From Branchiostoma floridae (taxonomy: Eukaryota; Chordata; Leptocardii; Amphioxiformes; Branchiostomatidae): DNA of 64,000 bases. The position numbers and the translations under genes were made by a program. How positions within the stretch are numbered: the stretch's first letter is position 1; each line of letters starts with the position of its first letter. The notes under the pieces were generated by a model that made no database searches, had not been told where the DNA came from, and saw only the letters and a program-made list of their open reading frames with translations. Location: the NCBI RefSeq assembly GCF_000003815.2, contig NC_049981.1:25047875-25111874 (forward strand). Direction: 5' to 3'. Shown piece after piece: positions 1 through 64,000 of this stretch.

Positions 1-158
1 AACATACAGGATGTTCCTGTCAATAGAAAATTGTAGCACAAGACTATCCTGTCAATAGCCAATGCCCTTTCTGACCCACATCTTACCCACACCAGAGCAA
101 CCACACCAGACCATACATGTGTTTACTACAGGTGTACATAGATCAGGGCATCTGAAAT

Positions 159-572
159 TAGGGTTGTATACCTAAACAAATTTTCAGGTACAGGTACAGG
201 TACAGGTACAGGTACAGGTACATGGGTTTAGGTACAGGTCCGGACCTGCACCTGTACCTAAAAAAGTTTAACCAAGTATATGTAACTTAAACATGTAGTT
301 AACTGTCTTTTCTAGTGATAAATTGTCATCTTTGTATGGGCAATTACATATTTGAATCTCAAAACAATTTCTTTTTAAGTCAACTGTAAGATTATCACCA
401 TTGTCATTGTGGATTCGGGATTTACTTGTCCAGCAGTCTTAAAAAGTAGTGTTTAATAGTGATTTAGTTTGTTTAGGTACAGGTACAGGTACACAGATGT
501 TTAGGTCCGGACCTGTACCTAAACAATTTTTTAGGTACGGTACAGGTACGGGTATTTAGGTACACAGCCCTA
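159..572. mobile_element. Non-autonomous hAT-like DNA transposon built on AGGTAC repeats
   Basis: The 414-bp element begins TAGGGTTGTATACCTAAA and ends with the near-perfect inverse of it (reverse strand TAGGGCTGTGTACCTAAA). It is flanked on both sides by the same 8 bases, TCTGAAAT (151-158 and 573-580). An 8-bp target duplication and a TAGGG terminus are usual for the hAT superfamily. Inside, a (CAGGTA)n array of about six units lies at 185-222. Palindromes centred on GGTCCGGACC lie near 237-246 and 507-516, so each end can fold on itself. No transposase is encoded, so it would depend on an autonomous relative. A diverged relative may lie at 57391-57791. Confidence 0.8.
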
Positions 573-596
573 TCTGAAATCATAAATTTGAATTGA

Positions 597-760
597 ATTT
601 GAAATGGATTTATAATGCCTTTCACCCAGGTGTAAGACTGGGTACCTGACTTTGGTTGGGGAAATGAGGACGGTGTTAGGAAAAGACTTCACCTTCCAAT
701 ACAATGCTCTAGATACTGTTAATGGATAACAACACACAGCCCCTGCAGGCTCTAGAATAA
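597..760. repeat. SINE-body-like fragment
   Basis: The stretch resembles the body of the tRNA-derived SINE seen intact at 3676-4166: a pyrimidine-rich CTTTCACCCAGG segment, then GTACCTGACTTTGG and GGGGAAATGAGG. The tRNA-like head is missing. This is a visual resemblance only. Nothing else is recognised between 760 and 1093. Confidence 0.35.
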
Positions 761-1111
761 TCTCAAAGCGGATCCTACGACGGCATAAGATAGAATTAAA
801 CTGGCCAAGGAACTCGTAGTCAGCCAAGAGGTTTACATTTGCCATCTAGTCAAACACACTCCTAGGCTGGCTTCACTCATCTGGCAGCTTTGAGTATCTT
901 ATGCTACTATAGGATCTTCTTAGACTAGAGATTACTCATGGCAAGAAGGTTGAGGCACTACCTGGACCATTATGAATTCTTTGAAATAAGCCCAGTGAAT
1001 TCCACACCCTGTCAATATCATTATATATAATCATGTCATTGTTGATCGTAACTAGAATACATTATTCCTATCTTCATTATGACTTTTCCCCAGTCTGCTG
1101 GCTGTTGTCCC

Positions 1112-3606
1112 ATGATGGAATCCCCAGCGAGTGTGATGAGCGACTTCCCAGCCTACAGGAACCACAGCCATACACAGAAGGCTTTTGAAGTCATGAACCA
1201 TCTCAGAAGGTATTTTGCTACTGTTGATTATGTAAGATTTAGAATGGTACAGGTGGTACATGGTGGCTTTGTATCGTAATTATGATTGCTGACTCAGACT
1301 CTGAAGAGAGTGCCTGCATGCCCCAGTTCCGTAAGGTGAAGGTAGCCTATTTCAAGTTCCCATAATTCATAGGGAAAGCTGTCTCATTCACGTACATAGT
1401 TTGTAGCATGACAGATAAATTTTGTGTAATTGCCTTTCCTTGATTTTAGCATAATACGCAGTGGGTTCTTCTGAATTCATGGTAAACATTGTCTGCAGAT
1501 TGTGAGTTTGAATCACTAACAAGTGCCAATGTTGTGCCCCTTCGAAAGGCACTAGATGCCAATTTCTTTATTCGACTTGGTGAAAATGAGTACCTAGCAC
1601 TGTTTAGGGACATCCTCTTGGATAGGGCATAAAGGGGAAGTCCTGTGTTTGTGGAGAGCTTCACCATGGCTTGAGCTTTTGGTCATTTTGTAAGACTTAT
1701 GTCTTTGCCAACTTTTTAAGTCTCCAATCCTATACCTGGTCCACTTTTGATAGAGAAAAAATACAGCTCTAACATTTCTGATGCCTAGAGATGAAATTTA
1801 TACGCGGTCCTTTTTTCCAGACAAAGCCAGTTATGTGACGTGATCCTGGAGGCAGACGGCGTAGAGGTGCCAGCACACCGCCTGGTCCTGGCGTCTTGCA
1901 GCTCGTACTTCCACGCCATGTTCACGGGAGAGCTATCGGAGGCACACGCAGAGAGAGTCACCATGCAGGAAGTGGACGGGAAAGCTCTGGTCCTGTTGGT
2001 TGATTACGTCTACTCCTCAGTGATACAGGTTACAGAGGAAAATGTACAGGTGTGTACAATACTAAATTTTTTGGCGACAGCTCAGGGACAGAGTCTTATT
2101 TTTACATCTGATGGCATTGTTACAGCTCATAGATATTTCGCCGGGCTTGAAATATTTCTTCTACATAACTGTATGCTCTGGGATATGCCAGTAACACTCC
2201 AACTTTACACTTGAGCACATATGACAATGTCAAGTCTGGCTGTAACTTTGCCCTTTGTACTTCACAGGCGCTTCTCCCCGCGGCCAACCTTCTCCAGTTG
2301 ACGGATGTCCGAGACGCGTGCTGTGACTTCCTCCAGTCCCAGCTCCACCCCACCAACTGTCTGGGGATCCGCGCCTTCGCAGACCTCCACTCCTGTGCAG
2401 ACCTCCACAACTATGCTCACACCTACATAGAACAACACTTTGCTGAAGTTGTGCAAGGTAATTTTTCGAAACAGCCCCTAGCCATTTCTTTTCATTCTTC
2501 TTAGATTGCATAGCCAGACTGTGAGAACATAATGCTTGCAATTTATCATTTAATACATAACCTTCTCCTTGCTGCCTTCATTATTGATACAAATTTGGTG
2601 CCAAACAGCTAACGTAGCTTCCTGAAGGTTAAGAATTCTGCACTGGAATAGGAATTTTTGTGGCAAAGTCACACACTGTTAAGTTGTCACTATTTCCGTT
2701 TTTTAGGGGAAGAGTTTCTGAACCTGAGTATCAATGCAGTGTGCAATCTGATCGCTAGCGACCGGCTAACAGTTCCATCGGAGGAAAAGGTACAGTAACT
2801 GTGGATTCGTTTACTTTCACAGTGACTTATTTTCACTATATGACTATATAAGGGGAATGGAGGTCTTCCCTATGTTTTAAGTTGAAATAATTCTGTAGTA
2901 CAGTAGTGGTACAAAAAATGCATATTTGGAGTGTCATGATTTTGCAATAGAACAGCGAAAATGGTAAAATAAAACAAATGCAAAGATGTCCATATCCATG
3001 TTTTCTGAAACTTTTAATGATAGTTATCTGGTGTACATGTAATTGTAAAGGAAGTTGTATCCAGCCAAGCAATGACATGTAAAAATGCTTGGCTCATGAG
3101 CAGAGCTTACTTTGCAGTACTGCCAATGAAAGCAAAATAATATGATTGCAAATTTTTGTACTATTTTGCAGCATTTGTATAGTGATTCTGAAAATTAAGA
3201 GACAGAAATTTGTTCTTCTTGCTCCTTATTTTATTTTGGCAATGTAAGTCCATATAAGTCTAAGCATTTCCTTCTATGAATTTATGGACTAATTAATCTT
3301 TTTTTTGTTAATTGAATCTTTTGCCTCCTTTCCATGCAGGTGTTTGAAGCAGTGGTGGCGTGGGTAGCACACAACATAAACGACCGGCAGGACTTCATGC
3401 CTCGCCTCATGGAACACGTCCGCCTCCCGCTCATGTCACGGGAGTTTCTCGTATCCCGCGTGGAAGAGGAGCCCCTCGTCAAGTGTAACAACGCATGCAA
3501 AGATTACCTAATCGAGGCCATGAAGTACCATTTATTAGCCAGTGAACAAAGATCTCTGCTGAAAACACCTAGAACAAGGCCAAGAACACCGATAGGACTT
3601 CCAAAG
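1112..3606 (+). other. KLHL3: KLHL exons 1-5: BTB and BACK domains
   Basis: These five exons encode the N-terminal half. Exon 1 holds a short variable leader ending [10 protein letters not shown]. Exons 2-3 hold the BTB fold, with the LCDVIL...VPAHRLVLA core used for dimerisation and CUL3 binding. Exons 3-5 hold the BACK domain, including the GIRAFADLH stretch and the [14 protein letters not shown] helix. Donors and acceptors are canonical GT/AG. The linker [13 protein letters not shown] at the end of exon 5 precedes the propeller, as in vertebrate KLHL3. Confidence 0.9.
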
Positions 3607-6600
3607 GTAAGTGTGGCAGCTGCAAATTGTAAGGAGTTTGTCTAACTGTAAATCAATGCCCATTTGGGCATTTGTGGGGCCGCGTAGCACAATGGTAGTG
3701 TATTCGGCCCGTGATCGAGAGGTCGCCGGTTCGAATCCGCCTGCCGTGTTGCCGGTCTTGTGCCCTTGGGAAAGGCACTTTACACGACTTTCCTCACTTT
3801 ACTCAAGTGAAAAATGAGTCGTCCCTCGGATAGGACGTTAAATGGAGGTCCCGTGTGTGGGGAGAGCCATACCCTACGCACGTTAAAGAACCCGCCACAT
3901 GTGCGAACATCCACCCGAGCGGATCAAACCATTCCGGCCAAAATAGGGGTAGGGAATCTCCCGAGCAGCCCTCGTAACCCCTGCTTCGCCTATTGGGTCA
4001 GTTAGTCCTCACTCATAGTGAGCAATTGGGCTGGTCTCAATCATGATGTTTCTGACTTAGGGCGAAGAGTTGCTGTTACAGTTCCAATCATGTAACCCGT
4101 AACCTTGAGTGGCCTTCAGGCCTTGTTACGTGGTGACCATTGAGTAAAAAAAAAAAAAAAAAAAAATAACTTGCTACTAGCATTAAGTGGCATCATATGA
4201 TTACAGCAGTTAACATCTGTACCTGTGTTATATTTTCATCTGACCCTTACCTCTCTAATGACCTCAATGAAAAGCGGCCTGCTGACAGATTTGAGCTTCT
4301 CATGAATAAATAAAGGTTCAAACAAACGTGGAATCTTGGGATTCTAGGTTCAAATGCCCAGCATGTCCCATGTTGTTGCCTTGAAAAAGGCAGAAATTTC
4401 CTCCCTCGGGTGATTATGATGAGTACCTAGCATTAGCTAGGGCTATCCTCTGAGATGGGATGTAAGTGTAGGTCCCATGTTTAAAGACAGCCACTCCAAA
4501 GAACCCATCACATGTATTTATAAGAAAAGGGATCCATCCCAGTGTGAGTAGTTCAAAAACATTGTGGTCTCCAGGTTGACTTCTTGAAAAGGTGATAGTC
4601 ACCTGTGTTATGTCAATACTTCCATAAAATGAGAAACACTCTATACATAGACAAGTGTACTTGAAAGATGTGTCATCTGCTGTTGCTCTTGGATATACAT
4701 GTACTTTCTTGCAGTGAGTAGATGTGTTTCTGCAAGATGTTGAATTGATACCATTTTGTTTTCTAGCTCAAATCATTTACTTACAGTTGCCACAGCATTT
4801 AAAGTGTGATGAATTCTGTACTGTTTCAACACTTGATGTGCTTGTACCATGCTTTCAGGTGATGTTTGTAGTAGGTGGCCAGGCACCCAAAGCTATCCGC
4901 AGTGTGGAGTGTTTTGATTTTAAAGAGGAGCGTTGGTACCAGGTAGCAGAGATGACCACAAGGAGATGTCGAGCAGGTAAGAACTGGAAATGTTTAGAAT
5001 ACTTGCAGTGCTTTTATGCTCCATCATACCGCAAACAGTACAGGTTTCTGTCAGAAAAGTACTCTGTGTGCTTAGATGAATTTAATGTAGTTCCACATAG
5101 GCATTATTTGATAAAGTATACGGTGGATTACTGTGATGCCAGTATATGATAATTGTCAACTTTCTGATATTTCATCTTAGGAGCTTGGTTTGTTTTTAAA
5201 AGAAGAACTTGATTTGTTATTCAAGATCAATGAAGCAGACATTGTACAGATTTGTTATGTTATTGATATAAGCAGTTTGAAGACTTAACTTCACTTAATA
5301 TGCTTTTGGTCAAACAACATGATCAGTTGACAGTTGTGTCTCAACTTTGATATGTGGTCCCAGGAGTGGTAGTTATGAACGGCCTGATATACGCTGTCGG
5401 CGGGTTTAACGGATCATTGCGTGTGCGGACCGTTGATGTGTACGACCCAAACAAGGACACCTGGACGTCTGTACAGAGCATGGAGGCAAGACGGAGCACC
5501 CTTGGCACCGCAGTACTGAACGAGTACATCTACGCTGTGGGAGGTTTTGATGGATCATCAGGCAAGTATTTTTCTCCTGGTGGCCTTGAACCTTTTTGCA
5601 GTTTTTTTTTCAAGCATTGAAAATTGAATGTGACAGACTCCGATGAGTTTACAATATGAGTAAACTTATTGTCACTGACAAAACATAACAGATGCTATCT
5701 GAAACGTCTCCAAAATCATACCCAGTTGCTTGAGCAATTGCCATTTGGCATAGTTTGCAATATGCAGGCTTAGTTTTTGTATACTCCCTGTTCAATAATG
5801 TTGACATGATTATATTTCATGTCATACTGTTTATTTTTAAGACAATGACAAAATGTGAATTTTTTTCTAGGATTGAACACAGCAGAATACTATGACCAGA
5901 GAACCAATGAGTGGAGACCCATAGCCTGCATGAGTACAAGAAGAAGTAGTGTAGGAGTGGGGGTTGTGAATGGTGGGTTTCTCAATTATTTTTACATATT
6001 GCTGAATAATGAGATCCTACTTAAGGTGTTATGGTATAGTAGCATTGTGTTTGGTTTGTTGACTCACAATCTAAAAGTCCAAGGTTCAAATTCCTAGCAG
6101 GTTGCAGTATTGTGCTCTTAAGAAAAGCATTTTACAGCTATTTACTTACTTGACACAGGTTAAAGTGAATAAGTAGCTTTGGTTAGATAAGTTTTCTTGG
6201 TTGCAACATAACATGAAGGTCCTGTGTTTGAGGCCATCCATCAAGCATGTGAAAACCCCACCATACTTATGATAAAAAAAAGGAATCCTTTCCAGTGTGA
6301 GGAGATAAAATCTACTGTAAATGCATTGAACTTTGCGGGAATTTACTTTTGTGGTAGCGGGAAAATGGAGTGTTCAGTTTTAAGTTTGTTGTAGCGCCAT
6401 AGACTGTATGTAGTCACATACTATAATGGAAAAATGTTCGCAGTGGTTTAAGTTCGCAGTTAAGTGGTCATCGCAAAATCCGCTAACATAAAATTACCAC
6501 GGACATTTCTACATTTACAGTATATCAGTCTGGTCTTACACAGCTCCCAGCTTATACTTGATGAACTGTACAGAAGGATTGTGTCCAGGGCTCTAGCCAG

Positions 6601-8328
6601 CATCCGTTTTTCCTTCAATTGACAGAAATTTGCTGCATATGACGGAAATTTTCTAAAACCAATCCTTCAACCTTGACAGACAAAAATCCTTGGTGGAAGC
6701 TACAGGCGGCTTGGGTATGCCGTCCACGATTGGAAAGCCACACACTGTTTGTTTTGCTATTGTTATGATTGTTGACAATGTGTGTCGGAGCTGTTTTGCA
6801 TACAATAATCTCATTAAAAACACGTTTTTCAAGGTCTCAGTTCAGTCGAAATCAGTCAGTTTTCGCGGTTTTCACGACAATGGGAATTGGCTGACGGATA
6901 AAAATTTCGAGCTGGCTAGAGCCCTGATTGTGTCACACCTGAAGGTACTGAACCAGCAAACAAACAAACAAAACATTCTGTATGCTGTTTGCCTCAGGTT
7001 TGCTGTATGCTGTAGGAGGGTATGACGGATCGTCCAGACAATGTTTAAGCTCAGTGGAATGTTACAACCCTGCCTTGAATGAGTGGAAGCCAGTCTCTGA
7101 CATGAGCACCAGAAGAAGTGGAGCTGGTAGGTACATGTACTGTACATGTTGTATACCTGTTGGGTCAGGTTGCAATAATAGAACTCAGAGAATTGAAAGC
7201 CAGTTTTAGAAACTATAAGTATGTGCAACGCAGGCTGAGCACAATGAATAAACTGCTTGAGAGAAATCATAATGCTTTTTTGATACTTCATAGTGAGCAA
7301 ATGCTAAATTCCACACAGCAATGTCCTTTTAATTGAAAGTTTGATAGCTGAAATGTTAATGTCACTTTAAAGGCACTTTTACTAGATTGAACAGTACTTC
7401 ATATTTTTTAATATTATATAAGACCAAGTGAGTACCTATCTATTTATTCATTTGAAGACATTCCGTTTTAAGATTGATATATCTGGTGTATATATACACT
7501 AGGTGTTGGTGTGGTGGATGGTCTGTTGTATGCCGTTGGCGGACATGACGGGCCTCTGGTTCGAAAAAGCGTGGAAGTCTACAACCCGGAGACTAACTGT
7601 TGGAGCCAGGTGGGAGACATGAGCCTCTGCAGAAGGAATGCAGGTAGGTATTTCCTTATCTACCTGAGTATTTGATATCTGTCTGGCACAGATTAATATT
7701 TTTCCCACTGCTATGTAGCACGTACTGAGATTCTTACAATAACCCAACAAGCGAGGCATAGCAACCCGGCTCACAGAACGCATGGACTCCCAATACATAC
7801 ATGTAGTCATGCACAGACTGAAGTGAAACTCGGACCCAACATCAATTTTCACCAAAAACAAATCACTTCATACGCTTTCCAGGCATTTTACACCATTTCG
7901 CAGCAAATTAAGAAAAATGTGACCTCAAAGCTAGACCCTCAAAACCCTTTCGTCACTTTTTGTTATGCACTTCTTTGGACCCCTGTTGCGGAAGAATTGG
8001 TGTGTGCACCGTTATGTGTCTGATATCTGCTCCAGGTATGAACTTCAGTGATAAGGGGGGGTCCAAACAAGCCTAGTCACATTTGGAACCTCATTCTTGC
8101 GCCACCTAGCAGTTAGAAGTAGACCCAGTCATCATTGCTCTGTTCTGTTGAACAGGGGTGTGCGCTGTGAACGGCCTTCTCTACGTGGTCGGTGGCGACG
8201 ATGGATCCTCCAATCTGGCGTCAGTAGAGTGCTACAATCCTCGCACGGACACGTGGACCATGCTCACCACGTGCATGGCGACGGGGCGCAGTTATGCAGG
8301 AGTCTGCGTTTTAGATAAACCTCTATGA
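1112..8328 (+). CDS. KLHL3: Kelch-like protein, KLHL2/KLHL3 orthologue
   Basis: Eleven coding exons join in phase to 575 residues plus stop: 1112-1209, 1821-2049, 2268-2457, 2707-2789, 3340-3606, 4859-4976, 5364-5561, 5871-5972, 6998-7126, 7503-7643 and 8156-8328. The order is BTB (about residues 33-140), BACK (about 145-265) and six Kelch repeats to the C-terminus. The product matches vertebrate KLHL2/KLHL3 throughout, with signatures such as [30 protein letters not shown] and [13 protein letters not shown], and its length is close to the human proteins (about 590). The family are substrate adaptors of CUL3-RBX1 ubiquitin ligases; KLHL3 targets WNK kinases and KLHL2 also binds actin. As a probable pre-duplication gene it cannot be assigned to one paralogue. 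The first exon has an acceptor at 1092-1093, so a 5'UTR exon is expected upstream; Met 1112 (or 1115) is the likely start. The intron after 5561 uses a GC donor. Confidence 0.92.
1455..1660 (+). repeat. Decayed tRNA-derived SINE copy in KLHL intron 1
   Basis: A degraded relative of the 3676-4166 SINE. It has a B-box-like GAGTTTGAATCAC, then TTGTGCCCCTTCGAAAGGCACT, GAGTACCTAGCAC and an AAGTCCTGTGTTTGTGGAGAG segment, in the same order as the intact copy. Confidence 0.6.
3676..4166 (+). mobile_element. tRNA-derived SINE with poly(A) tail
   Basis: The head resembles a tRNA: TAGCACAATGGTAGTG as RNA polymerase III box A and GGTTCGAATCC (3728-3738) as box B. A tRNA-unrelated body follows (CCTTGGGAAAGGCACTTTAC, GTCGTCCCTCGGATAGGACG, GAGAGCCATACCCTACGC). 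It ends in an uninterrupted A run at about 4146-4166. The clean A tail and intact boxes suggest a younger copy than its neighbours. It sits in the KLHL intron 3607-4858, in the gene's orientation. I could not see a clear target-site duplication. Confidence 0.8.
4325..4600 (+). repeat. Decayed SINE copy, same family
   Basis: Shares the order of landmarks with the intact SINE: TAGGTTCAAATGCCC (box B-like), TTGCCTTGAAAAAGGCA, GAGTACCTAGCA, GGATGTAAGTGTAGGTCCC, AAGAACCCATCACATG and GGATCCATCCCAGTGTGAG. Many substitutions indicate an old insertion. Confidence 0.6.
6040..6310 (+). repeat. Decayed SINE copy, same family
   Basis: Contains a box-B-like AAGGTTCAAATTCCT, then GTGCTCTTAAGAAAAGCATTTTAC, GAAGGTCCTGTGTTTGAGG, AAAACCCCACCATA and AATCCTTTCCAGTGTGAGGAG, the same order as the other copies. 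It abuts the inverted-repeat element that starts at 6313. Confidence 0.6.
6313..6522. mobile_element. 210-bp inverted-repeat element (TACTGTAAATG family), copy 1
   Basis: Begins TACTGTAAATG and ends CATTTACAGTA, an 11-bp perfect terminal inverted repeat. The interior matches the reverse strand of 43836-44045 in order (GGTAGCGGGAAAA, CCATAGACTG, AAAAATGTTCGC, TTTAAGTTCGC). Both copies are exactly 210 bp. No coding capacity, so this is a MITE-like element. Confidence 0.7.
6586..6926. mobile_element. 341-bp non-autonomous hAT element, copy A
   Basis: Perfect 16-bp terminal inverted repeats, CAGGGCTCTAGCCAGC at the left and its exact inverse at the right. It is flanked by an identical 8-bp duplication, ATTGTGTC (6578-6585 and 6927-6934), diagnostic of hAT-type insertion. 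Subterminal CCGTCAA/TTGACGG-like motifs match those of the larger relative at 44278-45598, which lies in the opposite orientation. The right end is only 71 bp upstream of the KLHL exon at 6998. Confidence 0.88.
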
Positions 8329-9046
8329 CAGTGTTTAACTTAGATAGAACTAGGAGAGTAACTTTGCAAACATATCAGTAGGCCAACTCTATCAATGTAT
8401 TTATGAATGTTGATGTAGTAAATGTGTTCTTGAGAATCTAAGATCTGATAAGTTTTTTTGGAATTTTTGAAGAACTCCTAAGAGTGGAAATGTAAGGTAC
8501 CTTATTTCCCAATTCGTAACAAACCATACAGATTCCTCCTTATTTTTTCATACTAACAGTTGCACCAAATCATTTTGTATTATAGATTGAAGATCTGGTT
8601 AAATTGAACATAATAGCTATTAACGAAAATAGACATATTCTCAATATTAATTTTGATGTCCCTTACTCATGGTGGAAACATTGTCTCTAAGTTTAGAAAA
8701 TGACTTCTTAGCATGATGAGAAAATGATTTGGGCTTAAAAAGGACACCATCTACACTAAAGCAGCTTTTAAACTTTCCTACAAAACCTCATATGGCTTTG
8801 TCTAATGATGGAAGTATTTGCTCAGTAAAATTCGTCCTTTTGTTTGAAACTCCAAATTACAAGCTAAGTCTGAATAGCACCAGTTCGACATAGAGACCTA
8901 ACTGTGCATTAAACATGTATATATATTATATATACATATTCATGAGTTACCAAAGCTGTATATATACATAGATGATATTATAGACATATAAGGACTTTTT
9001 GAGAGCACAATGTAGTGTTTTATTTTTAGATTAAGGTAGCATGTAT

Positions 9047-9258
9047 AAGCCAGTTCAGGGTTCAGACTGTGCATGTGCATGTGCAATGTGCGGCATTGTG
9101 GGTAATATGTCCCCCACCTTGTAAACAGTTCTTTGTCTAGACCATGCTTGATATAAGTGTGCAGACGTGATTTGTTTATGTCTCAAGGGCCTTGAACTTT
9201 GACATATAACCCACAATGCATCCTGCTTCACATGCGCAGTTTAAGTGTGAACTGGTTC
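9047..9258. mobile_element. MITE-like imperfect inverted-repeat element
   Basis: The left side reads AAGCCAGTTCAGGGTTCAG...GGCATTGTGGGTAATATGTC. The right side, reversed, gives AACCAGTTCACACTTAAACTG...GCATTGTGGGTTATATGTC. Arms of roughly 60 bp therefore pair with mismatches around a core holding ACAGTTCTTTGTCTAGACC. Related sequence in inverted orientation occurs near 48790-48930, and a piece near 17300-17345. Confidence 0.55.
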
Positions 9259-11017
9259 ATTAGTAACTCACCATGCGCTGGAGCTTCAAAACCATTCCAA
9301 ACCTGTGTCAATACATTGGCATTACAAAGAGTGTACCGATGCTTCAGTGTCATTGTATATATTAAGGAGATTGTAGATGTGCACTTACATCATGTGTTTT
9401 TTGCACACCTTGCCTACTTTTACCAATGTGCTCAATTGTCTTCTAGACTATGTGAAAGTCACTAAAATGTCAGAATAAGCAAGTTCGAAAAAAGTGTTGT
9501 GTACGTATGTGAAAGTAGTTCTTAGACATTAAGAGATTAGCGATTCTTGGATAGAAATGATTGACGCTGAGATTTGTTGATAGTATCTCTTACAATGCCA
9601 CATTTTTTTGTTCCATTGAATGTCATTAGTTTAACTGTTACAGTGTTAGATGTCAGCATAAATGGAGTGTCTTGTAATATAAGCTGGTTCATTAGAAGCT
9701 ACGTATTTTGAATCCCCTTGATATATATATAGAATCTCACCCCTCCTCCATGCTCTTGTAAATAGTCTAAGAAGATAGTTTGTACACAAGTGTAGATATA
9801 TGTATAAGAGACATAAAGTATGGGCATGATATTAGTATAACTATCAACACAGTCTGGACAAAGTCTTGACTTGAGTTTTGTTTGAATTTGATTAATGCCA
9901 TTCTTTTTAATTCATGATATTTACAGGGTACGATATCCTACATGTCATAAAAACGGTGTCAGCCTGGAACCAGCAAGCGGTGGTAGGTCATGAGCAACAT
10001 CCTTTTTCTAGCTTCCTTTTGAAGATCAGTGTAATGTACTTATCCTCATGATCATCAAGCTGAAGCTAAACATCATCATCAAATGTTTAATATGGTATTT
10101 GGCATTAAACTAATCCTGACTGTCATTAGCTCATCAACCAATGATGATGATCATCGTCAACTAATGAGAGGGAGTTATGGGAGTTATCAGTTTGACCAAT
10201 GAGACAGTGGATGCATGTCCATCAATTATTTTGCATTCTTATGTTTTTATCTTGCCTTTCTACATTTTTGGAGAGTGGGACAAGTCAATGAGATTGATCA
10301 GTGTTTTTCCTTGATAACTTTACTGTCAGATGTTGCCATCCTTTATCTCAATATTAAGAATTGATAGTAATTTTTTACTTCAGATAATGCTGAGATACTT
10401 CAATACCTATATAGCTAGGTCAGCAGTACTTTACACGCTTCCCTAAAGGATGCCAGAAGAGGGAATTTGGGGAGACCTATCACTGCTCACTTGTGACTTT
10501 TGCCATTTTGATGTAATCAAGCAGCTCTGTTATGTCTTCCCAGTGTAATATATGTTCAATAAGCTTTACTATGGCTCTGAATATTATCAGTTCATAGCTT
10601 GAGTGTATTATCTCATTAAATCAACAGTCTGTGGTAATGTAAAATAGATAAAAGGTAGTTTGTAGTTGCACCCACTATAGCATTATCTGTTAATCCTGTA
10701 CTGTACAATTTTGTAGAAGTCAAGTATCCAGATTTTGAAATAGAAAAGTTGTACACGACAACTGTTTAAGAATCTTAAGGATATTTGATTCTTATCTTAT
10801 TATCTATCTTTACAGAATGTAACAAATCAGTTACATTTTGAATTTTTCATTCCCCATTGTATCAATGTGTATTATCAATCCTGACAGATGGACAGCTTTG
10901 AAAATGAGACTGTTGTATGTCCAAGTCCAAGTTGTATGTTGCAAAAACTACTTAGTGTACATATCCAACAAAGAGGATTTGCTTTATTCTGTGCAGTACA
11001 GATATTGCTTTTATTTC

Positions 11018-11023
11018 AATAAA
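11018..11023 (+). terminator. Candidate poly(A) signal AATAAA for KLHL
   Basis: AATAAA in the context TTTCAATAAAGATC, at the end of the AT-rich tract downstream of the KLHL stop codon. It is the last clear hexamer before LINE sequence begins near 11255. Confidence 0.4.
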
Positions 11024-11254
11024 GATCACGACAAAATGTGTATTTTCCCTAGTATTATTTTCAATGTATCAAGTACAGTTTCATACGTGATAGATGAAAT
11101 ACACGTACTCTGACTCGATGCCCTATGCGCAGAATGAAGGTATTAGCTTACTGGTACAATGCCTATCCACAATCTTCGGCGCAATGTCTAGTTTTCTGTA
11201 CCATGCTTGTCTAAAGTGTGCATCTACACAATACAGAAATCATAAGTACCGTAC

Positions 11255-11850
11255 ATACCGAAGAAGCACGGACTGGACATGTGTGATCTGATACCAATTT
11301 ACATTGGTTTCGTACGGCCACTTCTGGAGTACGCATGCGTCGTCTGGCACCCGGACTGTCCAGAGATCTATCAGCGAAGAGCGCGTCCAGAAGAGAGCCC
11401 TGAGGATCATACTGGGACCAGAGTACGTCACCTATGAGTCTGCTCTGTGCACAACAGGACTCAGTCGTCTGGACTCTAGGAGGGACATTCTATGTCTTAG
11501 ATATGCGCAATCTCACTGCGGCGAACTCTAGCAGATACAGTTCATGGCTCCCATTGCGGCGGGGGGAGTCCACAACAGAACTTTACGGAATAATGTCAGC
11601 TACACCAGTTTCAAATGTAGGACGTCCCGGTTGAGGAACAGCACTCTCCCCTATTGCGTCAGACTCCTCAATGAAAACTTGTAGTGTTTTTTTAAAGGAA
11701 TCGGACATGTCAGTGTAGTGTATTTAATATGTCGTATATTGTATATATATGTATAGGTATATGTGAAATTTGTGATCATTGTACAAAATTGCAATTCAGC
11801 CGTTAGGCTGCAACAGTTTTTTTAATCCAATAAACCATTTCTCTCTCTCT
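11255..11850 (+). mobile_element. 5'-truncated CR1/L2-like LINE, 3' end
   Basis: Translation of 11263 onward gives the C-terminal part of a non-LTR retrotransposon ORF2 (FVRPLLEYACVVWHPDCP, then in another frame VQKRALRIILGPEYV and LSRLDSRRDILCLRYAQS). Frameshifts and stops show it is dead. The 3' tail carries GCAATTCAGCCGTT...GGCTGCAA (11791-11813) and AATAAACCATT followed by a (CT)n run, matching the tail of the LINE at 29822-32660. The rest of 11860-13490 holds short shadow frames only. Confidence 0.75.
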
Positions 11851-11859
11851 CATACGGAA

Positions 11860-13490
11860 GTCTAAATGTACTTCGTATTGCGTAGGTCATATACGTACTA
11901 TTGTACATGATTAAGGTGTCACAAGAGCGTCTTTAAAGCTTATCTTAAGACACGGAAGCCATGTATACATATACGGGCATCAATTTCGGGAAATGCGTCT
12001 CAGTTTTGAGGGAGTACCGACAGATAATACGAAAATTATATTACCTGTGTAAATGTTTGTTCAATACGCACTATGCACAGTTAAAGTGTCATCTTTGGAG
12101 TGTAGCTAAAGACAGTGCGGAAGGCATGTATATATATACGGACGCTTTTTAAGGTAAATGTCCGTCTTAAGAGTGTGCCTTGCAGACAATATGGAGCTCA
12201 TACACTCTACTGTGTATACCGAGTCCACATGCGCAGTGTATACTCGGTGCCATATACGTTATGTGCACGGTTTAAGTGTCTAAGACACCAACCTGTGATT
12301 GTATCTACATCAACGGGGAAGTCATTTACATATCCCAAGGTGTGAACGCAACGTCAAGGTTTTTCCCAGGACGTTGTTTGCTCCGACATTCCGTGAGTAA
12401 CGTTGTTTCCCGCCAGATAATGAGTGTTGTTGCCGCCCTTGGGTTCGGTTTCCTGTTCTTCATGCCAACCGACCAACGCATCCCCCTTCTTTTACATTTA
12501 GTGCTTCTGCTCAACGAAATCTCATTATATCCGCACGATCGAACTCCAGATACATTGCACATTGCGCCCTTAAAAATGACTTCACACATCAAAGATTTGG
12601 AATGGCTACATTGTTTTCGTTTATTTTGATGGTTTTTGTTTCTGAGATACAGCCATAGATAATTGTGTCATTCTTAAACAAAAGGTACTTGGAATCTGCC
12701 CAAGGCGTAAACGGCGTTAGTCAGCGTTCTTTTGTTCCACAGTGGGCGGTGGTAACTTTTCCTGTGGTTCATATCACACGAAGCAGGGAAGCTGAGAAGA
12801 CAACAAAGAAGTTATTTAAACCTTCAAGTTTATCTGCAACTTTGGTGTCCTGTGAATTGAGTAAAATTTCATTTTGGGGGAATTCTTGACAATTATACGT
12901 TGCGGTCACACTGGCATTCGACGAATTTGCACATGAAGCCCTTATGAACAGGTTATTGGTAATCGTAGTTTTTCTACTGCATTTAAAACCAATGTGCAAT
13001 GCATATAAAAAGATTTGCAGTGTCAAAAGGCGCTTACTATTTAGCGTAACATTGGTGAGATTTATTTTATTTCATCTTAAGTTGCACCCTTTCGCGAACC
13101 GCGAATTGTTGATTTTACAAAATGCAACTTCATGCGCCAAATTGCGCCATTTTGCGCAGAACAGTGCGATGCCCGCTTTACCTGTCACAGGTGTTGCTTA
13201 GTCCTGTTAAGGGTATGACGTAACTCTTCGATGTGATTTGGCTCTGCCGTCTGTCACCCAGGCACTAATTGTCGACGCCACCCCCTCTGGGTACACATAC
13301 ACTGTGACAGGCCCACATATCCGTATAATAGCGTCGCCTGTGCTATAGGTAACGCGAAAACCTGAAAGGCTGCTACGGGAACTTCATTAGTTATGCACCA
13401 GGTGTCATAGGCCAGAACCCACCTCCAGTGCCCCGGGCGCACTGTGCATTCTTTAGACCTACACTAGGCCACCTTTGCCTGTGTTCCAAC
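11860..13490. other. Intergenic DNA upstream of the integrin gene
   Basis: No gene was recognised. A short inverted repeat of GTATACCGAGT/ACTCGGT type lies near 12214-12252. The last 200 bases upstream of the integrin ATG are richer in C and G and presumably contain its 5'UTR and promoter, but I see no defined core promoter element. Confidence 0.3.
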
Positions 13491-16400
13491 ATGGCGTCTC
13501 TTAAGGCGCTCCCGTCTGTTTTCTTTCTTGCGCTCTTAGTGGCCGTTTCTTCCTTCAACTTGGACATCAGAGACCCCGTGATAAAGACGATGCCATCAAA
13601 CACTGAGTTCGGGTATTCGGTGGCGCAACACCACATCAGGGACGGCGATGAGCATGTGTAAGTTGCACCTCTACTCTGTGTACCATAGGCCGCCTTACTC
13701 AACTGACTTTTGCCCTCCAGTGGACGTATAGGTCGTAGGTCTACCCTTGTCTCTGTTTTGTAAAGTCTGTTATCTAAATCTCCCTTAAAAACATATCAAT
13801 CTATTGTACCCAATGTACCAACGAAACTAGAAGTTGTTTGCACTCATTCGGAGTGCCCATGTTTTGTTTTCTGAAATTATGGACACAAGTGAAAGTTGTA
13901 GTACTGTTGTATTATCTCCAACTTGAAAAGCAGATAGAATGAACCGTCTTTACTTTAAAGTTTTCCAAACTTTCTATCCAATCAGAGCCCCGTCTCTGTA
14001 TACATATGGTTAGACTTAACCGGTACCAGTCCAAGACAGACAGGAACCGAGATGATCTCCCTGTCTGTACCCAGTGTTTATGACCTGTCCAGCTTGCTTA
14101 TTGTTCGACATGTTTCACGAGGACAAAGATACCAGATACGCGGCCTTTCTCCAAGTGGTAATTATGGTGTGGTGTGCTTCTAAACTTAAGACTTTTAACT
14201 GCTATGTTTGTTGTGTCTATTTGTATTATGTTAAAGACCGGTCTGTTCTTTGGGCGGAAATGCCGAACAACTTAGGTAGCAAGCTAAATTATTCATAAAA
14301 AATCGACTCTCTTTGTTTGTTAGGCTACAAGCTCTGACATTGTGTTTTTTTGTGATTGTTTTTATGTTTACAGCAAATGTGACTTTTTCAAGGAACCGAA
14401 ATAGATCTAGAGGCAACACAACTCATATCAAGTCCTTGCTTTTCCACGTCTGTCACAAGTTTAGAACAGAATGGAAAGTGTTGCTTCGTTTTGAGTGCAG
14501 ATTGCTACCTTAACGTTCAGAGCGACATTTTGGCTAATGAGATACAATAGCACAATGATATAATCATGTTTCTCTTGGCCTAGGCTTAAAGCATTACATG
14601 ATACACACACAAAACGGAAAAAGTGCACGTTGGATATTTGACGACCGGATATAGATTTTAGTCATGCTTTTTAGTCACAAATGACGCCTACGTTCTCAAA
14701 TTCTGCACCCAAATAAAATATGCTGACCTAGATAATAATGATTGTAAACTGACATATGGGACGCACCAATCGCGTGCAGAATATTTTCCCGCCAGGCAAA
14801 AGAAAATGGGCCTTGTTGTAAATGCGCTTCTCCAATCTCATTCTGGAGAACAAACTATCAAACTAGTCAAACACAACAACCTGACTAAGCAAAAACGACC
14901 ACCTTGAAAGTCAAACAACTTATGATAAGTGTATTTAATTTATTATGAGCATAAATCAATCTTTCATGTCTGGTTTAGCTGAAAGACACCCAAAAGGACG
15001 TAGGTACTAGGTGTTCTACTTGTATGCGACAATTAAGTAACCTCCTTTGTATCCGTGACAAGTCAGTTACGTTTTTGTCTTGTTACATATTCGTCGTACT
15101 TTATCTTATTTCACCGTGCAATTTTTATGCAATCAACATAATTCAAGCAGGCTGTGACAGAACCAGACGCCGACAAGGATCTAAGACAGCCATTTCCGTA
15201 ACAAGGCATATGACTTTTGTACCCGTGATACATGTACATGCACGACTGTTCAAAGAGTTGTGATCGTAAGACGGTCGATCGTACTACCGGGCCCTTATAT
15301 GCAATATCTCATAGATTGAATGCCCATATACCAAAAGCGTAGGTGTGCAAAGTTGTCTATCAAAGTTGTTACATCTGGCAAGAGTTGATGAAGCCGTGAT
15401 GACCATGTAATCAGGGGAGATAGGTAAATAAACGGGAGGCGGAACGTAACTCCAGGGCGAATAGCTTTCGTGAGTGCTTTTGTCACCCTGAAAACCATCT
15501 GGTCAATAGAAGGAGACCACTCGTGTTATCTCGTGAAATAATATACCTGATTTGCCACAAGGGGCGAGCATTTCATGGGGAAAGCGAACTTAACATACTA
15601 AACTTTGTGTCTAGTCGTAGGGTACTAGTGCTGATATCATGCAGGCAAACTGTTCAATAAACTACAGTTTGGTACCTTCGGGGTAAATTGCATAAAAGAC
15701 ACATTGATGCATATGTCATTTCAAAGCGTCAAAAATGGCATTAGATAAGGCAGACCAACTGTCTTAACTATCTGGAGACAGTGGGAGAATCTCAATATAC
15801 TTAAATCTAACATACACATGCATTCAAAGTTTGTTACCTTTGTATGTTTCTCATAAAAATAACTACTACTTTTATCTAGACAATCTATTTTCAAGGAAGC
15901 CTGGTTGGTTTTTTTTACATTCGGTCAATTAAGAATACAGCATAACTAGTTCGTCAAAATAACTTAAGTTGCTTGCACCAAATCTGGTTCGAGATATAAG
16001 ATATAATGTATAGGGCCTATCTATGAAAATACATGGACCTCTTAAGGCAACTGTATAGACGATCTGAGAATTGATAGTAAAAATAATTCTGTGTGGGGTA
16101 TGTTTCACTCCTGCTTGATACGCAAACTAAACATATTCTGAATATATTTGTACAATATATGAGTTAGGTACTAATTTATGCCCAGATGTGTTAGGAATCT
16201 GTGCGTGTTCTCGCTCGGGGGTAGCATGTACGGGTACGGACTCCATATTGCTCCTAAAAACCAGTCCGACGAGGTGATTTGGGACGACCTTTTCAAAAGG
16301 GTCAAACAGCGAAGCGGTGACAATACGATCAAATGAACCCACTACCTACATGTACCGAGGCAAAACCAATGGGATTGAAGGGTAGTCAGTTTGGCCATAG

Positions 16401-19400
16401 AAATCTTACGTAAGGCCATACTCTGGTCGTCTCAAAACTGAAGAGGGTATGCGAAGAAAAAAAAGGCTGGGCACCAAAAAGTTTGTTATGGTTGTTTTCA
16501 ATATTTTTTTAAATTTCTTTCTTGAACTTCTCCATTACAATATCATGATTCCTAAGTGTTCAGGATGGTTAAACAAATGGCTGAACAGACATAGTATAGT
16601 TAACCCAAACATACCCAGGATCATGATAAATGTTGTAACAATGTAAACGGAAATAAATATATGCTTTGCAATGATGCCCAGTACTATACAATTGATAAAA
16701 TGGAAATGGACATATGGTTGATCAACTTTAAAGCTAATAAATCAAACTTTCTCCGTCTGTCACAGATTGCTCGTTGGTGCACCGAAGGCCAACAGTAGGT
16801 ACCTGCCGGGGGTGGTCGAACCAGGCACCGTGTACAGGTGCCCCGTCACTTCGGAAAAGGACGACTGCGAGGAGTTGAACTTTGACAACGCGCGTAAGTT
16901 CTTGTTATCTCATCTGTTGTGCATATTGGCGTGGATGTAATCCACATAATTCCTTGGCCGGGGTGTTTGTATCTGTCTTATTTATCTCTTTTTGTATTTG
17001 TACATATAGATATTTATCTTTCACTCATTGTTGCCTTATTTCCTTAGATTGTTGGTGCATTTCCCATGTATTCTAATTGTACATTGTTTGTGTGCTCTTA
17101 ATTAAAGTCAGGTTTGTTAATTGCATAATTGGCATACGCTGTCTTAATCATAAACATTAAACTTGCTGTATATCAATAAGAGAGTTCTCGAAGGTCGAGG
17201 GTGAAGGCCCCTGAGACACCAACAAAATGCGTTCTAAATTGCTATCTACCAATGGAATCTGGACATGTAAAACGAATGGCCGACACAAGAACTGTTTATG
17301 AGTCAGGGGGTTTCACCTTTGACCTTGCTTATGCGGACTTAAAATCGCGAATCTCCTTATCAAAATTTGCAATCAAGCTAATGTTAACGTTTTTACATTT
17401 GATCTGGACGAGTGAGTAAACATAAAACTAAAGAGACAGGATGACGTTTTAAATGAACTATTCAGAGATAGCGTCTACTAAAATCGAAATAGTTCCTTTA
17501 ACGCTTTGTGTCAACATTATTTGATGTCACCCAAGAAAAGAAACTCCAAAACTAGAAAGGCCAATTCCATTTCCTTTTTTTATAAGAGACAATTCCGATT
17601 TTGAACGCATTTTTAGGATTTGCTTTAAACTTTTTTTCTAAAAAGAAACTTTACAGGCAGAAATTTGGTTTCAGTTGTTACAGGTAACCAACCTCGGTTG
17701 TCCACTACGGTACAGAGATCTCAGATTGGTATATGTAAAACATAAAATCTGCATTCAAAAATTTGTCCAAATGCATGACCATTCGATGTACTTAAATGAA
17801 TGATAGTGGGCGTCTTTTAAATCTCTATTTGTCTTCAACTGAAGAGCCCAATCGCAACTTGGAGAATAAAGAAAAGCAGTTCATGGGTGGAGCCATTGCA
17901 GCTGACGTTCTGAGTGGAGAGCCGGGCAAAGTGGCGGTAGGAAGTCGTCCTTTGCCTACTCGTTGTGTTGCACAGTACTCTGACATCTCACACTCACAGT
18001 TGATTTTCTTTGAAGTTTCTGTAAACAAATAGCATAAAGTTTTTGTTCTGTACATTTTATTTAATTGTATTGTAAACGGACTCAAGACAGAAGTGTGTAA
18101 CCAAATGTAACACTCCTGGAGATCCAAATAAACAAACAAACATGGCAATATGTCATTTTCAACATCATATTGTAATCATATAGATGCATTTTGTAAGAGC
18201 ACAAGTATATCAAGAAACTAATCAAAGAACGTTAACTACACATTTTCACATCAGCCAATTTTCAAGGCTGTTTAAAGCCCCAAATTCAAACTGTTAACAG
18301 GGTGTGAAATACAGGAAGACAGATTTATACTTCCGAGGACTAAACAACTTTGTGTCTGCCATCTTCAGATCTGTGGCCACCAGTACAAGAAAGTTGAAGG
18401 ATCTGGAGAGTTAAGGAAAGAGGCCCCGGTCGGACGCTGTTTCTTCTTGGAGAATGACTTTCGAGGGGAGATTGATGACCGGACGTAGGTGTAGGCTTGT
18501 TAGCCAGGATGACAACCAATGACTAAGGCCCCTTTTCACTAAACGGCGATCAAGCCTGTGCTGTCACTGCGACCTAAAACGGATGTGTGTAACATCTGAT
18601 TTCATACTGGCTATATCATACAAAATGTAAAAGCGTGAAAGGCAACAAAATGCAAAAAGCGTAACAAAATTCGTTTTTTGTTGTTGTATACAATTCGTAT
18701 AGCGTTCTGTCAAATTTTAGGTCGCAAAATTCAATTAAAAAGCGCAAAAAGTTTTTTCTATACAATTCGTTGCGCATTCTGTCAAATTTTGATTAGGTCG
18801 CAAAGAGACGGCGGCGGGTGTGCCGTTCTGGGGGAAAGAGGTAGAAATGAGCGTTTTCATCCTTCCACATTCCAATGAATATGGCAGGTGCTGACCGGTA
18901 CCGCCAAGTTGGTGTCTCCAATTTACAATTGCCTTTTCAATTAATCGTTAATCTCAAGAGCTCAAGTGTACGCTGCAATTTTGTGTTTTATTCATAATTC
19001 TTCTGTTACATGTACTAGCATGTTCTAAAAGAAGCTGTAGATATTTACAACTTTAAATTTACCTTTCAATGTACAAAACGCTTGAGTTACGATTCTCTGA
19101 AATGGTGATAGGGACACCAACATTTAGCGGTGGCAACGTTGATGACATCACTCAAAAATGCTACACAGTCTTACCTGCCTTGTTCACATGTATATGCACA
19201 AGCACTACCTACAGTAGTAGCACACGCACTACTACATATTGCATCATTTGTGATTATTTTGTTGAGCTCCCATGGGTCTAAAAGCAATTCCGCTGCACCT
19301 TGTTTGCTAAGTTAGTTTGTTACTTACCTACTTTACTCAACTTTACTTTACTTTGCAACTGACTACAAACTCGAAGCTGAAAACGCAACGAATGTACGGT

Positions 19401-22400
19401 ACGGTACTGTTCGCGTGCGGCACTGGTTGCTCAACCGACCAGTCTTTAATGATCTAGGCAAAATGGTCAGCAATCCAACCCAATTGACAACGACGTTTTT
19501 CTGCTTTCATAGACCTTTCGGAGACACTGGCAGTTTTGATCACGAGCAGTATGGGTATGCACAGGCAGGAACATCAGTGGTCTTTAGTCCTCACTTCGTT
19601 CCCGGTCCGGTACGTAAACCCACTATTCAATACTACGCACAGAACATAATGCGGGGAAGTATTGAAGATGTGCAATGCAAACGTGGAACCTTAACTGTTT
19701 AGAAGGACTCTGCATTCGTTCTAAAAATGCTGACATTTCTTGACAGTTTGATGCACAATGTGACTGTTACCTTGCGAATCCCATTACATGCATGTCAAAC
19801 CTTCATAGTCATTTCTTTTAATTAAACAGATGATTTATCAACACGACAGTAGTCCATACAATCCATGTGGTCAGCTGAATTTCCACATAGAGTAAACGAT
19901 AACAAATTTTAACATTAACTTTAACATGCTTGAGGTTATCGTTTGCGTTGGTCAGCTGTCAGCCAATCAGATACTAGTACTCCCCTCCTGTTATTGGAGT
20001 AAAGGAAGGCTACTACTGTAGTACCAGCCAATCACGTTGCCTCTAGACCGTAGGCGACGACGTGATTGGTTGGTGACGGCTGGCCAGCGCTGACGTCGCC
20101 ACTGAGAAGGACGGATCACAAACCAGTTCGCCAGGGCTGGGCTGGAGTCATTGCTGATGACATGTACAAACAGTGGGTCTGTACCCGAGAGAATGGATTA
20201 ATAGCCCTTAGCCACACACACACAAAAACACACTTTAAATTCTTATTCTTTGTAGGACGACTTTACATATTCAGGAGGTGACTATGAGGTGGATATCGTG
20301 CTGGGAAACCTAGGAGTTTACAGCTGGACTGGTAAGGAAATACTAAGTTCACGTTGACGGTTGAGCTTGTACATTCCGAAATCTTGGAAGTTATTTCAAC
20401 ATTCGTGTCTCAATCAAACTGTTACAAATAGTTATTACCACTACATAGCAGTACATATGTATGTAATATTATTTTGTAATTTATGGCAGGTACTAATTAA
20501 GCAAAAAAGATTATATATGCAAATAAGAGTATAATTTGCATAATTAATGTAGCATCATTCCTCATTGGTAAATAGTGGGAATTACATACTTGTGATATCT
20601 TTAACTTAGTTGAAGGTGTACAGCAGTATGCATATGAAAATGTAAGTGAGCCAGCCATTTGCATAATCTATGATGAAATGCAAAGAGAAAGGTCAATATA
20701 TGTTGTTGAATATTATGCTTATTGCAGCCTTATTTGCATAATCAATTAGACAAGATGAGACAATGAAATTAATCTACAAGTGGAGGTATGAGGTTGCTGA
20801 ACTCTTGTTTCATTCTGAAGTGCTAATTACAGAAATCAGTCTACTTTTTGTACATTCTATTCATTGATTTATTTGATACAAAATGCACAAATGTTACAAA
20901 ATCTAATGTTGAGCTGATGGAAATTTTTTTCAGGTACTGTATACTCGACTTCTGGATCCGAAAACCCCCTGGATCAGTCGAAGTTTGCCAAAAAGGGTGG
21001 TTTGGGGAAGAACAATCTGGAACCTCTCGGTATAGATAAAGGAGCTATGTTGGGTGAGTCAAAACTGTCCAAGTGCGTACATGTATGTGCATTGATCAAC
21101 CGGTGGTTATCTGAGTGTCAGTCCCATATTGTAGCCTCCATAGCAGGCCAGCAAAAGTGTATCATGAGCCATTAAAAAAGCCCCAGAGAGCCTGCTATGG
21201 AGGCTAGATTGATATATACATTTTGAAGAGAGTCATTCCGCGAAAACTACAACTTGTGCGGGCCGGTAATTGCTCCGTTCAAAGTCTGAATTATTCAGCT
21301 GTCCTGTTTAGATATCATCAGTTTGAAGGGCAGTTGGGGCGTTTGCCCCTTCCCTGCCAGGGCTTTGGGGCGATTGCCCTTCCAGGACATGGCGTGCCAG
21401 TATGGTGATTGCCCCGAACTGGACTAGGGGAGCCAATGGGGGTGAGTGACCAATAGGACTTCTGGTACCAGTTTTGGGTGATTGCCCCCAACAAGCCTGG
21501 GATGCGATTGCCCAACAGGACTTCGGGTGCCGACGGGGGCGATCGCCGCTAGGATGCCTTGGGATGTCAATGTGGGCAAATTTACTCGGTTTGGGGGGAT
21601 TGCCCCCAACAAGACTTCCCACAAGACTTGGGGGCAATAGCCCCTACCAGGGGAATGAAAGTACATGACAAGCAGATTTTGCACATGTCAAATATTTTGT
21701 CAACCTGCTGTCTGTTCATTGTATGTAAGCTCTGTGCACAACATTTTACCAGTCTCGGCTGACCAGTGTAATGTACCTGCTGTCTCATTTTCGATAGATA
21801 TAAGACACAAGTACAATCTGTGAATAGTTTCATCAGGTTTGTAAGTAATTGGATGACAAAGGTCTTTACACAACCTGAAGTGTTTTATTCAAGCCAACAT
21901 TACGGTAACCTAAACAAGTGTTCTTCAAGGATGACTGTTCTGTTTTGCACTGCAAAAAGGTAAGCAGTCAGAAATGCCATGAGGAAGGTGGCTGACAGTC
22001 AAATGTTGGATTGAATAAAACACTTGTGTAACTTTGTCATGATCCTAAAACAGTTACTACAATCTGTTTTTGTTATTTCCACCAACAGGTACATCAGTAA
22101 CATGTGGAAAATTCCGAGACTTCACAAGCGACTTTATCGACTACGGGTTTGACTACATTGGAGGCGCGCCGGGCCACAACCAAAGTCTTGGAGGAGTCGC
22201 GTTTTTCCACAAGTCCATTCCGGATGATACGCAGAACTCCGACAACATGCTGTTTCCTTCCTTCATCCTCCAGGGGGAGCAATACAAGTCTGGTTTTGGC
22301 TATGCAGTCTTAGCTATAGATCTGAACAATGACGGGTGCGTTTCCTAAAATCTTTCAGACAAAATTGAGTAATAACCTTTAATATGCCTAAAACGTAGTT

Positions 22401-25400
22401 CAGTGCTCATGAGTCAAACTAAATCCAATCCAATTTTGTTAAGTTGCTCCAGAGAAGGAAGCCTTGACTTGTTGTTTTTCATATTGCTTGATTCTAAATG
22501 GTTTTTGCAGGTTTTCACAGTGTTTGATAGTACAAATACAAGACACATATATTTGCGAAAGACGTCAAAAGCGCAAAAATAAAACTTACCCCAAACATTC
22601 CAATGTCTACTGAATAGAGTTAGATCAAAGTTTTAAAATGTTTGTTCTTATCTTCACTATTAGGTATGATGACCTTGCTGTTGGTGCACCACAGTATATT
22701 GGTGCAGATGGAAAGGGAGGTGCAGTGTACATCTACATCAACCCTGCAGATCCAGCCCTCAGTCCAGTAAGCTACATAATAGTATACTGACACCTCCTTA
22801 CCACTGAAACAAAATCTTTTCTTAGTACGTATCAAAAGGATTTCATTGATAAAGTGTGTTTGTACGTTTGCTGTCTATCAAATCATAATGTTACTTTTTG
22901 CATCTATCAAATCATAATGTTACTTTTTGCATCATATTCAATTTATAAAGTCGAATACAGAGGTAATAGATATCCAATTTTACTTTTTTTAGTCATTCGA
23001 CAGTTGCTCAATAGACTCAATTCAGTGAAAAAAAGTTTCAAAAGATCTTGGAAGAAGGGGAAAGGTTTTGTTTCAAATCGTTTTGCCCATAGGATTGATC
23101 AGTGTGACCATCCTGCTTTGCTTCATTCATTCATTGGGGTGAAGTTTTTTTGTCTTCATTTATGTGTGGAATAAAGGCCATTGCCTCGGCCCTTGAGCTG
23201 CGCAGTGAATCCTCAGTATGGCTGAGACAAAATTACCAAGTAAGTAGGTTTGTCCAACTGCTGAAGAGCTAAACTATGTACATGTACGTATACATGTAGG
23301 CCCCGAAAAAGGGTTCTAGGATACTTGATTGAGAACACGTTTTTGCTTGTCATTCCTACTGATTGCTCAGACAGGAGTGCATTTATCATTGGGCTTTTCA
23401 TCCCCCGAACAGAATAATGACGGGCGCTTGGACAACGTTCAACCAATCAAACTCCACGGAGAGGTGAAGGGCGATTCTTTCTTTGGAGCCTCTCTAGCGA
23501 GGATGGGTGACATGAACGGAGATGGCTATCAAGGTGTGTATGGTTCTAGATCTGAGGTAACATTACGCTTTCCCTTTATCCATTGCTGTTTTTATAAAAG
23601 GATCAACGATGAATATTTATTGTGTTGGAAAACAAATGGTTACAAGTGATTTGAAATGTGTATGAATCCCAGTGCATTTAAACAATTATGTTATACATGT
23701 CTGCTTTTGTATCTTATATAACTATCATATTACCAATGTTAAGAACTGTACCTTTACAGGATTTATAATTCCTGTGTACTGGAACATTAAACACAAAACT
23801 GCAGCTTATCTATAGCACAATCATTGTCATCATATAATTGTCATCATATAATTGTCAACATATAATTGTCATCATATAACATGCATCAAAACAATTTCTG
23901 CTGCAATACCATAGAAAGCTGCTATGTGACACACAATCAAACTTGCCCTTCATTTTCCTGACACCTGTTTGATTCTTAGACAAAATACAGATCCATCCAC
24001 AGCATCTGGACTAATATGCTGTCCACTCACAAAAACACACAGAGAATATAACCTTTTTGCAAAAAAAAAAATGATTCATCCACAGTTTTCATCTGTTTAA
24101 GTGTTATGCTGTCCACACACAAAACCACACAAAGAATATGACCTTCATGGCAAAGGCAATGATAACATCTACCCTCCATTGTTGCAGACCTGGCTGTTGG
24201 AGCACCTTATCAAGATGGTGGCAAAGGGGCCATCTACATCTTCCTTGGCAGCAGCAGTGGCATCATTCAGAGTGCCGCACAGGTCATCAGGAGTTCGAAG
24301 CTGAGCTCCCCGGTCCGTAACCTCGGCGTTGCACTGTCCGGAGGACTGGACATGGATGGGAACGGCTATCCGGACCTGCTGGTGGGGGATGGGGAAGGGA
24401 CAGCCATGTTGTTCAGGTATGTACATATTCTCAAGGACCTAACATGGTTAATATTATAACAAAACAAAAAATGAAAAGCATCTGACAGTGTTTTTTTGGT
24501 CAATAACACCAATGGCCATAACATGTAAGAGCTGTTTTATGCAACATTGCAATATAACTTTTGTGAATATAACTTTTGGTAGATTTCTACTTGTAAGTAT
24601 TAATGTTATTGGCATTGATGTTGTCAAAATATGTCATGTACCTCTCTGATATTACTGAACATGATGTTTTCACAGGGCTCGACCTGTTGTTGACCTGAAA
24701 CCTTTAAGCCCCAACAATGAGCCTCTGGTCATGGTACCCAGGCCAGGTGAGATGAACTCTGACAAGATCAAACCAGATCAGGTGGTCTGTCAGCTGGACC
24801 AAAACAGCCCTGCTGATGTCTATGCCTGGTGAGACAACTTCCTATTCCACGTCATTTTTTCCCCTAATTTTGTTGTCAATTACAGTACTTAATACTTGGT
24901 AGATAACAAAGGTCTTTTTATACAACAAATTCTATTCAAGACTGAGTCGTCTCGGTGACCTGTTAATAGCGACACCTAGCTGCTGTGCATATTAGTATCT
25001 GTCAGAATTGCCCTTAGGAGGGGGACATATGGTCACCAAAATGTCAGTCTTGAATAAAACACTGTCTTGGTTTTGTACAAAAACGTTTGACTTAATAACC
25101 TGGTGAAACTATTGTAACTAATTGAAATTATCGTTAATTTTGCTGAATACATTGCACATTTACTTTTTATTATCTTAGTCTACCTTCTTCATTAGACTGC
25201 AGAAATATCACCATCTTCATAAAATTTGTTTGCAGTGTCGAGGTCAAGGTGTCATTCCAGTACGATGATGTCCAAGATCGCCCGTTTGGCCCTAACGAAA
25301 TTGGTAAGTACAAAGTATTGTGACTCGGATTCAGTTTCAGTTTATTTATTTTACCAGGAATACATCTCAGGTCAGCGTTGACCTGTTTTTCAGGCAATCC

Positions 25401-28400
25401 TGGGCACATGCGCATACATAAAAACAACACAATAACAATGAATAACAACATACTGTAAAAATAGCATTACTAAGCCATTAGGTGTAATTGGCGCCTAAAT
25501 GTCCTGAACTTCATCATGCTTCGTGTTTCATGAGAAAGCTTGTTCCACAGCTGCACACCGTAGTACTGCAGACTGCCACGAAATGACGTCACTCTGACAT
25601 GTGGCAACTGAAGCAAGTGGGGGTCATAGTCCCGTAACCGTGTAGACGCTGCACGTGTGTTGACCCTTAGGGTCGGGGGTGACATCCATCGGAATAATGT
25701 GGACATATACGATGGTGCTCTTCCCCGGATGGACTGTATATAAAACATCCCATTCGTAGTGCCCATCTAACAAAATGATTTAACAGTAGGATTAAATGTT
25801 AGTGCCAGTTTGTGCTGGCTCAATTTTTATAAAAGAAATTAAACAATGCTTCATATGTGATGATTCGAGGATCTGTTTCTTCTATTGTTTGTATATATCT
25901 GCCATCCTGAAAATTGTGTCTAAAGTCACATCCAATACAATATCCTCCAGCAAAATGCATTCCTGCTTGTTGAATGATAAAATGTGCAGACCTGTTGAGC
26001 ATTTTACTAGAGATCTCTCAAATGACTTGATCTTTATAATGGCAGATATATGTCAATTTTGGTTACCATACAGGATATCATATATTGACTGTGTTTTTTG
26101 AACCCAATTTATTAATTCAATGTCTTACATCACATTGCTGTGTAACCACAGATTTATTCATTAATCTCTTCATATTGATGATGATTACAGATATCAAGTA
26201 TGAACTTGAAGCTGATGTCGATGTCAGAAATCCCCGAGTGTTCTTCTACAACACCAGGAACAGGAAGACTCCCAAGATATCCCACACCATGAAAAGGGTA
26301 GCACCCGGCAATGCAGGAAAGGAGAAAACATATCGACTCTACCTGAAGGTCAGGGTAACCATTGATAAGATCTAGACTCCATGCTGCTTTTAAATGGTAA
26401 CAATACCTGTTTTAGAATTTAACAGTTGGTATATAACAATAGTTTAGCATAATACATCAGTGTTGCAGTTGAGCTTGAAATTTCCACATTGTTTTTGAAG
26501 AAAACTTTCACTCCTTCCCACACCATATGGGGTATGGGACAGCACCAGTCCCCATTTTTATAGCCCTTGGGCCATACTTGGACCATGGACATCAGAGTTC
26601 ACACTACAGCTTGGGGCATAGTCCTAGTGGTACAAATTGTAGTGGTGTACGTGTGTGGTCAACTTCCACTTTCTCATATCATTAAGTGCTGACACTACTA
26701 AGCAGTTACTTGCAACACCTGTATTTCGTTGTTACTGATACAATGTACTTTCCTTTTGCTCACAGAAAGATGAGAGGAACTTGGTAACACCTGTCAAGGT
26801 GAACTTAAAGTACTGGATAGAACAAGACCCACCAGCCCTGTCAACAAGCGGCAGAAACCTCCCCCAGCTGAATGACTACCCGAGCCTTAGTCCCACCTCG
26901 GCTCTGAAAGATGGCATGCGGGCAGAGAAACTAACATCATCAGTGAATGTAAGAATACACTTATGCAAATGTGAAGGTTCTTTGGAAATGCATTCTTAGC
27001 CTGGCATCCATGCTACTTTAGACAATCCCAAAGCCACATCCCTATTTGATATTGAACACCTCCCAAATATCCTTATACTAGCTGTCTGTGCTCTATCTTG
27101 GCTGATAACATGTTCAGCACCAAGGACAGGGCTAAAACACTAAGCTGATCCAATACTGCCTAATACCATGCATCCCCGAAAGTTTTGTAGAATTTTGTTT
27201 ATTCCTTATTGAGTGACCAAAACACACTGGTAGTCTCTATGGATTTGAAGATTAAAGATGCCATGCATGTGATTGTTACACAATCATCACCATGTTTGGA
27301 CAAGCCTAACTCTAAAACTTTTTACTAGTTTACATGAAGTCGCAAGAAGTTATCAGTATTACATGAACTCAACTTGAAATGTGTCCAATTGCCTTGTTTT
27401 TTTCTTCTTTTTTTACACAACAGATTGAGTTCTTCAAACGAGGTTGTGGCGAAGATCAGGTTTGCGACTGCAATCTGAGGATGGATGCTGCTTTTGTAAA
27501 CCTTCCAGAACAGTAAGTTTTCCTTTATCTCATTAGCATGAAAGGAAACTAAAAGGTTTGGTCGTCTTTAAGATATGCTTGACAAATTAGCATAATAGAA
27601 TTCAACCAAGCCTTTATACTTTTTTAAATTCAACAACTGTTGACTGACAATATCATCTGACACAACATCTGCCTCAGTGTGGCAATAGCTGATTGAAATT
27701 TCCTTTGGTATGACTAGAAATGCCCCAGATGAGTCCACTGTCTTAGATTTCTGGATTCATCACATCATTGAATTAATTGAGAATATTGATGTTAGCACTG
27801 TCTGGTCAAAACATGCATTTTTCATTGCTTTGTTAAGAAGATAACATTTTTGGTGCCATTTGTCAGTTGATTAGTTGACAGCATGACTGAAGATCAAGCT
27901 GAGGATGGATCTGTATCATTAAATTTGGTATGGCTCTCTGGTGTCAGCAAAATGAGATAAGTTTGAATATGGGCCCCTTAGCAGCTTTCTATGGTACTGC
28001 AGCAGAACTTCCTGTTTTTGTTTCTCATGTCCTAGACATGCTAGTGTCACTGTGTGGTATCAGTGGTATGGTTGGTGATTTCAGTTAATCAAATAATCCA
28101 CTGATTATAGGAATCCAATGCTGCGAGTATCAGAAGACCAAAGGACAGTCAACGTGAAAATCACAGCCTCAAATGATGGTGAGCCAGCCTACAGCACACG
28201 ACTACTGGTGGCGCATTCGCTAGGGCTCGACTTCAACAGGGTGCTGGCTTCAGATTCAGGGGATGTGTCTTGTCAGCCAAATGCTGTCAACCAGTCAGTG
28301 CTGGAATGCAGCCTGGGAAACCCACTACGGAGACAGGTGCTGCTTATGTTTGTGTTGCTAGCTTTAAGAATATGCCTGTGAATAAAGAGCTTTTGTTTCC

Positions 28401-31400
28401 AATTAGTCTGTTTATTTGCTTGTGTGTATATAGTTACTCAAATGAAGTAAAGTGGCTGGTTTCCACAGACATGTTGGTGGAAAGTTCCCAGAAAGATTCT
28501 AGAATAAGTGATCTCATTTTTTTTTCCAATTTCCTGCTATATGCATGTCTGTTGCCGTAGTGAGAAAATATACATTTGACTTAATCAGCAAAAAGTTCCT
28601 CATGCCCAGTTGGTTACCTTGGATCAGGTGGTTACTCTGGCAGGTTTGACTGTACTCATTTTACATTGTAATTTCTATTACAGGAAGAAGTAGAATTGCA
28701 GTTCAGCATCAACAGTCGCTTCCTGACGGAATCTATGATGATGGAATTTGAACTAAACACGTATGTCATATTCTCTCACTATATGTACTACACATAACGT
28801 TACATGTAGTAAAATAAAAACAGCTATTCACAGCAAAAATTTATTTCAGTCAAAAATAATTGATTCTATTTCATTTAATGTTCTTACTTGGTCATTCTAA
28901 AAAGCTATAATTCAAGAAAAATAGAAGATTGTGTAACTGTTATCAAGGAAATTTAAGTCATTCAAAACTAACAATGGTTTACTACACTTTGTAAGTTCAG
29001 GGTCAATAGATAAATAGTTAGACAGAGACTGTCTTTGTTGGACAGATGATTGGTATTTTGTATTGTCCATACTTTTCAGGACCAGCTCAAATCAGGCAGA
29101 TATGCCAAACGAGGTGCTAGCATTTGCTGTTTTGGCAGAGTCAAAGCTGACACTTGCAGGGTAAGAGTGCTCAATTTTATGTACAATGTCATGCATGCAA
29201 CGGGAGGTGCCCAAACACGGTACGCTTTTTCTTGCGCTCAAACTCATGGCGATCCATCGCTAGTTGCCTGAGAGTGGTCAAATTTTGATGACTGAATTTT
29301 TTACACATAGATTTGAACAACATACTTGAATAAGAAATGCATTCATGTGGTTCATGAACCTTTCGCGCTGCGTGTTACAAGCGGCAAACACTGTGAGACA
29401 ATTTCGTGTATGTAACCTTCCAATTTTGTACTACGCTGGACAGTGTGCATAACTTGGTACGCTTTTTTTACATTTTGCTCTCTTCAGAAGTAAGTGGTAA
29501 ATTTAAGTACACAGAAAACAATTAATAGTATGATATTTTAGCTTTCTTTTTACAGTAAAATCGTGACTGTATGTACTTCTTGTCTCACATGAGGAAGGCT
29601 GTACCTAGAACAATCCAGCTGATGTTTTTACGGGCAATGGGCTAAATGCACTGATTGTGAATGCCCGACTAAAAAAACCATTACGAAAAAACGACACCGC
29701 CAACATCAACAAAACTCTGTCTGATTATATGAAAATAGCATCTACATCTCTCTATCAAGTCTTATTTTCATAGACAGCACGAATCATTTGTTACAGTCAA
29801 ATAAATCTTTGGAGCGTTCTCTATAATAATGGTTTATTCAAAAGTCAGACGTCACAGTTGCCACCTTGCAGCCAACGGCTGAATTGCGTGGTAAACTACA
29901 CAAGATAAAAATGTCAAGAGCTCTAGATACACTGATTAAAATATACTGGTCTAAATACACAAGTTAAAATCGTCGGTCAACGACGTTTACAGTTGATACA
30001 GTTTCGGGGTGTTTAAATCACAGATGTTCATAGAATATCATACATATATATAGGATATTATCATACATATATAAAACAGTTCAAAACACAACGAGTAGCT
30101 AACACAGCGAAGGCAATTAAGCGTTCAGAAGTCTAGTCATGTGAGGAACAGCGCTGGATCTATATCTATCAGTCTTACAGTGTATAATGTCTAGTTTCTG
30201 TGATGATCGTGTCGACCTTCCACTTATTTCCCCCCGAGAAGAAGGGAGAAGGTGTCTGAATTGCTCAGATGACTGCAGTGATCTGGCGAACTTCATCGTT
30301 AAGGCTTCGCGACGGTCTTCGAGTGTGGGTAGGTCTAGTAAGTCACGTGCCTTGGTGTAGGACGTAAAGTCAGGGCCTAAAATGATTCTGCAGGCACGTC
30401 TTTGAACAGATTCGATCTTCTTACTGAGCACGCTGGGTAGTCCGGGGTGCCACACGGGGGCACAGTACTCAGTTATGGGACGGATGTAAGTGATGTAGAC
30501 TGTCACAAGATCTTCGGTTGGGAGGCGGAAGTGTTTGAGTTTACATAGGAGAAAGAGCCGTTGACTGGCTTTCTTATACATAGTGTTGACATGAGTGTTC
30601 CACTTCAGGTTTGATTGAAGATGTATTCCAAGGATTTTCATAGATGGTACTTCTTGGAGGACAACATTACTGACTGTGAGTGGGCGAGGGATGTAAGGGA
30701 CTCTGTTGAATTGTATGTACATAACTTTGCACTTTCCAGGGTGGAGCATCATGTGGCTTTCTTTTGACCAGCTGTCCAAGTCAGTTAGGTCCTGTTGCAG
30801 GTGTGACGGGCTTACAGGTGGGTTTCGGACTTCCAGCATGTTCAAATCATCAACAAATTTCCAGCGCTTGGAGAGAGCTTCTTGTGCTGCACTATTAATG
30901 TAAGCAGTGAAGATAAGGGGGCCCAGTAACGTACCCTGTGGCAGACCACAAGTGAAGTTCCACTTCAGGTTTGATTGAAGATGTATTCCAAGGATTTTCA
31001 TAGATGGTACTTCTTGGAGGACAACATTACTGACTGTGAGTGGGCGAGGGATGTAAGGGACTCTGTTGAATTGTATGTACATAACTTTGCACTTTCCAGG
31101 GTGGAGCATCATGTGGCTTTCTTTTGACCAGCTGTCCAAGTCAGTTAGGTCCTGTTGCAGGTGTGACGGGCTTACAGGTGGGTTTCGGACTTCCAGCATG
31201 TTCAAATCATCAACAAATTTCCAGCGCTTGGAGAGAGCTTCTTGTGCTGCACTATTAATGTAAGCAGTGAAGATAAGGGGGCCCAGTAACGTACCCTGTG
31301 GCAGACCACAAGTGATCAGAACGCTGTTTGAACACGAGCCGTGGTATCGCACCACTTGGCGTCTGTTTGTGAGAAAATCGGCTATCCATCTGACCAACGA

Positions 31401-34400
31401 AGGCCGCAGGCCGAGTTCAACAAGACGGCAAATCGCGACTGTGTGGCTGACTCTGTCGAAAGCTTTGCTATAGTCAGTAGAGACTAGGGAACAAAGAGTA
31501 TTAGGCTTGTCACATGCCTTGAATAAAGTGTTTGTCATGTCTAAGAGACAGTGAGTGGTAGATCGGCCTTTAATCCCACCGAACTGCTGAGCGTCAATGT
31601 TCGGGAGGATGTCTGTCATAGCCCACTGGCAGATGAAGTTTTCTGCGACCTTACTCAGGAGTGATGTTAAGGAGATAGGCCGAAGTTCATTTACGGACGG
31701 TGGTTTGCACTTGGGGACTGGGACAACGGTGGCGTTTTTCCACTCATCTGGTACTAAACCTTGTTGGAGCGATGAGTTTAGTATGTCTGCCAGCGGAACA
31801 CTCAATTCATAAGCAAACTCTTTGATCAGCTTGCCGGGAATGGCGTCGGGACCAGCCGCTTTACGAGTCTTGACCTTTTGCAACTTCATGTAGACGTCCC
31901 AGTGATTTACTGTAGGCGGAGGTCGGGCCGGTAGGTAAGCTGGTAGCAATGATAAATCCAACGGCGGTAGGGAGTTGATCACAGTTGCAAGGGATTTGTT
32001 TATTGCGTTAGCAATACTAGGTGTGTCGCTGGGATCCAAACCGTCGATCTGGATGTCAGGCTCCGAGCGGTTAGAGTTGGCCATGGACTTGATCTGCCTG
32101 TGCCACGAAGCGATGTCTTCTTCTTTTAATGATTTGACGTTCGTGTGGTAGTACTTTGCCTTGGATGCGTGGATCTTGCGCTGTACGTTGTTTCTTATGT
32201 GTCTGTATGTCATTTTGTCATTGTTCACGAAGGCTTTTTGGCGCAGGTAGATCAATGACTTGATTTCAGGTGTAATCCAAGGTTTGTCGAACATGTGTAG
32301 GCGGGTGAGTTTTACGGGGAAGAAATGGTCCATCTTGCATTGCAGGGTGTTGTAGAAAACACGGGACTTCTCGGCTGTGGTTGGGGCTGACAGGACTTCC
32401 GACCAGTCATGGGTAGTAATCCACTGACCGAATAGACGTATACTTGAGTCACGGAAAGGCCTACAAACCCGCTTGATGATCTTGTTGCTGACAGGTGTAC
32501 TCTTTGCTTGCACGACGACGGTGTTATGGTCACTTGTGGCAAGGGGGTCGGATATGCTCGGAGTGGAATAGTAGGAGTTCAGGTTGGTGATTATGAGGTC
32601 AAGGGTAGCTTGGTCTCTTGTAGGGCGGTCTACCAGTTGACTAGTCTGCCACCTTCACGGCCACACTCCCTTGGGAGTACAATGGTGGCAATGTTTATGT
32701 CGCTTCCTTTTGGTTGCTTTTCTACTCAACAAACATTTGAAGACCCATATTCATAGTGTTTTATGGAGCTTTATTTATGTGCATCATGGCAGTTGTGTGA
32801 CTGCTTGGAAGAGTTTGTATAGTTAGCGACACGAGCCGCCAATACACAGAGGCCGGTGACCGCAGTGATTCAGCACTGTCAACATTACTGTTAGAATTCT
32901 GTTTTTAAAAAAAAATGAAGTAAATATGTTAAAGTATACTTGGAATGCAAATTAAAGCTGTATGCATGGACTTGGTTTATTTACCTTTGTAATCAGCATA
33001 GTCAGTGGTAACAAACACGGTGTACTTATGGATAATAAGATCAGCAAAAAATCCGTGCCGTCTTACGACGGGAACCGTCTTAGGACGGCCCCCGTTATAT
33101 TGCAATTTCTAAACAACTAAAGGGGGTATCTTAATTGACTGCATCAAACTGCACTTGAAAACTGTGCAAACTTTGTTATGACGTGCTAGGCATTTGTTCT
33201 CAAAGGCTAATTGTGAGTGACAAAACAGTAAGAAAACCGTGCATTAACAGACAGTATTTCCAAGAAATCGAAGAGACTGACTTTACAGACTGACTTTTCT
33301 TCAGGTCCTCCAACCCAAGAGAGCTTTTCTACCAGGAACCCAAGAAGCTGGTTGGTGAGAGTGCCATGGAATTTGAGGAGAACATTGGGCCAGCAGTGTA
33401 CCACATCTATACGGTAATAATGACATCATTGTTTGCTACAGGACTGGTAATACTGCCAAAAATTACGGTTAATGACCAGCACCCGAAGTTGCTGATCACC
33501 AAAAAGTCACCAAATTGAGAATTGAGCATATTTTTAGTCTGAAAATCTACAATTCCGTTGGATGGATTGGTGACTCACTGATCCCTAAACATCATGCAGT
33601 GATCTAAAGAACATTTGAGCTCGCAGACTATCTTGGTTATTTTCTATTTTACACAGTACATGAAATGCAACTAACGATAGACATGAGGGAGTTGCCAAAC
33701 AATGACTTTATGGATAGTCCTGGACCATCAGTCTGTCCTTGCATTTACTTTCAAGCAACAAAGTTTCACCCAACTGTCACTCCATCTATGATATGTTTGT
33801 ATGTGGGAAATATTAAGGGATGCTAACCAAGTCATGAATCAATGTTTCCACAGCTGAAGAATACCGGGGAAGGAATAACTCCACGTGCAGAAGTTATGAT
33901 TGACTGGCCTTACGAAACTCCGAACGACCCGACCTTCCATACCAACGGCAAATGGCTGCTGTACATCATGGATATCACGGTACGTTTTATCACTAGATTA
34001 CAAATAGCCACTGCTGCGATAAATGGTACCATGCAAGTTAGATAACCCATTTGAATTTATTGCTTCCCTGTAACATAATGCCATTCAATACTTCTTGCTT
34101 GTTGTGTAACAATCTCAATTTTGTTACGAATTTCTAATCACAGTTGACTGGACATTCTGATGGTGATGTGTGTGAGCGTCCACCCGTCCTCAGCAATCCT
34201 CTTAAGATCAAGGTAATATTGATTATAACTTGAATGGACATGATGTCCACTACTACTATAGTGGTCAAATAACACATCACTTTTAAAGATGCACAGATTA
34301 TATTATTTACTAATTCATTTCAGGTTTGCAAAAACAATCAGGAACATCTTGAAGTTCTTTGATTAAGATACTCTGTACTCTATAACTTTCATATGAAAAC

Positions 34401-37400
34401 AAAAACAATTCAAAAATGTTTTAATAGGAAGAAGTTCAACTATGAGAGATAAAAAATTTAAATTTCCTTTGATTGTGACATACTGGATAGTCCTCTCCTG
34501 CCAAATCCACTGGCAACGTATAGCAAAATCATGTACTAGCAAGCAGACTGGCTCTGGCCTGCACAATCCATCCTTGACAGGCAGTGATTCAACAAATTTT
34601 TATCTTAAGTGACCAGCCAATCACATTGGTCTCTTGCCTGTAAGAGGAGACATGATTGGCTGATAATTTTCTGGAGAAATTTTTCTCTGTCCAGCATTTT
34701 TCAAAATGCTAGACAGAGATGTCTGGGACAGCATTATTTGTGGCACCTTTTAAAATATTAGGATGAACTGAACTGAACTGAACTTTCCAGTCAGGGAAGT
34801 CTGACTGGCTGACAGCTCTCCAGTACTAACACAGCCAAAAGAAAAGATTACTATAACTGTGTAATTGCATCATACTAGAAGTGAATGGCAAAAAAAAAAA
34901 TGCATAGCGATAAGACAAAAACCCTCCCCTACGTTTATTTTGTCTATCAGGAGGGTGCAGGTGTTGGAGACGTCCTTGACAGAGACCGTGACAATGTGAA
35001 CATCACAGACTTTGGGAACGGGATACGAACAAGGGAGAGGAGGGACGCTGATGAGCCTAGTGCTGGAGAATCCAGGTCGCTGAAGACAGGGGAGAAACTG
35101 TCAAATCTGGTAATTCACCACTCTTAACCTCACTTACTCATCAAGCTTGTTGCCATAAAGTGTTGCTGGTTGTCCTAAAGTTATCTAGTTTTTAAAGATA
35201 ACTTTAGGACAGCCGGCAACACATTCAAAAGCATTGCCAGGACCCCTTTATGCAGACCCTTGTAATGTTACTGGGTAATGTTTGATCTCAATACTTGCAT
35301 CTCCATCTGTGCCAGTTGCGGTCTTTTGCGGTCTGATCAGTGGTCACAGGATACGTGGTTTATACAAAGTCCTGGCTGACTGTGTTAATGAATGTGTTCC
35401 TCCCTACAGCACTGCTCCGGTATGCCTGAGGACATGGCCCGATGTGAGAGGATCCGCTGCACCTTCACCAACATTCAGAAGGACATCAAAATCACCATCA
35501 AGGCCAGGCTGTGGAATAACACCTTAATCATGGTAGGACTTAGCCAGTGTTTACACACTCAATCCATTGCTGCTTTTGTCATAGTGTTTCTGGAGGATAT
35601 CATCATGATGTTGTTCATTTCCATTCCCACATACTTACTCTTACTTGAGTCCAAAATAATTGTATTAAGCTGATCTTTTACGGCAACCCCAAATGTTTGC
35701 CACCTCCAATCCTTACATTTATAACTGTAATAGACTTTCAACAGATCTTGAAAAAGCTATTTACTGAAAATAGTACTAACTGTTACAAAATCATTGTCTC
35801 TGAATTGAATTTCATTTAAAAGCTTTCTTGGTTATCCTCAATTAGCCAAGAAGTGTTTTCTATTGCTGATTTGACATTTCTATCTCCGCCGTAGGAATAC
35901 AACCGTCCAGGAATGGTGAGCATCAAGTCCTACGGACAGGTCACCCAATCGAGTCTGGCGATTCACGCAAACGGAGGCAGGCTGATGTTATCACACAAGN
36001 NNNNNNNNNNNNNNNNNNNNNNNNNNNNNNNNNNNNNNNNNNNNNNNNNNNNNNNNNNNNNNNNNNNNNNNNNNNNNNNNNNNNNNNNNNNNNNNNNNNG
36101 AAGATTTGTAGTCACTTCACATGGGAGAAATAGCTACAGCTTAACAAGATGCTTTTGATTAGATCTATTGCTATGAAACATAGTATGACATCAGGCCTTG
36201 ACTTATCAAAGAAATGGTTTAGATTATGGGCCCCTAGCACTACAGCAAAACTTTTGTCTGTTTTGCATTGTGTGTGCTGGACAATATGGTCATGAATTTG
36301 GGCGGTAACATTATATGTGGGTAGCTACAACAATGATAAGTGTGATATGTTTGGGCTCTCTATCTGCTTCTTTTTAAAACTCCTGAGGCATTTTAGTTGC
36401 AGATTTTGAAACAGGGAAAAGTGAGGAAGGTATATTTAGTCTTACCTTAAGTTTGTCTTTGTCTTGTCTTAGTGTGGCTTCTTCAAGAGGAAGAAGAAGG
36501 AGAAGTATGAGGCTGAGTACTACAAGGCCACCAAGGTGGCCAAGAACCCGGAGTACGGCGGCCAGCAGCCCAACTACTCTGTCATGCAGCAGGGACCTCA
36601 ACAGGGCTACGAGATGCAGCCACTGGCCCCAGTGTAAGTCTTTTCTGTTTCTTTTCTCTGTTTTTTATAACAAAACCTCCAACATAAATCAAGTCAAAGC
36701 CTTTATCTAAAATCAATGTCTTGTCCCCTTCCTTTCCAAGGTGAGTTTATCCTCAAGACATTCATCACAAACTGGATGTCTGAGTAATAAATGTCTTGAT
36801 TGTTCAATTATTCAATTTCTATTCAGTGCAAAAAGTTGGGAATTTCTTTCATTAAAGGCAGAAGTTTGAGCCAATCTGTGTCCTAATTCACCCCAAGAAT
36901 TAAGTTAAACATGCAATCTAGACACAGTAAGTTGCTTTCATTGATAAAAATGTCTTTTTCTCTCAGATTGTTACTTCAACTGTAAGATTCCTTTTGCTTT
37001 CTACAAAGAATGATGATATTTTTATATGACCTTTTAGACTATTAACTGCCTTTTCCTTCTTGATTGTTGTACCCAGAGGGCTCTAAAGTCACTGCTTTTC
37101 TTCTTCCCCGTGCATGCCTTTTACAGATCCAGGCCTGTCCCAGATATCTACGTGGAAAAGTATTACTTCGAAAAGGGTGGCGAACATAATACTTACGAGG
37201 CATATCCATCCAATTCTGCCTAACAATTTGCTTACTGCTGACACTAATTGAACCTTCACCATTCCTTTACTACTCTTACCCGGTACCAGTGTTATAAGGA
37301 ATATCTTCCACTGCACCAGTGCTTTGGATGGTCACATTTTTTTGTGATACCAATAACATAATGCTTACCTCAAATCACAATGGACAAAGACATTTGTACA

Positions 37401-38631
37401 AAATAAACCCTCCTAGTGTTATTGAACATCAACTCTTCCAGTTCTTGAGTCCTGCAACCAGATAATCAAAATAGGTTCCTTCCATGGCATCACACTGAAC
37501 CTGGCAGATGGTTTGGAACCTAGCACAATGGCTCACATGCACAAATATATTCTTTTGATAAGCAAACATATATTCTAATATGAACTGTTTGCTAATCAAA
37601 TGAACCTTTTTCACGAGCCACTGCAGAAGTTTTGCTAAAATATTCTAAACAGTGTTCTGGAACTGAAAGGTTGGTTGAGCCATCCTGCCACTCAAAAAGC
37701 TCAGGAAATAAGTCATCCTAAAACTATTTGTACTTGTGTCACCGAAACATAGAAATTGTTAGTTGTTTTTATACCTTTTGCTGTCTTTAAAAGATGGCAA
37801 GTAGCAATCATGTTATGGAAGTCAATTTCAAAGTCCATGAACTGCTGCAGCAGAGCAATGGCAGAAAATTGAGGAATATTGTTATTGTTTGTTGAAAAAT
37901 ACAAAATGTAAATGCTACCACTAATCCTATCTTAACATAATCACATAACACTTACAGCATTCCTAACTCTCAGCAACAAGTCACTACTAACCATGTCCTT
38001 CCTTCACTTCAGTCTGGGAGTTACTAATTCTAACAAGCATAATATGTTCCAACGACTCTCATAATTCTACGGGTACCCTAAGACTGCCATATGAAGACAA
38101 AACAATGACTTTAAAAAGAACTAATGCAGCATCAGTAATCCTCGATGCATGTTCACTTCAGATATGCAGGTGCTCAAGACACTCTTGAGAAGACCTCTGT
38201 AACAACGTTTTTCATAAGCGGCAGTCTTAGTTAACTCGGCAGAACTACATGTATGAGTCTCAACAACAACTTGTGGCAACAAAAACAGCTTACACGCTTC
38301 ATTTATGCATTCTTGACCATCATCCTCATAACCATGATAATAAATGCTGACTTATAGAAATCTCACGCGCGATCATGTTCACTCACCAACTCACCTACTC
38401 ACTGTACCATGATCTAGAATGCCAGTCCAGCAGGCTGCTGTGGCAGATAGTGCCAGGTACACCATGGACTTACCGCCCGCCTCGCCGACCAGGCGCGTGG
38501 AAACCACCACCACCCGCTACGAGACACGGTACGAACCGGTGTCTCCGACCAAGCGCTCTCTGCACTCTGTGTCAGGGTCAGGCCCGCGCTCTGCCGGCTA
38601 CACGCAGATGACTGGCTCTGCCTGGGACTAA
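13491..38631 (+). CDS. ITGA6: Integrin alpha subunit, laminin-binding (alpha3/6/7, PS1) type
   Basis: Coding exons in phase: 13491-13657, 16766-16893, 17845-17936, 18369-18484, 19513-19609, 20256-20331, 20934-21053, 22089-22335, 22664-22766, 23413-23533, 24188-24416, 24676-24828, 25236-25303, 26191-26348, 26766-26948, 27424-27512, 28111-28336, 28684-28760, 29080-29160, 33305-33413, 33854-33979, 34144-34212, 34951-35109, 35410-35532, 35895-35999. They sum to exactly 1,074 codons before a gap. Then come 36473-36633 and an alternative last exon (37127-37223 or 38418-38631). It is a type I membrane receptor subunit that pairs with a beta subunit for matrix adhesion. A 21-residue signal peptide precedes the mature FNLD start; a seven-bladed propeller and leg domains follow. 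There is no inserted I domain. Matches such as GCGEDQVC, NGKWLLY and LFRARPV favour the alpha3/6/7 group; the paralogue is undefined. The exon ending at 26348 has a second in-frame donor 6 bases downstream. Confidence 0.9.
15300..16340. other. Integrin intron 1, nothing recognised
   Basis: This part of the first integrin intron contains only short open frames on both strands without domain signatures, splice-bounded exons or clear repeats. Confidence 0.4.
18880..19135. repeat. Palindromic TTGGTGTC repeat, copy 1
   Basis: GGCAGGTGCTGACC...AAGTTGGTGTCTCC at the left and GATAGGGACACCAACATTTAGC at the right form imperfect inverted ends around an AT-rich centre. A related arrangement occurs at 52927-53125. 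Edges are approximate. Confidence 0.4.
19965..20095. repeat. Foldback repeat with CCAATCA arms
   Basis: CAGCCAATCACGTTG near 20026 pairs with ACGTGATTGGTTGGTG near 20061 to form an imperfect hairpin. A similar CCAATCA foldback lies at 34615-34665, suggesting a shared short repeat family. Confidence 0.4.
21132..21206. mobile_element. 75-bp element with perfect 17-bp inverted repeats
   Basis: TAGCCTCCATAGCAGGC (21132-21148) is matched exactly in inverse at 21190-21206, with a 41-base interior. It is a tiny MITE or its relic. No convincing target duplication was seen. Confidence 0.6.
21325..21655. repeat. Degenerate minisatellite with GGGGCGATTGCCCC cores
   Basis: About eight imperfect units share a self-complementary core of the form GGGCGATTGCCC, spaced roughly 30-60 bases apart, with recurring CAAGACTT/CAGGACTT and CTTGGGG segments between them. 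The block is strikingly GC-rich within an AT-rich intron. Several overlapping open frames on both strands are by-products of the repeat. Confidence 0.65.
21878..22025. mobile_element. 148-bp foldback element with 24-bp inverted ends
   Basis: AAGTGTTTTATTCAAGCCAA... (21878-21901) and its inverse (22002-22025) match at 23 of 24 positions. A related but poorer pair (TATTCAAGACTGA / TCAGTCTTGAATA) occurs at about 24930-25062. Both lie in integrin introns. Confidence 0.6.
22875..22932. repeat. Two exact tandem copies of a 29-bp unit
   Basis: The 29 bases at 22875-22903, which begin CTATCAAATCATAATG, are repeated immediately at 22904-22932. Intronic. Confidence 0.8.
23826..23879. repeat. 14-bp tandem repeat, about four units
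   Basis: TTGTCATCATATAA is repeated about four times with one C-to-A change. Intronic minisatellite. Confidence 0.8.
25329..25766 (-). mobile_element. LINE 3' fragment in an integrin intron
   Basis: On the reverse strand the translation RGRAPSYMSTLFR, LRDYDPHLLQLPHVR and SLQYYGVQLWNKLSHE matches the extreme C-terminus of CR1/L2/RTE-like ORF2 proteins (the VRT...YxGxxLWNxLP pattern). It is followed by a short 3'UTR and a tail GGTAAAATAAATAAACTG then AAACTGAA. The remainder of the ORF is absent, a normal 5' truncation. This copy is a different family from the LINE at 29822-32660, as its tail is unrelated. Confidence 0.7.
30117..32645 (-). CDS. LINE ORF2 fragment: endonuclease end plus reverse transcriptase
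   Basis: An unbroken frame of more than 800 codons with no methionine near its natural beginning, so any start codon inside it is not the real one. Reverse-transcriptase motifs appear in order. The catalytic box is F-V-D-D in the form KFVDDLN, and it occurs twice because of the internal duplication. The open frame is long enough to suggest a fairly recent insertion, but the missing N-terminus and the duplication across the catalytic palm make activity unlikely. Confidence 0.8.
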   Translation of the reverse strand, partial: TSQLVDRPTRDQATLDLIITNLNSYYSTPSISDPLATSDHNTVVVQAKSTPVSNKIIKRVCRPFRDSSIRLFGQWITTHDWSEVLSAPTTAEKSRVFYNTLQCKMDHFFPVKLTRLHMFDKPWITPEIKSLIYLRQKAFVNNDKMTYRHIRNNVQRKIHASKAKYYHTNVKSLKEEDIASWHRQIKSMANSNRSEPDIQIDGLDPSDTPSIANAINKSLATVINSLPPLDLSLLPAYLPARPPPTVNHWDVYMKLQKVKTRKAAGPDAIPGKLIKEFAYELSVPLADILNSSLQQGLVPDEWKNATVVPVPKCKPPSVNELRPISLTSLLSKVAENFICQWAMTDILPNIDAQQFGGIKGRSTTHCLLDMTNTLFKACDKPNTLCSLVSTDYSKAFDRVSHTVAICRLVELGLRPSLVRWIADFLTNRRQVVRYHGSCSNSVLITCGLPQGTLLGPLIFTAYINSAAQEALSKRWKFVDDLNMLEVRNPPVSPSHLQQDLTDLDSWSKESHMMLHPGKCKVMYIQFNRVPYIPRPLTVSNVVLQEVPSMKILGIHLQSNLKWNFTCGLPQGTLLGPLIFTAYINSAAQEALSKRWKFVDDLNMLEVRNPPVSPSHLQQDLTDLDSWSKESHMMLHPGKCKVMYIQFNRVPYIPRPLTVSNVVLQEVPSMKILGIHLQSNLKWNTHVNTMYKKASQRLFLLCKLKHFRLPTEDLVTVYITYIRPITEYCAPVWHPGLPSVLSKKIESVQRRACRIILGPDFTSYTKARDLLDLPTLEDRREALTMKFARSLQSSEQFRHLLPSSRGEISGRSTRSSQKLDIIHCKTDRYRSSAVPHMTRLLNA
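30597..31315 (-). repeat. Exact 360-bp tandem duplication inside the LINE
   Basis: Bases 30597-30955 and 30957-31315 are identical with a 360-bp period, and the frame is preserved (120 residues duplicated). The unit runs from TCGLPQGTLLGP through the FVDDLN catalytic box to HLQSNLKWN. The junction converts LIT into NFT before the second GLPQGT. Confidence 0.95.
34615..34719. repeat. Paired foldback sequences in an integrin intron
   Basis: AGCCAATCACATTGGTCTCTT with GGAGACATGATTGGCTGA forms one imperfect hairpin (about 34615-34665). Next to it TCTCTGTCCAGCATTTT (34684-34700) pairs with AAAATGCTAGACAGAGA (34703-34719) with one mismatch and a 2-base turn. Confidence 0.6.
35160..35222. repeat. 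Strong 63-base hairpin
   Basis: The arms 35160-35186 and 35196-35222 pair over 27 positions with two mismatches around a 9-base loop. The arm contains GTCCTAAAGTTATCT. It could be a foldback transposon relic or a small-RNA precursor; the loop and stem are short for a typical animal pre-miRNA. Confidence 0.65.
36000..36099. other. Assembly gap (100 N)
   Basis: One hundred Ns, a conventional size for a gap of unknown length. The integrin frame is open up to base 35999, and the next recognisable exon (36473) begins exactly at the cytoplasmic CGFFKR. The membrane-spanning segment is not found in the 370 bp after the gap, so its exon is presumably missing here. Confidence 0.95.
36473..36633 (+). 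other. ITGA6: Integrin cytoplasmic exon with CGFFKR and NPEY
   Basis: An acceptor at 36471-36472 opens the exon with CGFFKR, the juxtamembrane motif of alpha integrins that clasps the beta tail. It continues KKKEKYEAEYYKATKVAK and an NPEY tetrapeptide at 36545-36556, then a Q-, Y- and P-rich stretch ending MQPLAPV. The donor GTAAGT at 36634 leaves two bases (GT), which join in phase to either downstream terminal exon. The exon alone adds 53 cytoplasmic residues, longer than whole tails of many alpha subunits. Confidence 0.88.
37127..37223 (+). other. ITGA6: Integrin alternative last exon 1 (short tail)
   Basis: The acceptor TTTTACAG ends at 37126. In phase with the CGFFKR exon it reads V-SRPVPDIYVEKYYFEKGG...YPSNSA and stops at TAA 37221-37223, giving 31 further residues after the junction valine. 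AATAAA at 37402-37407 is a plausible poly(A) signal for this form. It was identified by frame, splice site and charge/tyrosine-rich composition, not by homology. Confidence 0.6.
37402..37407 (+). terminator. Candidate poly(A) signal for short-tail integrin mRNA
   Basis: AATAAA in ACAAAATAAACCC, about 180 bp past the stop codon of alternative last exon 1. Confidence 0.4.
38418..38631 (+). other. ITGA6: Integrin alternative last exon 2 (long tail)
   Basis: With the acceptor TGATCTAG ending at 38417, the phase fits the CGFFKR exon. It reads V-MPVQQAAVADSARYTMDL, PPASPTRRVETTTTRYETR, YEPVSPTKR...TQMTGSAWD and stops at 38629-38631, 70 residues after the junction valine. It is rich in S/T-P (SPT twice) and basic residues, and GC-rich codons contrast with the AT-rich flanks. 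The acceptor tract is only moderately pyrimidine-rich. Nearby AG alternatives at 38424-38442 break the phase. Skipping exon 37127 would be needed to reach it. Confidence 0.6.
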
Positions 38632-40234
38632 TAAGGACAAAGGCACCCTTTCCACTAGAGGGGGAATGCTATGCAACGACCACAATTTCATTTGAATGGC
38701 CATTCATTTAATGATCAGAATTTGATGCCCAATGCAAGATTTAACAATTTAAAAAAACACAAAACAAACTTTAACAACACAACACAATTTAACAAAACAC
38801 GTATGCAAAAAAAATTGTCATTCATGCATGAAATTCGTTGAGCCATGAATGAAAGTCTTGGTCGCTCAGCAGTGGCACCTCTAATGGAAAGGGAGCGTGA
38901 CGGAAACAAAAGCTCAGTGTAGTAGCCTGGTATCCATTCTTGAATCTAATCCACTTTTTGCTTCACTGCAAAATAGTCTGGCAACCATTAATAGGATAAC
39001 AACTGGCATTTCAACATTTGCCTAGAATATACACAAGAGCAGTGAATGCCTCTTAGTCGTATAGTGGGATGGTAACTGGGTATGAAGAGGCATTTGGAAG
39101 TTCAATCCATTACATTCACACGTTTGATATCAGGAATTAATGACGAAAGGGCCAAGTTTTGGACAGACATCCATGCAGATGCCAGACTGTTTGGAAGTGA
39201 AACAATCAAGGAGTGAACATGGGCTAGAATAGGATGGGTTTCAGACTAACAACCCATCTTAAAATTTCACAAACTGCGTCATCTTGTGTACAGCAATTCC
39301 ATGAAAAGTTTCGAGAAACGACACTGAATTCTTTTGACAGTATTCCTCCAGCCTTACCATTCCTTTTCAACTCTTTCCCATTATTACTCACAACTTTTCA
39401 GTAGGATAGCTCTTAGCTGAGACCATGAGAACCACAGGTTGTCATTGAATGTAGACTAATCTTGTATTTAACATTTTCTATATCACTAACACTAAAACAA
39501 TGAAGATGCCATTGTTTGTACTAATACCATAGCCATAAATACATTGTAAGCCTCATATTCATAGTATGAAAGATTGCCTCATTGCAAACTCTCATTAGAC
39601 AGAAGCCAATTGTGGTTTCTCATAATGTATACATAAACTGAGTGACTGATCAAATTGTTAGGATGTCCATTGTTTCCTTTCATGTGTTCTCTGTTTAACA
39701 TTTGCTGATTGTGACACACAGAAAATATGACACTGACACAATCAAGGACTTTGGGATGGTGTCAAAGTAATACAGAAAAAAGAAAACTTGCTAGGGTGAT
39801 CTTTATCGCATTTTTTTTTAGTTTGAAGACATTTTTGGCCACCAGCTAAAATGTTAGTAAGTTATTATACAAGTCAATACTTTAGGGTGATGATTATGGT
39901 GTCAATAGTGGAGATGCGATCATTTAGAAATTTGCTTTGTGTTTTAGATGGTGCACTTTTTATAGTGGTAGTTTATTGTTTTCTATCTGTGTGTAATGTA
40001 CTATAATATCTATGCAACTGTTGTGTGGTGTAAGTAGTTGATGTGATGACTACATGTAGGATTATTTATTTTACATTGGATAATGTAATTAAGGATTATG
40101 GTTCAATGGAAGTTGATCTGTTTAAAAGATTAAGCCTTGAGAGCTAGTTTTATGATATTTTTTTAAGTTTAAGCAAGTCCATTGACAGGGTTGTTAAGGG
40201 GTTTGTTCATGTCATGTTCTTTTTCTTAAATAAA
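38632..40234 (+). other. ITGA6: Probable 3'UTR of long-tail integrin mRNA
   Basis: AT-rich non-coding sequence without recognisable open frames runs to AATAAA at 40229-40234, followed by a T/G-rich TTTTTGGGGTTAGTTTATTTT tract suitable as a downstream element. Extent is inferred. Confidence 0.45.
40229..40234 (+). terminator. Candidate poly(A) signal for long-tail integrin mRNA
   Basis: AATAAA in CTTAAATAAAATC with a GT-rich downstream stretch. It faces the PKD2 candidate poly(A) signal about 160 bp further right on the opposite strand. Confidence 0.5.
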
Positions 40235-40394
40235 ATCATTTTTGGGGTTAGTTTATTTTCTTGTCATTTCTCAACTAGATTAGTAAGGCATAAGTGTACT
40301 CACAACTCGGTAAGTAACTTGTGTATTTATCTAAATCTACTTAACATAAAAGCCACAGAAAACCACATCACCTTGTGAAGTGATAGCAGGAGCA

Positions 40395-40400
40395 TTTATT
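40395..40400 (-). terminator. Candidate poly(A) signal for PKD2
   Basis: TTTATT on the + strand is AATAAA on the PKD2 strand, 1.76 kb past its stop codon. It is the most distal clear candidate before the integrin 3'UTR of the opposite strand. Confidence 0.4.
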
Positions 40401-42162
40401 CAGAGATAATAAATCTGGAGGTGTGGGACCCTTCCACACAGGCACTTTTCAATATTACACAAGGCACATATCCAGGTAACATCACTTTCCAAGGGTCCTT
40501 TACAATTATGAGAGACCTTAAGTGTAGCAATCACCAATAATACTTAACAGTAGAGTTATTTGTCTGTAACAGACTACAAATACTGGTGTAATGAAACTCA
40601 TGCTTTTTTACATCAATATCAGTGTTTATCAAGAAAAATCGACTTCAAATGTTTACATGCACGAATCCTATAAATCCTTAAGATATGAGTATACGATCCC
40701 TAATATGACATTTTTTTTTCCTATTCTGGACATGGCCAAATCTTAAAATCAGATCAGAAGGCAATTTCTCTTTTCTGCTTTGCTACGTTTAGGAAATATA
40801 TACAGTCTGGTGTGTTGAGCTTTGTCCAAATGTACAGTGTGACAGTGAATAAATGTTGCCCGCAAAAATTCTTCACAATTTTTAACATAATTAGTTGTCA
40901 AAACATGGGACATTTCCACAAGGTTAAAGCACTGACAGCCTACATTGGACAAAACTCTTCAACAATTCTAAACTTTCAGTAGTGTAATGCTAAACATGAG
41001 AGTTACATCTTTATAAACTACACCATTACAATAAACATCCGGTAACATGACATAACACACTGTCTCTTATGCTCTTCTTTTGAAGATTGTTGATATGTTT
41101 ATATGATGTCACACATGACACAGATAGATGAGAAGTTTGGAACACAGAGACAGGAATACTGCAGTCTTACAAATGTATGTTCTTGGTCCCTATAACCAAC
41201 TTCAAAGACACAAAATATATGTAACCTTATAGACATCTGTAGGCCTTCACATAAAAACTCTTTTTTTTTTACATTGGGCAGTTATTTTTGTATCATGAGC
41301 CAAATTTTTCTTCATTGTCTTCAAGGTTTTCATTCACTTCACTTTGTTCCAATGTGACTTTTTTTAATGTTGCTGTTCCATAAAATATATCCAGAACATG
41401 CATTGATCCATCTTTCCCATTAATGAAATACAGGAAGGGAAGCCTTTCCTAACCACTTTTTTTAAAACCCCAAAACGAAGTCTACCATCGCTCAGTAACC
41501 CTCACCTTGGAACAGTTTTTCTGACTTCATTGTGAGAAAGCGAACATCTTTGTTAAGCCCTATGCAAAGGGATTTAGAAATGAACATAGTATCAAAGACA
41601 TGAGACAGTACTACTGAATCCACTGAGGTTTGAAGAGCAGTTGTTAATAGTAGCTTACATGGAGAACATCCACATACATGAATTGACATTGCTCCTCTAA
41701 AATACTTTGAAAATAGATGTCATCTACACTATTTAGGAATATATAATATAAATATTCTATGTATAACACCGCACAAGTATAACAACACATTACTCTCTGG
41801 TATAGTTTTATACAGAGGACACAAGTGGTTTCTTTTTAGTACTATTCTGTATGGTTGTTACTTTCCTGATTATTGAAAATAATGAGAAGCATATTGTCAG
41901 CTTAAAACTTACTATTTGTGCCAAATTTCACCGGAAGTGTAACACACATATTATTTAAAGAATAGGTGGATATGTAGAGAACTTATTAGTCTGTAATACA
42001 ACATGCAGAAACATTTTTTTAGTTCATGATTGCATCAAACTTTTCCAGTATCTCGACCCATCCCTTTGTTCAAACCACATACAATATATACATCCAGAGG
42101 GTTATCATAAGGCCTCTTGTGACATAGTACAATCTCTAGATCCTTCACACTGCAGAGACCTC
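40401..42162 (-). other. PKD2: Probable PKD2 3'UTR
   Basis: AT-rich non-coding sequence downstream of the PKD2 stop codon, with only short frames of no recognisable content on either strand. Its extent is inferred from the candidate poly(A) signal. Confidence 0.4.
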
Positions 42163-45100
42163 TTAAGCAGAGCTTCCGCTTGGGCCGTGGTCCTACAAAA
42201 CGGTGGAGAAATGGGTTAGTCAATGAGTTAAATGAGTTAATAAACATATTCAGCATCACACATTGTGTCTCTATTCTATCTGTCCTGTTCTAGCTCCAAT
42301 TTGCTCCTCAGATCCTTTTCCTGCCAAAGAGTCTGGCCCCGGATAATCTTCTCAGAGGCATTTGAACAATCATTTAAGATATAAGCAGCAGCTCTAATTG
42401 CCATTAAGTTGCATAGACCTCCATTTCTGTGTTCAAACACTTTAAGTATGACCTCCAATACACTGCATCCAAAACAAGTGCTTTTAAAAAAGCTGGCATT
42501 TTGCCAATGTTTGCGTGTGTGAACGTTTTTTTCTAGTTAGGCCTAGGAAAAAAAATGTTGTGTTTCCTGTTTCCCTACCTACCCTAGAAAAACCTGCCGA
42601 CCCTAGACTTTTTTGGGGGGTGGGCAGAGGAGTCACAGTTTCCAGTTAGAATTTTTATTCAGCCTGCTTCCTATGGAAGCAAAAACACTGCTTGTCCTAT
42701 CTTATGAAGGATAAATGTATCTATTGTGCACAAAATTAAAGTTTGACATTAAAAGAGAAGTGTCCTCATGCACTTCAGTTTACTTTGTTCGACTGTATTG
42801 TAATATGTATCACTAGAAATTTGGCCAGCCAAAAAAAAATTACAAGAAAAAAAAGAAGATAATCCCTACCTACCGACCCTAATTTTTTCAGGACTGAAAC
42901 AGGAAACACAACATTTTTTTTCCTAGGCCTTATTAGAATGTCATATAAATAGAACAGAGTAACTAAACCTGATATTGGCGCATGGAGAGATTCACATATG
43001 TGCCTGAACTGCAGCAGATCTAGACGCCACCTGTTAAAATTTGCGTGAACTGCAGCAAATTTCACTACACATTGCCTGTTTTTGAGTGAGCTCTGTTGCG
43101 GGGCATTTTTAAGTTTTTTTTTTTTATTTTTATTTCTATTCGGCAAAAAAACGAAGCGGCAAATCCGTTAACCAAAGAAATAAATTGGTGTGGCCAAATG
43201 GATGTAAAAATAAGAATTTCAATGGATGTAAAAAAGAAAAAAAAAAGTTGAAAAAAATCTACCTCCCCGGATTCGAACCGGGTGCATTGGTTTAGAATGC
43301 GTAAACTTTACCACTGCGCTAGTGCGAACATGTTGAAGAAATGCCTGTTTTAACAGGTATACAAATGTTTGGCATGGATTGAACAGGTCCGTTCATCTCA
43401 ACATCACAACGGCGACTACACTGGCCAGAAGGCATTTTGCGACTGCAAGTCGCAAAATGCAAAAAAATTTCCTAGCTAAAAGAATCATTCAAACATCCAA
43501 ATCGTAAATGTGGGAGAAGCCAGACTGAGTGATGAGCAATAAGAGGAGAGGACCAGGGCTAGAACAAGATGGATACCAGGCTACACCTAACACAGTCATG
43601 ATGGGTGCAAACTTACAGCAGATGGTGGTCGTGATCCACGGGAGCGGGGGCGCCCCCCGCTTGCGGGAGAGTTGCCACGCCCGCTGGCGTTGGAGATGGA
43701 GGCCTCGGAGTCCCAGCGCTCCAGCTCCTCCCGAACCAGGCGCTCCATCTGCTCGCGCTTCAGGTCGTCATCAGTACGGCCAGCGCGCTCATCCTACATG
43801 GGCACATCCCAATGTCATGCACACATAGATAAAGATACTGTAAAAGCAGAAATGTTTGTGGTGGATTAATGTTCGCGTTTTTTGCAGTGACCACTTCACC
43901 GCGAACTTAAAACCACCGCGAACATTTTTCTATTATGGTATTAGACTGCAGTCTATGGTGTTAACGCGAACTTAAATCCACAGCAAAAAGTCCTTTTCCC
44001 GCTACCTCTAAATTAAATCCCCGCGAATTAAATGCATTTACAGTAATTGATTGGCATTCATTTGGTAAGCCACCTAGGGCACTATGCACCTGGTCTATAA
44101 AAACCATGTCACACATTGTACTTGTGATAATCCAAGCCCAAAGCACTGAAGAAGCCATACGGCGAAACATGTTTGCTTGTAGGCTTGAATAAAGTTCCAA
44201 ACAGGGAATGTGTGGCTCCAGCGTCTTTTCTGAAGATGTGGAGTAAATGTCTGCCTAGAGTTTCCCACATACCCTATCAGGGCTTTAGCCAGCTCGAAAT
44301 TTTTTTCCGTCAGCCCAATTTTCATTGACGGAAAAATCCTTCCGAAAATTATTTTTTTCCGTCATCGTTTATTATTTTCCGTCATTGACTACAAAATTTA
44401 AACAAAACAATGTCTGCCTCGTGCGATCTTTATCACGCCCTTCCGTAACGTCACCATTCACAACGTCAAATAACACACACACGCACGCACAGAATTGAAG
44501 CAAACCTGATTAAAGTTTATTGAATAAAAACGATCTACTACCTGATGAATTCCTATAATAAAAGAAACTTTACTTTATATTAGTCTCCGTCTCCTTGTAA
44601 TGGCAAAGCTAAGCTAGTTCGCATACTTCATAGTCTTTGATATTCTCGGTCATCGGAAGACAGCGTCAGCGAAAGGACTTCACGAGTCGTGCTACGAATT
44701 TGTCAACGTAGGTCAAGGTAGGTAATATTTTACTTCATAACCTACACAATGGTTTCCTATATCGTCAATTGAAAGTTACTTGTATACTTACGACATAAAA
44801 GGACAACACTAGTCGACGTAACATTCACTGAATTTCACTCAAAATTATGGAATCGGCACCAGCAACAAAATGGCCGCTAGCAACAACAAGTGCTACGTCA
44901 TCTTCTGTGTGAAAGTTCGTAGGAACGTACCAACTACCAAGCTAGTGCAAGCGCCCGTCGGACCAGTTTAGTCTTTTGTCATGTAACACTTAGCGCACGT
45001 TGTTTCCGTAAGACGCCCGTTGTTTATTTCATTTTATTGTCATGTAACAGTTAGCCCATATGTTGCGCTCGTAAGACGCTCGATGTTTATTTTATTCTAT

Positions 45101-48100
45101 TGTCATGTAACAGTTAGCGCAAGTTGGGCCCGTTCCCGCGCCGTTGTTTATGTCACGTAGCAGTATGTCGGAGTCGGGCCAGTCGGCCCCGTTCTTTATG
45201 TAAATTCATTTTATTGTTATGTTACAGTTAGCACATGTTGTTTAACATTAAAAGTAAACAAAAACGCATATAACAGACTTCAACTGAGACCTTCTGGCGC
45301 CGGTGGTCATGGCGCGTCAATTTTCCCGCCCAGTGTATTCTTTTAATGCAAATAAGGAACGCCGGCGCTTGCCGTGCGCTGGGAAAAATCGGCCCGCGGG
45401 TTTTTTGGCGTGGTTTTCACGGCAGTTTTTCGGGTGTTTGGGCGTGGTATAGCCGTACTTTATTTAAATTCAGGAGATTTCATATCTTTCTCCGTGATTT
45501 TTTTCCGTCAAGGTTGACGGAATGGTTTAATTTTTTTTCCGTCACAGGCAGCAAATTTCCGTCAATTGACGGAAAAACGGACGCTGGCTAAAGCCCTGTA
45601 CCCTATGCATATACATACTGAGAATTTGGGTGTCAATTCTAGATAATTTCCATCTCCCTAACCCTATAGATAATTGAGCTTTTCAAGATATTGGCTTTGG
45701 ATTACAATTTCTCCTGATTACTTAGTTACCTACTATTCCAAGTTGTCATCCAGTCATCAATTCAAGTTCCCAACTGTCATTATGATAATTCATGTCAAAA
45801 TCACTACTTTTGTCAACTTCTTGTTTGGTTTCTTGCATCTCATCTTAAGATTCCACTGATTATGTTTTGTTGTGTAAAATGGCCCCTCAAAAACCCGCTT
45901 GTTCCAAGATTTGATAAAGGAATGAAATAAATCTACTTCATGGCTAAGCCTTCAATATTGACACAAAAATGTTTACGACATTCTTCTTACTTCCCTATCG
46001 CAACTTGCAGAAAACCTTAGATGTTGCTTGAAATTTTGCCCTTACCTCAGTGATGCTATCCAAGAGTTTGCCCATGGTCTCACGGCGCTTCAGCTTAGCC
46101 CGTTCCATGGCTTCCAGCTTGACCAGAACGGCATCGATCTTGGACACGATACTGCCGATAGAGTGCTCCATGCGGTCCACGCGGCGGCTCAGGCTGTTTG
46201 CGGGAAAATATTCAGAAAAATTGTGATACAAATGCTAGTTACATTTTAGTTCTATTTTCCTTATTTGTGTAATGGAGACATCTGTTAGATTAATGATTAT
46301 GTGCTCTCAAAAAATACAAAGAGATCTACCAAACAATACAATAAATGTGCATAGTATAGGTTACATTAATATGCAAATATGTACTGTACAAGGGAACAGT
46401 GGGTATTCAATGTGTATGAAGACTACAGTAGGGACAGAGTGCCTTGATGACAGACATTCAAGTTTTCGCAGTCACCAGAAAAAGAAAATTTTCATCATCA
46501 TCATCATCAAAGACAATTTCCAGTTGTTTAGAATACAACTACTTACACAGTGAACTCCTCAAACGACACACCGTGCATAGGGCGGTCGTCATCCTCATCT
46601 CCGCTGGTCATGTCGTGGAAGCTAGCGCGGCTCTTGCTGTGCACAGCCGCGTTCTCCCGCGCCTTCTCCACATCCTCAATCTCCTCACTCAGCTCTTGCT
46701 GCAGATGGAAACAAACACAGAGATGTGATCAACCACAGAACATCAAAACAAATACTGCACATTCATTTATTCAATTTCAAGAGATTCCACATTTCATTTT
46801 AAGTAGAAAGGAGGTCTTCAATGTGTTTTAAGTTCTGGTCAAAATAATACTGTTACAGTTACTGTAGTACTACAAAAGCGTATTCTTGGTGATAAAATTT
46901 GATGGGGACAAAAATGATAAAACCAAGATTTATAGCACAATGTAGTAATATTAAAAAGTGTTACAAAAAGTTCACTCCAAAGGCCAGAGCTTGCTTGATT
47001 ATAAATGCAATAGGTGCAGTAACTATAGGTGTAACACAGAGAGGGACCCGACTACATCACATGCGGAAAACTGCAAATGGAAAAACGTGATTCTAAGTTT
47101 GCGGTGAACATGTCATAGTGAAAACTGCAAACATAAAACCACTGCGGTCACTATCCCTTAGCAGATGTTATAACAGATACCAGCTCTCTTTGACCCGGAG
47201 ACAAGTGTCAGTGAAATGCTAACCTTCTGGCCTTCCAGGTCGGCCTGCATCTTAATCTGCTCGTCCGCATCCAGCACGCGATCGCCATCAAGATCGTACT
47301 TGGCGAAGACGGCCTCAATCTCAGCATCAGCGTGGCCACGCCTAGCGTTTAATATAATAGGACAATATTTCATTTCACACATTTGTCGTCTATCATGTTC
47401 TGTTTTTCTTAAGTTGGTGGGTTTTCCCTTAGTGACTGATGAGCTACTTATCAGAGAGGCCCTGGATACTGAGTGCAAACATGCTTACAGACCAACTTTC
47501 ACAATTGCTAATAAGACTGCTACACATTCGGTGCTACAGGGACACCACCAAGTGCCAAACGTTACATGTATAAACCGGAAGACTAAACAGGTGCATTCTG
47601 AAAGATGGAAGGGAGTAAGAGTTTTTAAAACTAATAGTCATTATGTGAGATGGTCAGAAGATCTTTACAAATTCCATGCTCGAAAACACTTCTGCTATGA
47701 TTCACTGAAATTTTTTACAATGAGGGAAACCGACATAGTGGAAGTATCCTGTGAAAATGTCCACATTACGAGGACTCACGCTTTCAGATCCTGGCGCCAC
47801 TCCTCAAAGTCGACCTGCTTGTCGCGGTTGACGTCGGCAGCCGCCAACGCCTTCTGGATGTCCACTATCTTGTCCCTCTTGAACTGCAGCTTCGACAACA
47901 TCTTGTTGTATCCCTGATATGATGATGAGCAAAAACTTGTCATTACAAGGGCAATCCGGGCTACCTATCTAGAGCCTATGTCACACATAGCCTATCATGG
48001 CCCAAAAAACTTTCTCAGACTAGAGTAAGAGTAAGCAAGGAAGTTCAACACCCATACATTTTTTCATCATTTTTCCAGAAGCACACATAATTGCATAGGG

Positions 48101-51100
48101 TTGGTGTAAACAACTAGTTTTTATACCTAGGTAACAGAAAGTTTAATTCATTACCTGCATATTTTTCTGCAAAACACAATTTTTGTCAAGTGACAAAAAC
48201 AGCCATCTCATGACAACACTATGTATTTTGGCATACTAAAAAACATATACCAAGCTCACCTTCTTAAAGTAGTCCCCGATCTCGAACTCGCTCTTTTGTT
48301 GGGCAATCTCCTCTTTCACTTCCGAGTAAGTGTCATTGATGATCGCCAAGAACATATTCTAATAAGGACAAACAATAAACAAGGTTATTGGTGAGCATGT
48401 ATACAAGGTTTATGTCTTGCAAATCAATTAAGTAGACACTGTAGCATTGTTAAAGGTACTCAGTGTGGCAATACCACGAAGATTGAAATTTTCTGGCCAT
48501 GTCTTTACACATCAAGTTGAATCCTCTCTGTAGGATTGCAAAATAATCTTCAAGCATTGCAACAGTAAATAGACAAAAACAGTGACTTCACATCTGGCTT
48601 AGACCTCAGACCCTCCTATGCCTACAGGCACATTGTGCTCTTGGTAAATGTTGGAAATATCACATATTAATACAAATGTACTAAACTGTGCCTGTAAATG
48701 TTAACTTCAATAAGATTCTCATGTCCACAATTTTTTTAGTTTCCCTGACAAAAATCCTGCCTTGAGTACTTTGAATTTGAAATATGCAGTGTGGTGCATT
48801 GTTGGTAATATGTCAAGGTGACAGCCCCTAAAATATAAACAAAACGTATCTGGGCATGCGTCAAGCATAGCCTAGACAAGAAAGAACAGTTAGGGGCTTT
48901 CACCTTTGACCTCGTTTATGTGCATTTCAAGCAGTGAAACCGGCTTATTGGCATTAGGACTCACCAATAGGACGAAGAAAACCAACAAGATGTATGTGAT
49001 GAAGAACATGGGACCGAGGACACGGTTAGCTTCCTCCAGAGCGTTGAAGTCAAAGTCACCCAGGATGATACGGAACAGGGTGAAGCTGGAAAGCAAAGGC
49101 AAACAATTGAGGTTTTTACAGTTCTAATTTTACAGACAAAGCACTTAATTATGGCATTCAAACACAAATGAGCGATGTTATGATTTCACTACGGAGACTG
49201 GTCACCACAAACCTTTCAAGAATTACCTGTACTCACGCTAAGTAGAGCCTATTTCCTACCTTACTAGGGCTCAAAATACTGGTTGAATATGCACATTTGT
49301 GCATCCCAAATTGGAATTATAAACTAGAATACTGCATATTCTTGAAGTACTACATATTCTTGATTCAGAAAAAATAATAAGAATTTTGTTGTATTGCTTG
49401 TTCAATATTTTAAACATGCTTCAAGTTTGCCTTATATCTCAAGCTGTGAAGAGAAACAGTAAGACACTCTACTATATCTTATGCTGTGTACCTACATTAA
49501 TGAAAGTTTGATGCACCAGTATACATATTCTCAAACATGAATCCTGAGCTCTGCATACTTACATGGCATCTGGAAAGGTGCTGAAGTCCTTGACCTGTGT
49601 GCCGAACACCAGGTAGCCCAGCTGGGCGTAGGCAAAGAAGATGATGAAGAACATCACCAAGAAACCCGCGATGTCCTTAGCACAGCGGGCAAGAGTGGAC
49701 GACAGCTGTGTCATCGTCTTGTTGAAGCTAATGTACTTGAATACCTAAGGAACAAGAACAGACTCTTAAACTCTCAAATGACACAAAGGCAGATTTCCAT
49801 CCCCTTAACCTACACAGCTTTAACCCGCAGGACAGAGGCTACTGGGCATCTGCCTGACTAAATCATACTTCTGACAGCCTTCCACTGGTTAAGCCCCTGA
49901 AAGCCAACAACTTAAACTCTAAGTTGGGAGACTTAGGAACATCCTAAACCTGCTAATTGTCAGTCAGAAGGTGTGACTGACTGGTTTCCATAGTGACAAA
50001 GAATCCTGAGCTTCTGAGTGAATAAGAGTGTTAAGCCCCAATTGGTGACTATAAGAAAGAGGCCCAATTAGCTTGTGATAGTGAGAGATTGTACAATACA
50101 GGCCTAGCTTTGGTTTTCTAGATATCAAAATGAAATCTTGGGCTGGGTAAAAATACTGACAAGAAAGTTTCCGTACCTTGATCCAAGCAAAGAACACGGT
50201 GATAGCCACCATGTCGTTGTAGATCCCCTGGGCCCATGCCAGGAACTCGAAGTCAGCGTACGTCTCCGGACTTTCCAGGAGCTGATCCAACAGTTCTTCT
50301 ACCTTCAGGGTCCGGTACACGTTAAACGCTACAGCGGCCAGTGACAGCTGTCAAAAGAAAAAATAATAATGTCAGTGCATGCATGTTAAATGCAATGTAC
50401 CCCTTGACAATATGCTCATCAAAATGTGAAAAGAGTTTGAAAAACTGCACAAGAATTTCTTCTTTTTTTCCTTGAATTGTACATATGGAAGGAGTAACAA
50501 AACAAGTGTGATGATACTAGGCGGTATACAAGGATAGAATTCTATATGCAGTGTCCTCTCTGGCTGAAAAATCTGTCAGGGGTTGCACTTTGATATTTTT
50601 AATACATGTCTGTTCAATACATTTCATCACCAAATCACTTTCTGCTTCAAAATTTGATTACTCCCTAATTTATGTCAAACAAGTAAAGGAGCTCATTTTA
50701 GCTTTTTTTTTACCTTTTCAACAGATTGATAAAAGTGAGTAACATCCACTGAATGCAAAGAAAGACAATGACTTAAATAGACTACAAAACTCTACAGTAG
50801 CACATGATGGTTTTACTTTTTCACCATGTTTGAAACTTGTGGTTGGTATAATTCTGTAGTACATAGAATTTCAAAGAAAACACATAATCATAGTGGCATG
50901 ACATCTCCGAAGGTGACTGCGAAAATACCCCCCCCCCTCCCAACAAACATTTTATGATTTTCAGTACTTACCATGATGACAGTAATGTCCAAAATGTTGG
51001 AAAAACTCTTGAAGTACCCCAGCCTGTGGCGCTTGATCTCCAGGGCCTCCTCGATGATGTAGTAGATGATGAAAAGGACATACAGCCCCTCGCATGCCAT

Positions 51101-54100
51101 GATGAAGAAGTCGTAGTTCGTCACATACCGCAGGAGCTTGACCGTGCGGAAGTTGAACGACGGGATGAGTCCACCGGTCGGTGGAAACTCGGCGGTCAAC
51201 CTGGGACAAAAAACGATCTTAATCAGATGCGGTAAACTATGGAAAGATACAGAAAAAATCTGTGCCGCAAAATTCTAAAAAGTGTGGCAAACTTAAATGA
51301 ATGTACGAATGATCTGTAATAGCCAGTCAGCTTGAAAATAACCTTCGTCACCCTCCTTGTTGATAGAAACATAAAACTCTTGATTCTCGCTGTGCCACCT
51401 AGTGCAGCAAAAATCAAACAAATTTACAGTAACTGCCACCATCACTACATACAGCCTGAGGACACGAACTCTCCTGTACCGACCTGATGACACAGAACAG
51501 GTTGATGTTGGCGTTGTAGACGGTGAAGTCGATGAAGACCACCCGGGTCCCACGATCCGTCCACAGGTTGTTGAACAGCTCCAGGATCTTGGCCTCGCTG
51601 GCCGGCCGGGTCAGGTTCAGGTCCTGGACATAGCCGTTGCCTGCGTAGCTGGTGAGCTTCCCCCGGTGTCCGGAGCCGTCTATTTCATCCGAGTCCTTAT
51701 GAAACCACCTGTGTGGTTTAGGCAGGTTTATGCAGAGTGTTAAGGCAGAACATCTCAGTTCATTTTGGGTCAGATGTCTAGCAACTGTCCCTTCCTAGGA
51801 ACACTTCTAAAGCAAAATAACTGTTGGGGATGACAACTGAGTTTGTTTTCTTTCAGTATCTGCAATTTTGGTGAATTCAAGGAAAAAACATCATAAATTG
51901 GGCATCTCCACATAGGATGAAAACCATTTTCACCAATTTTACCACAAAACTGGCTTATGTTGACAAGTAAAAAATACACTTGTCTATTATTGATACAAAT
52001 GTATATAATTTATATAAAATCCTAATATGAACCATTCCACGAGGTATTGCAACTCTGCTCACAATACACCACTGATAGCAAAGGGTTCAATGCAGAAGTG
52101 CCATACATACGCAACCCAGGCCTGTAGATTAACGGCGGTTAGTATGCCACGAGAGAAACTTACGCGTCCCAGGTCACGGTGGTGTTGTCGCCTTTCACAC
52201 CAAGCCCGAATGGCTCCGTCTCTTCCACCGCCTCAGAGTAGGAATCAAAGCATTCCAGAATCTCGTCCTTGAAGTCCTCGTGAACAGCGCACGAATCATT
52301 CCTCACCTAGGATTTGACATGAGAAATGTCAGCACACTCTAAAATAACTTTACTTTGCGGTGGATACATTCAAATGTGGCTACAGTTTATTACTTTGCTA
52401 GAATTATCATACTAGATGCCAATAATCATATCATTGAGCAATTACGTTAAGATGTGACAAGTCCTTTTGCTGTTAATATGCTGTAAATCTTGGAATGTTC
52501 ATGGCAGTTTTATTTTTGGTGACCAAACTATCAATTGCGATATCAGGACACCGCCAATATGCATTTAAAACCAGCTGCCACCACATGCCTACAAAGCTGG
52601 AACACTGAAGGGCAGTTATTGACAAATTCAGATAACAAACTGTCTTTCATAGATTTCTATATCCTTACAAACATGGGCTCCATGCAAACATGGTACCTTG
52701 AGCTAGAAGAAAAAGTGGCGGCATCTTTGAGTACCTTGATTTGGCGAATGCGAGGCACTCCCAGCATCTTGTTCTCGTAGTAGATGTAGGCGCCGCTGAC
52801 GTTGTTCTGGTTGTACCACTTGGTCCAGTACAGGCCATCCAGCAGGGGGCCGCGGGTAAACTGCAACATTACGTTTCAAATATTTCAGATGGAGCAGAGT
52901 TACTCACTTTCTGTGCCAATGAAGCAGGCAGGTGCTGACAAAAAATGTTGGTGTCTATTTGCACTTAAGTGGATTTTGGCTCAATCCTAAACACAGTTTT
53001 GTGCCTTATTATTCTGTAAGTTTTAAAGTATTCGTAATTCTTAAGAAAAGGGTCTACAACAAAAACGCTTGAGGTATGATTTCTTAAAATGCAAATTGGG
53101 ACACCAACATGGCATGAAAATATATCTTCTAAATAAAGCTGAAGCGGGCATGCGACTTTATAATTAGAAAGGCTCAGTCTATTACACTAAATTCTGGCAG
53201 GCATGTTCAGGTCCCAATAATAATTAGATCTGAGCTGTCCAGCTAGAAATTATGTGGAATCTAACTATGCGCCACAAAAAGAGTATGCAGACAAGCCAAC
53301 TATCAAGCAGAGAAGGAAGAAAATGTACATCCGAAAATAGTCACATCAGGTTTGTATGTCACTAAGACTCTTTTCTACACAACCCAAACAGTCACTAAAA
53401 CGATGGTGAGAATAAAGCATTGGTTACAAAATTTTGTAAAAAAAAAAAAAAAAGAGCCTCTTTATTCAAGAAAATGTACACATTTTGAGGTGACACTGAC
53501 CTTCCACCAGTCAGCCATGGAGGTCATCCCACGGTAGCTGTTGCTACCGCTGCCGCAGCACAGGCTGGAGTCCAGGAACAGGTCCTCCATCACCTTGGTG
53601 AAGTAGAACATGGTCGAACCCATCATGCCAAACGTCACTGGGGGAGGAAGACCATGGAAGCAAGCATTGAACAATCATGATATCAAGGAAGGATCTACCC
53701 GAAGGCATTGCCAAAAAATAAATCCAAATGCAATGGCTAACCGAAACAATGGTTTATACAGAAAGAAAAAATGGCCTAACAATTCTATTATAAACCTACT
53801 TCTGCTTTAGAAGAGTTTGAGTTCACAGACAGTAGAAAAGGAACTACATGTATCCAACATTTTGGTAGATATGGGCTTGGATGGTTTAACAGTTAAACAG
53901 GAAGATGTCTTTTTGTTGTTTGGCAATAGGTGATTTCTTTGAACAAATTATATCTTCAAACTTTATTTCATACCCAGACATTTACCAAGATTGATTATTA
54001 CGGCTAGCAAATATGACTGTAGAATTGTGCTGATCAATTTCATCTCTGCTCTTCAAAAACTAGTTCTTCAAAGACAGCACAGTAATCCAAAGAGTCAAAT

Positions 54101-57100
54101 ATCTGATAAGCTTAATGATTGACAGTACAAAAGTGCCCCCTAGCTGAAAGGAAATATACTGCAAAGCAACATCTTTAATGCTTGACTGTGATAGTGTGAA
54201 GAAAAAGCTATGAGTAGCTTGTTATAAGATATGAATATTTCTTGGGGGGGATACAAATTCTAATATTTTTAGTCTTTGGACATGCAAAGTCTACAATTGC
54301 AAAACTTTTTAAGTAAGTTCACATCTATAATTTGGACACTTGTGCTCATGTCATTTTAACAACTATCAACCACTTCAGCACTTACACCTTAATGCCAACT
54401 GTCATTTCTGGCACCAAAGATCTCGTATCTCTTCATAAAACATTCAGGAGTCCTTTGTGCCACGAACAATGGGCATGAAACAGGCTCAAAGTATTTCTCT
54501 GGGGAATATATCAATCATCCTGCATAGCAACACACTGACATCACCGTGTCAGAAGTCCTTGCATCCCTGAGAGAAATAGATTTTACAACTTCTTACTTTA
54601 ATACTTTTTTGTTTCAAAACTTAGGCCAGTTGGGGAATGTAACTAACCTTGCAAATAATGGGTACACTTCGTTGTAGTTACTTCTAAGTAGATGAACTAA
54701 TTATCTGAAACTTGGCAGAGTTTGAATAAAAAAGTGCTTTTGTCACGTTCCCTCAACACCTGAAGTGTTCTAGAGGGTCTCAATTGCTCATTTGGTGGTA
54801 AGGTGTGGTGGCAGTGGGGAGAATTGAAACTCTGAACGTCAATGGACACTGTTTCACATCAATCTTGAGAAGATATCTGGTTGCATTACGTTGCACATTT
54901 CCACGAGAAACTATCAAACTGACAGAGCATGAATCTTGTAGAACAATCCAATGTCTTTAAATTGAGGAAACATGCGCCAAATTTGAGGAATAAGACAGAG
55001 ATGAAGTTTCAAAGGAATATCAACAAACACTATTCTAACATGTATCTATCTTTGAGTTGGACTTACTGGTAATTGCCCTATCTCAGAGAGATACATATCT
55101 TTTTAAAGATACATAATCTTTCCTTCTTTCTTTTCAAAATAGTTTTCTGGCAAAAACGAAGGTAAATAGACTGCAAAATGGAAAATAAAACAACCCTACT
55201 AGACTCTACTAATGCATGTAATGGACAATGATGATTCATTCAAAGATGACAAATAAAGATTTTTATAACCTTCTCCTATTTCAAATCGTTAAAAGTTCTA
55301 TCCAGGTATTACCGGAGTGCAAGTCGCAAATACATAGAAATTACTTAATAGCTATGAAATTTTCATGTTACGACACGTCAGCCTTTTGTTGCGCAACCAT
55401 CCTTTCAAAACAGGGTTTGGTGGATGCACACCTTCTTGGCATCATACCTACGCACGAGATCGTATCTGAAATTGTCTTCTTTGAACACAGCTCATGAAAT
55501 ATTCAAATGTTGTTACCTTGTTTCGTTAATAATTAATGAGATCCCAAGGATGCTGCGAACACTACTTCCATGTCGCAACTTAAGTTAAGGTACACATTAG
55601 GGTTTCATGACTCAAGTTTTCTAAAAAGTAACATACGACCAGATCACTTTATATTCCAAAAATAACGCTTTTGGTACAGCAGCCTAAGGAAAATTTAGTC
55701 CAGACATCAGGTTTAATTTTTCCTCTCTATTTACCTTTGCCAAGTCAATGTTGTGTTTTTAGTTGCCATATATATTGGTGTGTGTCTGCTTGTCTGTTTC
55801 TCCCCTTTTCCGTTTTGCTAGCAGGATTTATGATCGACTCCAAATCGAGAAAGCATACCGGTACATACCGTAGCTCACCACGGCACCAGGACTCTCTTTC
55901 AGCACAAGATTATCCTTCTCCAATTCCACAGGAAAAACATTCCTGCCAATGGACAACCTCCTAGCTAATACTTTTGTGCAATATTATACTGCGCTCACGA
56001 TATGCACTAGTTCTGCCCAAAGGCTGCTGCATGCCTTCTAATCCTATTCAACACATGTATTTAACCAATATGATATAACGTCCTTGATTTAACAGACAAC
56101 AAGACTTTTCCTGCCACACATTCAATGGTTGTAACTTGTAACTATTAAGTACAATAATGCATTGTATCTAGTATACTTGTAGTAGGGTGTACAGTACGGC
56201 ACTGTGGAAAATGGCTGAAATTTTGTAAACTTTGAAGTCAAACAGGCAGTGCCTTGTACATATACTAGTTACACAGTAAACTGGCTCGAAATGATGGGTT
56301 AGTTTAAGGTTATAAACATAATTGTGCACTACCAGTAGTAGTATATGTTTTTCTTGACATTTTGGTGTCAGAAAAAATAAGAAAACCTTTGCTGTATTGC
56401 TTATTTTTTTTTTACTAATTTTGAACTAAACTCTGATGAGTGGTGATCATCTTCAAGCTGTCAGACAGTTGGAAGTACATGTATATAAAATTAGTGTTTT
56501 GGTGGCATTATACTTAATTTCAGGTTGGGCACCCAAACTGTATTCTGTGCATATAAAAATTTTGGTTGGGTGGGGCCCAAATGACATTCAAGCCCTGGAT
56601 GTATGTGCATGAGAGAATTTTGACCTGAATGCTTGAGTCACACTGCCTTGTTCCATATGGGCGATGTTGCGTTGAATGATCCTTTTCACTGGTAGTAGTC
56701 TACCATTCCCTCAAACTGCGCACTTCCTTTCAAGGTATAAATCATTAAATGATATATGTTTACATCTTTTTATAAAACTTTCCATTGGACAAACTCTTGC
56801 TGTCAGTACACAACTTGGCATTCTCCTATCCATAATTGAGATGTAAAAATATTTCAACTTTTAATTAAGACGACTATGCAACATTTTCATTTGTTGTGGT
56901 GGTTGGACCAAGAAAACACAAGTGTTTCCATAAAACTACCATCAGATAACAATTTGCGGGACCTAACTAACCATCATGAATGCCAATTTTACACAAACTG
57001 TGTTTCCACATCACAGCACCAGAACAAAAACTACAAGGTTCGAACACTTCAAACTCTTTCACAATCCTGATTCCTCTGACAAGTTGGTCAATCGCTTGTG

Positions 57101-60100
57101 TACCCAAGCAGAGTGACAAAACCTTGAGGGCCATTCCCATGCCCTTGGTTAAAACCTGATGCAGTTGTCCTATTCAGGGTACGCTATCGATATGTGATGT
57201 CCAACAAAACCTGTGATTAAGTTTCCTGACTTCCCAGTGCAGGGAGCCAGATGTTATATCCCTATCTAAACATCTTTCTGCATAGCTGAACACCCCATGG
57301 GCAGACCACAGGAGCTAGCAAATAGAACTGCGACACACACTTTCTCTCTTTTTGTTTAAAATGTTCTGTCAAATCACTAGTACTGTTTGGTAGGGCTGTT
57401 CACCGATACCAATTACTGTATGCCTGGTATTGGTACACCTTACAATACAGGTCCAAAATACCAGAACACCAATGTACTGGAACTGTACCTGAAAGAATAT
57501 ACTCTCTATATACTTGCAACTAAAACCAGTATGTTATGTGTTATTCCTACCACAAAGATGAATATCTAGCACTGGAAAAAGACGTAAACATTGCATGGGC
57601 GCTGAAATCAGCACAATCTAGGATTTGAGGTTCTCTTGTGAGCATGATTTTCTTTCTTCATTGAAGACCACAGGACAATATAATGAGGATGCTTAATTGT
57701 CAGATCGCCGGGCCCAGATCTGGACCTGCGTATGTACCTCTATAACAGTACCTGTATCTGATATGACTTTTACTTTTAGGTATGCAGCCCTGCATACCAT
57801 TTAGACACCAACTATTCTTTCCTCTTTCTTATCATCTAAATTTTCATACCAGATGTTCTCTTGTTCTCTAACAACAATTATTTCTTTTTTCTTCTTCTTC
57901 AAGTCAATTTCCAGTCAATTTCTCCACTTAAATACTACTTTTAAAGTAATTCACTCCACTGCAAAGAGTAGAAACCATGGTTGTGGCTCTCATCAATCCA
58001 CGGTCGTAACAAAAACAGTTGGCTCTACTTCCAGTGGTCTGTCCATATAAGTCCAGGTATGGGAGTCAGGCACAAACCTGTCCTCTAAACTGCCAACTAA
58101 AATTCTTATAAATGGGCTCCCTAGGGGCTATCCATGTGATAATCTGAACTATTTCTAGGCCTTAGTACAAATACTTCTATTAATCATTGTATATTTGCTA
58201 TCCTATAAATTAAAAACATAAACTTAAATTCAAACCATTCAAGCAGGCAGATTTTATGATACTTTTAGGTCATAAACTGGCAGATTTTTTTGTAGAACGT
58301 GAAGTTTTATGTAAGTCTGTTAAGTTAATCTACAGGTTTCTTGAAACACTTATTGTATCTACATGTATTTGAAATGGGTTTACACAACAAGTTGCATCAC
58401 ATTAACAAGTCAATTCTTTTTAAAGTAAAGTTTGGTCAGAAAACAACAAAACACAAATCTGTTTACTTGTAAACCACATAAATACTGCCTTCATTTTAAA
58501 TGCATATACAAAACATATACATATTATCCTCTTGCAGCATAGCTTTGGAAGAAAAAGAAACCTGTCAACAAAGAGATAGGAGTTATAATCATTAGAAAAA
58601 CTTACCTGTACCAGGAAAATAAGGACAGTTTTGAAGGGTAAATTCTCTGACAGTACAATGACAGAAAGAGAGGTAAGGAAAGTTGAGAGTCAGTTTCTGG
58701 AAATTGACAACTAGCCCTTGTAAGACGTACAATCTGTACAACAACAGATAACTTGATTAATAGAGTGAGTGAGTGAGTGAACATATAGGCTTCTTTGTTG
58801 GAAATGAAATGGTATAGTAACTCAGGCACTGTACTAAAACATTATCTATTTTTCTCAGTAACACTGCATTTACTTCTTTGAACATCAATTGTTAAATGCT
58901 CCAAGGTGGCTTTTTCAAACTTCTAGTAGTCAAACATATGGGGGACAAATGTTGTCTCTTTAAAACTTACAGTGTTTACAATGTTTACAATATGTTTTAA
59001 TAAATGTACATATAGTGTTGTTCTGTGCTGCTGCCATTAGATTGGTTAATCCTAATTCTTGAGATCAAAATAAAATCTATTGTTATTCTCAAAACTTGCT
59101 GAATTTTTAAGAAAGCAAAAACCAGACAGTTTGTGTATGGCTTCTACATTAGAAGTTTGTGCCTATTTATTTTTCATTACACAAACTTGTAACACAAAAT
59201 TCTGACAAGTATGATATTCCAAATCCCTGTCTTTAGAAAAAAAAATCCTTGATATATGCAAAAAGAATGAACAATACGAGACATGAACAATGATCTATAC
59301 ATAGGTGCATGCGTAAGAACAGGAGTTCCTTACACGCAATATAGACAGTTACACAAAGTGCTTGAGTGACAACAGACTTAGTTGTGTGTGACACCTGTAA
59401 CAGAGATGGAGTGACTGACGTCAGAGAGCTATTGTGTCGTGCCCCTGGGTGAAACAAACTTGTATCCCAAAGGGACCGTGGCAGAAAATAGCATGTACAC
59501 ATCTCTTACATGCCATCAGGTACTCACTTACACACCTTGAATGCTTTTAAGTGGCAGAAAGGTGACATACATGTATAAACATAAATGTATCCACAGGAAA
59601 GAATAAGAACAGAAGTTGGAGAACCATGCAGGTTAGGTGGAGGTATTTCTTTTCTTTGGTGCAGAGAGAAGATGTGTGGCATGTTGTCCGCTTTCCAGAG
59701 TAATGGACCTGGACCTCTTTTCTTGTTTTGCATCCGATGACGCAAGCAAGTGCCATGACAATGTATGTCTACAGCACGCCAGCTTCGTTTGTGAAAAGGC
59801 CTCACACCTCTAGGGACGGGGTTTTGGCATCCCATAGGCGGGCAATTAACCGAACTTTAAACTTCACACCACGGGAGGTTTAGAGGTGTCAAAGTGAAAC
59901 TTTTCGCTGATAGTTCAAACTACTCCAGGTCAACTTTTGGACCACAAAAGATTAAAAATATTTTTGTCCACTCAGATAAAGAACTGAATAAGCCAAATTA
60001 TACACAATTTCAAGCTTTCAGTGTCCTGATCTATGCTTTGGTGTGTTTGGTGTGACTGTCGAAAAAATGAATCCATCAAACAAAGATTGAATGTGATTGG

Positions 60101-60493
60101 ACGAATTCGTACCAAAGCATATCTCAGATTCTTCTCAACTCTGGAAAAGTCGGACTTAAAACGTTGGCCACACTTAGAAGCACCAAGTACTCACTGAGAG
60201 ACAGAATGGATATGAAGACAAGATAGGTCCAAAGTTCTCGCAGAGTGATGCGAATATACGCATCTGTTCCCGGCTCAACGTCATCGGCCATCCGTGTGGC
60301 CCAAATACCTAGAGAGAGGGAAAGAAGGGAAGACAGACGGAGGTCAGTACGGTCTTGTCCAGGGGTCAAGTGTACTTACGGATGCATAAGATGACGATAA
60401 AGATGATATAGGTGAAAAGTTCCCGCAGCGTTGTTTTCACATATTGCTCCTTGTCGCCATGGAATTCCTCCGTCTGCCTGGTAGCCCACATAC
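42163..60493 (-). CDS. PKD2: Polycystin-2 (TRPP cation channel), 5' end not in window
   Basis: Reverse-strand exons in transcript order: 60380-60493 or 60195-60308, then 53501-53637, 52735-52860, 52164-52306, 51484-51708, 50972-51200, 50177-50347, 49563-49744, 48965-49085, 48260-48358, 47780-47913, 47224-47341, 46547-46698, 46046-46193, 43617-43793, 42163-42192. All phases agree and give 767 residues plus stop. This covers human polycystin-2 from just before its first membrane segment to the C-terminus. Near-identical blocks include [28 protein letters not shown] and [13 protein letters not shown]. The protein is a six-transmembrane TRP-family channel of cilia and ER, assembling alone or with polycystin-1. 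The LGD selectivity-filter sequence is kept (RIILGDFDF). The N-terminal cytoplasmic exon(s), about 200 residues in human, were not found up to 64000. Confidence 0.93.
42540..42929. mobile_element. 390-bp MITE with perfect 34-bp inverted repeats
   Basis: The ends 42540-42573 and 42896-42929 are exact inverses over 34 bp (GGCCTAGG, an A8 run, then TGTTGTGTTTCCTGTTTC). TTA flanks both sides (42537-42539 and 42930-42932), a possible 3-bp target duplication. CCCTACCTACC motifs follow inside. Located in the last PKD2 intron. Confidence 0.8.
43253..43331 (-). repeat. tRNA-like sequence (pseudo-tRNA or SINE head)
   Basis: On the reverse strand TAGCGCAGTGGTAAAG resembles box A and GGTTCGAATCC is a perfect box B inside a 5-bp T-stem (CCCGG/CCGGG). 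A GCATT/AATGC anticodon-like stem encloses a 7-base loop. The acceptor stem does not pair and the base after the anticodon-like triplet is a pyrimidine, so a functional tRNA is unlikely. A T-run follows. Confidence 0.5.
43432..43460. repeat. Short perfect palindrome
   Basis: GCATTTTGCGACT and AGTCGCAAAATGC are exact inverses separated by three bases. In a PKD2 intron, 170 bp past the exon end at 43617. Confidence 0.7.
43836..44045. mobile_element. 210-bp inverted-repeat element (TACTGTAAATG family), copy 2
   Basis: Same family and same length as 6313-6522, in the opposite orientation. The right end is CATTTACAGTA; the left end TACTGTAAAAG has one change. It begins 43 bases upstream (PKD2 sense) of the exon at 43617-43793, close to the splice acceptor. 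Confidence 0.7.
44278..45598. mobile_element. 1.3-kb non-autonomous hAT element, copy B
   Basis: Perfect 16-bp terminal inverted repeats (CAGGGCTTTAGCCAGC) and an identical flanking 8-bp duplication TACCCTAT (44270-44277 and 45599-45606). Both subterminal regions hold clustered CCGTCAA/TTGACGG motifs, candidate transposase-binding repeats. The interior has three imperfect direct repeats around TTTATTGTCATGTAACAGTTAGCGC (44975-45240) and no transposase frame. It is a longer relative of 6586-6926. Confidence 0.9.
46492..46510. repeat. (TCA)n microsatellite
   Basis: About six TCA units just past the PKD2 exon edge at 46547, intronic. Confidence 0.8.
48260..51200 (-). other. PKD2: PKD2 exons 6-10: S2-S6 channel core and pore
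   Basis: Exon 50972-51200 carries S2 ([20 protein letters not shown]), 50177-50347 S3 and its linker, 49563-49744 S4-S5 and the start of the pore loop, 48965-49085 the pore helix with LGD filter and S6, and 48260-48358 the end of S6 and the proximal tail ([16 protein letters not shown]). Hydrophobic spans and the charged [15 protein letters not shown]4 region line up with human polycystin-2 without gaps of note. Confidence 0.88.
48780..48935. repeat. Relative of the 9047-9258 element
   Basis: Contains GCATTGTTGGTAATATGTC, CTAGACAAGAAAGAACAGTT and GGGCTTTCACCTTTGACCTCG. The first two correspond to GCATTGTGGGTAATATGTC and the inverse of ACAGTTCTTTGTCTAG in the 9-kb element. It abuts the PKD2 exon at 48965-49085. 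Confidence 0.5.
51484..53637 (-). other. PKD2: PKD2 exons 2-5: TOP (polycystin) domain
   Basis: The extracellular TOP domain between S1 and S2 is encoded by 53501-53637 ([16 protein letters not shown]...MADWWK), 52735-52860 ([16 protein letters not shown]), 52164-52306 ([19 protein letters not shown]) and 51484-51708 ([29 protein letters not shown]). The conserved cysteines of the human domain's disulphide are present as NDSC and ECF. In family structures this domain forms the lid over the tetramer. Confidence 0.88.
52927..53125. repeat. Palindromic TTGGTGTC repeat, copy 2
   Basis: GCAGGTGCTGAC...ATGTTGGTGTCTATTTG at the left and ATTGGGACACCAACATGGCATG at the right, the same layout as 18880-19135. 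Edges approximate. Confidence 0.45.
53638..60194 (-). other. 6.6-kb PKD2 intron between S1 and TOP exons
   Basis: Apart from the transposon remnant at 57391-57791, I see no exon, gene or clear repeat in this interval. Open frames are short and lack recognisable domains. A splice-bounded stretch near 58606-58650 (reverse) has a good donor but no homology. Confidence 0.4.
57391..57791. repeat. Diverged relative of the 5' AGGTAC hAT element
   Basis: It starts TAGGGCTGTTCACCGATACC and ends with the inverse of AGGGCTGCATACCTAAA, close to the termini of 159-572. Inside are GGTATTGGTACACC, CTGTACCTGAAAG, CCAGATCTGGACCTGC and CAGTACCTGTATCTG, echoes of the AGGTAC motif. Flanking 8-mers do not match, so it is old, rearranged, or the edges are imprecise. 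Confidence 0.5.
60195..60308 (-). other. PKD2: PKD2 TM1 exon, version b (tandem duplicate)
   Basis: Also 114 nt with the same phases, acceptor TCTCTCTAG and donor GTGAGT, 71 bases downstream of version a. Translation: [37 protein letters not shown]. It aligns without gaps to version a, with 16 of 37 residues identical including WATR and TLREL. Its pre-helix linker is acidic and differs from that of version a. Confidence 0.82.
60380..60493 (-). other. PKD2: PKD2 TM1 exon, version a
   Basis: A 114-nt exon with acceptor TTTGCAG and donor GTAAGT. Translation: [37 protein letters not shown], then CTG completed by the next exon. It corresponds to the human segment from LWGTR through the first membrane helix and is the closer of the two versions to human (the ends ILCI-L-T-GMM agree). 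Phases are 2 bases in and 1 base out. Confidence 0.85.
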
Positions 60494-63400
60494 CTGCAAA
60501 TACATTCAAACATTGCTCATCATACTGTTATTGCTACAGCTCTAGAGGTACAGTCAAATCTGTATAACATAAGGCCATCTCTATAAAAGGACCACATGGC
60601 CAATATGATTACATGCACTATTTGGCACTTCCTTACATAATCTTTCCAACAACTGACATAAGCCTAAGAAATTTTGTCTATATTATATATACTAGTGTCC
60701 TCCCGTCCTCATAAACCACGTTTTATCAGGCCTGGGTACTGAAGTGCTTTTCAATCATCAACCACAAAAGATAGTGTCTCTAATCATCAATTGTGATTGG
60801 ATGTTTACGTGGTGGTTGAAAAACATTGAGTGCACTTTGTGGACATTCTTTTTTGAAAGATTTAACATATTTTTATTAATGGCTAATCAGGCCAATCTCT
60901 GCCCTTATAAATTATATCTTTCCATGTAAAAACTCAAATTTTGTCTGTAACAAAACCTTTACATTTCTACAGTGATATTTGATTAAATTCAGCTGTCTAT
61001 GTGTAACAAAAATTCTGAATATATTGACACCCTTGTGGGGTGAATATTTTGCACATTCTGATGTGGAATTGATTAAAATTTCACCACTAAACCATGCCAG
61101 AATATCATTCCCAATACATCTTCTGACACAGGAAAAGGGGATGTCAGAAAAAAAATGAGCTTATGATTATGAAAGTGTACAATCCTTGACAAGACAGGGT
61201 TAAGTCCAAAAATGGAGAATTAAGATTGACAAGTCACAGACCATACCAGGGCATATGTATGAGTGGCCACAGTAATCACCCATGATATGTCTTGACCATA
61301 GATTCCAGCAGCCTTGGGAAGCCTTAAATTCTAGAATCAGGACCCATCCCTTTGTCCAAGGAAGGAAATCTGCTTGTGGGATGGACCCCATGTGTCAAAA
61401 ACTCTGATTTTAATGACATTTGATGAACTTGTACTTTTGTGGGCTCAAAAACAAACCTCCCATTGCTTGATTGCTTTGTTCCAAATGAAGGTGTGCTGCT
61501 CTTGTAATTAGTTCTCTATACCTTTTTTTTTTCTGGGGTAAAACTGGGGAAACTGAAAGGGTTACATTGTTCATAATTAGCAAAAGTAGCTGCTGCTGAA
61601 AACAAAGGGTCTGACTTTTTATCTTTCATCCTAGCATACCAGATAATTAGGCTAGAGACAATTAATTCCACCAGTGACAGCTCATGTGCTAATTATAGGG
61701 GGCAATGAGTCCAGTGCAAACCTACTTTTCAACTCCAAATGAATGTGTTTGACTATGTTGTCATAGCAACACAGATAAGCTATGCCTGCAGGCATTGTGA
61801 GGATATTAGGCATGCTTGGCAACTTCCCCAATGAAACCACCTGGTACTATGTATATAGGATTAGCCAACCAGTGGCAATGTCTTGTTTAGATCACAGCTA
61901 TGTTGTACATGCATTTTAAGCATCTAAAAAAGGCTTTATAACTTTTAAGGTAATCAATGTATGTATTGTAAAATCTGACTGGTCAAAACAATGAAAACTT
62001 TTTGGTCATTTTTCTACATCATGAGTTGAATCTACACTACACCCAAGCCATTTTGTTTTCTGCAGCTCAGGAGTTTTCAGTAGGCTGTCCAACACATAGG
62101 GACTTGCAGCTCACTTTCACATAATTTACCAATGCATGAAATGCAAAAAAAAAATGCAAAAAAAGCTATTAAAACAAGTAGCTCTGAATTTAGGTTTTGA
62201 AGATCAGAATATTTGCAGGTTTGGCACCAAACTTGCTCAGTTATGTACAGCACATAACTAATAGGACAAACAGACAAACTTTGATTAATATATGTCTGGT
62301 ATCTTGGCATGGCTCTGCATTGCTTGACATTTCCAATGCCCTGCACAGCTCCAATTTTACCTGTAGTAAGCTGCATATGCAGGTGGTATTTCGAGTCCTG
62401 CATGGTCAATCTGAATTTAATTTCTTCACTTCTTGTGAAAAGATTTTGCCACAGATGATGGCGCAAGTCAAACATTCCTGTTTTACAGTTTTAAAACAAT
62501 GAGGATGCATGGCCGTATCTAGTAATTTACATAGTCATTTCCATAGTGATAACAACAATGTATTATTGTATGTAGTAATGTGCCATTGATTTCGATTAAA
62601 TTTTGTATCATACTCTCTCAGTTTTTTAACACTTTACGGAGAAAAAATTTCAAAATGTTGATTTTTTTTTCTAGATGGCCTAAAAATGGTTCAACTGAAC
62701 AATGTGTTCAGTGTTCTGGATAGATTCAGTTTGGACCTGTTTGAACTAATCCAATAACCAGAGAGCATTGCCAAATAAGAATGTACTTTTTGTTGCCATG
62801 ACATGCCATCACACAAAAACTCTATGAATTATTAAGCAACTTCGAACAATAGACACCCATATCAAAAATCCATCCAGAGAAAAGCTAGATAATTACACCC
62901 CATCTTCTTCAATGCACTACCAGCATTCTGTGAGTTATTGGAGTTGGACCAACCTATTCTAGAATGTCATAAATCTTTCAAGACTTTCTTCAAAAGCATC
63001 TGTAAAATATTAGGGGTGGTATGTGTGTACTTCAGTATGCCCTATCAAGTTTCAGAAAACCAGACACAGGATTCATCCCCTATAAATCATACATGAAACA
63101 GAACTCAGAACACAATATGAAAGATGCACTTCTTTCCAGTACAATAACTTGTATGAATAATTAATCAGTTTTAGAGGCATAAATCGTCTTGCCATTTTGC
63201 AAGTTATGGTGCTCATATTGTGTGAGTGGATCATAATTACGTGGCGATCTTGGGGTGTAGTGGGGCAACTATTGAAGGCATGCCATCAAATAAATTGATG
63301 CTCCCAGAAGACATAAATTATTCAGAAGGCTATTTTACAAAAAAATTGCTGTACATTTCAAGTGAAGACTTTTCCAAGGCCGATCTGTGTCCCCATCTTT

Positions 63401-63956
63401 CTACAGAGCAACAAGAGCCCAAAGTTATAATCTTACTCTCAAATCTTCTGAAATTTAGCAAAATGCTTTGTTCATCGTTCATCAGATTCGAGGAGTACTT
63501 TCTTTAGGTCTTCCACCATCAACTTTTACTTGACCTATGCCCTATGTCTGTTGGATGCAGTTGCTATGGAAACCAGGGCAGTCATCTTTCTTTTCATTTC
63601 CCCTCAGTCCTGAAAACTTATCTATACACAAATACCTGTAAATCTTCATTTCTTAAAGATTTGGCATGAAAAGTGAAGAATGGCTGCAACCAGAAAAAAG
63701 TTTAGACATCCTTGAACTATTTCCATATTTCCTTGCATTTAGCCATTTTTCCTAACATATCTTTTTAGAAACATCACTTTTGGTGATATCAGTCGTAAAA
63801 CATGCCTCCATATCATCACAAACGCACAAAAATGGAAGTGATGAAGACATGACATCAATGTCATGGATATTGAAGTTTCCGCGAACATTGCTGATGAGGG
63901 ACCACACAGGTGTAAACAAACGCTCTCCAAAATATTCAGCCCCCCAAAAAAACAAG
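60494..63956. other. Upstream PKD2 intron or intergenic DNA
   Basis: No exon was recognised. The acceptor of PKD2 exon 1a needs an upstream exon ending with one base of a glycine codon, and I could not find a convincing one here. The missing N-terminal exon(s) probably lie beyond the window. Confidence 0.4.
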
Positions 63957-63993
63957 ATGGCGGCCGGTGTCACGACTTCTTGGTATGTTGTGA
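63957..63993 (+). CDS. Candidate first coding exon of a + strand gene
   Basis: AACAAGATGGCGGCC has a good start context. The frame reads MAAGVTTSWYVV and meets a consensus donor, GA|GTAAGTG, at 63993-63995. AAGATGGCGGC is also the YY1-type motif found at many animal promoters and starts. The product is not identifiable from 12 residues, and the exon may instead be a chance frame. It would be divergent from PKD2 if the PKD2 5' end lay just to the left. Confidence 0.3.
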
Positions 63994-64000
63994 GTAAGTG

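Follow-up and report, generated by a model that had tools for sequence, protein, structure and literature searches.

A tandem pair of exons for the first membrane segment of lancelet PKD2, probably used in a mutually exclusive manner

The polycystin-2 gene (PKD2) of the lancelet Branchiostoma floridae contains two neighboring versions of the exon that encodes the pre-S1 linker and the first membrane segment (S1). Both are located on the minus strand of the window, i.e., the whole 64,000-nt stretch of DNA analyzed here (C3:25047875–25111874, in a 513.4-Mb assembly of 431 contigs): exon 2A, henceforth termed A, at 60380–60493 and exon 2B, termed B, at 60195–60308. Each measures 114 nt with phase 1-1, and a spacer of 71 nt (60309–60379) separates them. 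As judged from its sequence, the pair is a real, old and constrained tandem exon duplication in PKD2. We further propose, with a probability of roughly 80%, that A and B form a mutually exclusive pair that arose from this tandem duplication and is kept apart by its spacing.

Exons A and B are both bounded by AG and GT, and both carry an open reading frame. Their ungapped alignment contains 16 identical residues in 37 full codons (43.2%), or 17 of 38 when the split glycine is counted, and 64 of the 114 nucleotides match. The exon lengths and positions, the shared phases, the 71-nt gap and the residue identity reported for the pair in the initial annotation were all confirmed on the minus strand. 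The same holds for its claim that either exon joins the next one downstream in frame (53637–53501, exon 3 in our numbering and exon 2 in the earlier one). The split codon at this junction reads L with A and M with B. The frame is also kept by joining A to B, as had been claimed, and by skipping of both exons. The pair thus shows the sequence features of mutually exclusive exons, namely neighboring internal exons of like length with mutual similarity, a shared frame and GT-AG borders. The resemblance is not a chance effect: among the 78 phase-1 open AG-114-GT stretches on both strands of the window, A and B included, B has a score of 101 against A and the runner-up has 5, and none of 100,000 shuffles of B reached 101 (maximum 37). 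Among the peptides of 13 PKD2 exons (A, B and exons 3–13) compared with a 104-kb region, a second copy was found only for A and B, which matched each other. An assembly artefact was rejected because the two exons differ at 50 of 114 nucleotides.

The identity of the gene as PKD2 and the duplication of its S1 exon, both proposed in the initial annotation, are borne out by matches to human PKD2 and by the homology between A and B. With human PKD2 as tblastn query (a sequence whose first 84 residues agree with PDB 5T4D), ordered matches run along the minus strand from 60494 to about 47209, and the homology spans the pre-S1 region, the polycystin domain, S2–S6 and the EF-hand region. Joined to exon 3, A and B match human polycystin-2 with best E-values of 2.2e-21 and 6.4e-17 (PDB matches), and PKD2L1 with E-values of 1.4e-18 or better and 4.3e-14 or better, respectively. 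Bit scores are slightly higher for PKD2 than for PKD2L1 chains (78.9 vs 71.0). A polycystin-domain HMM match lies within the gene at C3:25099330–25099587; Pfam returned no family at the cut-off for the two N-terminal isoforms, for each of which the 187-residue N-terminal part alone was searched.

Exon 3 (53501–53637) encodes the end of S1 and the start of the polycystin domain. From there, the model continues on the minus strand with exon 4 (52697–52860; edges picked among candidate sites), exon 5 (52164–52306; 3' edge a candidate site), the polycystin-domain exon 6 (51484–51708) and exon 7 (50972–51200), the latter two with candidate sites as edges. Exons 8 (50177–50347) and 9 (49563–49744) follow, then exon 10 with the pore region (48944–49085; 3' edge provisional), exon 11 with the end of S6 (48260–48358), exon 12 (47780–47913) and exon 13 (47224–47341), the region aligned with the human PKD2 EF hand. 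Runs of N occur in the window at 36000–36099 (100 N) and outside it at window-equivalent positions 74387–74486 and 76382–76481.

Exon 1 lies 566 bases beyond the window, at window-equivalent positions 64875–64566 on the minus strand (C3:25112440–25112749). It is a 310-nt open reading frame that begins with an ATG directly preceded by an in-frame stop, ends in ...CWNKFKRFIR|G with the phase-1 donor GAG|gtaaac, and joins either A or B in frame. In the search that located it, run at looser settings, it scored 72.3, and the next unrelated candidate, another frame of the same place, scored 29.6. The coordinates yield introns of 4,072 nt before A, 71 nt between A and B, and 6,557 nt after B; the shortest other placeable intron of the gene measures about 283 nt between candidate sites. 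Within intron 1, upstream of A, the stretch 60717–60549 has three short matches (about 70–74% identity) on C17, C6 and C5 and is perhaps an interspersed repeat.

The position of exon 1, 4 kb upstream, and an in-frame ATG at the second codon of A might suggest that A and B are alternative first exons, transcribed from different promoters rather than selected by splicing. Each exon, however, is preceded by a 3' splice site, the phase is shared, and one exon 1 fits both. B has no ATG at the corresponding place, and its nearest upstream neighbor is A, 71 nt away. We therefore regard separate promoters as extremely unlikely.

When searched against the whole 513-Mb assembly at E-values up to 10, exon B matched only itself and A (two first-pass candidates, in a search that may miss distant paralogues), which points to tandem duplication of the S1 exon. 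On the same grounds, capture of B from another PKD2-like gene was rejected. No allelic copy for testing constraint on B was found, the 1101-bp region having one full match only; likewise, a search for retrocopies carrying spliced isoforms, using the peptide of A joined to exon 3, recovered just the three genomic exons. In human PKD2, S1 is encoded by exon 2, which is likewise 114 nt long with phase 1-1 and is not known to be duplicated; the unit duplicated in the lancelet gene would thus be an exon of ancient origin.

A and B are identical at 23 of 37 first, 27 of 37 second and 12 of 37 third codon positions. The proportion of synonymous differences is saturated (pS 0.76) against a pN of 0.35, with a dN of 0.46 and a dS beyond estimation; by this synonymous saturation, the duplication is old. 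B retains 9 of the 13 residues common to A, human PKD2 and human PKD2L1, compared to 8 of 25 elsewhere (Fisher one-sided p = 0.032), and its four losses among the shared residues are conservative (two changes from E to D, one from K to R and one from C to S).

These data bear on the possibility that a single exon is used, its partner being a copy in decay or a cryptic exon that is rarely or never included. Such a one-exon default could be imagined in either direction, as A shares more residues with the human protein (19 of 38, against 14 of 38 for B) and the acceptor of A is weak, with 10 pyrimidines in 20 positions. Yet despite the saturated synonymous divergence, B has an open frame and good splice sites, and its changes are conservative. 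In neutral simulations, an open frame alone occurred in 18–22% of cases and hence says little by itself. At third-position divergence, however, drift left 17 or more identical residues in none of 20,000 simulations, and at whole-exon divergence an open frame together with 17 identities occurred in 0.4%. A decaying copy thus appears distinctly unlikely.

A constraint on how A and B could be combined comes from the spacer. Counted from the donor of A, its adenosines are located at +3, 4, 7, 9, 14, 22, 24, 25, 27, 32, 36 and 70, of which +70 belongs to the 3' AG. Past +36, no further adenosine occurs until the final AG, which places the branch adenosine no farther than +36 from the donor of A. 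The putative branch site is a ctgAc motif on the minus strand with its adenosine at 60344 (+36). In human systems, a donor–branch distance of about 50 nt is needed, a rule that derives from human extracts; 46 nt abolished splicing in vitro, and at 35 nt assembly was lost (PMC6692369). Among human clusters of mutually exclusive exons, 57 (9%) have a distance below 50 bp (PMC5740500). By its geometry, the lancelet spacer falls below the 50 nt associated with steric hindrance, the branch site at 60344 being the presumed one. The initial annotation had suggested that 71 nt may be too short to splice efficiently, a point that can now be sharpened to a donor–branch distance of at most about 36 nt.

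Shorter introns are known to be spliced in some animals. In this genome, the shortest of 99 exon-to-exon intervals in myosin and TCP-1 genes is 107 nt, as estimated from profile positions in two gene families, with many intervals coming from one tandem myosin cluster; the minimum is 111 nt among the 68 myosin intervals and 107 nt among the 31 TCP-1 intervals. These controls comprise 106 of 142 myosin and 54 of 60 TCP-1 rows, the omitted ones being isolated, stop-read-through or single-exon copies. The five shortest myosin intervals, which represent one intron within one tandem cluster, measure 114, 123, 125, 127 and 127 nt by sequence under the reading that yields homologous protein. Their last adenosine outside the final 15 bases is located at +98 to +110. 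For two of the five, an alternative of 68 or 69 nt is also open, but the resulting protein is non-homologous. With all control intervals at 107 nt or more, a constitutive intron of 71 nt would be unusual in this genome, as far as a small and non-independent sample indicates.

Inclusion of A and B together, which would give the protein an extra S1-like helix or a re-entrant segment, is in frame, and there is a precedent in the duplicated helix exon H2d–H2a, which is obligatory in vertebrate COE/EBF (PMC2394523). For lancelet PKD2, we nevertheless consider joint inclusion very unlikely, given the donor–branch distance of at most 36 nt and an extra transmembrane helix that would be expected to invert everything downstream; pairs of mutually exclusive exons encoding transmembrane helices have been argued to be incompatible with joint inclusion (PMC5740500). 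The product containing both exons would have two S1 helices, and its polycystin domain would end up across the membrane from its proper place.

In the mutually exclusive use that we favor, an ancestral 114-nt S1 exon of PKD2 would have been duplicated in tandem, exon 1 would be spliced to A or B, and the chosen exon would then be spliced to exon 3. A would be prevented from joining B by the short distance, no more than about 36 nt, between the donor of A and the branch site of B, at which the U1 and U2 snRNPs would be too close for joint use. A frame shift would remove neither joint inclusion nor skipping, since 114 is a multiple of three. One gene would in this way encode two polycystin-2 subunits that differ in the pre-S1 linker and S1 and are the same in the remainder. 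The earlier expectation of exclusive use is supported by what we infer from spacer geometry, membrane topology and coding constraint.

The choice between the exons would be set by the weak acceptor of A and the strong acceptor of B (20 pyrimidines in 20 positions), adjusted by trans-acting factors. The donors read TCC|gtaagt for A and TCA|gtgagt for B; their matrix scores are 4.45 and 5.33, respectively, compared to 6.5 for exon 1 and 8.43 for exon 3. By default, selection of B is expected, unless repression acts on its pyrimidine tract. A lead in this direction is CAGACGGAGG in exon A (60467–60476, minus strand), the exact complement, over 10 nt, of spacer positions 60343–60334 (+37 to +46), which sit directly after the candidate branch site. 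When the codon order of exon A was shuffled, 31 of 5000 permutations gave a complement as long. We treat this pairing as a hint only, because the fold of the region as a whole (60180–60520) does not stand out against shuffled sequences, 12 of 100 of which reach the same stability (z −1.24). A search of 53400–64000 against Rfam gave no family at the gathering score. It is conceivable, if doubtful, that a spacing lock combined with a CAGACGGAGG hairpin, which would mask the acceptor of B while exon A is present and unspliced, selects between two subunits according to tissue or stage, the subunits being distinct only in their pre-S1 linker and on one S1 face. With such a switch, the alternative subunits would behave differently in gating or in their association with the many polycystin-1-like partners of this genome.

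At the protein level, the initial annotation had placed the main differences between the two versions in the cytoplasmic linker and on the face of S1. The first part stands: A and B differ most in the linker between WATR and LREL. Within S1 (15 positions, corresponding to human residues 224–238), seven positions differ, including changes from V to S and from C to S. For the second part, the support is modest, in that the differing positions lean to one face of the helix, with 146 of 6435 possible placements as one-sided or more.

CACNA1C and CACNA1D, which have mutually exclusive transmembrane exons, likewise provide a six-helix cation channel with more than one version of a helix. Specific mutually exclusive exons of CaV genes encode single helices. 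The lancelet gene differs in that it encodes a TRPP channel and the helix concerned is S1 with the pre-S1 linker; the events are non-homologous. Homologous adjacent exons and a donor–branch distance below 50 nt, which is expected to block joining, are features in common with the alpha-tropomyosin type of mutually exclusive splicing (PMC6692369, PMC5740500). In contrast to that type, the exclusivity of the PKD2 pair is predicted from sequence, its branch site is a presumed one, and nonsense-mediated back-up is lacking since both exons are multiples of three. Chordates including amphioxus also possess a mutually exclusive Fgfr pair, IIIb/IIIc, which in amphioxus and vertebrates likewise stems from tandem exon duplication (PMC5703972), but concerns another gene and domain and is regulated by Esrp. 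Ion channels are enriched for tandem exon substitutions, according to a study whose accessible portion mentions neither PKD2 nor amphioxus (PMC9741552), and splice variants of TRPP channels exist whose function is unknown (PMC12799467). In the open-access literature on amphioxus polycystins or PKD2 splicing, we found no report of alternative S1 exons in PKD2, which agrees, within that literature, with the statement in the initial annotation that no S1 exon choice had been described for polycystin-2.

Polycystin domains are abundant in this assembly, with at least 150 scored matches among 236 candidates, all of those listed being above the family cut-off. Tight clusters are found, for example, at C5:26.28–26.49 Mb, C13:18.6–21.9 Mb, C17:15.36–15.64 Mb and C2:31.6–32.2 Mb. 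This abundance and clustering suggest a large expansion with tandem arrays.

The A/B pair provides a clean example for splicing, because the sequence itself rules out a far branch point. If both exons are used, polycystin-2 would join the channels that retune one helix via exon choice, at a position (pre-S1/S1) for which we found no natural variant pair in the open-access literature, and would do so in a host genome with at least 150 scored polycystin-domain matches. The two exons would then offer matched natural variants with which to ask how the pre-S1 linker and S1 contribute to gating, to ciliary targeting and to the choice of partners.
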